Positions 1 through 64,000 of a DNA stretch of 64,000 nucleotides are shown here, in pieces (positions within the stretch are counted from its first letter, which is position 1; every line of letters begins with the position of its first letter). Location: positions 372,001 through 436,000 of the forward strand of contig NZ_BEXA01000002.1 in the NCBI RefSeq assembly GCF_003864335.1. The letters are read 5' to 3'. The position numbers were made by a program, and so were the translations under genes. A model generated the notes under the pieces. The model had not been told where the DNA came from. It did not search any database and saw only the letters and a list, made by a program, of their open reading frames with translations. The stretch is from Lentilactobacillus kosonis. Its GTDB lineage: Bacteria; Bacillota; Bacilli; Lactobacillales; Lactobacillaceae.

Positions 1-580
1 ATGCTACTCGAATGTCCCATAATTTGTCTGATGGCCTCAGTTTGACTTTCGATAGTATATTTCCATTCATGAACAACCGTGGACATTGGTTGGTTATATC
101 GAAGACGTTTCAGTGCATCCACAAATGCTGCCATTAGATCTAATCTATTGAATGGTGATGGTTCAAGCAAAGAAGCAGGTTGCTCGTCAACGGTTACCAA
201 TGACCTAGTATAACTTTGCCGTCGCTTGGATTCACTCTGCCTAAAAAAGTTGCTACTTTTTTATACCGTTGATAATTAAGCAACTGTTGAACTAAGTCTT
301 CTCGTGGATCGTCTTCATCATCATCAAAATCAACTTGTGGCGTTGGTAGTAGCATCTTTGATTTAATCAGCATTAACTTAGCAGCCATTATCAGGTAATC
401 ACCAACGATATTTAAATCCAAGCGATTTGCATCATAAATGTACTCCATATACTGATCTGTAATTTCAGCAATTTGAATATCATAAATATCCATTTTAGAT
501 TGCTGAATTAGGTGCAATAACACCTCTAATGGGCCATCGAAATCCGTTAAGTGTAGTTCAGGTAAGCCTAGGTCACTCAT
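1..580 (-). CDS. scpA: Segregation and condensation protein A, partial at window edge, frameshifted
   Basis: ScpA is the kleisin subunit of the SMC-ScpAB condensin that compacts and segregates the chromosome. The N-terminus shows the family pattern: TDFDGPLEVLLHLI, then DIYDIQIAEITDQYMEY and MAAKLMLIKSKMLLP, with an acidic DDDEDDPRE loop. The ATG at 578-580 overlaps the TGA of the upstream ribT-like gene. The reading frame stops early (at 194), but the family-like continuation (FRQSESKRRQSYTRSLV and onward) lies in another frame. One extra A in the A-run at 243-248 joins the two, so I infer a sequencing indel. The C-terminus runs past base 1. scpB, normally next, is outside the window. Confidence 0.9.
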
Positions 581-933
581 ACTTTAGTCTTCTCCCAACT
601 TTTTAAAATGTTGTGAGTACTAAAACTACCAACGATTTGCTTATCATTAAAATAAGCGGCCAATTCATCTAACATCCGATTACAACTAGCCTGGCTTTGA
701 CTTTGCGGGGTCAACAATAGCTGATGAATCACGACTTGATTAGATAACTCCTCAATTCCTAGTAACCCTGCCCAATTGCGAGCATCATTTTGCCAAAGAA
801 AAATTTGCCGTTGATCCGCCTGGTCATACCAGTCCATTTCCTGATTGACTAAATCCATATTAGGAAATTCCGTTATCAGAGAAAGTAAGCCCATCGTAAT
901 TTTTTCATAGTCCTTACGATATTGATAAAGCAT
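577..933 (-). CDS. ribT: RibT-like GNAT family acetyltransferase
   Basis: A 118-residue protein resembling the small RibT protein that sits between xerD and scpA in lactobacilli and in the rib cluster of Bacillus. It starts MLYQYRKDYEKITMGLLSL, which matches RibT closely. RibT has a GNAT (N-acetyltransferase) fold of unknown substrate. The start at 931-933 is chosen because a strong AGGAGG lies seven bases upstream; longer in-frame extensions only read back through xerD. The stop overlaps the scpA start by four bases (ATGA), so translation is probably coupled. The residue pattern here is less conserved over the acetyl-CoA loop than in Bacillus, so catalytic activity is uncertain. Confidence 0.75.
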   Translation of the reverse strand: MLYQYRKDYEKITMGLLSLITEFPNMDLVNQEMDWYDQADQRQIFLWQNDARNWAGLLGIEELSNQVVIHQLLLTPQSQSQASCNRMLDELAAYFNDKQIVGSFSTHNILKSWEKTKV

Positions 934-944
934 TTTTGATCCTC

Positions 945-1830
945 CTAGCTTCGTGGATGATATTGTCGATAAACGTTCGCCAAATGTTTTTTGAAACATG
1001 CGTGTAGATTTGGGTGGTTGAAATATCCGAATGTCCAAGTAATTCTTGCACAATTCGCAAGTCAGCCCCATTTTCTAATAAATGTGTTGCAAATGAATGG
1101 CGAAGTGTATGAACAGTCACATGGTGTTCAATCCCCGCAATAGCAGCATATTTCTTAATCATTTGCCAAATTGCTTGTCTAGTTAACTGATGACCTCGAG
1201 CGTTTAAAAAGATAGCTGCCGTATTAGTTCTACCCTGGAGCAGTCCTGGCCTCACTTCATCAAGATACCGTTCAAGCCACTCCTTAGCAATATCAGAGAT
1301 TGGAATGATTCGTTCCTTATTCCCTTTACCAATTGTTTGAATTAAACTCATTGGTAAATGAAGATCCACTAATTTTAAATTAATTAATTCAGATACCCGC
1401 AGTCCGGTTGCATACAATACTTCTAAAATCGCTCTGTCCCGAAGGCCTAGTTTTTTAGTCACATCTGGAGCCTCTAAAAGATTATTTACCTCGTCAACCG
1501 AAAGCACATCCGGAAGGGTTTTAGCCTGCTTAGGTGCGTCGATCTTGGTCATTGGGTCACTATCGATTTGATTAAATTGATATAGATAGGCAAAAAACTT
1601 CCGCAAACTAGACACCATGTGGATAATCGTATTCCGTGATTTATGCTGCTTTTGCAAATCCTCAAGTAAATTCAAGATATCATATTGATCGATTACCCCA
1701 ATCTGCGATTTGGTTAGCGCAAAAAGGTCACGGCTTCAGTTAAGTCTTGACGATAACTGTTGATTGTATTATCTGACAATCCTCTCTCAACCCGCAAATA
1801 ATGCAAATAATCTTGAACTAACTCATTCAT
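945..1830 (-). CDS. xerD: Site-specific tyrosine recombinase XerD, frameshifted twice
   Basis: XerD with XerC or XerS-type partners resolves chromosome dimers at dif. The core-binding N-terminal domain (MNELVQDYLHYLRVERGLSDNT) is followed by the catalytic domain with ATGLRVSEL (Arg), HTLRHSFATHLL (His, Arg) and GHSDISTTQIYTH (His, nucleophilic Tyr). The gene needs two repairs: one base in the A-run at 1721-1725 and one in the T-run at 987-992. With these the protein is about 295 residues and ends HLANVYRQYHPRS, as in the family, stopping at 945-947 just before the ribT Shine-Dalgarno. Starting ATG at 1828-1830 lies directly after the cvfB stop. Both breaks look like homopolymer sequencing errors. 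Confidence 0.9.
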
Positions 1831-1831
1831 C

Positions 1832-2698
1832 TTAATCCCTATCTTTTAAAATGATTTTTCCATCTTCTTGGGTGATCAACCGTTCCTTTAACAAATGCCC
1901 TAGTGCCCGTTTGAAGGCACCCTTACTGATGCCAAAGAAAGTTTTAATTGATTCAGGCTCACTCTTATCAGAATATGGTAATTCTCCATTGGTGCTGTGT
2001 TGCAAAACGGCCAACACCATTGCGGCATCATCGTCAATTGCCTTATATGCCTTAGGTTTAGTAGACATGTTTACAGTTTGATCCCGCAATTGGCCAATTA
2101 TTCGGCCTTCAACTACCTCGCCTAAACGGGGTTCTTGAACTCGCTCATCAGGATGTAAAAAGGCTAGTTCATAGTTATCAGTTAACAATCTAGTACCGGC
2201 CATCTTTAATCGATAAGCAGTTCCCTTGATGGGTTTATTATTAACCACCTTTTTGGGTTGTTGAGAAATTGCCTGAAAAATTTCTTCATCAGCAAGGTGA
2301 CCCCAAATCCGGCCCTTGTTGTCAACTTCCAAATCAATCATCAATCTATCGCCTTCCTTAGGCCATAAATTAGTCATTGTTGGTAATTCATCCAAAGAAA
2401 CTACAACATCCTTATTAGGTAAACCAATGTTTACAAAGACTCCCAAACCGTGGTGTTGCTTCACCACGGTAGCAAAGCCATAATGGTCCCGTCTAATATC
2501 CGGAACCTGTCGGGTTACTTGTAATTTATGCTGTTCATTTTCGTAAGTAAATCCGGTAAACATTGAACCTAGTTTAAGAGGCTTTTCGATCTCTTCCTTG
2601 GATAACATGAAGGTTGTTCCCTCAATTTGGACAAAATAGCTGTCATCATTTTCATCAGTTACCTTGCCAGTTAAAACATTTGCTAATAATTCGTTCAT
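1832..2698 (-). CDS. cvfB: CvfB/YitL family S1-domain RNA-binding protein
   Basis: A 288-residue member of the conserved virulence factor B family (YitL in Bacillus), which has tandem S1-like OB folds and a C-terminal winged helix. Visible features are an S1-like segment around DHYGFATVVKQHHGLGVFVNIGLPNKDVVVSLDELP, a second around RLGEVVEGRIIGQLRDQTVN, and a C-terminal wHTH (FFGISKGAFKRALGHLLKERLI) that reads like an RNA or DNA binding helix. In staphylococci the family affects virulence gene expression; its role in lactobacilli is not defined. I prefer the ATG at 2696-2698 over one four codons upstream because GGAG lies at proper spacing before it. The gene is followed at once by xerD, suggesting co-transcription. 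Confidence 0.88.
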   Translation of the reverse strand: MNELLANVLTGKVTDENDDSYFVQIEGTTFMLSKEEIEKPLKLGSMFTGFTYENEQHKLQVTRQVPDIRRDHYGFATVVKQHHGLGVFVNIGLPNKDVVVSLDELPTMTNLWPKEGDRLMIDLEVDNKGRIWGHLADEEIFQAISQQPKKVVNNKPIKGTAYRLKMAGTRLLTDNYELAFLHPDERVQEPRLGEVVEGRIIGQLRDQTVNMSTKPKAYKAIDDDAAMVLAVLQHSTNGELPYSDKSEPESIKTFFGISKGAFKRALGHLLKERLITQEDGKIILKDRD

Positions 2699-2796
2699 AT
2701 AAATCTCCATTCAAGACATTATTAAGTTCATTCTACACGCTTTTTCATGTGAGTGCTAATTACACTACTTTAAAGCAATTGTAGCATATAGGCAAC

Positions 2797-2832
2797 AAAA
2801 AAGTGGAACGGAGAAAATCTCCGTTCCACTTT
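2797..2832 (-). terminator. Intrinsic terminator after pyk
   Basis: On the minus strand a perfect stem AAAGTGGAACGGAG / CTCCGTTCCACTTT closes a short loop and runs into T6. It lies 22 bases after the pyk stop and is the end of the pyk transcript. cvfB must therefore have its own promoter in the remaining 100 bases. Confidence 0.92.
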
Positions 2833-2853
2833 CTAGTTTTAACTAACAGTTCT

Positions 2854-4612
2854 TTAGATTGAGCTTGAAGCACCGTGGTAGATTACTCCACGACGTGAGT
2901 CAACCGTGATTAATTCACCATCAGAAATCTTGCTGGTAGCATTTGATGCACCAACAATTACAGGAATTCCCATAGAAATTCCAACAACCGCTGCGTGTGA
3001 TGTTAAACCACCATTTTCAACAACAACTGCTGAGGCTTTTTCAATAGCTGGCAAGTAATCTTTGTCAGTTGAGCTAGTTACTAAGATGCTACCTTCAGTT
3101 ACTTTGTTGTTAGCATCTGAAGCACTCTTAGCTAAAACGGCCTTACCGATAACAGTCTTGTCACCAACACCTTGGCCTTGAACTAACTTTGAGCCAATTA
3201 ATTGAACTCTCATCAAGTTAGTAGTACCACTTTCGCCAACTGGAACACCGGCAGTAACGATGATTAGATCGCCTTCCTTAGCTAAACCAGTTTCAACGGC
3301 TTTCTTTGAAGCAAGTTCAAAGATTTCATCAGTACTCTTAACTTCGTCAACAAGTACTGGATGAACACCCCAGTTAATCATTAATCCACGACGAGTTTTT
3401 TCATCGAAAGTGATTGCTAAGATATCTGCATCTGGATGGTACTTAGAAATCATACGTGCAGTGTATCCTGAACGAGTAGCCGCAACGATAGTGTGGATAC
3501 CAAGTTCTTTAGCAACTCGAGCAACTGAGTCACCAATTGATTCAGTAACATCGCTAGCATCGAATTTTGGACGAGGAGTACCAAAGTCAGCAAATGCATT
3601 TTCTGACTTAACATCGATTCTGGCCATAGTAGCAACAGATTCAACTGGGTAATCACCGTTAGCACTTTCACCAGAAAGCATAGTTGCATCAGTACCATCA
3701 AAGACAGCATTGGCAACATCAGATGCTTCGGCACGAGTTGGGCGTGGGTTTTCTTGCATTGAGTCAAGCATTTGAGTAGCAGTAATAACTGGCTTACCTA
3801 ATGCGTTACATTTTTTAATTAAAGTTTTTTGTACCAAAGGTACGTTTTCAGCAGGAATTTCAACACCCATGTCTCCACGAGCAATCATTAAACCATCAGA
3901 AACCTTGATGATTTCGTCAAAGTTGTTGATTCCTTCTTGTGATTCGATCTTAGGGAAGATTTGAACATGTTCCATATGCTTTTCTTCAAGCAATTCACGG
4001 ATATCCATAACATCTTCAGGCTTACGCACGAATGAAGCAGCGATAAAGTCGATGTTATGATCCAAACCAAAACGGATGTCGCTTGAATCTTTTTCAGTAA
4101 TACCAGGTAAGTTAATTGAAACACCTGGAGCATTAACACCCTTACGTGATCCAAGAAGACCATCGTTTTGAGCAGTAACAACTAATTCATGAGTAGCGTC
4201 ATCTTTCTTTTCAATCAATGTGTCCAACAAACCATCATCAAATAGTACGTGACCACCTTCATGAACATCATCAAACAATCCTGGGTAAGTGATTGCGATT
4301 TTTTCTTTAGTACCTTCGATGCTGTCATCCATTGAGATACGGAAAGTATCGCCAGTATGGAATTCAAGCTTACCACCCTGTTGTACAGTAGTACGAATTT
4401 CAGCACCCTTTGTATCAAGCATAAATCCAACTGTCTTACCAGTCTTCTTTTCTGCTTCATGGACGTTGTTCATGCGGCCTTCATGTTCTTCATGATCACC
4501 GTGTGAAAAGTTAAATCGGAAAACGTTTGCGCCTGCTTCGATTAGTTGAGCAATAGTGTCAACGTCAGTACTTGCGGGACCAAGCGTACTTACGATCTTT
4601 AGTTTTCTTCAT
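2854..4612 (-). CDS. pyk: Pyruvate kinase, frameshifted near the start
   Basis: Converts phosphoenolpyruvate and ADP to pyruvate and ATP, the last step of glycolysis and of the phosphoketolase pathway. The start MKKTK at 4610-4612 has GGAG upstream; one surplus A at 4598-4600 throws the frame. Removing it gives IVSTLGPASTD and FRFNFSHGDHEEHEGR and a 585-residue protein, the usual lactobacillus length. MLDTKGAEIRT, IARGDMGVEIP and ATQMLDSM are active-site motifs. The last 110 residues form the extra PEP-utiliser-like domain of Bacillus-type kinases, with GGLTSHAAVVG near residue 537. It has its own promoter and terminator. No pfkA is found beside it, unlike in homofermentative lactobacilli. 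Confidence 0.95.
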
Positions 4613-4702
4613 AAGAAATATCTCTCCTTGTTTGATGGACACCCAATTCGTGGATTATCAATAACCAACACGAATTAGTTTTCCAAATTGATTTCAACCA
4701 GT

Positions 4703-4731
4703 ATTTTATCACTTTTAAACCGGTATGTCTG
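4703..4731 (-). promoter_or_regulatory. Candidate sigma-A promoter for pyk
   Basis: Reading the minus strand: CAGACA (-35, 4726-4731), 17-base spacer, TAAAAT (-10, 4703-4708). The start codon is about 90 bases downstream. The 211-base gap between dnaE and pyk holds this and nothing else convincing. Confidence 0.6.
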
Positions 4732-4823
4732 CTCATTTTTAACAGCCATTATTCAGCTAAAAATATGAACCCATAAATAGCAACAAAGAAAAGGCTTTCA
4801 CCATTAGAAATTGAATTATAAAT

Positions 4824-7800
4824 TTACTTATAAACAACATTATCAATCCCTAAAATGTCGATGAGTGCTTCACTAACTGCTTCACCAGTCGGCAACCATA
4901 AATTTCTCTCTAATTTAGTGAGCTTTTTCGTTTCAGCGTCATAAATAACTACTGGTGAAATTTTATCTTGATTTGACAATTGCTTGATTAGGTCAAACAA
5001 TTCACGCTTATCGACACCATTCGTTAACCGCAAATACCAAATTTTAGGTTGATTACGTTGGAAATCTGACAATGCATTTGATGCAGGAACAATTTTATTA
5101 GCAATCAATTCAAGCGCATCCCGTTTTTCAACGTTTCCGCTTACCAACAAAACGATATCTTTTTTTAACCATGATTGAATTTGATTAAATAATTGCGGAA
5201 ATACCGTAACGGATAACTCGCCGAACGCATCGGTACCTGAAATAAAGGCCATTTGCTTACCAGTCTTAGTTCTAATCACCTTAACTCTTGTCACGTATAA
5301 TAGGACCTTAATATCCTTCATAGTGGCAGTTAATTCCGAAACTGAAACGATTTTAACGAACTTACTTAAGTTTTGAAACCTTTCGGTTGGATGACCAGAT
5401 ATATAAGCTCCTAGCAATTCATTTTCTTTAGTTAGCTTATCTGTAAGAGGCAAATCATCCAAATGAGGCATCTTCGGTTCTAGTGCTTTAAATAAACTAA
5501 GTGAATTTCCTGCCAGATTGATGGAATCAATATATTCCGGTGCTGCCGCAAGTAGTTCAGCTCGATTGTTAGCAAATTCGTCAAAGCAACCTGTATAAAT
5601 TAGGGCTTCAATCGCGTCGATTTTCCTGAATTTTTCATCAATTCGACTGACAAAATTTTTGAAAGGACTTAAATTTACCATTGGTTTGACGTTCTGAAAT
5701 GATTTCCTTGACAAAATCACTCCGAATTCCTTTGATACTGCTTAAACCAAATCTAATTTGCTTATCAGTAATCATAAAATTATCCTGACTAAGATTAATG
5801 CTAGGTGCGACAATCTGAATGTGACGCTTTTTAGCATCTGCAATGTATTGCTTAACCTTGACATCATTATTTTGAACGGACCTTAATAATGAAACGTAAA
5901 ATTCGCCAGGATAATGAACCTTCAGATAAGCCAATTCAACCGCCATTTTACTATAGGCAAATGCATGAGATTTATTGAATCCATAATTAGCAAATTTTTC
6001 AATGTATTCAAAGGTTCTAACAGCAACTACTTCAGAATGACCGCGTTGTTTAGCACCATTAATGAATGCGACCTTCATTTCTTCCATCACGTTAATTTTT
6101 TTCTTACTCATCGCCCGTCGCAACATATCGGCTTGTCCAAGCGAAAATCCTGCCAATGTGTTAGCAACTAGCATTACCTGTTCCTGATAAACGATCACGC
6201 CATACGTAGGCATTAAAATGTCTTTTAGTGAATCATCAATGTGGTCAATGGGTTCTTCAGAATGTTTACGCTTAACTACTTCATCAATATTTTCCATAGG
6301 TCCAGGCCGATATAAAGCATTAACTAGGGCCACATCTTCAAATGTTGTTGGTGCGATCTTTCTTAAGACATTCCTAATCCCGCTTGATTCAAACTGAAAA
6401 ATTCCTGTAGTATCTGCTTCCGCAAATAATTTGATGGTAGCTGGATCATTTAACGGAATCTGTGATGGGTTGATTTCAATTCCTGAATTATCTTTAACCT
6501 CACCTAAAACATCGGCTAAAATTGACAAATTTCTTAATCCTAAAAAATCCATCTTCAATAATCCGGAAATTTCAACATACTCCTTAGGGTATTGGGACAT
6601 TAATAACCCTTCATTTCCATTTTGCAAAGGAACATGATTAACTAATGGATCGTCGCTTAAAACGACCCCTGCTGCATGAGTGGAATAATGACGTGGCAGC
6701 CCTTCTAATTGACTAGCAACTCTAAACAGTTCAGCATTAATTGTCGAATCGCTAATTAGGTTTTGTAGTCGTTGAGAATTGACTTGAGCATCCTTTAAAG
6801 ATATATGAAGGGCATTAGGGATAGCTTGACTCCACTGATTTTGTTGAGTTACTGATAGGCCAAACGTCCGGCCAACATCCCGAATTGCTTGCTTCGCCGC
6901 TAATGTGCCAAAGGTAATAATTTGGCCAACTCGTTCATGACCATACTTATTACCAACGTATTGAATTACTTCATCTCGCCTAGTATCTGGAATATCTAGG
7001 TCAATATCCGGCATCTGCATCCGTTCAGGATTTAAAAATCGCTCAAACAGTAAATCATACTTAATAGGATCAACGTCGGTGATTCTTAACACATAGGCTA
7101 CAAGTGATCCAGCCGCTGATCCTCGACCTGGACCAGTAATAATATTATTCCGGTGAGCAAAACTGATCACATCTTCAACAATCAAAAAATAGTCATCAAA
7201 TCCCATGGAATGAATAATTGATAATTCATGTTTTAAACGATCGGTATAATTAGTCTCATTTTGAATACCATCTGTTTTAGATCGTTTTTGCAAGCCTTGT
7301 TCACAAATTTGTCGTAAATAATCCTCAGAAGACAAGTTGTTGGGAGTTGTAAATCTTGGTAATTTAGCCTCTTGCACATCAATCGTCACGTTAGCATCAG
7401 AAACTAGGCGATTCAATTCTTGTAATGCCCCTTGAAGATGCATATCGGTGAAGTATTGCTCAATTTCTTCGACAGGTCTTAGAAAATATTCTCCTCGTTT
7501 CCGGCTAGCTTCAAACACATTTTCAATCTTAGTGCCGGCAGCAATCGATTCCAGCACCCGACTTAAGAACAAATCATCGCTATTCAAATAATCAACTTCG
7601 ACATCCGCAATCAATTTAAGGCCATTATCAGCAGCCAGCTTACTCAAAGTGTCAACAATAGTGGCTGATTGATGAAAGTCAATTCCTAACTTAATATCTG
7701 TTGGCAATTGGCCCATATTAGTCAACTTAGTAATGATCTCTGCAACCTGTTGTTGTTTACCTTGAACAATTAAGTCATTAACTTCTCCTAAAGCGGGTAA

Positions 7801-8166
7801 TATAATCACCGTTCCAGATAACATATTTTTTAATTGGGAGATGGTAATTGCGTCATTAGTGTTAACTAACGTTGAAATTGCTAATAGATTTTGATACCCT
7901 TCGTTGTTAACAGCAACCAAACTTAGCGGATATGTTTGATCGGACAAAATCATCCCTGGTAAGTCGAGCGTCAAGCCGATAATTGGTTTTAACCCATTTT
8001 GTAAGCATAAATTATAAAATGATGGGACCGCGTACATGACATTCAGATCGCTGATTCCTAAACTACTGTATCCTAATTCTTTTGCTCGTTCAATCAAATC
8101 GGTAAGTCGAATTGGACTTCTTAATAGACTAAATGCTGTTTTAATTCGTAGCGGAACAAAACTCAA
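4824..8166 (-). CDS. dnaE: DNA polymerase III alpha subunit DnaE, frameshifted
   Basis: In Firmicutes DnaE extends the RNA primers on the lagging strand before hand-off to PolC. An N-terminal PHP-like domain (LRIKTAFSLLRSP) is followed by palm motifs GPGRGSAAGSLVAYV and PDIDLDIPDTRRDEVIQY, containing the catalytic aspartates, fingers with NALYRPGPME, and a C-terminal OB fold (MAFISGTDAFGELSVTVFP). The TTG start at 8164-8166 has AAGGAGG eight bases upstream and gives the expected LSFVPL beginning. One surplus base in the A/T run near 5652-5660 splits the frame at FKSFQKF/VSRIDEKF; corrected length is about 1113 residues, normal for DnaE. PolC, the other replicase, lies at the far end of this window. 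Confidence 0.95.
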
Positions 8167-8194
8167 ACGGGACGCCTCCTTTTTTATTATTATA

Positions 8195-8203
8195 ATTATA
8201 GCA
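8195..8203 (-). promoter_or_regulatory. Extended -10 promoter element for dnaE
   Basis: The minus strand has TGCTATAAT, a perfect extended -10 (TGnTATAAT), about 28 bases before the TTG start. The -35 region is poor, which an extended -10 tolerates. Confidence 0.6.
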
Positions 8204-8223
8204 GAGGAATCAATATCCATCCC

Positions 8224-8249
8224 GCGCAGATTTTATTTATTTTCTGCGC
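8224..8249. repeat. Perfect inverted repeat between divergent dnaE and DUF2929 promoters
   Basis: GCGCAGA, 12 A/T bases, TCTGCGC. It lies between the two divergent extended -10 elements and covers the likely -35 of the plus-strand gene. It may be an operator; no U-tract follows closely enough to call it a terminator. Confidence 0.55.
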
Positions 8250-8255
8250 CAATTG

Positions 8256-8264
8256 TGCTATTAT
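8256..8264 (+). promoter_or_regulatory. Extended -10 promoter element for the DUF2929 gene
   Basis: TGCTATTAT reads as an extended -10 (TGnTATTAT) 25 bases before the ATG at 8289, with GAGGTGGG as the ribosome binding site in between. Confidence 0.5.
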
Positions 8265-8288
8265 ACCTTTGTTAGCGAGGTGGGCAAA

Positions 8289-8483
8289 ATGTTAAAAAGG
8301 TTCTTTATTTGTAATATTGTAACTGTTTTTTGGGCATTAATCTTTGGTGAAGTAATTGGATATATTGCTTCCGCACTTGAATTAATGCCTTACAGTATCG
8401 GTCAAATCGGTTGTGTTGCAGCATTAACTGCTTTTATCGCAACAAACGGTATTTTACTAATTAGCAGAGTATCTAAATCTTAA
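8289..8483 (+). CDS. DUF2929 family small membrane protein
   Basis: A 64-residue protein with two predicted membrane segments, FFICNIVTVFWALIFGEVIGYI and IGCVAALTAFIATNGILLI, ending with basic residues. The FGEVIGYI segment and the divergent position beside dnaE match the DUF2929 family found at this locus in lactobacilli; its function is unknown. The ATG at 8289 is chosen because GAGGTGGG lies just upstream; an upstream ATG in frame has no such signal. It is monocistronic, between a promoter and a bidirectional terminator. Confidence 0.75.
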   Translation: MLKRFFICNIVTVFWALIFGEVIGYIASALELMPYSIGQIGCVAALTAFIATNGILLISRVSKS

Positions 8484-8487
8484 TAAT

Positions 8488-8519
8488 AAAAAAGTGGACC
8501 TTATTGGTCCACTTTTTTT
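8488..8519. terminator. Bidirectional intrinsic terminator between DUF2929 gene and clpB
   Basis: A-run, AAAGTGGACC stem, TTATT loop, GGTCCACTTT stem, T-run. It works in both directions and separates the convergent DUF2929 gene (+) from clpB (-). Confidence 0.93.
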
Positions 8520-8530
8520 ATGCATTTTTA

Positions 8531-11117
8531 TTAACTTTTAAATGTTAGTTGATCGCTTTCTAAATCAATTAAGACCGTGCTATCTGGTTCTATTTCATCC
8601 CCAATCATCATCTTAGCGATCGGTGTTTCAACCCTGCTAGTCACAAATCGTTGCATTGGTCGAGCACCATATTGGGGATCATATCCATTATCTGCAATCC
8701 ATTGTTTAGCAGCATCAGAAATCTTCAAAGTTATCGACTGAGCCTTAGTTCGGTCAGATAAATAATCAATGATTTTTTGTACGATTTGCTTAATATTTTC
8801 CTTAGTTAAAGGTGCAAATGTAATTACATCATCAATCCGATTTAAAAATTCTGGTTTAAAGCTAGCCTGTAACAAGGCATTGACTTGTTCCTTAGCCTGT
8901 TCACTAACCTTACCTGATTCATCAGTTCCCGATAACAAAATATCTGAACCAAGGTTAGAAGTCATAATCAAAATCGTATTCTTGAAATTGATGGTTCTCC
9001 CCTGACTATCGGTCAACCGACCGTCATCTAAAACTTGAAGTAAGATGTTGAACACATCAGGATGAGCCTTCTCAATTTCATCGAATAATACGATAGTATA
9101 TGGATTTCTTCGAACGGCTTCCGTGAGTTGACCGCCTTCTTCATAACCGACATAACCAGGAGCTGCCCCAACCAGTCTTGAAACTGATTCCTTTTCCATA
9201 TATTCAGACATATCAATTCGAACCATGTGATCTTCTGAATCAAACAAATCTTCGGCTAACGCCTTAGCCAACTCGGTTTTACCGACTCCAGTTGGTCCAA
9301 GGAATAAGAACGAACCTAATGGCTTTGAAGGATCAGCTAAACCTGCTCGCGATCTCAAGACAGCGTCGGAAACCGCAGTAACTGCCTCATCCTGACCAAT
9401 TACCCGATGATGTAAATTATCAGCTAGTTTAAGCAGTTTTTGACGTTCACCTTCAACCAATCGATTAACCGGAATCCCGGTTTGACGACTAACCACACCA
9501 GCAATTTCATCGCTAGTAACTGATTCAGATACCAACCAGTCATCGTGTTGATCACTATTTTCAAGCTCGTTGATTTCTTTTTCTAAATCGGGAATTGTCC
9601 CATGTTGTAACACTGCTGCTTTATTTAAGTCATAACTATTTTCAGCATTGACCAAATCGTTTTTCGCTTGATCCAATTGGCGTTTAACATCACTAATGTG
9701 TTGGATTGATTTCTTTTCTGATCCCCAGCGAGCGTTTAGCTCATTAACCCGGTCTTTAATGGACGCTAGTTCTTTTTGAACGCTTGCTAATCGCTTTTTA
9801 GATGCGTCATCAGTTTCCTGCTTCAACGCAGCCTCTTCAACTTCTAATCTGATTAACTGTCGATTAGCAGAATCCAATTCCGACGGTTGTGAATTCATCT
9901 CAACCCGAATTTCAGCCGATGCCTCATCAACCAGGTCAATCGCCTTATCAGGAAGATTCCGATCAGTGATATACCGATCTGACAGTTGAGCTGCCGCCAC
10001 CAACGCATTGTCATGAATGCGAACCCCATGGTGAATTTCTAAACTTTCACGAAGTCCTCTTAAAATAGTAATGGTATCAAGAACTGTTGGTTCATCGACT
10101 AAAACTCGTTGGAATCTCCGTTCTAGGGCCTTATCCTTCTCCATATACTGACGATACTCATCAATAGTAGTTGCACCAATTAAATGTAATTCGCCCCGAG
10201 CAAGCATTGGTTTCAAAATGTTCCCAGCATCCATACTGCCTTCGGCTTTACCAGCACCAACAATATTATGAATTTCATCAATAAACATAATAATTTGCCC
10301 ATCTGATTTTCGAACTTCTTTAAGAACCGATTGGAGACGTTCTTCAAACTCACCACGATATTTTGCACCAGCAATTAGTGAACCCATATCCAATTGGTAA
10401 ATTGTCTTATCCTTTAAATTTTCAGGAACATCGTTTGAAGCGATTCGCTTGGCCAGGCCTTCCACCACAGCCGTTTTTCCAACACCTGGTGCCCCAATCA
10501 GCACCGGATTATTTTTGGTCTTTCTGGAAAGAATCGTAATTACTTCGAGAATTTCTTTATCCCTGCCAATAATTGGGCCAAGCTTATTTTCTCTAGCAGC
10601 CTTTACTAAGTCAGTTCCGTATTTTTCAAGTGACTGATATGAATCTTCTTGATTCTTATTAACTACTTTTTGGCCACCTCGGATTTTTTCTACCACATTT
10701 TGGACTTTTTTGTTCAGTAATATCTTGGCCAGTAAGATAATCCTTAAACTTATCTCCATGCAATCGCATTAGCGCAATTGTTAAAGTATCAACCGCAATA
10801 TACTTATCATCAAGTTTATTTTTAACCTGTTCTGCATCCTGCAATAGTTCATAGAGGTTAGCCGATAACGATTGACCATAAGTTACTGATGAGCCTTCAA
10901 CGACCGCAATTGCGTCAATTTCATCATCAAGTTCCTTTTCAACCGCTGAAACGTCCAAACCTAATTCAGAATAAATTTGTCGAGCTAATTCACCAGGTTG
11001 CACCAATGCTTTAAATAAATGAGCAACGGTAATATTTTGCTGTTTTCTAGTTACTGCAATTTGTTGTGCAGATGATATCGCAGTTGAAACTGCTTCCGTT
11101 AAATTATCTGGATTCAT
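8531..11117 (-). CDS. clpB: ATP-dependent chaperone ClpB, frameshifted
   Basis: ClpB is the AAA+ disaggregase that pulls proteins out of aggregates together with DnaK. Domains: double Clp-N repeat (residues 1-140), NBD1 with Walker A GAPGVGKT (about 208-215) and Walker [10 protein letters not shown], a coiled-coil M domain, NBD2 with GPTGVGKT and [11 protein letters not shown], and a C-terminal D2 small domain. One surplus A in the run at 10706-10711 breaks the frame after the N domain; corrected length is about 861. The ATG at 11115-11117 follows AAGGTG; a GTG four codons earlier is less likely. The upstream CtsR box indicates heat-stress control. The DnaK system it works with lies at 43.7-48.5 kb. 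Confidence 0.95.
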
Positions 11118-11145
11118 ATTAATTATCACCTTTTTGTTTGTAATT

Positions 11146-11180
11146 AAAAAAGTTTGAAATAACTTTGTATTCCAAACTTG
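11146..11180 (-). promoter_or_regulatory. Terminator-like hairpin at the 5' end of the clpB leader
   Basis: A 12-bp stem (AAGTTTGGAATA pairing with a downstream arm, one G-U) with a short loop is followed by T6. It begins only a few bases after the predicted clpB start of transcription and after the pepT stop. It may be the pepT terminator, a 5' stabilising stem or an attenuator. Confidence 0.6.
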
Positions 11181-11189
11181 ATTGCATAT

Positions 11190-11219
11190 ATTCTAACAAA
11201 TTATCTTTAGTTTGACCAA
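11190..11219 (-). promoter_or_regulatory. Candidate clpB promoter
   Basis: Minus strand: TTGGTC (-35, 11214-11219), 18-base spacer, TAGAAT (-10, 11190-11195). The -35 overlaps the CtsR box. Confidence 0.6.
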
Positions 11220-11227
11220 TCCTGACG
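11211..11227 (-). promoter_or_regulatory. CtsR-box operator upstream of clpB
   Basis: Minus strand CGTCAGG-ATT-GGTCAAA: two direct heptads with the 3-base spacing of the CtsR operator; the second heptad is perfect and the first degenerate. CtsR represses clp genes in Firmicutes and is released on heat shock. It abuts the pepT stop. Confidence 0.65.
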
Positions 11228-11228
11228 T

Positions 11229-12466
11229 TTATTTTTTTACATATAATTTTGCAATTTCAATAATTACGTCAACAGCACGTTCCATCGTCTGAATTGAAAC
11301 ATATTCAAACCGACCGTGCATATTTTCACCGCCAGCAAAAATATTGGGTGTGGGCAAGCCCATATACGAAATTTTCGAGCCATCTGTACCGCCACGAACT
11401 GGGAACACATTTGGCTTAACACCAACATTCTTCATTGCTTGTTCAGCAATTTCAACGACTTCCGGATGCTTAGCCACGATTTCACCCATATTGTAGTACT
11501 GATCTTTAAGTTCAATTTTGATGCGGTCAACACCAAATCGCGATTCATTTGATTAGCAATTCCAGCAAATAAACGTTTACGAGCCTCAAATCGATCACGA
11601 TCATGGTCTCGAATAATATAACTCATTTCTGCATGGTCAACTGTCCCTTGAAAATCGTCAATATGAAAGAATCCTTGGCGATCAGAAGTTTTCTCAGGGC
11701 GATCGTAGTCTGGTAATTGACTATGAAAATCCATCGCAACTTGAATCGCGTTAACCATGATTCCCTTAGCTTCAGCGGGATGCACATCAGTTCCAGTAAT
11801 CATAACCTTAGCGGCAGCAGCATTAAATGTTTCGTAATTCAAATCACCAAGTGGACCACCATCAACGGTGTAAGCAATATCAGCACCAAAATCGGCAACA
11901 TCAAAATTATCAGCCCCAGTTCCAATTTCCTCATCTGGTCCAAAACCAACCTTGATGGTTCCATGTTTAACATCTGGATTGCTTCGGAAATAAGTAAGCA
12001 TTGAAATGATTTCTGCCACGCCAGCTTTATCATCAGCGCCTAGCAATGTCGAACCATCAGTGGTAATCAGAGTATCGCCCTGATATTTTTTTAGACTGGG
12101 AAATACTCTTGGATCTAATTGGTATTCACCAGCACTATCTAAATTTATCACCGACTTGCCATCATAATTTTCAATAATTTGCGGATTAATATTTTCAGAG
12201 TTAAATGCAGCTGTATCAACATGAGAAATAAATCCTACAGTCGGTACTTTATCATCAATATTTGCTGGCATAGTTGCGAACACGTAACCGCTTTGTTGAT
12301 TAATATGCACATCATTTAGCTTTAAGTCGGACAGCATGTTTGCAAGTTTTTTAATAAACTCAACTTGATTTTGAGAAGATGGAATCGTCTCAGAATCTGG
12401 ATTTGATTGGGTGTTTTCCTTTATAAAACTCAAAAAATTAGGAATTAATTCTTCATACTTTGCCAT
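11229..12466 (-). CDS. pepT: Peptidase T (tripeptidase, M20 family), frameshifted
   Basis: A cytoplasmic zinc aminotripeptidase that completes peptide breakdown in lactic acid bacteria. Metal-site motifs are visible: [11 protein letters not shown] (His), [13 protein letters not shown] (bridging Asp), [11 protein letters not shown] (catalytic Glu) and the C-terminal [22 protein letters not shown] with HGRFEY. The ATG at 12464-12466 has GGAGG upstream. A missing base in the A-run at 11535-11537 splits the gene at [25 protein letters not shown]; corrected length is about 412 residues, family-typical. It lies 16 bases after the nif3-like gene and may share its transcript. Confidence 0.93.
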
Positions 12467-12482
12467 TGTGATTCCTCCAGTA

Positions 12483-13598
12483 TTATTTGAATGTAAATGG
12501 ATCAGTGTTAAGTTGTGATTCACTAATTTGAATGTCCCATCCCAGTTGTGCTTTCCACAGCTTGAACATTCCAGCTAATTTAGGTTTACAAATACTTTCA
12601 ATGTGATGGCCTGGGTCAACAACTGGCATATCAGCCGCTAGCATATCATGACCAGTATGATAATAAACATCACCAGTAACATATACATCAGCACCTAATC
12701 GCTTAGCAAGTGGGTAAAACTTGCCACCATCACCGCCTAGGATTGCCACTTTTTGAATTTGTCGCTGTTCATCATTAGCAATTACCCTTAAACCCGAAAC
12801 TCCGTACTTATCCTTAACCAATTGTGTGAATTCGGCCAAGCTTATTGGAGATTCAAGCTCGCCAACACGCCCCATAGTATAGCGATGACCTTTGTCTTCC
12901 AACTTGAGCAAACTGTATAGCGGTTGCTGCAACGGATGAACATCATTTAGTGCTTTTAAAACAACATCAATTTTACTCTTAAATAATTCGAATTCTAACC
13001 GGGCATCCCCTTGTTCAGTTGGTTCACCAACGGTACCAATTTCTGGATCAGAAAGTGACTTCGGCACATAGAATACCGTTCCATCAATTTCATATGTGTA
13101 ACCACGATATTCTTTATTGTTCACCTCGGCCCCAGCATCTACTAACGACATTCTCACTGCAGCAGCGTAAACCTTAGGAACTTGCACAGTTAGCCGATAA
13201 ACCGGATCAATATACCCTGGCACCATGCCAACCAACTTTTTAAGACCGAGTTGATCAGCTAACCAGTCATTCATTCCATTATCAGCAAAGTCCAAGTTAG
13301 TATGAGCTGAGTAAACCGTAATATTATGCTGTAATAACTGCGCGTACATTTGGTTCTGGGGATCAGACAAATCTAAATTTTTAGCCGGTCGAAACATCAT
13401 TGGGTGATGAGAAAAAATAAAATCGACTCCATTACTAATAGCTTCTTCAACTACTTCGGGTCTAACATCTAACGTAACCATTAACTTAGAAACATCTGCG
13501 TCCAGCGAGCCTAATTGTAGCCCAACTGGATCTTTTTCCATTGCTAAATATTTAGGTGCAAACTGTTCAAACCGCTCAATAATTTGCCTAACTTTCAC
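12483..13598 (-). CDS. NIF3-like dinuclear metal center protein (YqfO type)
   Basis: A 371-residue NGG1-interacting factor 3 family protein. The metal-site motifs are present: IFSHHPMMF near residue 65, SAHTNLDFADNGMNDWL, and GDVYYHTGHDMLAADMPVVDPGHHIES near the C-terminus. The long form carries a central PII-like insert (QVPKVYAAAVRMSLVDAGA to MGRVGELESP). The family is sometimes annotated as GTP cyclohydrolase I type 2, but the true substrate is not settled. The start overlaps the trmK stop by 11 bases, and the trmK-yqfO pairing downstream of rpoD is conserved in Firmicutes. Confidence 0.9.
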   Translation of the reverse strand: MKVRQIIERFEQFAPKYLAMEKDPVGLQLGSLDADVSKLMVTLDVRPEVVEEAISNGVDFIFSHHPMMFRPAKNLDLSDPQNQMYAQLLQHNITVYSAHTNLDFADNGMNDWLADQLGLKKLVGMVPGYIDPVYRLTVQVPKVYAAAVRMSLVDAGAEVNNKEYRGYTYEIDGTVFYVPKSLSDPEIGTVGEPTEQGDARLEFELFKSKIDVVLKALNDVHPLQQPLYSLLKLEDKGHRYTMGRVGELESPISLAEFTQLVKDKYGVSGLRVIANDEQRQIQKVAILGGDGGKFYPLAKRLGADVYVTGDVYYHTGHDMLAADMPVVDPGHHIESICKPKLAGMFKLWKAQLGWDIQISESQLNTDPFTFK

Positions 13599-14292
13599 CT
13601 TTAAGGATCTCCTCTATCATTTTAATTTCGTGAGTAAATTGTGTAACTTTATCTTGATCAGTGTGTTGAGATTGCTCAATATTATTTAAAATTGACTGTT
13701 TTTGAATTAGTTCCCGTTGCCACTTCTTGATAAACGTTTGATTTTGTTCAACACGTAGAAAGGGTCCTAGGAATAAGTCTTCAGAATTGTATGGAGGAAC
13801 CACTCCTATTTGCTGACCAACAATAATTTCATAAATATGTCCATCTTCTTCAAGAATCTCTTCAGCGGTGATTGTGTATCCATTTTGCATTAGCCATCGT
13901 CGGACGTTCTCTTCGCCAACATTTGGTTGCAAAATGAGGGTTTCTTTGCCAGTTAATCGATCCTTTCCAGATTCAAGAATATGGCTAATCAAAGCCCCTC
14001 CCATTCCAGCGATGGTAATGTGATCGACATCGTCACTAGATTGAATGGCAGCCAATCCGTCTGCTAATCGTGGCTGTAAAACATCTACCAACCCCGCTTT
14101 AGTAATTTCATGTTTGGCATTTTCTAACGGTCCTTCACGAACCTCGCCTACAACCCCATAGTTAATGATACCGTTTAAAGCAAGGTTAATTGGTAAATAT
14201 GCGTGATCTGAGCCGATATCTGCTAATCGACTACCAGGTTTAACGTGCTGTCCAACCGTTGCCAGGCGGACTGATAAATGTGTACTATTCAT
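13588..14292 (-). CDS. trmK: tRNA (adenine(22)-N(1))-methyltransferase TrmK
   Basis: Methylates N1 of adenine 22 in bacterial tRNAs using S-adenosylmethionine. The N-terminal Rossmann domain has motif I LADIGSDHAYLPI (around residue 24) and the TrmK-specific ITIAGMGGALISHIL with QPNVGEENVRRWLMQNGY. A C-terminal coiled coil (KWQRELIQKQSILNNIEQSQ) is usual for the family. Length 234 is typical. It lies between the rpoD terminator and the NIF3-like gene. Confidence 0.92.
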   Translation of the reverse strand: MNSTHLSVRLATVGQHVKPGSRLADIGSDHAYLPINLALNGIINYGVVGEVREGPLENAKHEITKAGLVDVLQPRLADGLAAIQSSDDVDHITIAGMGGALISHILESGKDRLTGKETLILQPNVGEENVRRWLMQNGYTITAEEILEEDGHIYEIIVGQQIGVVPPYNSEDLFLGPFLRVEQNQTFIKKWQRELIQKQSILNNIEQSQHTDQDKVTQFTHEIKMIEEILKGES

Positions 14293-14342
14293 TATTTACT
14301 CCTCAATGTGCTTGGTAACTCAATTATAATTTATCCCCATAC

Positions 14343-14388
14343 AAAAAAACAGGGACAGCTCAACATTTAGTTAAGCTATCCCTGTTTT
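14343..14388 (-). terminator. Intrinsic terminator after rpoD
   Basis: Minus strand: AAAACAGGGATAGCT stem, 13-base loop, AGCTGTCCCTGTT followed by a T-run. It ends the dnaG-rpoD transcript. Confidence 0.92.
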
Positions 14389-14393
14389 CTAAA

Positions 14394-15531
14394 TTACTCT
14401 AAGAAATCTTTAAGTTGTTTACTACGTGATGGATGCCGTAATTTACGAAGCGCCTTAGCTTCAATTTGACGAATCCGTTCACGGGTAACACCGAATACTT
14501 TTCCAACTTCTTCAAGGGTTCTTGTCCGACCATCATCAAGACCGAAACGCAAACGAAGTACGTTTTCTTCACGATCTGTTAAAGTATCCAAAACGCCTTC
14601 GAGCTGTTCTTTTAGCAATTCATATGCGGCATGATCAGCAGGTGAAGTCGCATCTTGGTCTTCAATAAAGTCACCCAGATGAGAATCATCCTCTTCACCA
14701 ATTGGGGTTTCAAGAGAAACCGGTTCTTGAGCAATCTTTAAAATTTCTCTAACCTTTTCAGTTGGCATAACCATTTCAGCCCCGATTTCGAATGGTAATG
14801 GTTCACGACCAAGATCTTGCAAGAATAGTCTTTGAATTCGGATTAATTTATTAATCGTTTCAACCATGTGAACTGGAATCCGAATAGTTCTAGCTTGGTC
14901 AGCAATGGCACGAGTGATCGCCTGTCTGATCCACCAAGTTGCATAAGTTGAGAACTTGAATCCTTTACGGTAATCAAACTTCTCAACCGCCTTCATTAGG
15001 CCCATGTTTCCTTCTTGAATTAAATCAAGAAATTGCATTCCTCGACCAACATAACGCTTAGCAATTGAAACAACTAGTCGTAAGTTGGCTTCAGCAAGCT
15101 CTTGCTTAGCTTCCTCATCACCATCTTCAATTCGTTTGGCTAAGTTAATTTCCTCGTCCGCACTCAATAATGAAACTCGACCAATTTCCTTTAAGTACAT
15201 TCTAACTGGATCATTAATTTTGACCCCCGTAGGAGCAGACACATCAGAAAGTTCCTTCTTAGTTACCTTTTTTGCAGCCCCAATAGCCCGAGGATCTGGA
15301 TCCCCGTTTTCATCAACGACACTGATTCCGTTATCTTCAACGTTTTCTAATAATTCTTCAATGCCCTTTTCATCAAGTGCATATTGTTCAATAATTTTTT
15401 CACTTAATTCATCATAAGTAACGTGGCCAATTGGCTTATCATGTTTGATGATTTCATTAAGTTCTGTTTGGTAAGGTAATTTCTTTTCAGCGGTTTTTGC
15501 GCCTTTTTTTTGTTTCATCTTTTTTTGCCAT
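14394..15531 (-). CDS. rpoD: RNA polymerase primary sigma factor RpoD (sigma-A), start disturbed by a likely indel
   Basis: The housekeeping sigma factor. Region 1.2 ([22 protein letters not shown]), region 2 with [57 protein letters not shown], region 3 and region 4 ([31 protein letters not shown]) are all complete. An in-frame ATG at 15516-15518 gives 374 residues but has no ribosome binding site. A well-placed GGGAGG precedes an ATG at 15529-15531 whose frame would join if one A were removed from a poly-A run (T-run at 15504-15511 or 15520-15526 on plus). I infer that this is the true start. It follows dnaG by 20 bases, the classic macromolecular-synthesis operon. Confidence 0.9.
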
Positions 15532-15551
15532 TCAAAGTGCCTCCCAGTATG

Positions 15552-17396
15552 CTAAACATGTTTACCAGCCTGTTTTTTTTGTTCTAATTGAACAATCTCA
15601 ATTGTCAATTGTCGTTGCCGTTGAACATCGCCAATCGTTACCGCTTCCTGTAATTCTTGGCGTTTATTTGCAATCTTATCTATAACTGGCGCACGATTAA
15701 TAATTAAATTTACATAATCATCGATTTCACTATCGGTGGAATCACCAGCTAAATCCAATGAGTCGATTTCCACTAACAACGATTGCAAGGCATTTTCAGT
15801 AATGAAACTACTCATGGTAGCAACATTATACTCGTCAAATTTAGTGAAATAACCTTCCGACAAAAGATACAGCATTTGAAACTCTTCGTCAACAAATGCG
15901 AAGTTTTCGATCCCTTGAACTTTCAACCAAATATCATGATCATGCAACATTCGATTTAACAATCTCGCTTCCGCAAATTGAATCAAATTCCATTTGCGAC
16001 TAACTTGTTCAGACCGGTTCATCGGAGCAACAGCAATATTTGGCTGGTAATTATTATCATCGTGTGACTGCTGGCGTTGATTAGTAGCAGTTAGAGTTTC
16101 TAGCCGACTGCTAAGTAATTCTTTTGAAACATTAAACTCACTAGCAACTTTGTTCAAATACAAATCACGAGTGATTGGTGATGCTTCCTTAGCAATTACC
16201 GTCAATGCTTCAGATATATAGTTTCCAGAATCAACTTCTGACTCTAGATTATACTGCTTTTTTAGATAATTTAGTTCAAAATCGATTGGTGAAGCAGCAT
16301 GTTTTACCAATTCCATGAATTGATCAGTCCCACGCTGACGAATGAATTCATCCGGATCCAAATTATCAGGAACTGTAACGATTTTAACCGCGATTTTAGA
16401 GTTATTAGCGAAACTGTCAATCGCACGTTTGATCGCCTTTTGGCCGGGAGTATCTCCATCATAAGAAACCACGACTTCATTAGTGATTCGCGAAATGTCG
16501 TAAACTTGTTCATCCGTCAAGCTAGTCCCCATTGAAGCAATTCCTGAATGAATTCCCGCCTGATCAGCAGAGATAACATCCATAAATCCTTCTAACAGGA
16601 TGGCAGGTTCGTTTTTCCTAATACTCAGTCGCGCTGAATCAAGGTTAAACAATACTTTCCGCTTATTAAAGATCTCAGTTTCGGGACTATTCAAATACTT
16701 AGGTAAATCTGGTTGTTTACTAAGCAATCTGCCCGAAAAGGCGACGGTTTTACCATTATCGTTTCTAATAGGAAACATTACTCGGTCAACAAACCGATCA
16801 TATAAATCGCCATTATCATTCTCCGAAAACAATCCTGATTTTCTAAGCAACTGGAAATCAGTTTTCTTTTCATCAAAAAACGGCTTCAACAATCGTTGCC
16901 CTGGTGCAAATCCTAGATGATACTTTTCAATCGTTTCATCAGTTAAGCCCCGATGCTTTAAATATTCTAAAGCGGGTTGTCCTAACTCGGTGTTCACCAG
17001 AATATGATGGTACAAAGTTACTGCTTGTTCGTGGATATCCATTAATTGGAACGCAACTGAATTTTCTCGCTTGGATTGCTGATTACCATCACTAGCATAC
17101 TTTTCATCTAAATGAATATTTTGAAGGTCAGCAACCTTACGAACAGCTTCGGGAAAAGTTAAGTTTTCAAGTTCCATCAGGAACTTAAATACGTTCCCAC
17201 CACGACCACAGCTAAAGCAATGAAAAATTTGTTTGTCTTCGGATACCGAAAAAGATGGGGTCCGTTCCTCATGAAAAGGACATAGGCCAAACAGATTTTT
17301 CCCAGATTGAGTAAGCTGAACATATTGTGACACAACATCAACAATATTAACTTGTGAACGAACCTGCTCAATCACTTCCTCAGGGATCATTGCCAA
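15552..17396 (-). CDS. dnaG: DNA primase DnaG
   Basis: Synthesises the RNA primers for replication. The CHC2 zinc finger is formed by C39, H42, C60 and C63 (CPFHEE ... FHCFSCGRGGNVF). The TOPRIM catalytic core includes AILLEGFMDVISADQAG and VVVSYDGDTPGQKAIKRAID. The C-terminal third is the DnaB-helicase binding domain and is poorly conserved, as usual. The start is taken as TTG at 17394-17396, eight bases after GGAGG, giving the family-like MAMIPEEVIEQVRS; an ATG two codons later is the alternative. Intact, 614 residues, directly upstream of rpoD. Confidence 0.94.
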   Translation of the reverse strand: MAMIPEEVIEQVRSQVNIVDVVSQYVQLTQSGKNLFGLCPFHEERTPSFSVSEDKQIFHCFSCGRGGNVFKFLMELENLTFPEAVRKVADLQNIHLDEKYASDGNQQSKRENSVAFQLMDIHEQAVTLYHHILVNTELGQPALEYLKHRGLTDETIEKYHLGFAPGQRLLKPFFDEKKTDFQLLRKSGLFSENDNGDLYDRFVDRVMFPIRNDNGKTVAFSGRLLSKQPDLPKYLNSPETEIFNKRKVLFNLDSARLSIRKNEPAILLEGFMDVISADQAGIHSGIASMGTSLTDEQVYDISRITNEVVVSYDGDTPGQKAIKRAIDSFANNSKIAVKIVTVPDNLDPDEFIRQRGTDQFMELVKHAASPIDFELNYLKKQYNLESEVDSGNYISEALTVIAKEASPITRDLYLNKVASEFNVSKELLSSRLETLTATNQRQQSHDDNNYQPNIAVAPMNRSEQVSRKWNLIQFAEARLLNRMLHDHDIWLKVQGIENFAFVDEEFQMLYLLSEGYFTKFDEYNVATMSSFITENALQSLLVEIDSLDLAGDSTDSEIDDYVNLIINRAPVIDKIANKRQELQEAVTIGDVQRQRQLTIEIVQLEQKKQAGKHV

Positions 17397-17433
17397 TTAC
17401 CTCGCCTCCCATCTTTAAAGCTCTCTAATCCAT

Positions 17434-17462
17434 GAAAAAGTCGCACTTAAAAAGTGCGACTT
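17434..17462 (-). terminator. Terminator-like hairpin between glyS and dnaG
   Basis: Minus strand AAGTCGCACTTTTTAAGTGCGACTT then T-run: 10-bp stem, small loop. It is the likely glyS terminator, but lies downstream of the best candidate promoter for dnaG. Confidence 0.85.
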
Positions 17463-17483
17463 AATCTTTGCGACACATATTAA

Positions 17484-17512
17484 ATATTACCATACTAGTT
17501 AGTATTGCACAA
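17484..17512 (-). promoter_or_regulatory. Candidate promoter with spacer palindrome upstream of dnaG-rpoD
   Basis: Minus strand TTGTGC (17507-17512), 17 bases, TAATAT (17484-17489). The spacer holds a palindrome ATACTA-AC-TAGTAT (17492-17505). Neither hexamer is perfect. Confidence 0.4.
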
Positions 17513-17522
17513 TTAAAACGAC

Positions 17523-19604
17523 TTAACCTTTAACAACCAGTTCATCAAGATTTCCGACGTGCATAATGAGGTCAGCAATAATCGTGAGTTGTTTTAAACG
17601 ATTATTTTTAACTGCTTCGTCTTTAGCCATAATCATCGTTTCATCGAAGTAACTGTTAATGGTCTCTCGCAATGAAACCAACCGCTCAAAAGCTTCGTTA
17701 GCACTAATAGCCATAAAATCAGTTTCAATACCGTTCACGGCATCATTTAGCTTAGTCTCTGAATCATTTTCAAATAGATTATGATCAACATTTCGATCAT
17801 CAGTAGCTAAATCACCCTTTTGAGCAATTCTCAAAACTCGTGTTAAAGCTTCAACACTTTCTTTAAAGTGATCATCAGCTGCATGTTCAGTAAGCACCTT
17901 ACCACTTTCAATGTTAAATAAAATATTGGTAGCCGAACCGCTTGTAACAGCCGCACTAATATCATATCTAGTTCCCAAATCATTTAGGTATTGTCGGATT
18001 CGATCCTTGAAGAAGTCAGTAATGATTGCTACTTGAGCATCCATGTCTAATTCAGGAGCAACTTGCTTATCACCCATCAATTTAATAACTTCATGAAGAG
18101 TGGCTTCTAAATCAAAGCTCCATTGCTTATCTGCAACAATTCGCACAATCCCTGAAGCTTGACGACGTAATGCATATGGATCATTTGAACCGCTTGGAAC
18201 CATCCCAGCAGCAAAGAAAGTAATAATCGAATCAAGCTTATCAGCAATGGCTAAGACTGAACCCACTTCGCTATCAGGTAATGCTGAGCTGGCAGAAATT
18301 GGCATGTAATGTTCCCGAATTGCAGCGGCAACTTCGGCATCCTCACCATTTAACAATGCATACTTTTCGCCCATGATTCCTTGAAGTTCAGCAAACTCGC
18401 CAACCATCCCTGTTACCAAGTCAAATTTATAAATTTCACTTGCTCGTTTAAGATGGTCTAACTGACTTGAAGTCAGGCCTAATTTTTGACCATAGTAATT
18501 TGCGATCACTTCAACTCTTTGCATCTTTTCATACATAGTTGAAATCTTGTCGTGGAAACTAACCGTCTTCAATCGATCGACGAATTGGTCAATCGTTTGT
18601 TTTTGGTCCTCTTCATAGAAGAACATTGCATCCTCGAGCCGGGCAGTAAGCACTTTTTCGTTACCAGCAGATACGTTTTGAATATCTTTATCATTACCAT
18701 TTCTAACTGAAACGAAGTAAGGCAATAATTTCCCATTATTGTCAGTTACATAGAAGAACCGTTGGTGATCTCGCATTGAAGTAATCAATACTTCGTCAGG
18801 AATTGTTAGATACTTTTTATCAAAGTTACCAAAGAATGCCGTTGGCCATTCAACCAGATTATTAACCTCTTCCAACAAATCTTCGTCAATATTAATTGTC
18901 CAGTTGTTATCAGTAGCAATCTTAGCAATTTGTTTGCGAATTAAAGCTTTCCGACGAGCAGCATCTGCGATGACAAATTGAGCCGTTAGTTGTTCTTCGT
19001 AATCGTCACAAGTTGCTAATTCAACGGACTTGCCTAGGAATCGATGGCCCCGAGTAACCCGATCAGAAGTGACGTCTAAAATTGATATTGGAATTACTTT
19101 ATCATTTAACAAAGCCACCAACCACTTAATTGGCCGAACAAACTCAAAAGAATATTCGCCCCACTTCATCATGGTTGGGAAGGTCATGGCCATAATCACA
19201 TCTTTAAGACCGGCTAAAATTTCTTCAACGGTCTTACCAGCAATATGCTTCTCAACATAAACATATTCCACACCTTTTAATTCTTTAAAAGTAATGTCAT
19301 CAACAGTAGCGCCTTGCCCCTTAGTAAACCCAATGGCTGCCTTCGTCCAATTACCGTCAGCATCTAAAGCGATTTTTTTAGCGGGACCTTTAACGGTTTC
19401 ATCGATATCTGGTTGCTTATCACTTAAACCATTAATTTTTAAAGCTAATCTTCTAGGAGTACTAAAAGTCTGCATGTCACCGAATTCAATCCGTTGTTCT
19501 TTCAAATAATCTGTGGCCCGTTTTGCCAACTGGTTAATACTAGGAGTGACAACGTGAGCTGGCATTTCTTCTAACCCAACTTCTAATAAGAAATTCTTAG
19601 CCAT
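17523..19604 (-). CDS. glyS: Glycyl-tRNA synthetase beta subunit
   Basis: Beta chain of the bacterial alpha2-beta2 type glycyl-tRNA synthetase; it binds tRNA-Gly and supplies the HD-like and anticodon-binding regions. It starts [18 protein letters not shown], the family signature, and contains [26 protein letters not shown], the RVTRGHRFL segment and [36 protein letters not shown]. Intact at 693 residues, normal. Its ATG overlaps the glyQ stop by one base (TAATG), so the subunits are translationally coupled. Expression is under the glycine T-box upstream of glyQ. Confidence 0.95.
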
Positions 19605-20526
19605 TATTTTTCCTCCCCATCTTTTAATAAAGCTTGACGTTTTTGTTCATCTTTGATTAGCGGGAAGCCAAGTTTACGACGTTCCTCAACAAATTCTTTA
19701 GCGACCATCCGAGCCATGTTTCTAATTCGAGACAGGAATCCTGCACGTTCAGTAACTGAAACTGCACCTCTAGCATCTAAAAGATTGAAGGTATGGCTAC
19801 ACTTCAAAATATAATCATAGGCTGGATGGACTAAATTCATATCTAATAATCGATGCGCTTCTTTTTCATATTCGTTGAAGAAGTTCATTAACATTTCTTG
19901 ATTACTTTCTTCAAAACTATATTTTGAATGTTCAAATTCAGGTTCCTTGAAAATATCACCATACTTAACGTTATCAGACCATTCAAGATCGAAAACTGAG
20001 TTAACATCTTGAATATATGAGGATAGTCGTTCAAGACCATATGTGATTTCAGAAGCAACGGGATCCATTTCGAGACCCCCAACGATTTGGAAGTAAGTAA
20101 ATTGTGTGATTTCCATTCCGTCAAGCCAAACTTCCCAACCAACACCAGCACAACCCATTGAAGGATTTCCCAGTTATCTTCGACGAAACGAATATCATGT
20201 TCCAATGGATTGATTCCTAATTCGCGAAGACTACCTAAATATAATTCTTGAATATTTTCAGGAGATGGCTTCATCAAAACTTGAAATTGGTGATGTTGGT
20301 AAAGTCGGTTAGGATTTTCACCATATCGGCCATCAGCTGGCCGTCTTGATGGTTCAATATATGCAGCATTCCATGGCTCTGGCCCAACTGCTCTCAAAAA
20401 TGTGTAGGGACTCATAGTTCCGGCACCTTTTTCAGTATCATAAGCCTGCATTAACATACATCCCTGAGCAGACCAATATTGCTGTAATCTTAAAATAATT
20501 TGTTGAACAGACAATTTTTCAGTCAT
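19604..20526 (-). CDS. glyQ: Glycyl-tRNA synthetase alpha subunit, frameshifted
   Basis: Alpha chain carrying the class II catalytic core for glycine activation. [23 protein letters not shown] is the standard start, with AGGAGG seven bases before the ATG at 20524-20526. Motifs seen: [55 protein letters not shown] and, after the break, [25 protein letters not shown] missing A at 20166-20168 breaks VEDNWE/NPSMGC; corrected length is about 307. Because glycine charging is essential, a true null is implausible and I take this as a sequencing error. Confidence 0.95.
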
Positions 20527-20551
20527 ACGATTTCCTCCTAAATTTAGCCAC

Positions 20552-20760
20552 AAAAAATCCCTATGAAAAGTAAACTAAATATAGCTCACTCAACATAGGG
20601 ACGATATTATCGCGGTTCCACCCTAATTCTGGTAAATACCAGCACTTAATTTTCGACTACCGAAAGCGCCAAGGATTTTTAGTCAGCTTACACTATCCTG
20701 ACCTCGCTTCAAAAACCACGATTTCAATTCTTTCTTACGTCGAAATATTTAACTAAAATA
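20552..20760 (-). promoter_or_regulatory. T-box riboswitch (glycine) of glyQS
   Basis: The conserved T-box AGGGTGGAACCGCG is at 20611-20624 on the minus strand, after a stem III hairpin (CTGGTATTTACCAG). The terminator alternative (TCCCTATG ... CATAGGGA plus T6) spans 20552-20601. Uncharged tRNA-Gly binding would favour the antiterminator. A candidate glycine specifier GGC lies at 20668-20670; I am less sure of that than of the T-box itself. Confidence 0.92.
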
Positions 20761-20789
20761 ATGATAGTTTACCGTCAATTAAATGTCAA
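20761..20789 (-). promoter_or_regulatory. glyQS promoter
   Basis: Minus strand TTGACA (20784-20789), 17-base spacer, TATCAT (20761-20766), immediately before the T-box leader. Confidence 0.8.
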
Positions 20790-20795
20790 CGGACA

Positions 20796-21555
20796 CTATA
20801 GCTTAAAGTTACTTAATTGATCTAAAAATTTTTTACTTTTAGGTACATAACCCACACTTCGCGAATAAATTTGGTCAATTACCTGACGCAGACGCGATTT
20901 AGTATCATCGTTAACATCAATTTTGTTTAGCTTACGTAAATCAACCACAGAAAACAACCGCAAGTAATAAACCGTCCGTTGGTCTAAGTGTAGCCGATAC
21001 GGATCATCGTTCCAATGATTGGAACATAGTAATCCGCCCATTGATTCAGAATAATCAAATGGCAGATCCTTTCGATGACAAACAACACAATCCACCCAAT
21101 TAGGAGCCACTCCAAACGCTTCTAACAGCTGAATTTCAAAAATATTCGTAATAATGCTAGCATCAAAACCATCGTTCATTAACGCTAAGCCCATCGATAA
21201 CTTATCAAACCAATCCGTAATTGGAACACTATCAGGAAAGGCAAAGTCAACCAATGACATCACATACGTTGCATTAGCATTAATCTCAATATCATCACTA
21301 ATCTTCTGATAATGAGCAATCGTATTTCCAGCATTCAGGTAAGATAATCCTTCTGGCTTAATAATCCCATTAAATGTTCCATAAGTAAATGGCAATACCG
21401 CCGCTCGATTCTTAAAGTTTTGGCGTTTTGCCCCTCGAACCATAAACATCTTTTTACCAAATTGCTTCGTAATGAATTTAGCTAATATATCACGCTCCCG
21501 ATAGGGTTTTGATACATTAAGATGCCGGTAAGTCTGTAGCGCCGATATTTGCCAC
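20796..21555 (-). CDS. recO: DNA repair protein RecO, frameshifted
   Basis: RecO anneals single strands and loads RecA in the RecFOR pathway. The body has KKMFMVRGAKR (end of the OB fold), FEIQLLEAFGVAPNWVDCVVCHRKD with a CxxC half of the zinc site, and SMGGLLCSNHW with another Cys. A missing A at 21507-21510 separates TGILMYQ from KPYRERDILAKF. A second missing A near 21548-21550 would connect to a GTG at 21553-21555 placed nine bases after GGAGG, giving MAKYRRYRLTGILM; the alternative is an ATG at 21569-21571 without a signal. Corrected length is about 253. The start lies just after the era stop, as in other lactobacilli. Confidence 0.88.
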
Positions 21556-21575
21556 GATCATTTACCTCCATCGTG

Positions 21576-22478
21576 CTAGTAATTATCTTTTCGATAACCA
21601 TATGATTGTAATAATGATTGCTTATCCCGCCACTTGGGTTGCACTTTAACCCAGAGTTCAAGATAGACCTTATTTCCCATAAGATTTTCAATATCTTGAC
21701 GAGCAAGGGTACCAATTTTCTTCAGCATGGTACCACCCTTACCAATGACAATTGCCTTTTGACCATCACGTTCAACAATAATAGTTGCTTGAATATTCAA
21801 GACATCATTTTCGTTCTTAATTCGCTCAACAAACACGGCGGTAGAAGTTGGAATTTCTTGACGAGTTAATTGGAAGACCTTTTCCCTAATTAATTCTGAA
21901 ATAACAAATCGTTCTGGGTGATCGGTAATTTGATCGGCTGGATAGTATTGCGGGCCATTAGGTAGCTCACCAACTAAAGAATCAACCATTTGAGGAACGT
22001 TATTACCTTCAAGGGCAGAAATTGGAAAGACTTCTTTAAATGGTAATGCCGTCTTGTATTGCTCGATAACTGATAGTAAATCATCAGGAGTTATCTGATC
22101 AATTTTATTAATAATCAAGTAGATAGGTTGGTCAACTTTTTTTAATTGATCAATGATGAAATTATCACCAGCTCCACGTCGTTCAGTTGCATTAACCATG
22201 AACAAAATGGCATCGACTTCTTTTAAAGTCGATAAAGCGGAATCAACCATGAAATTGCCCAGTTGATCCTTTGGTTTGTGTACCCCTGGAGTATCAATAA
22301 AAACCACTTGGGCTTCATCAGTAGTGTAAACTCCCTGAATTTTGTTTCTAGTTGTTTGGGCCTTATCACTCATAATGGCGACTTTTTGGCCAACTACTCG
22401 ATTTAAAAAAGTTGATTTACCGACGTTTGGGCGACCTACAATCGCTACGAATCCTGATTTAAAATTTGGATTATCCAT
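21576..22478 (-). CDS. era: GTPase Era
   Basis: Ras-like GTPase that helps 16S rRNA maturation and 30S assembly. G1 GRPNVGKS (residues 15-22), the effector loop [12 protein letters not shown]3 DTPGVHKP, G4 NKID, and a C-terminal KH domain ([38 protein letters not shown]) are all present. Intact at 300 residues. It is in a block phoH-ybeY-dgkA-era-recO, a conserved Firmicutes order that ties rRNA processing factors YbeY and Era together. Confidence 0.96.
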
Positions 22479-22489
22479 AATTTACCTCA

Positions 22490-22891
22490 CTATTTAATTA
22501 ATTCGATTATTTTGGGAATGAATATTAAGCAACCAACAATAACAGCGAATAGCGCCGAAAGCAGTACTCCACCAGCACCAATATCTTTAGCCCGCTTTGC
22601 CAACTCGTTATATTGACGGCCAACAATTAAATCCACAACATTTTCAACGATACTATTTAAGACTTCTGAACCAATTACCGCAAAAAACGCTGCAAATAGC
22701 CACAGCCAATCGTTCAAACTAATTTGAAAGATAACTCCCATTATTAGCACAAACGTGGCGATAATTAGGTCAAACCGAAAGTTTCGTTCTTCCAGAACTA
22801 GCCGACAGATTCCTGAAATTGCGTGACCAACCGATTGAAAAAATGTCTTATTCTTTTCAATTTGTCGCTTATCTCTTAAGCCCATAAGCAT
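22490..22891 (-). CDS. dgkA: Diacylglycerol/undecaprenol kinase family membrane protein
   Basis: A small integral membrane kinase of the DgkA family; in Gram-positives it phosphorylates undecaprenol to recycle the wall-carrier lipid. Three membrane segments are visible (FDLIIATFVLIMGVIFQI, WLWLFAAFFAVIGSEVLNSI, AGGVLLSALFAVIVGCLIFI) with the family motif GSEVLNSIVENVVDL, the catalytic and Mg-binding stretch, and AKRAKDIGAGGVLLSA. The gene overlaps the ybeY end by 23 bases; an internal ATG six bases later is an equally possible start. Confidence 0.92.
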   Translation of the reverse strand: MLMGLRDKRQIEKNKTFFQSVGHAISGICRLVLEERNFRFDLIIATFVLIMGVIFQISLNDWLWLFAAFFAVIGSEVLNSIVENVVDLIVGRQYNELAKRAKDIGAGGVLLSALFAVIVGCLIFIPKIIELIK

Positions 22892-23351
22892 TTAATATCT
22901 CTTTTTGAAGTGGGAACATCACGTCGGCATCCGCTTTTTCCATGTGGTCATAACCATTCAAGTGTAAAAATCCATGAACTACTAAGAATCCTAACTCACG
23001 ATCAAACGAATGTTCTAAATAATCAGCTTGTTCGGCAACCTTATCAACTGATACGAAGATATCACCAATATTTTGAGGGATTTCAGCCATTAATTCATCA
23101 TCCAAAATAATTGGTAAGTCCTCATCGCCTTCATCTTCAATCGCAAAGCTAATTACATCAGTTGGCCGATCAACGTTACGATATTCACGATTAATCTTTT
23201 GAATTTCGTCATTATTAACCAAAGTAACTGACATTTCAGTGTTGTCTGGTAAATGAATATACTCACCAGCAAAGTTCAAAACGTCTCGAATTAACTTTAA
23301 TTTATCCTCAGCAACTTTATCTGCAGTCTTATCATAAATTTCTAAATCCAT
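22869..23351 (-). CDS. ybeY: Endoribonuclease YbeY (rRNA maturation factor)
   Basis: Zinc-dependent single-strand RNase involved in 16S rRNA 3' maturation and ribosome quality control. The metal motif HxxxHxxxxxH is at H126, H130 and H136 (VHGFLHLNGYDHM). NREYRNVDRPTDVISFA is the other family signature. Intact, 160 residues. It sits between phoH and dgkA with coding overlap into the latter. Confidence 0.95.
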   Translation of the reverse strand: MDLEIYDKTADKVAEDKLKLIRDVLNFAGEYIHLPDNTEMSVTLVNNDEIQKINREYRNVDRPTDVISFAIEDEGDEDLPIILDDELMAEIPQNIGDIFVSVDKVAEQADYLEHSFDRELGFLVVHGFLHLNGYDHMEKADADVMFPLQKEILNAYGLKR

Positions 23352-23368
23352 TGAATACTCCTATTTGA

Positions 23369-24333
23369 TTACCCAGCGTTATCTTCGTAGGCATTAATAA
23401 TTTTGGAAACAACTGGATGTCGAACAACATCCTTGGAACTAAAGTTAACAAATTCAATTTGATCAATGTTAGCCAAGATTTTCTGCGCGGAAACCAAGCC
23501 ACTCTTAGCATTTCTTGGTAAGTCAATTTGCGAGATATCACCATTAACGATCATTTTGGAACCAAATCCTAGCCGAGTTAAGAACATCTTCATCTGTGAA
23601 TTAGTCGTGTTTTGAGCTTCATCCAAAATCACAAATGCATTATCCAAAGTCCGACCTCGCATGTACGCTAATGGTGCAATTTCGATAATCCCCCGATCAA
23701 GGAGTCGCTCTGTGTGTTCGGTTCCTAAAATCGCGTGTAATGCATCATAGATTGGTCTTAAATAAGGATCGACTTTGTCTTTCAAGTCACCAGGTAGGAA
23801 GCCTAAACTTTCACCTGCTTCAACAGCTGGTCTGGTCAACACAATTCGGTCGACAATTCCCTTCTTCAAGGCAGCCACAGCCATGACCACTGCCAAATAG
23901 GTTTTACCAGTCCGGCCGGCCCAACGCCAAATACAATATCATGATTCCTGATAGCTTGGACGTATTGACGCTGACCAAACGTTTTAACTCGCACAGCATG
24001 GTTCTTTGCATCTTTGATAAGGACTTGGTCATATAAATCGCTAAAGTACTCTAACGTGCCATTTTCAGCCATATTCAGGGCGCTAACAAAATCGCTTGAA
24101 TTAACACTGATGCCCTTTTCAATCAATCCCAAAATATTTTTAAGAATTAATAGCGAAGTATCAACCGCCGTCTCATCACCCGATACCTTTAAACTATTTC
24201 CAAATACATTAATTGAAACATTCAGGCCACTCTCAATAATTGCAATGTATTCATCTTGAGCGCCAACAATTGTTAATAAATTATTTTGATCCGCAACGAT
24301 AAATTCTTTAGTTACTACTTGTTCTTCTGCCAA
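23369..24333 (-). CDS. phoH: PhoH family P-loop ATPase, frameshifted
   Basis: A PhoH-like protein (YqfN/PhoH group, KH-like N-terminus plus P-loop ATPase/RNA helicase-like core); its role is thought to be in RNA metabolism, consistent with ybeY next door. [25 protein letters not shown] precedes the Walker A region; one missing base in the C/G run around 23911-23913 destroys [12 protein letters not shown]. Downstream motifs [39 protein letters not shown] and [11 protein letters not shown] are intact. Corrected length is about 321, family-normal. Confidence 0.92.
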
Positions 24334-24357
24334 TAATTACGGCTCCCTTTCCAATTA

Positions 24358-24807
24358 TTAACTTTGGAGCTGTGCCTTAACGAGCTTATTAATCAAATTC
24401 CCGTCGGCCTTGCCTTTAACCTTAGGCATAATTGCTCCCATTACCTTACCAAAATCAGCCATAGATTCTGCACTGACTTCAGTAATCGTCTCTGAAACCA
24501 CTTTTGCTACCTCGTCTTCTGACATCTGTGCCGGTGCATAGACCTCAGTAAGCTTTAATTTGTTTTCCTGCTCAGCAACCAAATCATCCCGATTACCTTT
24601 TTTGAACTCAGCAATTGATTCATTAATTTGCTTAATTTCTTTAAGGACGATTTGACCAACCTGTTCATCGGTTAGCTCTTGGTTATTATTTGCTACTTCA
24701 GCGTTAGTAATCTGCGCTTTCAATCCCCGAATAACGGATAACTTTTCCTTATCCTTAGCTTTCATAGCTTCTTTAAGTTCGGAATTTAATTGTTCTTTGA
24801 TTGACAT
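24358..24807 (-). CDS. yqeY: GatB/YqeY domain-containing protein
   Basis: A 149-residue YqeY protein, helical and homologous to the tRNA-binding tail of GatB; the function is not firmly known. MSIKEQLNSELKEAMKAKDKEKLSVIRGLKAQI at the start and FGKVMGAIMPKVKGKADGNLINKLVKAQL at the end are diagnostic. The ATG at 24805-24807 has AGAGGAAA upstream; an in-frame ATG 13 codons earlier would lie in the promoter. It lies between rpsU and phoH, the usual context. Confidence 0.93.
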   Translation of the reverse strand: MSIKEQLNSELKEAMKAKDKEKLSVIRGLKAQITNAEVANNNQELTDEQVGQIVLKEIKQINESIAEFKKGNRDDLVAEQENKLKLTEVYAPAQMSEDEVAKVVSETITEVSAESMADFGKVMGAIMPKVKGKADGNLINKLVKAQLQS

Positions 24808-24825
24808 TGCATTTCCTCTTTTCAA

Positions 24826-24831
24826 ATTATA
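24826..24831 (-). promoter_or_regulatory. Candidate -10 of a yqeY promoter
   Basis: Perfect TATAAT on the minus strand 18 bases before the start codon. The matching -35 position, 16 bases upstream, is the T6 tract of the rpsU terminator. Confidence 0.5.
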
Positions 24832-24847
24832 CCTAAATTTTAACATT

Positions 24848-24890
24848 AAAAAAGATCGAAGACTAATGAATATTAGCCTTCATCTATCTT
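24848..24890 (-). terminator. Intrinsic terminator after rpsU
   Basis: Minus strand: GAAGGCTAAT / ATTAGTCTTC stem with ATTC loop, flanked by AGAT/ATCT, ending in T6. Confidence 0.88.
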
Positions 24891-24899
24891 AGTTGCAAT

Positions 24900-25091
24900 T
24901 TAGAAACGACGTTTCTTCTTGTTGTTACGTTTACGTGCCGCCTCAGACTTTAACTTACGCTTAACACTTGGTTTTTCATAAAATTCTCGTTTACGATATT
25001 CTTGTAGTGTACCGCTTTTTGAAACTGTACGTTTGAAGCGTCGAAGAGCATCATCAAGAGACTCGTTTTTACGAACGACTGTCTTTGCCAT
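24900..25091 (-). CDS. rpsU: Small ribosomal subunit protein bS21
   Basis: 63-residue basic protein of the 30S platform near the anti-Shine-Dalgarno. [21 protein letters not shown] and the Lys/Arg-rich tail ([14 protein letters not shown]) are diagnostic. The ATG at 25089-25091 follows a long GGAGGGAGGG purine run. It is monocistronic, with strong promoter and terminator. The leader holds a stable hairpin that could be regulatory. Confidence 0.97.
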
Positions 25092-25122
25092 GTGAAATTC
25101 CCTCCCTCCGAGCTCAAAGTTT

Positions 25123-25149
25123 AGTTTTGATATTTTGTAATACCAAAAC
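25123..25149 (-). promoter_or_regulatory. Stem-loop in the rpsU leader
   Basis: Minus strand GTTTTGGTATT / AATATCAAAAC (11 bp with one G-U, ACAA loop), between the promoter and the ribosome binding site. No T-run follows, so it is not a terminator. Confidence 0.5.
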
Positions 25150-25161
25150 GGTTCGAAAATA

Positions 25162-25190
25162 ATTATACATAATTTATCAAACTGCGTCAA
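25162..25190 (-). promoter_or_regulatory. rpsU promoter
   Basis: Minus strand TTGACG (25185-25190), 17 bases, TATAAT (25162-25167): one of the best sigma-A promoters in the window, as expected for a ribosomal protein gene. Confidence 0.88.
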
Positions 25191-25215
25191 TTGTTTCTGA
25201 AAAAAAGCCTTTTCA

Positions 25216-25224
25216 TGGTAAAAT
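25216..25224 (+). promoter_or_regulatory. Extended -10 for ppsR
   Basis: TGGTAAAAT (TGnTAAAAT) on plus, divergent from the rpsU promoter, 33 bases before the ppsR ATG. Confidence 0.5.
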
Positions 25225-25256
25225 TTATTTATTAAATATCTCAAGGGAGCAGAACT

Positions 25257-26085
25257 ATGACAACTAAACAAAATATTTACATTATTTCTGATTCTAGTGG
25301 TGGCACTGCACAAACAATTGCTCAAACTGCTGCGTCACAATTTCAAAATCTGACTACTGAAATTAGACGTTTCCCATTCGTCCAAACCGAATCAATGCTG
25401 GCAGGAATTTTAAAACTGGCCAAACAAAATCAAGCCATTATTTTTCATACTTTTAGTCAGCATTGAATTAAGCAAGCAAGTGGCTGAATTCTGTAAACAA
25501 AACAACATGTATAACTTTGACTGCGTTCAACAGCCAATGCATATGCTCGCCCTTGCCACTGGTGAAGAACCTGCCCATGTCCCTGGATTAATTCATGATT
25601 TAAATGAAAATTACTTTGAACGAATTTCCGCGATTGAATTTGCCGTCGAAAACGATGATGGCAAAAACACTAAGGGGTTGCTCCAAGCAGACATCGTTCT
25701 TCTAGGTGTCTCCAGAACATCTAAAACACCGCTCTCACTCTACTTAGCTAATCATAACCTCAAAGTAGCCAATCTACCTATTGGCCCAACTATGCAAATT
25801 CCTGAAGAATTAAAGCAGGTTGAAACTAAACGGATTTTCGGCCTAATCAATACTCCCGAAAAATTAAGCCGAATTAGAAAACAACGGATGATTTCATACG
25901 GAATGGATGCTAATACTCCATACTCCGATCCTGAGTACATCAAAAAAGAGTTAAATTTTGCTAAAAAACTGTATCGGGACCTTGGCTGTTTATCAATTAA
26001 TGTCTCTAACAAATCCATCGAGGAAACCTCAACCATTATCTTAGAGAGCCTTGACCTCGATGAAACTGCTTTAAATCCCGATTAA
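25257..26085 (+). CDS. PpsR/YqfL-type bifunctional kinase-pyrophosphorylase, frameshifted
   Basis: Member of the pyruvate phosphate dikinase regulatory protein family (DUF299, YqfL), which in known cases phosphorylates and dephosphorylates PPDK or PEP synthase. Signature parts are [19 protein letters not shown] at the N-terminus and the P-loop-like [19 protein letters not shown], plus [20 protein letters not shown]. One surplus T at 25451-25454 breaks [15 protein letters not shown]; corrected length is about 275. AGGGAG precedes the ATG. The target in this organism is not visible here. The TAA overlaps the nfo stop on the other strand. Confidence 0.88.
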
Positions 26086-27002
26086 AATGGTTGGTTGGTC
26101 ATCATATCTTGGAGAATATCTGGATTAAACTTTTGTTCACGTAACATCTTAACTTCATAACCATGCGGATTATAACGAATTTTTTTATCGTTTTCGTCCT
26201 TCAAAATTGGCGTTTCCATAATCTTGGGAACGCTTTTTAATTGTTCATGATGTGCAATATAGTTCAAAGCATCAAAGCCAATCGTTCCTAACCCAATAAT
26301 TTCATGCCGATCTTTATGACTACCCATTGGATTTTTAGAATCATTTAAATGAACCACTTTTAGACGATCAATTCCAATAATTTTGTCGAATTCAGCAAGC
26401 ACACCATCAAAATCATCTTTCACGTTATAACCTGCGTCATTGGTATGACAAGTATCAAACGTGACTGATAACTTATCGTTGTCTTGAACTTGATCAATAA
26501 TGTCAGCAATTTGTTCGAAAGTAATGCCCACCTCGGTTCCTTTACCAGCCATCGTTTCAATGGCAATTTGGGTGGTTTGATCAGGCTCAATCACTTCGTT
26601 TAAACCTTTAGCAATGTTGGCAATTGCTGCTTGGGCCCCTGCCCCAACATGAGCTCCTGGATGAAGCACAATTTGACTGGCCCCGATTGCCTGAGCTCGT
26701 CTAATTTCTTCATGTAAAAAATCAATACCGAATTGAAAACTATCAGGCTTTTGGGTATTTCCCAAGTTAATAATATACGGTGCGTGAACAACTGAGGCCA
26801 CCAGCCCATTATCTTTCATGTACGCTTGGCCCTCTGCTCCCATTAACTTTTCGATTGGTTTACGAACTGTGTTCTGCGGAGCCCCTGTATAAACCATGAA
26901 CACATTTTCTTTTAATTCATGCGCTTGTTTAGCAGACCCCAAAAACATTTCTTTACCGTTCATACTGACATGTGATCCAATTAAAAAAGTATTACTATCC
27001 AT
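26082..27002 (-). CDS. nfo: Endonuclease IV (deoxyribonuclease IV)
   Basis: AP endonuclease of base excision repair with three zinc ions in a TIM barrel. Ligand motifs in order: GSHVSM near the start, [62 protein letters not shown], and a late METP. Intact, 306 residues. Its stop codon overlaps that of ppsR, which leaves no room for a terminator between them. It starts four bases after the teichoic acid transferase stop. Confidence 0.95.
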
Positions 27003-27005
27003 TGA

Positions 27006-28217
27006 CTACTTTCCTCCATTCAAAATTAATTGCGCAACCTTAGATGATGCTTGGCCTGTTTCCCAAGCACAAAATTGGTCATTAAATTTGTTCATGTGTT
27101 GTTCATATCCTGGAAATTGTCGATATTTTTTAAATTCGGCAAGCTTTTTGGATAATTCAATTCTGGTTGTCACCAGCGGACCAGACAAATTATCCGCTTG
27201 ATAATTAAAATAAAAGCCTCGCAATTCATCGCGATAGTGCTCTAAGTCATAAGCATAAAATAACGTTGGACGCTTTAAATTAGCATAATCAAACATTACA
27301 GAAGAATAATCGGTGATCAACAAATCAGCAATTAAGTATAATTCGTTAATGTCATTATCGGCTAATACGGTTACGCGGTCCTCATAACCAGATATGTTAA
27401 TTTTATCCTTAACTAGGTAATGTGGTCTAATAATTAGCTGAGTGTCATCGCCAACTTCAGTAAAAAAGTCCTTCAAATCAAATGGCAACTCAAAATTATA
27501 GACACCTTTTTGTTTATAATCATCATCACGCCAAGTTGGTGCATACAAGATAACCGTGTTTGGAAGTTTACCTAATAATTTTTGCTTTAATTCAGCAACC
27601 TTGTCTGATCGATTTTGCGTGTATAATACATCATTTCTTGGATAACCAATGTTTAAAAATTGATTTTTAAAGTCAAAAGCTGATTTGAAGATATCTTGAG
27701 AATATTGATTAGGCGCGATTAGCGCATCCCAACGGTTGGCTTCCTGCTGAAATTGTTCGTGATATTTAGCTGTGGTGGTTCCAGGAATTTCCACATTATC
27801 AATATCTCGACCCAGCTTTTTTAATGGCGTACCATGCCAAGTTTGAATATAGTGAGTGCGACGATTTTTATGCCACCATAATGGCAATCGTGAGTTCATC
27901 ACCCAGTATTCAGAGGTGGCCATTAATACCGCCCACGCAGGGGTAAACCGTCGAATTAGCTTAATTTCTGGGTGAGTCACTGATAGGCGCCGATACTCAG
28001 AGGGTTTCACACTAAAATATGCACTATCTTGATAGTTAGCATCAATATTCACCAATTCTTGGTAAATGGCATAAGGATTATCATTAATGTCCCTACCATT
28101 GAAACTTTCAAAGACCACGCGGCGCTTTTTTATCGGCATACAAAGAAACCCATCGTTAATAACGATGAGCACTAGCCGAGCAATAAGTTTTAATAGTTGT
28201 TTAAATTTATTACCCAT
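27006..28217 (-). CDS. CDP-glycerol glycerophosphotransferase, TagF/TarF family
   Basis: A 403-residue wall teichoic acid enzyme of the Glyphos_transf family that adds glycerol-phosphate from CDP-glycerol at the cytoplasmic face. Seen: VVFESFNGRDINDNPYAIYQEL, the catalytic THYIQTWHGTPLKKLG, ILYAPTWRDDD, and LLITDYSSVMFDYANLKRPTLFY. It is single-domain like TarF/TagB and much shorter than Bacillus TagF (about 746), so it may be a primase or short polymerase rather than a long-chain polymerase; sequence alone cannot decide. The ATG at 28215-28217 has AGG upstream; a longer in-frame ORF reads into tagG. Just downstream of tagG with 13 bases between. Confidence 0.85.
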   Translation of the reverse strand: MGNKFKQLLKLIARLVLIVINDGFLCMPIKKRRVVFESFNGRDINDNPYAIYQELVNIDANYQDSAYFSVKPSEYRRLSVTHPEIKLIRRFTPAWAVLMATSEYWVMNSRLPLWWHKNRRTHYIQTWHGTPLKKLGRDIDNVEIPGTTTAKYHEQFQQEANRWDALIAPNQYSQDIFKSAFDFKNQFLNIGYPRNDVLYTQNRSDKVAELKQKLLGKLPNTVILYAPTWRDDDYKQKGVYNFELPFDLKDFFTEVGDDTQLIIRPHYLVKDKINISGYEDRVTVLADNDINELYLIADLLITDYSSVMFDYANLKRPTLFYAYDLEHYRDELRGFYFNYQADNLSGPLVTTRIELSKKLAEFKKYRQFPGYEQHMNKFNDQFCAWETGQASSKVAQLILNGGK

Positions 28218-28230
28218 ATTAATTACCTGC

Positions 28231-29040
28231 CTATATAAGGTCAACAAATCGTGATCGGAACTTGTAGTGAAGATGTGATCCCACCAATAAGAAGAACAGG
28301 ACGAATCCCCAGAAAACAAGATTCAAGGTTCCTTGTTCCCAGAAATGACCTTGATTAAACATTGCTTCTCTAAAGCCATTAACCACATAGAAGAACGGAT
28401 TTAACTCTAACACTCTGACCATGGGTGCCGGAAAGGCATTAGTTTGAAAGTTAAACAATACCCCTGATAGGTAGAATAACATTCTCATTAAAGATTGAAG
28501 GAGGATTTTGTAATCCCGAATCAATACCGAAATTGTTGAATTAAAGATTCCAAAAGCAATTAACCAAGCAATCATACAGATGAAGTAGTAAATCCATTCA
28601 AACCAAGAAATCGTTGGATATACTTTGTTAAGTAACCCAATTAAAATAGTGAACACTAACATAGTCCAAAAAGTAGTTAAGTTACTTACCACTTTAATTG
28701 TAGGTAGGATACTAACTGGAAATTTCATTTTCGAAACCATTCCAACCCGTTCATAAATACTCTTAGAAGCATCTAAAGTAACTCGGTTCATGAAGAACCA
28801 AGGAGTAATTCCGATAACCATCCATGGTAAGTAGCCAATTCCATGCGTGGCATTTCCATGCTTCAATCCAACCCCGAAAACAATCCAGTATATTCCGATT
28901 TGAATCAATGGATAAAGGTATTCCCACATTAAACCTAAATAATGACTTTGATACTCTGCTTTATCTTCATAGCGCGAAATTCTGAAAATAATTCCAATAT
29001 TCTGAATTTGCTCTTTAATTAATGTCCATGCTTCTTTCAA
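28231..29040 (-). CDS. tagG: Teichoic acid ABC transporter permease, TagG type
   Basis: ABC-2 type permease that exports teichoic acid polymer across the membrane. Six hydrophobic segments are visible, e.g. YLYPLIQIGIYWIVFGVGL, WMVIGITPWFFMNRV, FWTMLVFTILIGLL, WIYYFICMIAWLIAFGIF, SLMRMLFYLSGVLF and LVFWGFVLFFLLVG; SRYEDKAEYQSHYLGLMWEYLYPL is the family signature at the N-terminus. The start is TTG at 29038-29040 with AAGGAG upstream. The partner ATPase TagH is not in this cluster and must be encoded elsewhere. 269 residues, normal. Confidence 0.9.
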   Translation of the reverse strand: MKEAWTLIKEQIQNIGIIFRISRYEDKAEYQSHYLGLMWEYLYPLIQIGIYWIVFGVGLKHGNATHGIGYLPWMVIGITPWFFMNRVTLDASKSIYERVGMVSKMKFPVSILPTIKVVSNLTTFWTMLVFTILIGLLNKVYPTISWFEWIYYFICMIAWLIAFGIFNSTISVLIRDYKILLQSLMRMLFYLSGVLFNFQTNAFPAPMVRVLELNPFFYVVNGFREAMFNQGHFWEQGTLNLVFWGFVLFFLLVGSHLHYKFRSRFVDLI

Positions 29041-29065
29041 AACAAGTTCTCCTTAAATTTAAGAA

Positions 29066-30210
29066 TTAAAATATTTTTATATAATGTTCAATCACTCTGT
29101 TAGCGGCATTCCCATCATTATAGGTGTTCCATTGCTTATTAAAGTTCCGGAAATCTGACGGTTGGTCAACAACAACTTCTTCAGCAAGTTCCTTAACTGT
29201 CAGAATTGGCTTAGTTGGTAACCAATCTAAGAAATCATTTTGAATGCCTGGATTTTTTCGATAGCTTTCCAAATCATACATAAAGAAAATAACTGATTTG
29301 GCATTCTTAAGCAAACTAAAGTCGAACACCACCGATGAGTAATCCGTTACTAATGTATCCGTAACCGTTAGTAAATCGTTAGTCGAAAATTGATGATAGA
29401 AGCGAATCCGTGGATTTCGAACTTCTCGAACCTTATCCTCACGGTCTTGAACCACCGGATGAAGCTTAATGACGACAATTGAATCCGGATCACTGGTCAA
29501 GGCATTACTGACCCCATGAGGTAATTTAAACGTTCCATCATCACGGTATGTAGGTGCATATAAGATTACTCGTTTACCTTTTAATTCAGGCGCCGAACGA
29601 TAGATTCTTTCGCGAGAGGCCTCATTTGATTGTTCATCAAATAAATCATCAGAACGAGGGTAACCTAATAGTTTCATTTGCTCTGCTTTAGCATGATAAC
29701 TTGTCTGAAACACGTTACCCATCGCTTCAGATGAGACAATATAATCATCGAATTTATCATATACTGATTGGAACCGTTTCTTATCAGAATTAGTTCTTTC
29801 ATCAGTTGTTGGATCTTCCCAACCAAATTTTTTAATTGCCCCGTTTGCATGCCAAAGCTGGATGACTTTCATTTTGGGAGTCTTAACAATCCCTCCTAAA
29901 AAAGCATAGTAGTTGTCGCAAAAAATTAACCTAGCACTCATTACCTTAGGAATCTTGCTAACCACAAAATTCAAATTGTCTTTAAATGGTCTAGTAATGA
30001 TTCCATATGCGGCCAAATCGGTCGCCGCTGCCTCAGTATTACTACGATAATATACCATGAGGCGACTGTTCTTAGGCTTATTTGCAGCTAATTTTTTTAT
30101 GAAGTCTACGTTATTATCAAAACTCATAAAGTAAACAATGTTTCTCTTTTTTTAAATAGATTCAAAATCGACATGACCCTAATTAAAAAGAGATAAATCA
30201 CTTTCACCAT
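29066..30210 (-). CDS. CDP-glycerol glycerophosphotransferase, TagB-like, frameshifted near the N-terminus
   Basis: Second Glyphos_transf protein, more like TagB/TarB, the teichoic acid primase. Motifs: VIQLWHANGAIKKFGWED (catalytic His), VILYAPTYRDDG, IVVIKLHPVVQDR, and VTDYSSVVFDFSLLKNAKSVIFFMYD. The apparent start at 30127 (MSFDNNVDFIKK) is internal: another 27 codons upstream in a shifted frame (MVKVIYLFLIRVMSILNLFKKRET) give the hydrophobic, basic N-terminus usual for TagB. One missing base near 30137-30143 separates them. Corrected length about 381. It heads the trio TagB-like, TagG, TagF-like, with its own promoter. Confidence 0.85.
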
Positions 30211-30246
30211 ACTCACCAATTTCTTTTAAGATTCGTTAACCCGAGT

Positions 30247-30255
30247 ATTATACCA
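30247..30255 (-). promoter_or_regulatory. Extended -10 promoter of the teichoic acid cluster
   Basis: Minus strand TGGTATAAT, perfect TGnTATAAT, 37 bases before the corrected TagB-like start. Confidence 0.7.
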
Positions 30256-30272
30256 TATCGAGTTTGCGATAT
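30255..30272 (-). repeat. Inverted repeat overlapping the teichoic promoter spacer
   Basis: ATATCG-N6-CGATAT directly upstream of the extended -10; a possible operator. Confidence 0.45.
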
Positions 30273-30307
30273 TTTACTCAACTGTAATCATAGATAATTC
30301 TTTAGAA

Positions 30308-31183
30308 TTAAGGCATTGGATCGTAGAATCGACCGACAATTTTAACCGTATCCGACAACGATGCAAATGCATTCGGATCAGATTCGAGCAGTGCTTCCTC
30401 TAATTCACCCATTTCATACCTTGAAATAACAGTGAATAAAATCGTCTTTGAATCGTGTTGATAAGCTCCTTCAGCATTGTGCACGATAGTAATTCCTCGT
30501 CGCAAATGATTTTGAACACTATCGATAACCGTATTTGGTCGTGAAGTAATAATCATAACTTGCATCCGTTGTTGCTTAGTATATGTCATATCCATAACCT
30601 TAGCATTCACGATTAAACTCAAAACAGAATAAAATGCATATGGCCAACCATACATTAATCCAGCAGCTAAAATAATAAATACATTAAACGTGATGTTAAT
30701 TGAACCAATGGACCGCCCCGTACGATCCCGAATCACAATACCTAAAATATCTAAGCCCCCAGTTGAAATTCCATTCTTCAAAGCAAGACCCGTTCCAAAT
30801 CCATTTACCGCTCCACCAAAAATGGCACAAATAATCGGATCATGCGTCAATTGTATTGGGTGCATCATTTGAATCATTAAACTTGATAAAAATACCGTGA
30901 AAATTGTAAAGACCGTAAATTGCTGACTAATTGCTCGCCAAGCTAATAAAAATAACGGAATATTCAGTATGAATAAGCCAATTCCAGTGGTAATCGTAAT
31001 TGGTAAGAATCGTTCAGAAATTGTTGTTAGCAACTGCGCAAAACCAGTAATTCCTGATGAGTAAATATGTCCCGGTGTCCAGAAGAAATTCACCGCAATT
31101 GATACTAAAATTGCATAGATAAAAGAAGTCGATGCTTTTGTGATGTATGCATGCCGCTTAAGTACCTTTGAAACGTCGTCCAT
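30308..31183 (-). CDS. YitT family membrane protein
   Basis: A 291-residue member of the YitT family: six hydrophobic segments in the N-terminal two thirds (e.g. FIYAILVSIAVNFFW, GIGLFILNIPLFLLAW, TVFTIFTVFLSSLM, FNVFIILAAGLMYG), the signature ALKNGISTGGLDILGIVI, and a C-terminal DUF2179 domain (MQVMIITSRPNTVIDSVQ ... RGITIVHNAEGAYQHDSKTILFTVI). Its function is unknown. It has GGGGATGG before the ATG. It lies after the aspS terminator with a -10 of its own, so it is likely a separate transcript. Confidence 0.9.
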   Translation of the reverse strand: MDDVSKVLKRHAYITKASTSFIYAILVSIAVNFFWTPGHIYSSGITGFAQLLTTISERFLPITITTGIGLFILNIPLFLLAWRAISQQFTVFTIFTVFLSSLMIQMMHPIQLTHDPIICAIFGGAVNGFGTGLALKNGISTGGLDILGIVIRDRTGRSIGSINITFNVFIILAAGLMYGWPYAFYSVLSLIVNAKVMDMTYTKQQRMQVMIITSRPNTVIDSVQNHLRRGITIVHNAEGAYQHDSKTILFTVISRYEMGELEEALLESDPNAFASLSDTVKIVGRFYDPMP

Positions 31184-31219
31184 TTAATTAGCCATCCCCA
31201 TTCGAATTTGTTCATATTG

Positions 31220-31225
31220 ATTATA
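31220..31225 (-). promoter_or_regulatory. Candidate -10 of the yitT-family gene
   Basis: Perfect TATAAT on minus; the -35 position 16 bases upstream falls on the T-tract of the aspS terminator. Confidence 0.45.
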
Positions 31226-31241
31226 TGCTTATTTATGTAAT

Positions 31242-31266
31242 AAAAAAGGCCGATTTTTAATCAGCC
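31242..31266 (-). terminator. Intrinsic terminator overlapping the aspS stop codon
   Basis: Minus strand GGCTGAT-TAAAA-ATCGGCC then T6. The upstream arm is formed by the last codons (Leu-Ala-Asp-stop) of aspS. Confidence 0.88.
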
Positions 31267-33071
31267 AATTCATTGATGCTATTTTTGTTCCTTATCACCA
31301 TTGTCGGCAACAAAATTCCTAAGTCTTCCAATTGCTTGTTAGCAACTGGGGCTGGGGCACTAGTTAATGGTTCAACTGCCTTAGAGTTCTTAGGGAATGC
31401 AATTACATCTCGGATATTATCTCGGTCGGCCAACAATCTAACAAATCGATCTAAACCGATTGCTAGACCTCCATGAGGTGGAAAACCGTAATCCAAAGCA
31501 TCCAGGAAGTAACCAAACTGTGCTTGGGCACTTTCCTTAGTAAATCCAAGAGCTTCAAACATTTTTTCTTGAATATCACGACGGTGGATACGAATTGATC
31601 CCCCACCCAATTCGAGACCGTTCAAGATAATATCGTAGCTTTGAGCATATGCCTTATGGGGATCTTCATCCTCATTCATTAAGTAATGAACGTCTTCTTC
31701 ATTAGGCATTGTGAATGGATGATGGGCAGCAACATAACGCTTTAAATCAACATCGTAGTCGAATAATGGCCAGTCAACAATCCAAAGGAAAGCAAACTTA
31801 GATTCATCAATCATATTTTGTTCCTTAGCAATTTGAACCCGTAAGTAAGATAAAGTGTTAGCCACGACGCGGCTATTATCGGCAGCAAATAATAATAGGT
31901 CGCCAACATTTGCTTCAGTAGTTGCTAGAATTTGGTCTTTAACACTGTCATCAGTAAAGAATTTAGCAATTGGTCCTGAGAAACCATCATCAGTTACTTT
32001 CAACCATGCAAGTCCCTTGGCCCCAAATCTTTCAACGTACTTACCAAACGCATCAAGGTCTTTTCGTGAGTAAAGCTCTGCCCCCCCGGGAACGGCAATT
32101 GCTTTAACTTGACCACCATTTTCAACAGCCGAAGAGAATACCTTAAAGTCAACTGACTTCATGATTTCAGAGAGGTCCTTTAGTTCCATACCAAATCTAA
32201 CATCTGGTTGATCGGTTCCGAAGCGAGCCATCGATTCATCCCAACTCATTCTAGTAAATGGTAATTTAACCTCAACGCCTAAAGCATCCTTCATTACTTT
32301 AGCAATTAAGCCTTCAGTAACTTCTTGGATTTCTTCGGGATCGGCAAATGACATTTCCATATCGATTTGGGTAAATTCTGGTTGCCGGTCACCACGTAAA
32401 TCTTCATCACGATAACACCGAGCAATTTGGTAGTATTTATCAAATCCAGCTCCCATTAACAATTGCTTAAATTGTTGAGGTGACTGAGGTAACGCATAGA
32501 AGGAACCAGGATAAACTCTTGATGGCACTAAGTAATCTCGAGCCCCTTCTGGAGTTGATTTCGTCAGCGTTGGAGTTTCAATATCAATAAATTCTTGTGA
32601 ATCAAAGAAGCTGTGAACAGATTGAATAATACGATTACGCATCAAAATACTACGTTGCATTTCTGGACGACGTAAATCTAAGTAACGGTACTTTAATCTT
32701 AGCTCGTCAGAAACATTGATATTATCTTGAATATAGAATGGTGGAGTTTTGGCAGTAGCCAGAATCTTAGCCTCCACAATATCCACCTCAATTTTTCCAG
32801 TTCTCATTCGATCATTAACTTCTTTTTCTGACCGAGCAACAACCTTACCTCGAACTTCAATGACGTATTCGCCACGAAGCTGATCAGCCACCTTTAAAGC
32901 TTCCTGACCATATTCTTCGCTAAACACAAGTTGAACGATTCCTTTAATATCTCTAAGATCGATAAAAATTAAACTACCGAGATCCCGACGCTTTTGAACC
33001 CATCCCTTAAGGACAACTTCTTCGCCGATTAAATTTTCATCTACTAATCCTGCATATGTTGTTCTTTTCAT
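31257..33071 (-). CDS. aspS: Aspartyl-tRNA synthetase
   Basis: Class IIb synthetase. N-terminal OB anticodon domain ([27 protein letters not shown]), motif 2 in [24 protein letters not shown], a GAD insertion domain in the middle, and motif 3 [15 protein letters not shown] near the C-terminus. Intact at 604 residues. It is the second gene after hisS, 12 bases downstream, and thus under the same T-box. Whether it is discriminating or also charges tRNA-Asn cannot be told from this window. Confidence 0.96.
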
Positions 33072-33083
33072 TTTGTCATTTCC

Positions 33084-34374
33084 TTACTCATCAAAATTAT
33101 TGGTAATTACAGTGTTAAAGTTGGTCATGATTTCACTAATTGGCACACTAACTTCTTTACCCGAAACCATCGACTTAACATTAGCGGTTTGGCTTTCTAA
33201 TTCTCGATCACCAATGGTAATGGTAAATTGAGCATTTAGTTTGTCAGCTGCTTTAAACTGCGCTTTGGGCTTCCGATCAAGATAATCCCGATCTGCAGAA
33301 AAGCCGTCATCTCGCAATGCTTGTACTATTTTTAGTGTAACTTCGCTCGTGCCCTCACCAATTCCAACTGCATAAACATCTAACTGATCAAGAATTGGTA
33401 ACTCGATGTTTTGAGCATCTAAGAGAACCATTAGTCTTTCAACTCCTAGCCCAAATCCAATTCCTGGCATTTCTGGTCCACCAAGTTCCTCAACTAACCC
33501 GTTATAGCGACCACCAGCACAAATCGTAGTATATCCTTCACCCAGCGACTTTGAGTCAACCATGATTTCAAAGATGGTATGTGTATAGTAATCAAGCCCT
33601 CGAACCATTGTTTCATCAACATCATACTCAATGTCCAATGTATCTAACAAGTGCTTAACCGCAGTGAAGTGGGCCTGTGAATCATCTGAAAGATAATCGA
33701 GAATTGAAGGGGCCCCCTTAACGATCTCTTGGTCCCGTTTATCCTTACTATCCAAAACTCGTAGTGGGTTTTGTGCAATCTGACTTTGAGTCATCACTTA
33801 AATCATCAAAGTATGGATCAAGGTAATCAATCAGCGCTTGACGGTAATTATCCCGAGTTTCTTGGTCACCTAAAGTATTGATAGCCAGCCGTAAGCCAGT
33901 CAAACCAAGCCGTTTAAGGAAAGTAATCGCCATTGCGATTACTTCTACATCTAATTCTGGTTCATTACTACCGAAAGCTTCAACCCCGATTTGATGGAAC
34001 TCACGTTGTCGACCAGATTGAGGACGTTCATATCTAAACATCGAACCCATATAGAATACTTTAACGGGTTTTTGATGCTCTGGACCATATAATTTATTTT
34101 CCACGAATGCCCGCACAACGCCAGCTGTTCCCTCAGGACGTAAACTAATATGCCGATCGCCTTTATCGTGAAAGTCATACATTTCCTTAGTAACAACATC
34201 AGATGTATCTCCACTAGTCCTTGAAAACACATCAAAATTTTCGAACATTGGCGTTCGAATTTCACGATAACGGTAATTATCGAAGATCATTCTGGCAGTT
34301 TCTTCAATATAACCCCATTTTTTCGCTTCATCTGGTAAAATATCGGCCGTTCCTTTTGGTCGTTGATATCTCAT
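33084..34374 (-). CDS. hisS: Histidyl-tRNA synthetase, frameshifted
   Basis: Class IIa synthetase. It starts [20 protein letters not shown] with AGGAGG upstream. Motif 2 is [28 protein letters not shown]; the His-specific motifs are [14 protein letters not shown] and [28 protein letters not shown]; the C-terminal anticodon domain follows. One surplus A at 33785-33787 breaks [21 protein letters not shown]; corrected length is about 429, normal. The pair hisS-aspS shares one T-box leader. Confidence 0.95.
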
Positions 34375-34395
34375 GAATAAGCCCTCCTAAATATA

Positions 34396-34604
34396 AAAAG
34401 CACCCCTGTCATCGACAAGGGTGCTCTTCGCACGGTACCACCTTAATAAAACTCAAGAATAACGCTCGCGCGAATAGTAGTTACACCATTAACCTTAACT
34501 AAAAAGTGTCATTCAGGATTTTTGTTACGTCTTCGCACCACCCAGACGCTCTCTGCAAACAATATAAGCCTTACTGTTCTTTCCATCGGTTGTTTATTTA
34601 ACTA
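34396..34604 (-). promoter_or_regulatory. T-box riboswitch of hisS-aspS, with GACAC specifier region
   Basis: The T-box AAGGTGGTACCGTGC is at 34430-34444 on minus. The terminator arm pair AGCACCCTTGTC / GACAGGGGTGCT plus T5 occupies 34396-34425. Stem I includes GAGAGCG and GGTGGTGCGAA elements. At 34506-34510 the specifier region reads GACAC, which contains both GAC (Asp) and CAC (His). The 336 bases between hisS and the amidase gene hold only this leader and the two divergent promoters. Confidence 0.9.
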
Positions 34605-34610
34605 AATATA

Positions 34611-34639
34611 ACCTTAGTCGAGATTTTCATTAATGTCAA
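34611..34639 (-). promoter_or_regulatory. hisS-aspS promoter
   Basis: Minus strand TTGACA (34634-34639), 17 bases, TAAGGT (34611-34616), just before the T-box leader. Confidence 0.7.
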
Positions 34640-34652
34640 GATGATAAATCAA

Positions 34653-34680
34653 TTGCTTAAACGGTGGCTTACTTTATAAT
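34653..34680 (+). promoter_or_regulatory. Amidase gene promoter
   Basis: TTGCTT (34653-34658), 16 bases, TATAAT (34675-34680), divergent from the hisS promoter. Confidence 0.7.
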
Positions 34681-34710
34681 AGAATTACTGAATGAATAGG
34701 ATGAAAGACA

Positions 34711-35552
34711 TTGAAAAAAATTATACAAAATCGTAGCTGGATAATCACCACATTGACTATTATTACCACCTTAGCAATTATGCTAATTGCCCTGTATGCT
34801 AACTCTGTGACGGTTAAAGTCACTTCACTTAATTTACGAACTGGACCCGCAATTACATATTCCGTTAAGGAAAAGATTCATCAAGGAGAACGCCTCCAAG
34901 TAATTGACCGGAAAAATGACTGGATTAAAGTTATTGCTCATCATAAAGATATCGGCTGGGTTGCTTCCTGGCTGGTTGATAATCCCAAGACCAATAATGT
35001 TTCTAGCTTGGCTGAAGCAACGATTGTAATTGATCCTGGGCACGGTGGTAGTGATTCTGGTGCGTTATCCACCACCGGTCAAGAAGAAAAAAAATATACA
35101 CTAATTTTTGCCACAAAACTCGCTAGAACTTTACGTGCTAAAGGCGCGCGGGTAATTATGACTAGAGATAGCAATAAGACAGTTGCGTTAGCAGACCGGC
35201 CAAAAATCGCCACTAAAAACTCAGCAAACCTATTTATTAGTATTCACTTTGATTCATCTGATGTTGCTAATGACGCAACTGGAGTTACCACATATTACTA
35301 TCATCCTGGCCAATCTAAAAATTTAGCTAAGGATGTGAATAAGCGGCTAACCAATTTACCATTACCTAATCGAGGAGCTGAATTTGGAAACTTTTTAGTT
35401 ATACGCGATATTTCAATTCCCTCAATATTGATTGAGGGGGCTACATTAATAACGATGATGACTTTAAACAGATCACATCTGCAAATTATCAAAGGCAGTA
35501 TGCTAACGACGTAACTGGTGGCATCAATGATTACTTTAAAGATAATAATTAA
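34711..35552 (+). CDS. N-acetylmuramoyl-L-alanine amidase with SH3b domain, frameshifted at the C-terminus
   Basis: A secreted or membrane-anchored wall hydrolase. N-terminal basic residues and a hydrophobic segment (WIITTLTIITTLAIMLIALYA) are a signal anchor without obvious cleavage site. A bacterial SH3 domain follows (TVKVTSLNLRTGPAITYSV to VASWLV), then an Amidase_3 domain with zinc motifs IVIDPGHGGSDSG and LFISIHFDSS. One missing G in the run at 35436-35440 gives a false end at 35514; repaired, the frame reads LIEGGYINNDDDFKQITSANYQRQYANDV, including the catalytic Glu, and stops at 35552. Start is TTG at 34711 after AGGATG. About 280 residues; typical for lactobacilli beside hisS. Confidence 0.88.
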
Positions 35553-35560
35553 TAGCAATT

Positions 35561-35599
35561 AAAAACGCCAAGGATAAATTGATATCCTTGGCGTTTTTT
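35561..35599. terminator. Bidirectional terminator between amidase gene and HAD gene
   Basis: AAAAACGCCAAGGAT stem, short loop, ATCCTTGGCGTTTTTT. It serves the convergent amidase (+) and HAD operon (-). Confidence 0.93.
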
Positions 35600-35608
35600 A
35601 TTTACCAG

Positions 35609-36238
35609 TTAAAAATCTAGTAGCTCTGGTAATGATGTTACTCGAATATCCGGGTTCCCTGTATGCAGAATCGTGTGATCAACATCAAATAAAGCTGTAT
35701 TAACATTTGCATTATTACCGGCCTCGACATCCAACTGCCGATCGCCAATCATCATTGTTTGATTAGAAACTAAATCGTACGTTTGCTTTAACCAATTCAA
35801 CGAATCAGGCTTTGGTTTTCTTGGGAAATCATTGGCAGAAGTAACAAATCCCGAGAATTTATCAAGCAAACCGTAGTTAGCTAATAGTGTCTTAGCTTGT
35901 TCATTTCGATGAGTTACTAAATAATTTCCTCCGTCATGATCCAGAGCGAAATCTAGTAACTCCTTTGACCCAATGAACGGTTTTGAAGCAGTAACCATCT
36001 CAGCTTGATATTGCGCATTAATTTCCGCTAATTCACTTTCATTAATGCCATAAAAAGCTGCATACTTTTTTAAAGCGGCACCAACTGAATGCTGTCTCAT
36101 CACCACATAAATATCGTGTTCATCGATTTCAACGCTATCAATATCCAAATCATTTAGTGCCTTCGTGAAGGCTTGAACCATTTGGGGATAAGTATCAAAC
36201 AAAGTACCATCAAAATCCCAAATTAAATTATTAATCAT
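35609..36238 (-). CDS. HAD-IA family phosphatase
   Basis: A 209-residue haloacid dehalogenase hydrolase, subfamily IA with a helical cap. Motif I is DFDGTLFDT with nucleophile D8 and acid D10; motif III Lys is in PRKPKPDS; motif IV is MIGDRQLDVEAGNNANVNTALF. The substrate cannot be told; phosphoglycolate-like or nucleotide phosphatases have this shape. Last gene of the apparent operon running from 41.1 kb to the terminator at 35.6 kb. Confidence 0.88.
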   Translation of the reverse strand: MINNLIWDFDGTLFDTYPQMVQAFTKALNDLDIDSVEIDEHDIYVVMRQHSVGAALKKYAAFYGINESELAEINAQYQAEMVTASKPFIGSKELLDFALDHDGGNYLVTHRNEQAKTLLANYGLLDKFSGFVTSANDFPRKPKPDSLNWLKQTYDLVSNQTMMIGDRQLDVEAGNNANVNTALFDVDHTILHTGNPDIRVTSLPELLDF

Positions 36239-36254
36239 TCTAAACTCCTAGCAA

Positions 36255-36701
36255 CTATTTATTCTCAGTATCAAACAAAATCGTTACTGGTCCATCATTT
36301 TCAATACTGACCAACATATCTGCTCCAAATATCCCCGGTTTAACCGTTAAACCGGTAGACGCTAACTGTTCATTAAATTGCTCGTAGACCTGTTTTGCGT
36401 GCTCAGGTTCACCTGCAGAAGTGAAGCTAGGGCGATTACCCTTTTTCGTATCAGCAAATAACGTGAATTGTGAAATCGATAAAACTGCTCCGCCAACTTG
36501 CTTAATATCTAAATTAAGCTTTTGATTATCATCCTCAAAAATCCGTAATTTACTAATTTTATGAACTAAATAATCAATCTCTGTATCACCATCGTTATCA
36601 TTGACACCAACGAGTAATACAAACCCATTAGCAATTTGATTATAGATCTGCTCATCGATTCTAACTGTCGCATGCTTAACTCTTTGAAGAACAATTCTCA
36701 A
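36255..36701 (-). CDS. dtd: D-aminoacyl-tRNA deacylase
   Basis: Removes D-amino acids and mischarged glycine from tRNA. Starts MRIVLQRVKHATVRIDEQ; diagnostic segments are LSISQFTLFADTKKGNRPSFTSAGEPE (active-site region with SQFTL) and the cross-subunit Gly-cisPro stretch NDGPVTILFDTE at the C-terminus. 148 residues, intact. It follows relA by 12 bases, a linkage conserved across Firmicutes. Confidence 0.95.
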   Translation of the reverse strand: MRIVLQRVKHATVRIDEQIYNQIANGFVLLVGVNDNDGDTEIDYLVHKISKLRIFEDDNQKLNLDIKQVGGAVLSISQFTLFADTKKGNRPSFTSAGEPEHAKQVYEQFNEQLASTGLTVKPGIFGADMLVSIENDGPVTILFDTENK

Positions 36702-36713
36702 TTTACATGACCC

Positions 36714-38948
36714 CTATCTAAAGATTCTTTCAACTACGTAGACATCTGGAATATTTTTAATGGTATTCGTTAATCGATCTAACTGCTCCAAATTATGAAT
36801 TCCAACAGAAATTGAAATCGTAGCCATCTTATTATGGTCAACCTGGCCATTGATTGAAGAAACATCCTTGGTAACATTCCCAACCGCATTTAAAACATCA
36901 GTTAACATTCCAGAACGATTATATCCAGAAACTGATAGGTTTGCTGGGTATGTTTCTTTGCCTGTCTCAGGATTTTCCCATGACACTTCAATTAGACGTT
37001 CACCATTCTCTTCGGCCTTTTTGATGTTGGGACAATTGACCCGATGAACTGAAACACCCCGTCCTTTAGTAATATAACCAACAATTTGGTCACCCGGAAC
37101 TGGGGTACAACAGTGACTTAAGCGAACCAACATGTTTTCAACGCCTTCGATAATGACCCTACTAGACGATGATGCTTGCCGAGAACTCTTTTGTTGCTTA
37201 GTTTCGGTTTTCTCAGAAATTGTCTGATGTTTTTCCAACACTTCTCGTTCAGCCTGATCTTGACGTTCTTTCTTTTGTTGCGCCCGAATATCCTCAGTAA
37301 TTCGATTAACAACTCCGGTTGGTTGTAAATCACCAAAACCGACTGCTGCCAATAAGTCATCACCATGCTGATAATTCATACCTTTGGCAACTGAATCCAA
37401 TTTACCATCCGTTAAAACCATCTTAGGATTAAATCCAGCATTTTGCAGATGACGAACTAACATATCCCGACCCGTCTCGATATTTTGTTCTCGATCTTCT
37501 TGACGGAAGAATTGTTTAATTTTGTTCCGCGCCCGTCTAGTTTGCACTAGTTGTAGCCAGTCACGACTTGGACCAGTTGAATTAGGTGAAGTGATTATAT
37601 CAACGATATCTCCGTTTGAGATTTCAAAATCCAACGGCACAATTTTACCATTCACCCTTGCCCCAGTAGTATGGTGACCAACTTCGGTGTGAATAATGTA
37701 TGCCATATCTAATGGTCCAGCGCCCTTAGGTAACTCAAAAACGTCTCCCTTAGGGGTAAATGCATATACTCGGTCACCGAATAATTCACCTTTAACGCCA
37801 TCCATGAAGTCAGCAGCATCATCGGTATCTTCTTGAAGTTCAATTATTTCTTTAAACCAATTTAGTTTATTATTATCGTTTGAACCATCCACACCATCTT
37901 TAATGCCTTCCTTGTATGCCCAATGAGCAGCAATACCAAATTCAGCAACTTGGTGCATCTCTTGAGTTCTAATTTGCACTTCCAACGGCTTGCCTTCAGG
38001 ACCAATGACGGTGGTATGCAAAGATTGATACATATTGGCCTTAGGCATCGCAATGTAATCTTTAAACCGACCAGGCATGGGTTTCCATTCCGAATGGATA
38101 GCTCCCAGCACTGCATAACAGTCTTTGATTGAATCCACAATTACCCTAATTGCCAATAAATCATAAATCTGACTAAATTGCTTATGCTGATCGACCATTT
38201 TTCGATACACAGAATAAATGTGCTTAGGCCGACCATAAATATCGACTTTTAAGTGTAAATCAGCAATTGAGTCCTCAATCTGACTAATCGCCTTTTGAAT
38301 ATAATCTTCTCGTTGATCTCGCCGTGAGTTCATTAAATGAACAATTCGATAGTACTGTTGCGGATTTAAGTAACGTAAACTAATGTCCTCTAGCTCCCAC
38401 TTAATCGTTCCAATCCCCAAACGATCAGCAATTGGTGCATATATTTCTAGCGTTTCTTTAGCTATGCGCCGTTGCTTATCAGGACGTAACGATTTAAGCG
38501 TTCGCATATTATGCAAACGATCTGCTAGCTTAACAAGCATAACTCGTATATCTTGGCACATTGCTAATAATAACTTTCGGTGATTTTCAGCTAATCTTTC
38601 TTGGCTAGATTTATATTTAATTTTAGATAACTTAGTAACTCCATCCACGATAAGCGAAACATCATCGCCAAACAGTTCCCTGACGTCGGCCAAGGTTACT
38701 CCCGTATCTTCGACAATATCATGTAAAAAGCCAGCCGAAACAGTGGCTGGATCCATATGAAGATCAGCCAAGATCCCGGCGACCTGAATTGGATGCGTGA
38801 TGTATGGTTCACCGGATTGTCGCTGTTGATCGGCGTGGGCAACTTTAGCAAACTGATATGCTTTTTCTACTTCTCTAACATGCTCATCGTTCATATATTC
38901 GGCTGCTTGCTTGATAACTTCATCGGCAGTCCATATTTTTGTGGCCAT
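36714..38948 (-). CDS. relA: Bifunctional (p)ppGpp synthetase/hydrolase RelA/SpoT (Rsh)
   Basis: Makes and degrades the stringent-response alarmone. N-terminal hydrolase HD domain with H52 and H76-D77 (THPIQVAGIL, SAGFLHDIVEDTG), synthetase domain with MPKANMYQSLHTTVIGPEGKPLEVQIRT, TGS domain (VYAFTPKGDVFELPKGAGPLDMAYIIHTEVG), a conserved-cysteine region (RLSHCCTPVPGDQIVGYITKGRGVSVHR) and a C-terminal ACT domain. Intact at 744 residues, and both catalytic sites look complete. Upstream neighbours are rsmE and prmA, downstream dtd. Confidence 0.96.
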   Translation of the reverse strand: MATKIWTADEVIKQAAEYMNDEHVREVEKAYQFAKVAHADQQRQSGEPYITHPIQVAGILADLHMDPATVSAGFLHDIVEDTGVTLADVRELFGDDVSLIVDGVTKLSKIKYKSSQERLAENHRKLLLAMCQDIRVMLVKLADRLHNMRTLKSLRPDKQRRIAKETLEIYAPIADRLGIGTIKWELEDISLRYLNPQQYYRIVHLMNSRRDQREDYIQKAISQIEDSIADLHLKVDIYGRPKHIYSVYRKMVDQHKQFSQIYDLLAIRVIVDSIKDCYAVLGAIHSEWKPMPGRFKDYIAMPKANMYQSLHTTVIGPEGKPLEVQIRTQEMHQVAEFGIAAHWAYKEGIKDGVDGSNDNNKLNWFKEIIELQEDTDDAADFMDGVKGELFGDRVYAFTPKGDVFELPKGAGPLDMAYIIHTEVGHHTTGARVNGKIVPLDFEISNGDIVDIITSPNSTGPSRDWLQLVQTRRARNKIKQFFRQEDREQNIETGRDMLVRHLQNAGFNPKMVLTDGKLDSVAKGMNYQHGDDLLAAVGFGDLQPTGVVNRITEDIRAQQKKERQDQAEREVLEKHQTISEKTETKQQKSSRQASSSSRVIIEGVENMLVRLSHCCTPVPGDQIVGYITKGRGVSVHRVNCPNIKKAEENGERLIEVSWENPETGKETYPANLSVSGYNRSGMLTDVLNAVGNVTKDVSSINGQVDHNKMATISISVGIHNLEQLDRLTNTIKNIPDVYVVERIFR

Positions 38949-39000
38949 AAAATCACTTACTTTCTTGGTAAATACTTAGCCCTATTCTACAATTAATTGA

Positions 39001-39743
39001 TTAATGACTCAATTCAAAATGATATGATGCGGCTGCCAACACGTAAAATGGGGCAGTCTCGGTCCTCAAAATTCGTGGACCTAATCCCGCGGAAATAAAA
39101 TTGTGTGCCGTTAGTTGGTTAATTTCATCGTCAGAAACACCACCTTCAGGTCCGATTACAAATACCGCGGATTGTCCTATGTTCATATCTGCAAATACTT
39201 TACTTAATTTTGATTGTTCCCCTTGCTTAGCGGATTCCTCATATGCTACCACACGGGCATCATAGCCAGAAACCGAAATATCTGTAATTTTATCCGCATA
39301 CTTAATTTCTGGAATCATATTCCGATGCGATTGTTCAGCAGCACTCTTAGCGATTTCTTGGAGCCGACTAACTTCTTAGGGGCTTTATCATTCCAATTAA
39401 CCACCGATCTTTGCATTTCCGTAAAAACAATTTCGGATACTCCCAACTCAGTTGCCTTTTGAACGATAATTTCTGGCTTACTTTGTTTAGGTAATCCACA
39501 AATCAACGAAATTTTAACGGGCAATTCAACATTGTGATTTAAATCACGAATAATGTGGCAAATTGCTCGTTGTTCCTTAATTTGACTTAATTCAGCTAAG
39601 TATACACGATGATCGTTTAGAACTAATTCTACTTGCTCACCAACGTCACTTCTCAAAACTCTGACAAAATGTTTAGCAACATCCGCTGGTAACTCAATAT
39701 TATGATCATCTGGTAAACTACTATCAATAAAATAATGTTGCAT
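39001..39743 (-). CDS. rsmE: 16S rRNA m3U1498 methyltransferase RsmE, frameshifted
   Basis: SPOUT-class methyltransferase for U1498 of 16S rRNA. N-terminal PUA-like part (MQHYFIDSSL ... DVAKHFVRVLRS) and the knotted C-terminal domain with IGPEGGVSDDEI and GLGPRILRTETAPFYVLAA. A missing A near 39373-39376 breaks DKAPKK/VSRLQEIAKSAAEQSHR; corrected length is about 247. The start lies three bases after the prmA stop. Confidence 0.93.
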
Positions 39744-39745
39744 AA

Positions 39746-40708
39746 CTATTCTCCATCTGCACTAGGTTTTTGGGCAATAATTGAATACCAATCACCCATA
39801 TTTAAAACTTGCAAGACTTTAAAGTTCTCAGATTTAATTGCTTCACGAACGACATCTAATTTAGAGTTAATAATTCCAGCTGTGATAAAGATTCCACCTG
39901 GCTTTAAATTTTCGAATGCCTGCGGTGCTAATGGTACTAGAATTTCTGCTAAAATATTCGCTACTACAATATCAACTTGCTTATGAATCCCGTTTAATAA
40001 ATCATTCGCAACGATCTCCATAGAATCCTCATCGAAATTAAGCCGAACATTATCCTTAGCTGATCTAACTGCGATATCATCGACATCCGTTGCAAAAATA
40101 TCACCAACGCCTAAACGTCTAGCAGCAATACTCAAAACTCCTGAGCCGGTTCCAACATCAATCATTGATTCACCACCACGAATGACCGTTTCGAGGGCTT
40201 GCAATGATAACTGGGTAGTTGGATGAGTACCCGTGCCAAAGGCCATACCTGGATCAAGACGAATTACTTGTTCATCACCAGTAGTTGGATTATAACCCTC
40301 CCAGCTTGGAACAATCGTTAAGTATCTGGTAAGTCTGACTGGATGATAGTACTTTTCCCATTCCGTAGACCAGTCTTCATCTGCGACCAGGTTAGACTTA
40401 ACTTCAGCTGGTCCAGGATTTAAGCCGAAACTGCTTAGATTTCTAACTCGTTCCTCAATTAGCGGAATCTTCGCCGCAATCTTTTCACTATCAGGAAAGT
40501 ATGAGCTTACAATAGCCCCATTAGTAATATGCGGAATATCTTTAATATCAAATAATCGACCGTGTTCCGCCTCAATTTGCGGATTAATTTGCTTAAAATC
40601 TTCAGCGTCCTCGATTTTAACGCCACTTGCATCGAAGTCCATAAAAATGTTGGCAACCGCTTCAACGGCCTCGCTAGTTGTTAATACAGAAACCTGTGTC
40701 CAATTCAT
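39746..40708 (-). CDS. prmA: Ribosomal protein L11 methyltransferase
   Basis: Trimethylates ribosomal protein L11. A 320-residue protein with an N-terminal substrate-binding domain (MNWTQVSVLTTSEAVEAVANIFMD) and a Rossmann domain with motif I MIDVGTGSGVLSIAARRLG, LDPGMAFGTGTHPTTQLSLQ ahead of it, and the catalytic-loop-like VVANILAEILVPLAP. Intact. prmA-rsmE-relA-dtd is a well-known lactobacillus arrangement. Confidence 0.95.
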   Translation of the reverse strand: MNWTQVSVLTTSEAVEAVANIFMDFDASGVKIEDAEDFKQINPQIEAEHGRLFDIKDIPHITNGAIVSSYFPDSEKIAAKIPLIEERVRNLSSFGLNPGPAEVKSNLVADEDWSTEWEKYYHPVRLTRYLTIVPSWEGYNPTTGDEQVIRLDPGMAFGTGTHPTTQLSLQALETVIRGGESMIDVGTGSGVLSIAARRLGVGDIFATDVDDIAVRSAKDNVRLNFDEDSMEIVANDLLNGIHKQVDIVVANILAEILVPLAPQAFENLKPGGIFITAGIINSKLDVVREAIKSENFKVLQVLNMGDWYSIIAQKPSADGE

Positions 40709-40740
40709 AAATAAATTCCTTTCTGATACAAAAAAGCATC

Positions 40741-41094
40741 CTATTTGGATGCGCCATTTGATACTTCTTCTTCCTCATCAAAATCATCATGCACTTTGGC
40801 ATCGTGGTTAAGTAGACGAGATTTTAAGTATTCTAATAATTCGGCTTCTGTGCGGAATACACGCGGATGCTTTTGTTTATGAAGTCGTAAATCGATTTCT
40901 TTAATCCGCTGTCTTCCAGTCCACTTGTGACTGTACCTAACTATCAGTCTATTATCAAGTTGCTTTTTTCCAAACTTAAAAATATAGATATTTTCGGGTG
41001 TCAACAAGGGGCGCATATACTCTTTTTTATAGAAAAAGCCATTTTTTCTAAGAAATTGTTTAGTGCGACTGAGAATAATGAACACCTCCTGCAT
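40741..41094 (-). CDS. Conserved-looking hypothetical protein, start uncertain
   Basis: I do not recognise this protein. It is at most 117 residues, strongly basic in the middle (RTKQFLRKNGFFYKKEYMRPLL, WTGRQRIKEIDLRLHKQKHPRVFRTEAELLEYLKSRL) with an acidic tail (DDFDEEEEVSNGASK); no membrane segment or signal peptide. The only ATG (41092-41094) lies upstream of the strong AGGAGGTG at 41083-41090, so the ribosome binding site points to a later start, perhaps the ATT at 41077-41079. It is the first gene before prmA and probably in the same transcript. Confidence 0.65.
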   Translation of the reverse strand: MQEVFIILSRTKQFLRKNGFFYKKEYMRPLLTPENIYIFKFGKKQLDNRLIVRYSHKWTGRQRIKEIDLRLHKQKHPRVFRTEAELLEYLKSRLLNHDAKVHDDFDEEEEVSNGASK

Positions 41095-41230
41095 GCTTTT
41101 TGTTGCTTGTTAAACTCTTCATAAAAAAACAATTAATATATATACTAATGTAACGCGGCTAAAAACGCAAACGATTTATTTGAATTTTTCCAATTTGTTT
41201 GTAATGATAGTTCTAAGGAGATGAACCTAC

Positions 41231-41626
41231 ATGGAAATGTTTCGCGTCCGATTTATTAACCGCATCACTGATGAAACAATTAGAATTGGTTATACATCAA
41301 TTCTAGAAAACAATTTAAGTCCCACAATTTATGAGGGACAACAAATTTTTTACCGTGATCACTTACAGCCCGATTTACTAAAAACTGGAGTCGCGGCTCT
41401 TGATGCATTGGACACTATCTTCAAAGCCATCCCTGATAAATATGTCCTTAGACAGGTAGCTTTTGAAGCTTCCCATAATCCTGGAATTCTACAAGTTCCC
41501 CCTAAAAATTTATTCAATGATTATGTCATTGAACACAACTTACTTAGCCGGGTTAAATATCACCGAGATGCCGAAAATAAAATTATTATCGACACTAATT
41601 TAATTACGGAACTACGAATTGGTTAA
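41231..41626 (+). CDS. Hypothetical protein, orphan on the plus strand
   Basis: I do not recognise this 131-residue protein. AAGGAG lies nine bases before the ATG; a second Met two codons on is also possible. It has mixed alpha/beta character (MFRVRFINRITDETIRIGYTSILENNLSPTIYEG), no transmembrane segment, and no cysteines. It is monocistronic, facing away from the prmA operon and closed by a strong bidirectional terminator, which argues that it is a real gene. Function unknown. Confidence 0.65.
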   Translation: MEMFRVRFINRITDETIRIGYTSILENNLSPTIYEGQQIFYRDHLQPDLLKTGVAALDALDTIFKAIPDKYVLRQVAFEASHNPGILQVPPKNLFNDYVIEHNLLSRVKYHRDAENKIIIDTNLITELRIG

Positions 41627-41630
41627 CACT

Positions 41631-41679
41631 AAAAAAATGGAACTAGAAGTTACTAACTTCATTATAGTTCCATTTTTTT
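41631..41679. terminator. Bidirectional terminator between orphan gene and lepA
   Basis: A7 TGGAACT stem, 21-base loop, AGTTCCA T7. The T-run overlaps the lepA stop codon from the other strand. Confidence 0.92.
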
Positions 41680-43516
41680 ATTTATCACTTTGTTCGTCTT
41701 CGCCGGTTTGTAAGACTGCCATAAATGCAGCTTGTGGAATTTCGACCTTACCAACGGACTTCATCCGTTTCTTACCTCGCTTTTGTTTATCCAACAGCTT
41801 AGCTCGTCGGTCTGGATCACCAGTATGAATTTTAGAAGTAACATCTTTTCGATATGCCTTGATGTTAGTTCTAGCAATCACCTTGGAACCGATGGCGGCT
41901 TGAATTGGAATTTCGAAGTTTTGTCGAGGGATAATACCCTTTAATTTAGTCACAATGTCCCGACTTCTACTATCAGCAAATTGTTTATGCGTAATGAAGC
42001 TCAAAGCATCGACTTTATCACTGTTCAACAAGATATCGACCTTAACTAAATCACTTGGGCGATATTCTTCGAGATCATAATCCAGGGATGCATATCCACG
42101 TGTACTTGATTTTAGCTTGTCAAAAAAATCAAAGATGATTTCAGATAATGGCATGTGATAAATCACGTTAACCCGATAATCATCTAAATAATCCATAGTC
42201 TCAAAAATTCCTCGACGTCGTTGGCAAAGTTCCATTACTGCCCCAACATATTCATTTGGAACCATAATTGTAGCCTTGACAAAGGGTTTCTAAAATCGAC
42301 TTAATTTCAGAAGCATCTGGCATTTCAGAGGGGTTTTCGACTTCAATCTCAGTACCATCAGATTTATTAACATTATACGTAACCGATGGTGCCGTCGTGA
42401 TCAAGTCCAAATTAAATTCTCGTTCTAGTCGTTCTTGGACAACATCCATATGCAGGAGTCCTAAGAACCCACAGCGGAATCCAAAGCCTAACGCCTGTGA
42501 AACTTCTGGTTCGAATTCTAAAGCCGCATCATTTAATTTTAATTTTTCTAAGGATTCTCGCAAGTCTTCAAATTTAGCATTATCAGTTGGATAAAGCCCG
42601 GCATAAACCATTGGATTCATTTCTCGATAACCAGGTAAGGCTTTATCTGCCTGATTAGTAGCATTAGTAATCGTATCACCCACTCGAGTTTGGGTAATGT
42701 CCTTGATACTAGCCGTAATATAACCAACGTCCCCAGACATCAAGTAATCACGCTTAACTGGGTGTGGTGAATTGACGCCAACCTCAGTCACTTCATACTC
42801 TGAGCCAGAGTTCATTAACTTAATTCGATCACCCGGTTTAACAGTTCCGTCTTCAAGTCTAACACTAAGGACCACCCCACGATAATCATCATAAATGGAA
42901 TCAAAAATCAAAGCTTTCAATGGTGCTGTGACATCGCCGGTTGGCGCTGGCACCTTAGCAACGATTTGTTCAAGTAGTTCTTTAATTCCAATTCCTTTTT
43001 TAGCACTAGCCATAACGGCATCGGAAGCATCAATCCCAATAACATTTTCAATTTCTTCTTTAACTTTATCAGGTTCAGCTGATGGCAAGTCAATCTTATT
43101 GATTACTGGCACAATTTCTAAATCGTCGTCTAAAGCTAAGTATACATTAGCCAAGGTTTGCGCCTCAACCCCTTGAGCAGCATCGACAACTAAAATGGCT
43201 CCTTCGCAAGCTGCCAAGCTTCTGGAAACTTCATATGAAAAATCGACGTGTCCTGGTGTATCAATTAAATGAAACTCATAGTCATTTCCATCATCAGCGT
43301 GATACTTCAGTTCCACAGCATTTAATTTAATGGTAATGCCTCGTTCACGTTCAAGATCCATATTATCTAATAGTTGATCTTTCATTTCCCGTTCAGACAC
43401 GGTGTCAGTCATTTCAAGAATTCGGTCCGCCAGTGTCGACTTCCATGATCAATATGCGCAACAATGGAAAAGTTACGGATATACTTTTGATGCTCTTTCA
43501 TTTTTTCAATATCCAT
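41678..43516 (-). CDS. lepA: Elongation factor 4 (LepA), frameshifted twice
   Basis: Ribosome-bound translational GTPase. G1 VAHIDHGKST is broken by a missing A at 43441-43442; a surplus A at 42287-42289 breaks [25 protein letters not shown]. With both corrected the protein has 612 residues, as usual. Other motifs: RERGITIK (G2), [18 protein letters not shown] (G3), NKIDLPSA (G4), [20 protein letters not shown], and the LepA-specific C-terminal domain ending near [19 protein letters not shown]. Start ATG at 43514-43516. Separate transcript between dnaJ terminator and the terminator at 41.6 kb. Confidence 0.95.
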
Positions 43517-43551
43517 GTTGATATCTCGCTTTCGTTCAAATTACTAACTAG

Positions 43552-43571
43552 TTCAATTATAAGTGATTGAA
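43552..43571 (-). promoter_or_regulatory. lepA promoter -10 inside an inverted repeat
   Basis: Minus strand TTCAAT-N8-ATTGAA encloses a perfect TATAAT (43556-43561), 40 bases before the lepA start. The -35 is weak. Confidence 0.5.
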
Positions 43572-43581
43572 CCACCAAAAG

Positions 43582-43622
43582 AAAAGAGGCTGCTAGAAAT
43601 GTTTATCACTAGCAGTCTCTTT
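43582..43622 (-). terminator. Intrinsic terminator after dnaJ
   Basis: Minus strand AAAGAGACTGCTAG, loop, CTAGCAGCCTCTTTT followed by CTTTT. It ends the hrcA-grpE-dnaK-dnaJ region about 70 bases after dnaJ. Confidence 0.88.
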
Positions 43623-43690
43623 ATTCATTCTAAAATACCAACGACGAATTAAATTAGCACAATTTTAATTGCTAATTAATTTGTAAAACT

Positions 43691-44842
43691 TTACTTCTTA
43701 CCGTCAAAAGCATCCTTTAATTTATCAAACAGGTTTCCTGACTTACCTGATCCCAAATCTCCTTCACCTGAAGCAGCAGCTAACGCTTCAAGCGCAACCT
43801 TTTGCTCCTTGCTTAGAGCTTTTGGTGTGACAACGTTAACTGTAACTCGTTGATCACCATTTCCTTTACCACGTAGGTGTGGGGCACCCTTACCACGTAA
43901 TTTAAATACTGTGCCGTTCTGGGTTCCCGCGGGAATTGTTAAGTCAACATCACCATGAACTGTTTGAACTTTAACTTTACCACCAAGTGCAGCCTTGGAA
44001 AAACTAATGTCTTGGTTCATGTAAATTGTTGCACCGTCACGTTGGTAGATCTTTGAAGGCTTAACCTTAAATACAATATACAAATCACCATAAGGTCCGC
44101 CATTTTCCCCGGCTTCGCCTTGATTTTGCAATCGCATTTGTTGACCATCGTCGACACCAGCTGGAACAGTAACTTCAATCTCATGGCTTTGATCAACGTG
44201 ACCACTACCACCACAAGTTGGACATTTTTCTTTAATTTCTTTACCAGTTCCGTTACATACTGGACATTCTTGACGAGTCTGCATTCTTCCAAGTGGTGTA
44301 TTAGTTTCAACGGTCACAAATCCTCGACCACCACAGTTATGACACGTTACCGGAGAAGTTCCAGGTTTGGCACCAGTTCCACCACAGGTGTCACATTGAG
44401 CTTCACGATTATATTTGATTCGCGTTTTCTTTCCAAAAATGGCCTCTTCAAATTCCAAAGTCATCTGGTACTGCAAATCTCGACCCTGTCGTGGTGCAGT
44501 TGGGTCAACGGTTTGTTGACCGCCACCACCGCCAAAGAATTGACTAAAGATATCATCAAATCCAAAACCGCCGCCAAAATCTGCGCCACCTTGTGAGTAG
44601 CCACCGCCACCAAATCCTTGAGGACCTTCTGCAGAACCATATTGATCATAGTTAGCTCGTTTTTGAGAATCACCTAATACTTCATAAGCTTCAGTGATAT
44701 CCTTAAATTTTTGCTCAGCATCTGGTGCTTTGTTAATATCTGGATGGTATTTTTTTGAAAGCTTTCTGTAGGCGTGCTTAATGTCGTCGTCAGAAGCATC
44801 CTTGGATACCCCAAGAATATCATAATAATCTTTGTTAGCCAT
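43691..44842 (-). CDS. dnaJ: Chaperone DnaJ (Hsp40)
   Basis: Co-chaperone that delivers substrates to DnaK and stimulates its ATPase. J domain with HPD at residues 33-35, G/F-rich linker ([33 protein letters not shown]), four CxxCxGxG zinc repeats ([32 protein letters not shown]) and C-terminal substrate domains. Intact, 383 residues. It lies about 100 bases after dnaK with a hairpin between, so it may be transcribed partly on its own. Confidence 0.96.
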
Positions 44843-44897
44843 GCTAAACTCCCGTCTTAGTTACTTTATCATCCTTGACAGAATACCATATTTTAAC

Positions 44898-44929
44898 AAA
44901 AAGCCAAAGCTCACTAGCCTTGACTTTTT
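44898..44929 (-). terminator. Terminator-like hairpin between dnaK and dnaJ
   Basis: Minus strand AAAAAGTCAAGGCT / AGCTTTGGCTTTTT with an AGTG loop and one or two G-U pairs, followed by TTG. It could partly uncouple dnaJ from dnaK. Confidence 0.7.
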
Positions 44930-44939
44930 GGACAATTAA

Positions 44940-46789
44940 TTATTTTTTGTCATCGTCAACTTCTGAGAAGTCACCATCAACAGTACCGTCATCTTTGTTA
45001 CCATCTGCAGAACCCGCATCTGCGGACCCATCAGCGGCTTGACCATCTTGGGCTTGATCTTGATATAACTTAACTGCTAGATCTTGAGTAATCTTAGTAA
45101 GTTCATCTTTTTAGCCTTCATATCGTCAATATTATTATCTTCTCGTGCCTTCTTCAAAGCATCACGAGCATCGGTTGCCTTTTTAATCTCATCTTCAGAA
45201 ACTTTGTCCTTAACTTCTTCTAAAGTCTTGTCAGTCGAGAACAATAGTTGATCAACTTCATTATTAAGATCGGCAGCTTCCTTACGTTGCTTATCAGCTT
45301 CTTCGTTAGCTTGAGCGTCCTTCATCATCTTTTCAATTTCATCATCAGATAGACCAGATGAATCCTTAATGGTGATTTTTTGTTCCTTACCAGTTCCCTT
45401 ATCTTTAGCAGAAACATTCACAATACCGTTTTTATCGATATCAAATGTAACTTCGATTTGAGGAATTCCTCGAGGAGCAGCAGGAATGTCGGTCAATTGG
45501 AATTGGCCTAAGGTTTTGTTGTCAGCAGCCATTGGACGTTCACCTTGAAGAACATGGATATCAACAGCTGGTTGATTATCTGCTGCAGTTGAGAACACTT
45601 GTGACTTGCTAGTAGGGATAGTTGTGTTACGGTCGATTAACTTAGTGAACACGCCACCCATCGTTTCGATACCTAATGATAATGGAGTAACATCTAGCAA
45701 AACAACGTCCTTAACATCACCAGTAATAACCCCACCTTGAACAGCAGCACCTAAAGCAACCGCCTCATCAGGGTTAATTGAATGGTTAGATTCCTTACCT
45801 GTCCAGCTCTTTACTGCTTCTTGAACAGCAGGAATTCGAGTTGAACCACCGTTTAAGATTACTTGGTCAATATCATTAACAGATAAACCAGCATCTTTCA
45901 ATGCGCTATCAAATGGGACTTTTGTTTTATCAACTAAATCAGCAGTTAATTCATTGAATTTAGCCCGAGTTAATGTTGTTTGTAAATGAAGTGGTCCATT
46001 GTCACCTGCAGAAATAAATGGTAGGCTGATTTCCGATTCAGTAACTCCTGAAAGGTCTTTCTTAGCTTTTTCAGCGGCATCTTTCAAACGTTGAAGAGCC
46101 ATCTTATCATTGGCTAAGTCAACACCATTAGTAGCCTTAAAATCAGCAACGAGCCAATCAATGATTCGTTGGTCAAAGTCGTCACCACCAAGGTGAGTAT
46201 CACCATTTGTGGAGAGCACCTGGAAAACACCATCACCTAATTCAAGTACAGAAACATCAAATGTACCACCACCCAAGTCATAAACAAGAACCTTTTCATC
46301 CTTGTCTTGCTTGTCCAAACCATATGCAAGAGAAGCAGCAGTTGGTTCATTGATGATTCTTTCAACTTCAAGACCAGCAATTTTACCAGCATCTTTAGTT
46401 GCTTGGCGTTGAGCATCATTAAAGTAAGCAGGAACAGTAATAACAGCCTTTTCAACTGTATCACCAAGATAGTCTTCAGCAAAACCTTTAATATATTGTA
46501 AAATCATTGCAGAAATTTGTTGAGGAGTGTACTTCTTGCCTTCGATATCAACAGTGTAATTTTCTTCACCCATATGACTCTTAATCGAAACTACAGTGTT
46601 AGGATTAGTAATTTCTTGTCGTTTTGCAACTTCACCAACTTGTGGTTGGCCATCTTTAAATGCAACAACTGAAGGAGTTGTTCTTGCACCTTCAGGATTA
46701 GGAATAATCTTTGGTTCGCTACCTTCTAGAACAGCAACAGCTGAGTTAGTAGTTCCTAAATCAATACCAATAATTTTATTACTTGCCAT
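44940..46789 (-). CDS. dnaK: Chaperone DnaK (Hsp70), frameshifted near the C-terminus
   Basis: Hsp70 ATPase chaperone. Starts [20 protein letters not shown]; contains [56 protein letters not shown] and the beta-sandwich substrate domain. One missing A in the T-run at 45108-45112 truncates it; repaired, the frame continues [18 protein letters not shown] and ends in a Gly/Asp-rich tail closing with VDDDKK at 44940. Corrected length about 616. In the hrcA-grpE-dnaK operon under CIRCE. Confidence 0.96.
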
Positions 46790-46808
46790 ATTTTATCGTA
46801 TCCTTTTT

Positions 46809-47384
46809 TTAAATTATTTTTGCAACGACAACCATTGCGGGACGTAACACACGGTCATTTAACCGGTATCCCTCTTGGAGAACCTGAACAACTGTGTCGG
46901 CCTTATGGTCATCATTTGCATCAACCGTTTGAATCGCTTGATGATACTTAGGGTCAAAAACTGCACCCTGAGCATCAATTTTCTCAACTTTATTATCTAG
47001 CAGCGCCTTTTCAAGGTGATCAGATACCATCTGAACTCCCTGCTTTAATTGTTTCCCACTTTCATCGGTAACTTCAACACTCAAAGCCCTTTGTAAGTTA
47101 TCGACAATTGGTAAAATATCATGAGCTAATTGCTGTCCATCGTACTTAATCAAGTCAGCTTGCTCTTTTTTGGCGCGATTCTGAATATTCTTAATTTCAG
47201 CTTCAGCTCGGAGATATTTGTTTTCCATATCATCTAATTGAGCTTTCAACTGATCAACTTGATCAATTTCCGGAGAACTCTCTTGTTCAGAGGCTTGATC
47301 ATCAGTTGATTCGTGGGAATCATCATTGACAGCGTCACTATTTTCTACTGGTTCTTCAGCTGAATCATGCTTTTCTTCTGACAA
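46809..47384 (-). CDS. grpE: Nucleotide exchange factor GrpE
   Basis: Promotes ADP release from DnaK. The first 55 residues are acidic and low-complexity, followed by a long coiled coil (DQLKAQLDDMENKYLRAEAEIKNIQNRAKKEQADL) and a C-terminal beta-domain with FDPKYHQAIQTVDANDDHKADTVVQVLQEGYRLNDRVLRPAMVVVAK, the family signature. Intact, 191 residues, directly between hrcA and dnaK. Confidence 0.95.
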   Translation of the reverse strand: MSEEKHDSAEEPVENSDAVNDDSHESTDDQASEQESSPEIDQVDQLKAQLDDMENKYLRAEAEIKNIQNRAKKEQADLIKYDGQQLAHDILPIVDNLQRALSVEVTDESGKQLKQGVQMVSDHLEKALLDNKVEKIDAQGAVFDPKYHQAIQTVDANDDHKADTVVQVLQEGYRLNDRVLRPAMVVVAKII

Positions 47385-47401
47385 AAATCGCCTCCTTTAA
47401 A

Positions 47402-48439
47402 TTAATTATCATCGTTATCATAGTATCCAAGAATCTTGCGAGTCATTTCTTCCCTAAGAGCACCCACGATTCCAATTACCTTAGCATATGGCATTCTCGT
47501 TGGTCCAATTACCGCAATTACACCACGTCCATATTTCTTAAGATCATAAGTACCGGTAATTAAACTATAGTTTCTCAATAAATCATTTCGTAACTCATTA
47601 CCAATCCTAACCTCAACATCACTAGAATCAGGATTTACTAATTGGGCTACTCCATCACCAGTATCTAACAAATTATACAGCGGCTTCAAATAGTCAATAT
47701 CTTGACGATCAGCGAAACGGAGTAAATTCAATCTGCCACCAATGTGAACCCGATCTTTCCCAACTTCATTGATCATATCATCAAATATTTTCAAGAAACC
47801 TTCTGGCGTTTGGACATACTTTGCAATTAACGCTGGAATTTCAAACTGAAGCTTATTAACAACTTCATTAAGCGGCTTACCAACTAACTCTTCATTAATA
47901 ATATTAACAATTGTTTGCAACTGTTCCGGCGTGACATCATGTAACCTAACTACTTTATCAACTACATGACCATTATCAATCACGATAATTGCCATTACCT
48001 GACGTTCGTCAAGTTTGACCAACCTAAATCCTGATAACTTGATTGTTTTATCTTGTTCAGGGTTAAAGGAAACTGCCATATAACTAGTTAAATCTGATAA
48101 TACCTTAGCAGACTCTTGGATTATCTCATCAATCCTGTTGAAATCACCGTTAAATGAACTCTTGATGAAATCTTCAGAACTATCATCTAATGGATCAGGC
48201 TGAACTAAATTATCAACATAGTAACGATAACCTTCCATCGAGGGAATACGACCTGAAGAAAAATGAGTCTTAGTAATCAGGCCTTTAGCTTCTAGAGTCG
48301 CCATCTCATTTCGGATGGTCGCGGAACTAACATGTGTCGGAAATTCATCCGAGAGGACTTTAGATCCCACAGGCATTCCATTCTTCGTGTAATCACGAAT
48401 AATAATTTGCAAAATCTCGTTTTGTCTATCAGTTAACAA
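47402..48439 (-). CDS. hrcA: Heat-inducible transcription repressor HrcA
   Basis: Repressor that binds CIRCE and is kept active by GroEL. N-terminal winged helix (LTDRQNEILQIIIRDYTKNGMPVGSKVLSDEF ... SSATIRNEMATLEAKGLITKTHFSSGRIPSMEGYRYYVD) and a GAF-like dimer domain with the signature FRLVKLDERQVMAIIVIDNGHV. The start is TTG at 48437-48439 after AGAGGTG, giving MLTDRQ as in relatives; an ATG eight codons earlier lies within the CIRCE-proximal leader. 345 residues. First gene of the operon, autoregulated. Confidence 0.94.
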   Translation of the reverse strand: MLTDRQNEILQIIIRDYTKNGMPVGSKVLSDEFPTHVSSATIRNEMATLEAKGLITKTHFSSGRIPSMEGYRYYVDNLVQPDPLDDSSEDFIKSSFNGDFNRIDEIIQESAKVLSDLTSYMAVSFNPEQDKTIKLSGFRLVKLDERQVMAIIVIDNGHVVDKVVRLHDVTPEQLQTIVNIINEELVGKPLNEVVNKLQFEIPALIAKYVQTPEGFLKIFDDMINEVGKDRVHIGGRLNLLRFADRQDIDYLKPLYNLLDTGDGVAQLVNPDSSDVEVRIGNELRNDLLRNYSLITGTYDLKKYGRGVIAVIGPTRMPYAKVIGIVGALREEMTRKILGYYDNDDN

Positions 48440-48456
48440 TTTGAAATCACCTCTTT

Positions 48457-48483
48457 TTAGCACTCATAACTATCGAGTGCTAA
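48457..48483. promoter_or_regulatory. CIRCE operator (perfect) upstream of hrcA
   Basis: TTAGCACTC-N9-GAGTGCTAA, an exact match to the HrcA-binding consensus, between the promoter and the hrcA ribosome binding site. Confidence 0.97.
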
Positions 48484-48494
48484 GGCACATATAT

Positions 48495-48523
48495 AATCTA
48501 TCAAACCCATAACTATTAGTCAA
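48495..48523 (-). promoter_or_regulatory. hrcA operon promoter
   Basis: Minus strand TTGACT (48518-48523), 17 bases, TAGATT (48495-48500), with the perfect CIRCE just downstream. Confidence 0.75.
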
Positions 48524-48540
48524 GACATCAAGCAAATTTT

Positions 48541-48567
48541 TTAGCAAACAATTCTAATGAGTGCTAA
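48541..48567. promoter_or_regulatory. Second, imperfect CIRCE-like element
   Basis: TTAGCAAAC-N9-GAGTGCTAA: right arm perfect, left arm 7 of 9, spacing of 9 kept. It lies upstream of the -35 and overlaps the last codons of ribF. Confidence 0.65.
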
Positions 48568-49516
48568 TAATTTCTGGATGTAACTTTAAATAGTCACGAG
48601 TAAAGACTTCATCAGCGTATAATTGCTCAGTTAGTTGTTCAGTTGTTTCGAATTTAACCTCATCCCGGATATGAGATAACCAATCTACAATCAATGTTTC
48701 GCCATAAATATTTTGATTGAAATCTAAAATATTTATTTCTATGGTCATTGGTAAAGTATCAGAAAATGTAACGTTATGGCCAACAGACGCCATCGCAATG
48801 TGTTGTTTACCAGCTACTTCAACCCGAACGATGTAGATACCAACGTTAGGCAGCCACTGAAGCTCCGAATGCTCCACATTAGCAGTTGGATAACCCAACA
48901 GACGACCAACTTCACGGCCATGCACGACTACCCCACTAGAACGAAATGGACGGCCAAGCAATTGATCAGCTAATTCTATATTACAATTATCAAGTGCTTG
49001 ACGAATTCTACTTGAACTAACTTTTTCATCAGCTAATTCAACTGGCTTAGCCGTAATGACTTCAAATTTGCCATCACTATATTTGGGCAAATGTTTCATA
49101 TCAGCAGTGTTAGTACCGCCATAAGTGTGATCGAATCCTGCAACAACTGCTACGGCATTAAAGCGCTTGATAAAATTATCAACAAATTCTTGTTCTGTCT
49201 GATTTTGAAATGCATAAGTGTAGTTAGTATAATACACTCGGTCGACACCTAATGATTCAAAAATTCGCATTTTTTCATCATAAAGCGTTAAATACCGCTT
49301 TTCATGAGCATTTAATTGTTTGTAAACAATTGCAGGATGATGATCGTACGTTAGCACGCAAAACTTAGCTCCAAGTTCTTGAGCTTTTTGCTTAGCCTGA
49401 TGCAATACATCTTGATGTCCCAAGTGAACACCATCAAAAAATCCCATTGCTAATACAATTTTTTCTTTACTACCAACATTTTCTGCTAGTGGATAATGTA
49501 ACTTAACGATTTCCAA
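48554..49516 (-). CDS. ribF: Bifunctional riboflavin kinase/FAD synthetase
   Basis: Converts riboflavin to FMN and FAD. The N-terminal FAD synthetase nucleotidyltransferase part has AMGFFDGVHLGHQ and VSSSRIRQAL; the C-terminal riboflavin kinase part has GREVGRLLGYPTANVE and a metal-binding PTAN, then a C-terminal helix region. Intact, 320 residues. It follows truB by 16 bases (truB-ribF is the classic Firmicutes pair). Its last codons form part of the second CIRCE-like site. Confidence 0.95.
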   Translation of the reverse strand: MEIVKLHYPLAENVGSKEKIVLAMGFFDGVHLGHQDVLHQAKQKAQELGAKFCVLTYDHHPAIVYKQLNAHEKRYLTLYDEKMRIFESLGVDRVYYTNYTYAFQNQTEQEFVDNFIKRFNAVAVVAGFDHTYGGTNTADMKHLPKYSDGKFEVITAKPVELADEKVSSSRIRQALDNCNIELADQLLGRPFRSSGVVVHGREVGRLLGYPTANVEHSELQWLPNVGIYIVRVEVAGKQHIAMASVGHNVTFSDTLPMTIEINILDFNQNIYGETLIVDWLSHIRDEVKFETTEQLTEQLYADEVFTRDYLKLHPEIISTH

Positions 49517-49532
49517 TTTAATTCACCTTCAA

Positions 49533-50436
49533 TTAATTTAAGAACATTTTATAAGGTCGATACTGGTTCTTTTGCTCGTCAAACTGATAAAGAGCTTTAA
49601 CCTCACCGTCATACTTTAATTTAACCACGTTCTCAGTAGATTGTAGCTCATCAATATCTAAAAAGACTCCATTACCAACCAACTGCCAAAGTTTATCAGA
49701 TAAGTCAATACTAGGGTATTGTGCTAGTGAATCATCAAGTGATACGAAGTATTTATCAACGATTCCCGCCTCCATCGCTTCTGCAACCTCGGATAATTTC
49801 ACGCATTGATCGATTGTAAATCCAGCACTTTAATTCTGGTTAGTGAAGACATAACTGCTGGCAATCTAATTGCTTTCCTAAATCAACGGCAAGTGTCCTC
49901 ACGTAAGTTCCTTTAGAACAGCCAACCTCGAAATAAATTGTTTGTTGCTTATTATCCTGATCATAAGTCGCTGGTTCTATTTGTTTAAAATAATCAACGT
50001 GAATTATCCGGGCCTTACGCTCAATCTCAATTCCTTCACGTGCATATTCATACAGCTTTCTACCGTTAACTTTCACTGCCGAAAACATGGGTGGAATCTG
50101 TTCAATGTCGCCAACCATCCTGCTAAGAGCATCGTTGATTTGCTGATTAGTCAGCGGTTCTTCAACTGGCTTTGAATCGATAATATTGCCATCTAGGTCT
50201 TCAGTGTCATAAGCAACGCCAAATGTGATTGATCCACGATAAGCCTTTCCTGACTGCATTAATAACTCGGAAATTTTAGTGGCTGGACCAACACAAATTG
50301 GTAACACTCCATCGACGTTAGGATCTAAGGTTCCAGTATGTCCAATTTTTTTAGTATGCAAAATTCGCCTTAACTGGCTAATGCAGTCAAAGCTGGTCAT
50401 ATTCTTTTCTTTAAAAAGTGGTAATACACCGTTCAT
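49533..50436 (-). CDS. truB: tRNA pseudouridine synthase B (Psi55), frameshifted twice
   Basis: Makes pseudouridine 55 in the T-loop of tRNAs. MNGVLPLFKEKNMTSFDC is the family N-terminus; the ATG at 50434-50436 has GGGAG upstream. The catalytic Asp lies in KIGHTGTLDPNVDGVLPICVG. Two missing bases, at 49860-49861 and 49829-49831, break LGKQLDC/PAVMSSLTRIK/SAGFTIDQCVKLSE; with both repaired the protein has about 301 residues. The C-terminal PUA-like region is more divergent. Confidence 0.92.
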
Positions 50437-50468
50437 TAGTAATTCTCCCATAAGCTTTAATTCAATAA

Positions 50469-50477
50469 ATTATAGCA
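50469..50477 (-). promoter_or_regulatory. Extended -10 for truB-ribF
   Basis: Minus strand TGCTATAAT (TGnTATAAT), after the rbfA terminator and 33 bases before truB. Confidence 0.65.
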
Positions 50478-50507
50478 TAGCACCACGCTACTTTATTAAT
50501 ATGTATC

Positions 50508-50543
50508 AAAAAGAGATTTGACCAATGTATCTGCCAAATCTCT
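50508..50543 (-). terminator. Intrinsic terminator after rbfA
   Basis: Minus strand AGAGATTTG, 14-base loop, CAAATCTCT then T5. It ends the rimP-nusA-infB-rbfA transcript. Confidence 0.85.
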
Positions 50544-50550
50544 AAATTTA

Positions 50551-50900
50551 TTATTGTTTTGAATTTAGTTCATTAATTAAGCGATCAATTTTGTCACCAT
50601 AACGAACTGAATCATCTTGTTCGAAAGTAATTTCTGGTGTTTTAAAGATACTCAAACGGGCACCAAGTTCTTTTCTAATTAAGCCTGTTGCCTTTTCCAT
50701 TCCGGTTTGAGTTTTTTCCTTATCAGATGCTTTATCTGACAAGATACTATAATAAATTTTTGCCTGCTGTAAGTCACCGGTAACATCTACTCCAGTGACA
50801 GTTACGCCCTGAACTCGAGGATCTCGAACTCGCTTCAGCAAAATATCAGTGACTTCTTTTGAATCTCTTGTTCAAGTCGACCAACTCTGTATTGAGCCAT
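50551..50900 (-). CDS. rbfA: 30S ribosome-binding factor RbfA, frameshifted
   Basis: Late 30S maturation factor of the KH-like fold. MAQYRVGRLEQEIQKEVTDILLKRVRDPRV is the family start, and the GGAGG before the ATG at 50898-50900 supports it. A missing A at 50857-50860 breaks it after IQK, leaving an apparent start inside the protein. The core KIYYSILSD ... ATGLIRKELGARLSIFKTPEITFEQDDSVRYGDKIDRLI is intact. Corrected length about 116. Confidence 0.93.
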
Positions 50901-50913
50901 GGATAATTCCTCC

Positions 50914-53381
50914 TTATTCTACAGGAACTTCTTTCATCTCGTAAGCTTCAACTACATCGCCCACTTTGATATCGTTATAATCTTGAATTGTAAGTCCTAA
51001 TTCGAAACCTTGTTTAACTTCTTTAACATCGTCCTTAAAACGTTTCAAACTATTTAACTCACCATCGTAAATAACAACACTATCACGAATTAAGCGAACC
51101 TTACTGTCCTTCTTAATTACTCCGTCAACTACCATCCCACCAGCAATGGTACCAACTTTAGAAGCCTTGTAAGTTTCACGAACTTCAACTGATCCAGTAA
51201 TTTCTTCTTTGTATGTTGGTTCCAACATACCTTTCATAGCTGATTCAACTTCATCGATCGCATTATAAATAACTTGATGGAGACGAATATCAACATTATC
51301 ACTATCAGCTTGTGCTTTGGCTTGTGGTGTAGGACGCACATTAAAACCGATTACGATTGCATTACTTGCTTCAGCTAGTGCGATATCACTTTCGTTAATG
51401 GCACCAACCGCGGCATGAATAATGTTAACCTTAACACCTGAAACGTCAATTTTTTGCAAGCTATTTGCTAATGCTTCAACGGATCCTTGAACATCGGCCT
51501 TAATTAAAACATCAACTTGCTTCATTTCACCCTCTTTTAGAGAATCAAATAAATTATCCAAAGTTACGTGTGTAGTCTTACGACGTTCTTCAACTTGAGC
51601 TTCCTTAGCACGAGCTTCACCAGCAGCACGAGCGGTCTTTTCATCATCAAAGACAACAAATCGATCACCAGCTTCTGGAACATCGTTCATACCAGTAATC
51701 TCAACTGGCATCGATGGTGTAACCTTCTTTAAGTCACGGCCACGTTCATTATTCATCGTTCTAACCCGACCAAAAGTATTACCAACCACGATTGGATCAC
51801 CAACGTGTAGTGTCCCTTGCTGAACTAACAAGGTTGCAACTGAGCCACGGCCTTGATCAAGTCGAGCTTCGATCACTGAGCCTACAGCTGGTTGATCAGG
51901 GTTCGCCTTTAGTTCCAACATGTCTGATTGTAAGACAATCATATCTAACAATTCATCAATGTTTTTACCAAATTTAGCTGAAATGTTAACGAAGATGGTA
52001 TCGCCACCCCAGTCTTCAGGAATCAGTCCGTATTCAGCAAGTTGTTCGATAACGTGATTTGGATTAGCGTCTGGCTTATCAATCTTGTTCACAGCAACGA
52101 TAATTGGTGTGCCGGCAGCCTTGGCATGGTTAATAGCTTCAATAGTTTGAGGCATAACTCCATCATCAGCAGCTACAACTAAAACAGTTATGTCTGTAAT
52201 ATTTGCTCCACGGGCCCGCATTTCAGTAAATGCAGCATGTCCTGGTGTATCCAAGAAAGTAATGACATTTTCACCATGACGAACTTGATAAGCACCAATT
52301 GCTTGAGTAATTCCCCCTGCTTCACCTGCGGTAATGTGTGAGTGTCTCAAATGATCCAACAAGGTTGTCTTACCATGGTCAACGTGTCCCATGATAGTAA
52401 CAACTGGTGGACGTGATTCTAAATGTTCATCATTAGCCATCTCAGTATCGAAAATTTTATCAATATCAGAAACGTCCTCTTGAACTTTTTCTTCAGCTTT
52501 AATACCGTAGTCAGCAGCTAAGATTTCAATGGTATCTTTATCAAGAGATTGGTTTTGGTTAACCATAACTCCCAACATAAATAATTTCTTAACAACTTCA
52601 GCTGGTTCTCTATGCAATGCTTTACCTAAATCTTGAGCGTTCATGCCATCAAAATACATCAATACTTCTGGTAATGGACGTTCCTTACGTTCAGGCGCAC
52701 CATGATGTTCTACTTCACGCATCCGTTGATTTTTTGCTTCCGTTGTTTCTTTTGACGCTTTTTGTTAGCCTTACGAGAATTATTATTACCTCTCGAAGGA
52801 TTTAAGCTACCGCCAAAACGACCGCTACCACTATTATTACTCCGATGAGCATTGTTAGAGCTTGACTGAGTGGTACTTGGTTTATTTTGAGTATTACTCG
52901 ACTTTCCTTGAGTAGTCTTAGGTTTACTTTGATTATTTGTTTTATTAGCTTGGCTTTGTGATGCATTTTGAGTATTGCCATTGCTACGATTATTACTAGA
53001 ATTCTGGCTATGGTTGTTATTCAAATTATTACTCCGATTGTTAACAGAATTACCACTACGACTATTTGTCGAGTGATTGTTATTATTTTGTTGGTGCTTT
53101 GATTCATTATTACTAGTTCGTGTACCATTATTCGAATGGCTTGAACTTGTAGATTGAGCCTTTCGATCAGCCGGTTTATTACTAGTTGCTTGCTTAGCTG
53201 ATGGTTGACTTTTAGCTTGTGATGATCCACCAAGTACTTGTCGTAAATGTTGCTCTTGATGATCGTCGACCGTCGACATGTGATTCTTAATGTCATAACC
53301 GGCATCTGCAGCTTTATCTAAAATCGCTTTACTGGAGACATTGAGTTCTTTAGCTAATTCATAAATTCGCTTTTTCCCCAT
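50914..53381 (-). CDS. infB: Translation initiation factor IF-2, frameshifted
   Basis: GTPase that brings initiator tRNA to the 30S subunit. IF2_N domain ([36 protein letters not shown]), then about 150 residues of Asn/Ser/Gln-rich low-complexity linker, then second IF2_N, G1 [33 protein letters not shown] (G3), NKIDKP (G4) and the C1-C2 tRNA-binding domains. A missing base in the T-run at 52730-52735 breaks [26 protein letters not shown]. Corrected length about 822. It is an alternative possibility that the internal Met gives a short IF2 form, but no ribosome binding site supports it here. Confidence 0.95.
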
Positions 53382-53385
53382 ATAA

Positions 53386-53703
53386 TCACTCTCCCTTGAT
53401 TTTGTTGGTTAATTGAATCATTTTCTTCGCCATACCTGAATCACTAATACCAATTATACTGCGTTTTACGCCAACAGCATTACTTAGTTCTTCGCTGGTA
53501 AGCAAATTGTTAGTAGGAACATTATAAGAATTGGACTTATCAGTAAACTTTTTAAAAGTATCCTTACCGCTATCACTAGCAATAAATAAAAACTTCAAGT
53601 TATTCGCCCGGAGTTCTTTTAATAAAATTTCCTGACCTGATACTGTCTTCCGTGCTCGTTGAGCCAAACCGAGAAAGTTCAATAATGCCTCTTTATTGTC
53701 CAT
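53386..53703 (-). CDS. rplGA: YlxQ-type L7Ae family ribosomal protein
   Basis: A 105-residue L7Ae/L30e/S12e/Gadd45 fold RNA-binding protein usually found between ylxR and infB. MDNKEALLNFLGLAQRARKTVSGQE is the family start, with KFLFIASDSGKDTFKKF and SELSN-like helix. The ATG at 53701-53703 overlaps the ylxR stop, so an upstream extension to 53748 is not real. Function unknown, perhaps binding kink-turn RNA. Confidence 0.9.
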   Translation of the reverse strand: MDNKEALLNFLGLAQRARKTVSGQEILLKELRANNLKFLFIASDSGKDTFKKFTDKSNSYNVPTNNLLTSEELSNAVGVKRSIIGISDSGMAKKMIQLTNKIKGE

Positions 53704-53992
53704 TTTCAAACAACTCTTTTCGAGCTTGCTTATGATCAATATAGGCAATTAGGTCATCATAAAATGCCTCGTCAATTTTAACTGAAAAGGCTTTTTCAAA
53801 TACGTGTTCCCGCTTAGCTTGGTTAGCTCGGTCAACGTCGATTGAAATATAAGCTCCTCGGCCAGATTTTTTACCAGTTTCATCGATTGAAACTGTTCCA
53901 TCAGCATCACGAACGATTCTGACCAATTCTTTTTTGGGCGCCATTTCACCAGATACGATATCTTTTCGCATTGGGATTTTTCTTTTTTTCAT
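53693..53992 (-). CDS. ylxR: YlxR family RNA-binding protein (DUF448)
   Basis: A 99-residue YlxR protein; the fold is nucleic-acid binding and its known biology (RNase P or nucleoid interactions reported in other bacteria) is thin. Seen: MKKRKIPMRKDIVSGEMAPKKELVRIVRDADGTVSIDETGKKSGRGAYIS, the DUF448 signature (GRGAY). GGAGG precedes the ATG. It overlaps ylxQ by 11 bases. Confidence 0.92.
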   Translation of the reverse strand: MKKRKIPMRKDIVSGEMAPKKELVRIVRDADGTVSIDETGKKSGRGAYISIDVDRANQAKREHVFEKAFSVKIDEAFYDDLIAYIDHKQARKELFENGQ

Positions 53993-54016
53993 AAAAGTTC
54001 GCCTCCAAACAAAAGA

Positions 54017-55157
54017 TTATTCTTCGTTAGTTGAATCTGTGTCGGTTTCGTTTAAAGTTTCATTATCAGAATCAACATCTGCACCATTATCATTGAATTC
54101 TTCAGTTGCAGAATTCATTTCAGCAGCTGCTTCTGACTCAGACTTAATATCAATCTTGAATCCAGTTAACTTAGCAGCTAGTCTGGCGTTTTGACCACGC
54201 TTACCAATAGCTAATGACAATTGATAATCTGGCACAATTACTGTACATGCCCGTTCATTATCAGGATCAAAGATTACGTCAACAACTTCAGCAGGATTCA
54301 AAGCGTTAGCAATGTATCTTGCATCGTCATCATCCCACTCAACAATATCCATATTTTCACCGTTTAATTCATTAACGATAGTTTGGACACGTTGACCCTT
54401 AGGACCAACTGCAGTACCAACCGGATCAATGTCAGCGTTGTTAGTTCTTACAGAAACCTTTGCCCGATCACCCGCTTCACGAGCAATTGAAACGATTTCA
54501 ACAGTTCCATCATAAATTTCAGGAACTTCTTGTTCAAACAATCGCTTAAGCATTCCTGGTTCAGTCCGACTAACAAAAACTTGAGGTCCCTTAGTAGCAT
54601 TTTCAACTTTAGATACATAAACCTTAATTCTTGATTGAGGACGGTACACTTCGTTAGGCATTTGATCTCTCACACCCATTACAGCCTCAACCTTATCTAA
54701 ACTTACATAAACGAATCGGGTATCTTGGCGTTCAATCGTTCCAGTTACCAACTCGTCTTCGTACTTACTATATTCATTAAACACAATTTCGCGCTCAGCT
54801 TCACGAACGCGTTGCATAATAACTTGTTTAGCAGTTTGGGCAGCAATTCGGCCAAAGTTTGAGGAGTAACCTCAACTTGATTTCGTCACCTAATTCATAT
54901 CCACGATTAATGGCTAATGCGTCTTCCAGTGAAACTTGTAGTTGAGGATCAAGAACATCTTCAACTACAGTCTTAACTGCATAGACATGCATATTACCCT
55001 TTTTAGGATCAAATTCAACCTCTACATTTTGAGCTTGACCATAATTACGTTTATAAGCTGAAACTAAAGCTGCTTCTAAAGCTTCAATCACAACTTCTTT
55101 TTTGATACCCTTTTCTTCTTCTAGAGAAGAGAGTGCACCTAAAAGTTCACTACTCAT
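54017..55157 (-). CDS. nusA: Transcription termination/antitermination protein NusA, frameshifted twice
   Basis: Binds RNA polymerase and stimulates pausing and intrinsic termination. N-terminal domain (MSSELLGALSSLEEEKGIKKEVVIEALEAALVSAYKRNY), S1 domain (EDELVTGTIERQDTRFVYVSL) and two KH domains (DPVGTAVGPKGQRVQTIVNEL; SLAIGKRGQNARLAAKLTG), with an acidic tail. Two missing bases, at 54877-54878 and 54854-54856, break DEIK/VEVTPQTF/GRIAAQTAKQVIMQR; repaired length about 380. It may autoregulate through the leader hairpin before rimP. Confidence 0.95.
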
Positions 55158-55172
55158 TATTTTACTCTCCTT

Positions 55173-55643
55173 TTAAAATTTGATTGCTAATCTTGACTTG
55201 GCAATTAATTCACGGGGTACTTCAATAACAGTCTGCTTAGCATCATCTAGTTTAAGTTCAATAGATTCTTCATCAACCTTTAGTAAGGTACCTTCATAGG
55301 CTTTTTGATTATCTAGCTTTTTAAATAAGGACACATGAATATATTGATCAACAGCCTCTTTAAGCTCTTTATCATTTCTTAGCGGACGTTCAGCACCTGG
55401 AGATGAGACTTCTAAGAAGTAAGCCTCTGGAATTGGATCCTCCGGTAAAGCATCGATTTTTTCGCTCAATTCATCAGATACCAATACACAGTCATCAATA
55501 GTTACGCCACCGGGTTTATCAATATAAACTCGTAGGTAATAGCTTTTGTTTTCCTTAACAAATTCAACATCAAATAAGTAAAAAGAATGTGACTCTAAAA
55601 TTGGCTCAACAAGTTCTTTTACTGTCTCAACAACGTTGCTCAA
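55173..55643 (-). CDS. rimP: Ribosome maturation factor RimP
   Basis: Binds 30S precursors early in assembly. SNVVETVKELVEPILESHSFYLFDVEFVKENKSYYLRVYIDKPGGVTIDDCVLVSDELS and LEVSSPGAERPL are diagnostic; the C-terminal SH3-like domain follows. Starts at TTG 55641-55643 seven bases after AGGAGG; the longer frame from 55667 reads back through the ribosome binding site. 156 residues. First gene of the rimP-nusA-ylxR-ylxQ-infB-rbfA operon. Confidence 0.94.
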   Translation of the reverse strand: MSNVVETVKELVEPILESHSFYLFDVEFVKENKSYYLRVYIDKPGGVTIDDCVLVSDELSEKIDALPEDPIPEAYFLEVSSPGAERPLRNDKELKEAVDQYIHVSLFKKLDNQKAYEGTLLKVDEESIELKLDDAKQTVIEVPRELIAKSRLAIKF

Positions 55644-55668
55644 ATATTCTCCTCCTAAAAAATCCAAT

Positions 55669-55698
55669 AAAAAGAGCGAGCGTCTCCGCTCACTCCTT
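55669..55698 (-). terminator. Hairpin terminator/attenuator before rimP-nusA-infB
   Basis: Minus strand GAGTGAGCG-GAGA-CGCTCGCTC then T5 interrupted by ATTGGA and T6. It may end polC and, since a good promoter lies upstream of it, also attenuate the nusA operon. Confidence 0.85.
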
Positions 55699-55720
55699 TT
55701 CCAAGTTATTTAGTAATATA

Positions 55721-55749
55721 AATGTATCACAAAATACCTAGTTTAGCAA
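55721..55749 (-). promoter_or_regulatory. Candidate promoter for the rimP-nusA-infB operon
   Basis: Minus strand TTGCTA (55744-55749), 17 bases, TACATT (55721-55726) with extended TGA before it. It abuts the polC stop and lies upstream of the hairpin at 55669. Confidence 0.6.
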
Positions 55750-55753
55750 ATCA

Positions 55754-58700
55754 TTACATCATATCAAACAGACTAAGTTGGTTTTCATCAGGTAGTCCAG
55801 TTAAAATATTATTTTCAGTCATAAACTCAATTAAAGTTTTTGAAACCTTACCACGTTTTGCTAAATCCTCTTTTGAAATAAATGGCCGATCTTCACGAGC
55901 TGCCACAATCTGCTTAGCAACGTTCAACCCAAGACCAGGAACTGAATCAAATGGAGCAATTAATGTATTACCATCAATTAACCATTCCGAAGCATCAGAC
56001 TTATCTAAATCCACCATCTTAAACTCATAACCCCGTTCAAGCATTTCATTAGCAAGTTCCAAGACCGTTAATAGGTTTTTTTCTTTAGTTGACGCTTCCA
56101 TTCCCTTGTCATTGATTTCCTTCATTGCATTTTTAACAGCATCTTTACCCCTAGCCATTGACACAATATCAAAGTCATCAGCCCGAACCGAAAAGTAGGC
56201 AGCATAGTATACCAATGGGAAATATACCTTGAAATAAGCAATTCGCAAAGCCATTAAAATATAAGCGGCCGCATGCGCTCTAGGGAACATGTACTTAATC
56301 TTTAAACAAGACTGAATGTACCAATCCGGTACGTCAGCTTCCTTCATGGCTGCTTGCCATTCATCAGGAATTCCCCGACCTTTACGCACATGTTCCATAA
56401 TTTGGAAGGCCATCTCTGAATCCAACCCCCAATGAATTAAATCGGTCATAATATTATCACGACAACCGATAACATTCGCAATAGTGGCGGTACCGTTCTT
56501 AATTAACTCATCAGCGTTACCAATCCATACATCAGTTCCATGAGACAGTCCGGAAATTTGTAGCAATTCAGAGTAGTTACTTGGATGAGTTTCTTCAAGC
56601 ATGCCGCGAACAAACCGCGTTCCAAATTCAGGGACTCCAAGGGTTCCAGTTTTTGAATTAATTTGTTCTTCCGTTACCCCAAGAATTTCAGGGCTGGAGA
56701 ACAATGACATCACTCCTGGATCATCCATTGGGATCGATTTAGGTTCAATTCCAGATAAGTCTTGAAGCATTCTAATCATCGTTGGATCATCATGACCCAA
56801 AATATCAATTTTTAAAATATTGTCATGGATCGAATGGAAATCAAAGTGGGTCGTTTTCCAAGCGGCAGTCCGATCATCAGCGGGAAATTGAATGGGCGTA
56901 AAGTCATAAATATCCATATAATCCGGCACAACGATAATTCCCGCTGGATGTTGTCCCGTCGTTCGCTTAACTCCAGTCGCTCCCTTAGATAGGCGATCTT
57001 CTTCCGTGGAACGAAATACTTTTCCAGTGTCCCGTTCATATGCCTTTACATAACCATATGCGGTCTTATCAGCAACAGTACCAATAGTTCCGGCCCGAAA
57101 TACATTCTTCTCACCAAACAACACCTTGGTGTAGTTATGAGCAATTGGTTGATAATCACCCGAGAAATTCAAATCAATATCAGGAACTTTGTTACCCGTA
57201 AAACCTAGGAATGTTTCAAACGGGATATCATGACCATCGCCAATCATTTCCGTACCACATTCAGGACACTGTTTCTCAGGTAAATCATATCCCGAGCTAT
57301 ACTCACCCTTAGTAAAGAATTCAGAATGTTGACAGTTAGGACAACGGTAATGCGGTGGTAAGGGATTAACTTCTGTGATTCCCGTTAATGTTGCAACTAA
57401 ACTGGATCCAACCGACCCACGTGATCCTACCAAATATCCATCTTTATTACTCTTATGAACTAAACGCTGAGCAATCAGATAAATTACGGAGAAACCATTT
57501 CCAATAATACTTTTCAGCTCTTTTTCAAGTCGCTTTTCTACGATTTCAGGTAATGGATTTCCGTACATTGCATGGGCAGTATCCATAGTTTTATTTTGAA
57601 TCTCATCCTCAGCCCCATCCATTCTAGGGGTATACAATTTATCCTTAAGCGGATGAACTTCATCGATGCTGTCAGCAATCGCATTAGTATTCGTAACAAC
57701 AATTTGCTTAGCCTGTTCTTCGCCTAAGAATGCAAATTCAGATAACATTTCATCAGTACTTAAGAAATGTTGATCTGGAAGAGTTTGCCGGTTAAGCGGG
57801 TTGGCGCCACCCTGAGAATTAATTAATATTTTTCGATAGATATAATCATGCTCATCTAAATAATGAACATCACCAGTTGCTACAACTGGTTTCTCCAACT
57901 CTTGACCTAAATCAATAATATTTTGAATAATTTCATGTAGTTTTGATTCATCAGCAACAAGACCCGAGTCAATTAATGGTTGATAAACTCGAGGAGGCTG
58001 AACTTCAAGATAATCATAGAACTTGGCTTTTTCACGGGCTTGTTCCATTCCTTTTTGCATCATCGAAGTAAAAACTTCTCCGCCAGAACAACCCGAGCCA
58101 ACCAAGATTCCCTCCCGATACTTCTCCAGTTGTTTCCGTGGTACTCTAGGAACTCGGTAGAAGTACTCAACATTGGATAATGAAACGATTTTAAACATAT
58201 TTTTAAGTCCTGCTTGAGTCTGAGCAAGTAAAACCGCATGACTTGGCCGAGCATGCTTATAAGCATCATTATCTGTCATATGATCATTCAGCTGGTCATG
58301 GTATCTAATATCATAATTGCTCTCCGCATCTTTTAAGAAGAGATAATTTAAATGCCCAGTTGTTTCCGCATCATAGACCGCTCGGTGATGGTGTTCCAAA
58401 CTAACATCAAACTTTTTTGCTAGCGTATTTAGACGGTAACCCTTCAAATGAGGATACAAAAATCTTGCTAGCGTCAAAGTATCAATGATTGGATTCGAAA
58501 TTTCTGACATTCCATGTCGTTTGTAGCCCGTATTCATAAAGCCAACATCAAAGGTAACATTATGGCCAACAATAATGGCGTCACCACAAAATTCTCGGAA
58601 TAGTTTGAATACTTCTTCTTCAGATTTAGAACCTCTAACCATGTCATCTGTAATAGAAGTTAAATTAGTCGTTTGTTCTGACAACGGAAAGCCTGGGTCA

Positions 58701-60073
58701 ATGAATTCCTCGAATTGATCGATCACGTTAGAGTTTTCCATTCTAACTGCTGATAACTCAATCACCCGATCATAAATCGCTGACAATCCAGTAGTTTCAA
58801 CATCAAAGATGACGTATGTGGCATCCTTTAAGGGGACGTGCGCGTCATTATAAGTAATCGGTTCCCCTTCATCGACTAGATTAACCTCAACTCCATAAAG
58901 CATTTTAAGGTCATTCTTTTCGCCAGCATGAAAGGCATCAGGAAATCCTTGAACTCCAGCATGATCAGTAATTGCAAGCGCCGAATGTCCCCATTTCTTA
59001 GCCCGCTTGGCAAAATCGGTAATGTTATTAGTTGCGTCCATTTGACTCATAGAAGTGTGTAAGTGCAGTTCAACCCGCTTTTCATCTGCTGGTGCTTTAT
59101 CTTGCTTAATTGGATGACTAACGGCATTGATATCATTGGCCATCAAAGTTAGCTCATGAGAATAGTTGTCTTCCTGGACGCTGCCTCGAGCTTTGATCCA
59201 GTTACCTTCCTCAATTCCATCGAATGCTCCTTGTTCATTTTTTCCAGAGAATTTCTTGATTGAAATCGATGACGTATAATCAGTAACTTTTAACATTAAT
59301 AATTCCCGACCCGAACGAAGTGCCCGAATTTCCTTTGAGAACACGTAGCCTTCAACGACAACTGAACGTTCTTCATCAACGATTTCATCCATCCTAATCG
59401 TTGGGATATCACCATTAATCTTCTTACCGATTGAGCTTGAACCACTATTAGAATTACTTTTCTTAGGCTTTGAATCATTAAGCTTCATCGCTTCATTAGC
59501 TTTCTTGACCAATTCCACCCCGTTGGCTTCATTCCGTTTGCGCAATGCTTCAATATTTTTTTGCGAAGCAGTTTCGTCAACAATTGTATGGATCGTGAAA
59601 TTAGGAAATCCAGCTCGTCGGTAAAGATCTTCGATTGGACCAAGCGCAGTATTGGCCATGAAATTTTTAACAATTTCGTTTTCAGCCACGAACTGAACAC
59701 GTTCATTTTGTAAATCTGGCAAATGATTATCACACAACTCTTTCAACAGCGGTGAGGTAACGCCAGAATTGGTAACAATCCATTCCCAGTAGTCTCTAAG
59801 CAACGGTTCATCAAACGACTGACTATCGGGCTGAATAATAAACGAAACATTAGCAATATTATTAAAAGCCGCCTGTAATCTGTCATTAAACTGATCAAAG
59901 ACCTCAAACGGTAAAATATTATTAGTGCTAATGTCAAATTGCCACTTGCGACTCTTTTCATGAACTTCCAATTTATTTAAACGAGCATTTTCAAAAATTG
60001 GATCATCTTTCATTTCAAACCACTTTAACTGTTCAAGAAGTTTTTGAAACATTTCATTCTGATTTAGCGCCAA
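55754..60073 (-). CDS. polC: DNA polymerase III PolC-type
   Basis: The main Gram-positive replicase. In order: N-terminal domains, an OB fold ([29 protein letters not shown]), PHP domain ([42 protein letters not shown]), embedded DEDDh proofreading exonuclease ([47 protein letters not shown]), and palm with [29 protein letters not shown] and a Cys-rich zinc element ([15 protein letters not shown]), [12 protein letters not shown] catalytic acids. 1439 residues, intact despite being the longest gene here. proS and a terminator lie upstream. Confidence 0.97.
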
Positions 60074-60096
60074 ACTTCTTCCTCCTCACTAACCAG

Positions 60097-60122
60097 AAAA
60101 AACTGGGGTTCCCCAGTTTTTT
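60097..60122. terminator. Intrinsic terminator between proS and polC
   Basis: A6 CTGGGG TT CCCCAG T6, a compact perfect stem; ends proS, symmetrical but with genes on one strand only. Confidence 0.9.
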
Positions 60123-60136
60123 ATAAACCTATTGTA

Positions 60137-61863
<1,727 letters not shown>

Positions 61864-61870
61864 TCAGATA

Positions 61871-63143
61871 TTAGTGCAAGAAATATCTGGAAATGTCATT
61901 CCATGTAACTAAGATCATTAGTAACATTAAAAAGGCAAAACCAATTAAAGTAATTACCGTTTCTGTTTTTTCAGAAACTGGCTTATGTCTAATTGCTTCG
62001 ATAATGTTCAGTAAAAATTTTCCTCCATCTAATCCTGGAATGGGAATTAGATTAATAATTGCCAAGTTCAATGATAAGAACGCTAAGAAGTACATAACCC
62101 CAGCAATTCCACCTCGCGTTGCTTGAGAAGTAGTGGCAAAGATGGCAACTGGCCCGCCCAAATCATTTAAACTAAAATGTCCCGTAACCATCGACCAAAG
62201 AGCGGATAGCAACCGACCACCTAGGTTGAAAGTTTGCGTGAAGCCGCCTAAAATTTTAGCTTGAAAACTATCATCTAAATGCTCAGTTATACCAATAACA
62301 CCAACTTTTTTGCCACTAGTAGTCACAGTTTTAGGGGTTAAGGAAATTGTTTTTGGTCTGCTTATCGTTTTGAACTTTAAGGTCGACCTTTTTGCCAGCT
62401 TTATCCTGAATGTTAGTAGCTAAATCATTCCAGTTAGTAGTCTTAACTCCATTAACTGACAAAATTCTATCGCCATTTTTAATTCCAGCATCACGGGCCA
62501 CTGAATCAGTCGGTGTAACGTTAACTCGATTTGAGTTATTCGCAACTCCTCCTTGAATAAATGCCAAAATTGTAAAAACTAAGATTGTTAAAATGAAATT
62601 ATTAAATACACCAGCAACGTTAGTGATCATTCTATGTGGCAATGACGCTGACTGAAATTGAACATCGACTGGAGCAATTTGCACTTCAGTTCCATCTGAT
62701 TCAATAATTGTAGCATCATGAGCAACCGAATATCGCTTAAGCTCTGATTCGTCACCATTTTCGTATCCTTCTACATATAATTCATTCTCTAAATCTGTTT
62801 TGACAACTGTGACTGGAATTCCCTGGAACAATGAGTTTTTATTACTAGTATTAATTGAGGTAACCAAGTCATCATCATTTAATCTCAAGGAAACCGGAGT
62901 TCCAGGTTTAATTTCTTCGTCATCATCAGCATCTCCTGCCATTCGCACATATCCACCTAGTGGCAACAATCGTAGTGTAAATGTCGTGTGATTTCTAATA
63001 AAATAAAATAGTTTAGGCCCCATTCCAACAGAAAATTCACGAACTAAAATTCCTGACTTTTTCGCTGCATAATAATGCCCAAATTCATGAGAAATAACAA
63101 TGATCCCAAAAACAATAATGAATGCAATGATAGTTGTTATCAA
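61871..63143 (-). CDS. rseP: RIP metalloprotease RseP, frameshifted
   Basis: Site-2 family intramembrane zinc protease, cuts membrane anchors of regulators and signal peptides. Zinc motif HEFGH at residues 19-23 in the first membrane segment, a PDZ domain (GGVANNSNRVNVTPTDSVARDAGIKNGDRILSVNGVKT), and a late membrane segment with the NLIPIPGLDGGKFLLNIIEAI aspartate motif. One surplus T in the run at 62350-62354 breaks QTK/TISLTPKTVTTSGKKVGVIGI; corrected length about 423, typical. It lies between cdsA and proS. Confidence 0.94.
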
Positions 63144-63162
63144 AGAGGTTGTCCTCCATTTT

Positions 63163-63951
63163 TTATATAATTCCGACTAGATGTAGAATAGGTAGCACTA
63201 ATAATAAGCTGTCAAATCTATCTAAAATCCCACCATGGCCGGGTAATATTTTTCCTGAATCTTTTACATCATAATACCGTTTTAGTGCAGATTCAATCAA
63301 GTCGCCAAATTGACCAGCAATTGATAACAATGCCGTTACAACAACAATTGGCACGATACTCATTGAGTTAATTGGATAAACCATCAAGAACAAGGAGCAT
63401 AACACAATTGCACTTAATGACCCTAATATTGAGCCTTCCCAAGTCTTATTAGGACTAATATGAGGAGCCAATTTATGCTTTCCAAATGAGCGACCAAATA
63501 AGTATGCTCCACTATCAGTAACCCAAACGATGAACAACGCATATAACAATGTAGTTAACGATAAATCACGAGCTAATGTGAAGTAGTGAAAACCTAATCC
63601 AATATAAATCATTCCTAACGTCAAAACTCCTACATCATCAAAAGTGAACTTGTTCTTTGAAAACACTGTTAACAATAGTAAAAGTAGTACGAAAATATAA
63701 AACAGGAACATTCGATCAATATGATCAGGTAGCATATTTAACCATGTATCGGGGATGATTAACGTACTAACCCCTAAAAAACTTAGAATTGACTCAAATG
63801 AGATTAGTAACTTTTTCTTCATAACTAAAATTTCAGACATTGCGACGATTCCCAAAACCAGGGCGGCTAAATCGGTCCAAATTCCACCCGCGATGATTAT
63901 CGGAATAAAAATAATTAACGCAACAACCGCAGTAATAACTCTTTGCTTCAA
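63163..63951 (-). CDS. cdsA: Phosphatidate cytidylyltransferase
   Basis: Makes CDP-diacylglycerol for phosphatidylglycerol synthesis, in the membrane. Six or more hydrophobic segments and the signature HKLAPHISPNKTWEGSILGS ... LKRYYDVKDSGKILPGHGGILDRFDS near the C-terminus. The start is taken as TTG at 63949-63951, nine bases after AGGAAG, giving MKQRVITAVVAL; the ATG at 63987 would lie inside uppS. Length 262, family-normal. AGGAAGTG overlaps the uppS stop. Confidence 0.94.
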   Translation of the reverse strand: MKQRVITAVVALIIFIPIIIAGGIWTDLAALVLGIVAMSEILVMKKKLLISFESILSFLGVSTLIIPDTWLNMLPDHIDRMFLFYIFVLLLLLLTVFSKNKFTFDDVGVLTLGMIYIGLGFHYFTLARDLSLTTLLYALFIVWVTDSGAYLFGRSFGKHKLAPHISPNKTWEGSILGSLSAIVLCSLFLMVYPINSMSIVPIVVVTALLSIAGQFGDLIESALKRYYDVKDSGKILPGHGGILDRFDSLLLVLPILHLVGII

Positions 63952-63964
63952 ATTAACGCACTTC

Positions 63965-64000
63965 CTATTCGGTTTCAAGTCCGCCAAAACGTCGATGGCG
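63965..64000 (-). CDS. uppS: Isoprenyl transferase (UppS), C-terminal fragment at window edge
   Basis: The last 11 codons before cdsA read RHRRFGGLETE then TAG at 63965-63967; the RRFGG ending is characteristic of undecaprenyl diphosphate synthase, and uppS-cdsA-rseP is a conserved order. The rest lies beyond the window. Confidence 0.75.
   Translation of the reverse strand, partial: RHRRFGGLETE

Follow-up and report, generated by a model that had tools for sequence, protein, structure and literature searches.

In Lentilactobacillus kosonis, the gap between polC and rimP, the first gene of an operon that also carries nusA and infB, contains a predicted promoter followed by a hairpin with a T-rich tail. 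Whether this hairpin belongs to the end of polC or acts as an attenuator of the operon behind it, and which protein would set the attenuation, is the question raised by the locus. It was addressed here in a stretch of 64,000 nucleotides (hereafter, the window) and in the regions upstream of rimP in related genomes.

The gap between polC and rimP

PolC, RimP, NusA, RnpM and IF2 were identified at the locus by a protein family search, which for infB covered the 602-aa frame (Table 1). Interruption of genes seems to be a property of the assembly. In each of the 23 other genus loci, nusA has an open frame of 376 aa or more, compared with two frames in the window, and the open frame of clpB is 745 aa in the window genome, compared with 864 to 911 aa in 22 of the 23 other loci. 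The window genome has a completeness of 83% and a contamination of 6.5%; taken alongside the broken frames, these values make the split nusA, the split infB and the short clpB look like products of an indel-prone draft rather than real losses.

Table 1. Features of the polC-rimP gap and of the downstream operon, with window coordinates
Feature	Position	Strand	Basis or comment
polC stop	55754	minus	polC upstream of rimP
-35 element TTGCTA, predicted rimP promoter	55744..55749	minus	read directly; TTG...17 nt...TGn-10 arrangement also seen elsewhere in the genus
Extended -10 element (TGa)TACATT, hexamer	55721..55726	minus	read directly; 17-nt spacer from the -35
Expected start site	near 55714	minus	predicted
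Short leader ACUAAAUAACUUGGAAAAG, expected start site to stem	55696..55714	minus	word in the window, AACUUG
Predicted terminator hairpin, 14 pairs including the A/U base	55669..55700	minus	terminator scan, folding, relatives, covariation
Hairpin core GAGTGAGCG-GAGA-CGCTCGCTC, also written GAGUGAGCG-GAGA-CGCUCGCUC (stem arms GAGUGAGCG/CGCUCGCUC)	55695-55674	minus	read directly
U-tract UUUUUAUU	55666..55673	minus	read directly
Tail after the hairpin, TTTTTATTGG		minus	read directly
Ribosome-binding site AGGAGG of rimP	55651..55656	minus	read directly
rimP, TTG start at 55643, first operon gene	55173..55643	minus	NF000928, E 1.2e-60
nusA, two frames (109 aa + 266 aa)	54017..55157	minus	TIGR01953 on both frames
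rnpM (ylxR)	53693..53992	minus	NF047356, E 2.4e-32
infB, apparently two frames (223 aa + 602 aa)	50914..53381	minus	TIGR00487 on the 602-aa frame

The hairpin tops the list of terminator-like sites in an 8-kb scan (13 sites vs a shuffle mean of 5.4), and none of 200 shuffles of the polC-rimP gap folds as well as the gap itself (z -5.6). Together with direct reading of the sequence, these results bear out the preliminary description of the locus, in which a promoter and a terminator hairpin had been placed before rimP. The distance from the end of the hairpin to the ribosome-binding site is 12 nt, which is too small for an ordinary promoter, so that transcripts from an upstream promoter must cross the hairpin.

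The promoter proposed in that description, TTGCTA-17-TGaTACATT, leaves 25 nt between the end of the -10 element and the hairpin core. In 22 genus members (the window and its closest relative excluded), the -10 element of the best-scoring promoter ends 23 to 26 nt before the stem, and a putative promoter at this position is conserved in the genus. In the window, a second candidate, TTGATA-16-TGcTAAACT (55767-55740), scores higher than the proposed promoter; this candidate is also located upstream of the hairpin. Its counterpart in the closest relative is likewise top-ranked and likewise upstream of the hairpin, and the same relative has TATCAT in place of the TACATT of the window, one base shorter.

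Conservation of promoter, hairpin and leader

A RimP match was obtained in all genomes searched (121/121 of the family, 24/24 of the genus and 151/151 of the class, each set including the window genome), and 124 upstream regions were read: 24 from the genus, window included, 60 from family members that represent 39 additional genera, and 40 from genomes that belong to the class but not to the family. All 124 contain a hairpin with a T-rich tail upstream of rimP. The hairpin was placed automatically in 116 regions; in the other eight (L026, L031, L032, L040, L042, L063, L065 and L106), for which the finder chose another or a partial hairpin, it was judged by eye, and these eight were excluded from the tail and loop counts and from the alignment and included in the promoter, PolC and fold counts. 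As to leader conservation among Lactobacillaceae, a check proposed in the preliminary description, the hairpin was present in every genus and family region read. One genus member (G126, region L023) carries about 126 nt more between hairpin and rimP than most of the genus, with promoter and hairpin apparently unchanged.

A promoter was predicted in 123 of the 124 regions, with TGn before the -10 element in 107 of these 123, and its -10 element falls in distance bins of 15 to 49 nt from the stem in 121 of the 123. The mean promoter score is 13.1, compared with 9.6 in base-shuffled upstream sequence, 1% of which reaches 13.1; the scorer favours TGn and 17-nt spacers in real and shuffled sequence alike.

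The stem is strongly conserved. Its outer 7+7 bases are identical in all 24 genus members, whereas 3' terminators of the same genus, used as controls, have mean identities of 0.31 (clpB) and 0.41 (pyk). The clpB value, based on terminator candidates in 21 of 24 loci, is lowered by several candidates that are unconvincing as terminators, but those scoring at least 19 (n=8) still comprise seven different stems; for pyk, a candidate was obtained in 22 of the 23 loci used, and one further locus, matched only in part at the edge of a contig, was omitted. Within the genus, then, the terminators of clpB and pyk appear to have been replaced or remodelled, and the rimP leader stem has not.

Across the class, the two arms change together. 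An alignment of 72 sequences combined 39 family members, six of which belong to the genus, with 33 members of other families, otherwise with one per genus or family; both partners vary in 7 of its 9 stem pairs, and pairing holds in 99.0% of cells. None of 500 shuffles, which ignore the relatedness of the sequences, attains any of the five covariation measures, and pairing falls to 31-61% when the partner is slid. Variation is low in a family-only alignment of 36 sequences, in which two pairs changed on both sides and 2 of 500 shuffles were as high. Compensatory changes across the class support the predicted helix. The usual stem in the family is GAGUGAGCA/UGCUC(A/G)CUC, with a G-C replacing the usual A-U next to the loop in the window, and that of other class families is mostly GAGUGGG/CCCACUC. 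A GNRA loop closes 83 of the 116 automatically placed class leaders; as a general feature of these leaders it was rejected, since by eye it is not typical of 40 leaders from outside the class.

RNA starting at the expected site near 55714 would have 19 nt before the stem core. Of the 124 promoter-derived leaders, 118, that of the window among them, contain the terminator stem in their minimum-energy fold; six (L026, L031, L032, L040, L063 and L065) fold to a hairpin with one mismatch, in some cases beside a second upstream hairpin. Neither folding nor reading revealed an antiterminator in the predicted promoter-derived RNA of the window, or a sequence able to sequester the 5' arm; when the full leader is folded, weak pairing encloses the terminator and joins the start-site region to the nucleotides preceding the ribosome-binding site. 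The predicted folds agree with the earlier proposal of an attenuation layout lacking an antiterminator.

Between start site and stem, short words recur in a lineage-specific manner. Of 66 family leaders (six from the genus and all 60 others), 16 contain ACUCGU, where shuffles give a mean of 0.7 and a maximum of 4; among the 40 leaders of other class families, 13 contain GGnnAUACU (shuffle mean 0.2, maximum 2). The enrichment persists with one leader per genus or family and is greater than in the spacer preceding the promoter, but similar values are reached in the coding sequence of polC, still further upstream, so that shared descent or other constraints could yield these figures. No enrichment of the words is seen in the 40 outside-class leaders (GG..AUACU 0/40, ACUC 1/40), where AUACU alone occurs in 6 of 40 (shuffle mean 2.0, maximum 7). 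The words may reflect the context of the start site and not a site for a protein. Mycobacterial NusA binds boxC-type RNA, which the words faintly resemble; a boxC-like NusA site was set aside, given that the window has AACUUG and not ACUCGU and that the words are not enriched outside the class.

Five divergent leaders (L026, L031, L040, L063 and L065; genera g2, g7, g16 and g39), perhaps Leuconostoc-like, have by eye an extra inverted repeat, UUUACA...UGUAAA, just 5' of the terminator. It folds alongside the terminator in L026, L040 and L065. Its 3' arm overlaps an A-run that is able to pair with the U-tract, and the repeat and that pairing could therefore exclude each other; a lineage-specific switch is possible in these leaders.

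Relation to known rimP leaders

Control of this kind is already known from other bacteria, and the general idea is not new. In the available text of Naville and Gautheret (2010, PMC2965389), a rimP-leader is reported in the majority of species, Firmicutes included. As far as that text goes, their leader and that of the window are alike in their position before rimP-nusA-infB, in a terminator hairpin followed by a U-stretch (predicted, in the window) and in having no antiterminator. The signature given there, GGGc...gCCC, is absent from the stem of the window (GAGUGAGCG/CGCUCGCUC) and from all 24 genus members, whereas the GAGUGGG...CCCACUC of other class families does carry its GGG/CCC. Unlike the published signature, most family leaders combine the stem given above, usually with its GNRA loop, with the tail UUUUUA(U/A)UG. 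From its sequence, the leader of the window is of the rimP-leader attenuator kind, apparently ancient, and represents a variant whose stem departs from the published signature. A literature search, weak in that subscription papers were mostly beyond its reach, returned no paper recognised as describing this leader in Lactobacillaceae.

Two other systems are close. According to the accessible part of a review (PMC12288461, on Mondal et al. 2016), NusA of Bacillus subtilis is autoregulated by NusA-stimulated termination in its leader; a terminator controls NusA there as it would here, with NusA dependence measured in that species and predicted in the window. In Streptococcus agalactiae, the available text of one study describes a short and a long RNA from a single start site in the 5' UTR of gbs0413-gbs0418, detected by RNA-seq, with termination 31 nt after the start (PMC4448216). 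This is the same operon as in the window, where a longer terminated RNA, of about 50 nt, would be expected, a difference that weighs against the reading preferred below. The stems of the four f3 regions, taken as streptococcal, start with GAGGCG (three) or GGGGCG (one), not GAGUGAGC.

The spread of the leader was followed with two covariance models, R2, made from the 72 class sequences, and R1, made from the family. In the phylum outside the class, where RimP was found in 116 of 119 genomes, at least 46 of 112 genomes with a RimP match have an R2 match (E <= 0.01, among the matches listed) on the RimP strand and no more than 600 nt ahead of it. A scan of named genomes with one class RimP confirmed 349 loci, of which 80 were kept; R2 matches all 80, in each case ahead of rimP and on its strand. 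The genomes named include Aneurinibacillus, Bacillus, Rossellomorea, Metabacillus, Paenibacillus, Cohnella and others, with B. subtilis not among them. In 40 outside-class stretches that were read, GAGUG is part of the stem in 35, and GNRA loops and leader words are not typical; because these leaders were chosen via R2, the shared stem is partly circular.

Within genomes, the rimP leader stands apart under the family model. In the window genome, R1 gives it 65.9 bits and the next place 35.5, and R2 finds 33 places at E <= 10; among the runner-ups that were read, no regulon copies were recognised, as they resemble 3' terminators after coding frames (L127-L129, read with frames; L130, L133 and L134, from sequence only). 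The frame preceding the first runner-up is presumably yajC. R1 matches anywhere in the genome at E <= 1 in 114 of 121 family genomes, and the seven without a match belong to genera with divergent leader stems (g2, g7, g8, g18, g19, g29 and g39). The word GAGTGAG also starts the stems of unrelated 3' terminators of the genus (L137, L138, L128 and L129) and is therefore not diagnostic of the leader by itself.

A general Rfam search returned nothing relevant at the locus and no row for RF01770 (rimP), a family that, judged by its name, has the same gene context as the leader of the window and does not match it. RF01770 was above its cut-off in 0 of 41 class genomes and in 1 of 14 control genomes, so that the class leaders would go unannotated by it; a profile of the R1 or R2 type could annotate leaders that it misses.

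Candidate regulators of the predicted attenuator

We consider it probable that the leader attenuates the rimP-nusA-infB operon and that NusA tunes its own dose through it. RNA polymerase would start some 19 nt before the hairpin core, on a leader too short for an antiterminator; a fraction of polymerases would halt at the U-tract and release an RNA of about 50 nt, and the remaining polymerases would continue into rimP-nusA-infB. Abundant NusA, a promoter of hairpin-dependent termination that is encoded by the second gene of the operon, would raise the stopping fraction, and the operon would thereby correct its own dose. The start site, the termination event in L. kosonis and any effect of NusA on it are predictions, with NusA feedback at the leader of the window likely by homology and operon logic.

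The preliminary description had taken the interrupted U-tract as the mark of a terminator that needs NusA. Distal U-tract interruptions are linked to NusA- and NusG-dependent terminators in the accessible part of one publication (PMC8060035). The tract was compared with 94 ordinary 3' terminators of the family, drawn from 20 stretches of 20 kb in ten genomes plus the window. Core stability is the same (median -14.1 kcal/mol for controls vs -14.0 kcal/mol for 77 family leaders), and interruption within 8 nt is common to both (114/116 leaders vs 90/94 controls). Interruption within 6 nt was counted in 72 of 77 family leaders vs 64 of 94 controls, a figure that leans toward the earlier idea under a biased selection, since 5 T in 8 were demanded of controls and 4 of leaders as a minimum; the leaders are, moreover, mutually related. 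As a sign of NusA, then, the interruption is weak: with hairpin strength ordinary and interruption common, the sequence itself does not single out NusA, whose role has to be argued from homology and operon logic. Of the earlier claim that NusA autoregulation is shared by lactobacilli, the conserved promoter-terminator-rimP unit, present in family and class, stands, and the argument from the U-tract is weak. The exact tail reads TTTTTATTG or TTTTTAATG in 61 of the 77 leaders of the family, a form that none of the 94 control terminators has; the only one of 95 initial controls with such a tail was the leader of the window itself, which was removed.

It is also conceivable, if unlikely, that the attenuator is not, or not only, under NusA: read-through could occur at a fixed ratio, or the stem could be read by RimP, RnpM/YlxR, a YlxQ-type protein or IF2. 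The operon encodes RNA-binding proteins other than NusA, RnpM at this locus among them, and the sequence of the stem is held much tighter than termination requires. In the available text of Naville and Gautheret, a protein recognising a specific motif is argued for and RimP is mentioned as possible, but NusA is called the best candidate (PMC2965389). NusA is also favoured by the accessible sources on the two other systems, through the NusA-stimulated leader termination reported in B. subtilis (PMC12288461) and the NusA feedback proposed and preferred by the authors of the S. agalactiae study (PMC4448216).

Conservation of the stem appears to far exceed the needs of termination, for which plain stimulation by NusA offers no explanation. 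An unlikely proposal is that NusA does more than assist termination here, and that it, or another protein encoded in the operon, recognises the leader by its sequence, which would make this terminator more sensitive than others to the concentration of that protein. The near-invariant stem GAGUGAGC/GCUC(A/G)CUC and the GNRA loop would form the binding site, to which the lineage-specific single-stranded word (ACUCGU in the family, GGnnAUACU in other families) would perhaps contribute. That the stem is frozen while two other terminators of the genus vary freely points to specific RNA recognition, which is not predicted by the generic role of NusA.

Two further readings, both very improbable, dispense with attenuation. 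A strong hairpin close to the 5' end of an mRNA is able to stabilise it, and the hairpin could protect or process the 5' end of rimP mRNA (for stability, or as an RNase III site) without terminating; the conserved U-tract directly after the stem would have no role there, and premature termination is reported in the available text on S. agalactiae (PMC4448216).

Alternatively, the hairpin could be the mere 3' terminator of polC, and its start 53 nt past the polC stop is indeed a normal distance for a terminator. A PolC C-terminus lies upstream in 85 of the 124 regions, but in the other 39 (two of which, L070 and L114, end early at contig ends) it was not found and the hairpin is retained in all; the hairpin goes with rimP, at 40 to 233 nt from stem to the start of the RimP match. 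Moreover, a promoter at a rather constant distance precedes the hairpin, and the space from hairpin to rimP in the window is too short for an ordinary promoter. The polC reading was rejected on the independence of the hairpin from an upstream polC. In one region (L034, genus g10), the hairpin directly follows a tRNA gene array, with no clear promoter between them, an arrangement reminiscent of the metY-rimP-nusA layout of Escherichia coli.

Altogether, a leader attenuator with NusA adjusting its own supply is the reading that we retain. If it is true, a known feedback loop on essential genes would extend to the Lactobacillaceae, with sequence evidence from 40 genera, and the attenuator probably adjusts the gene dose of the transcription and translation factors encoded behind it.
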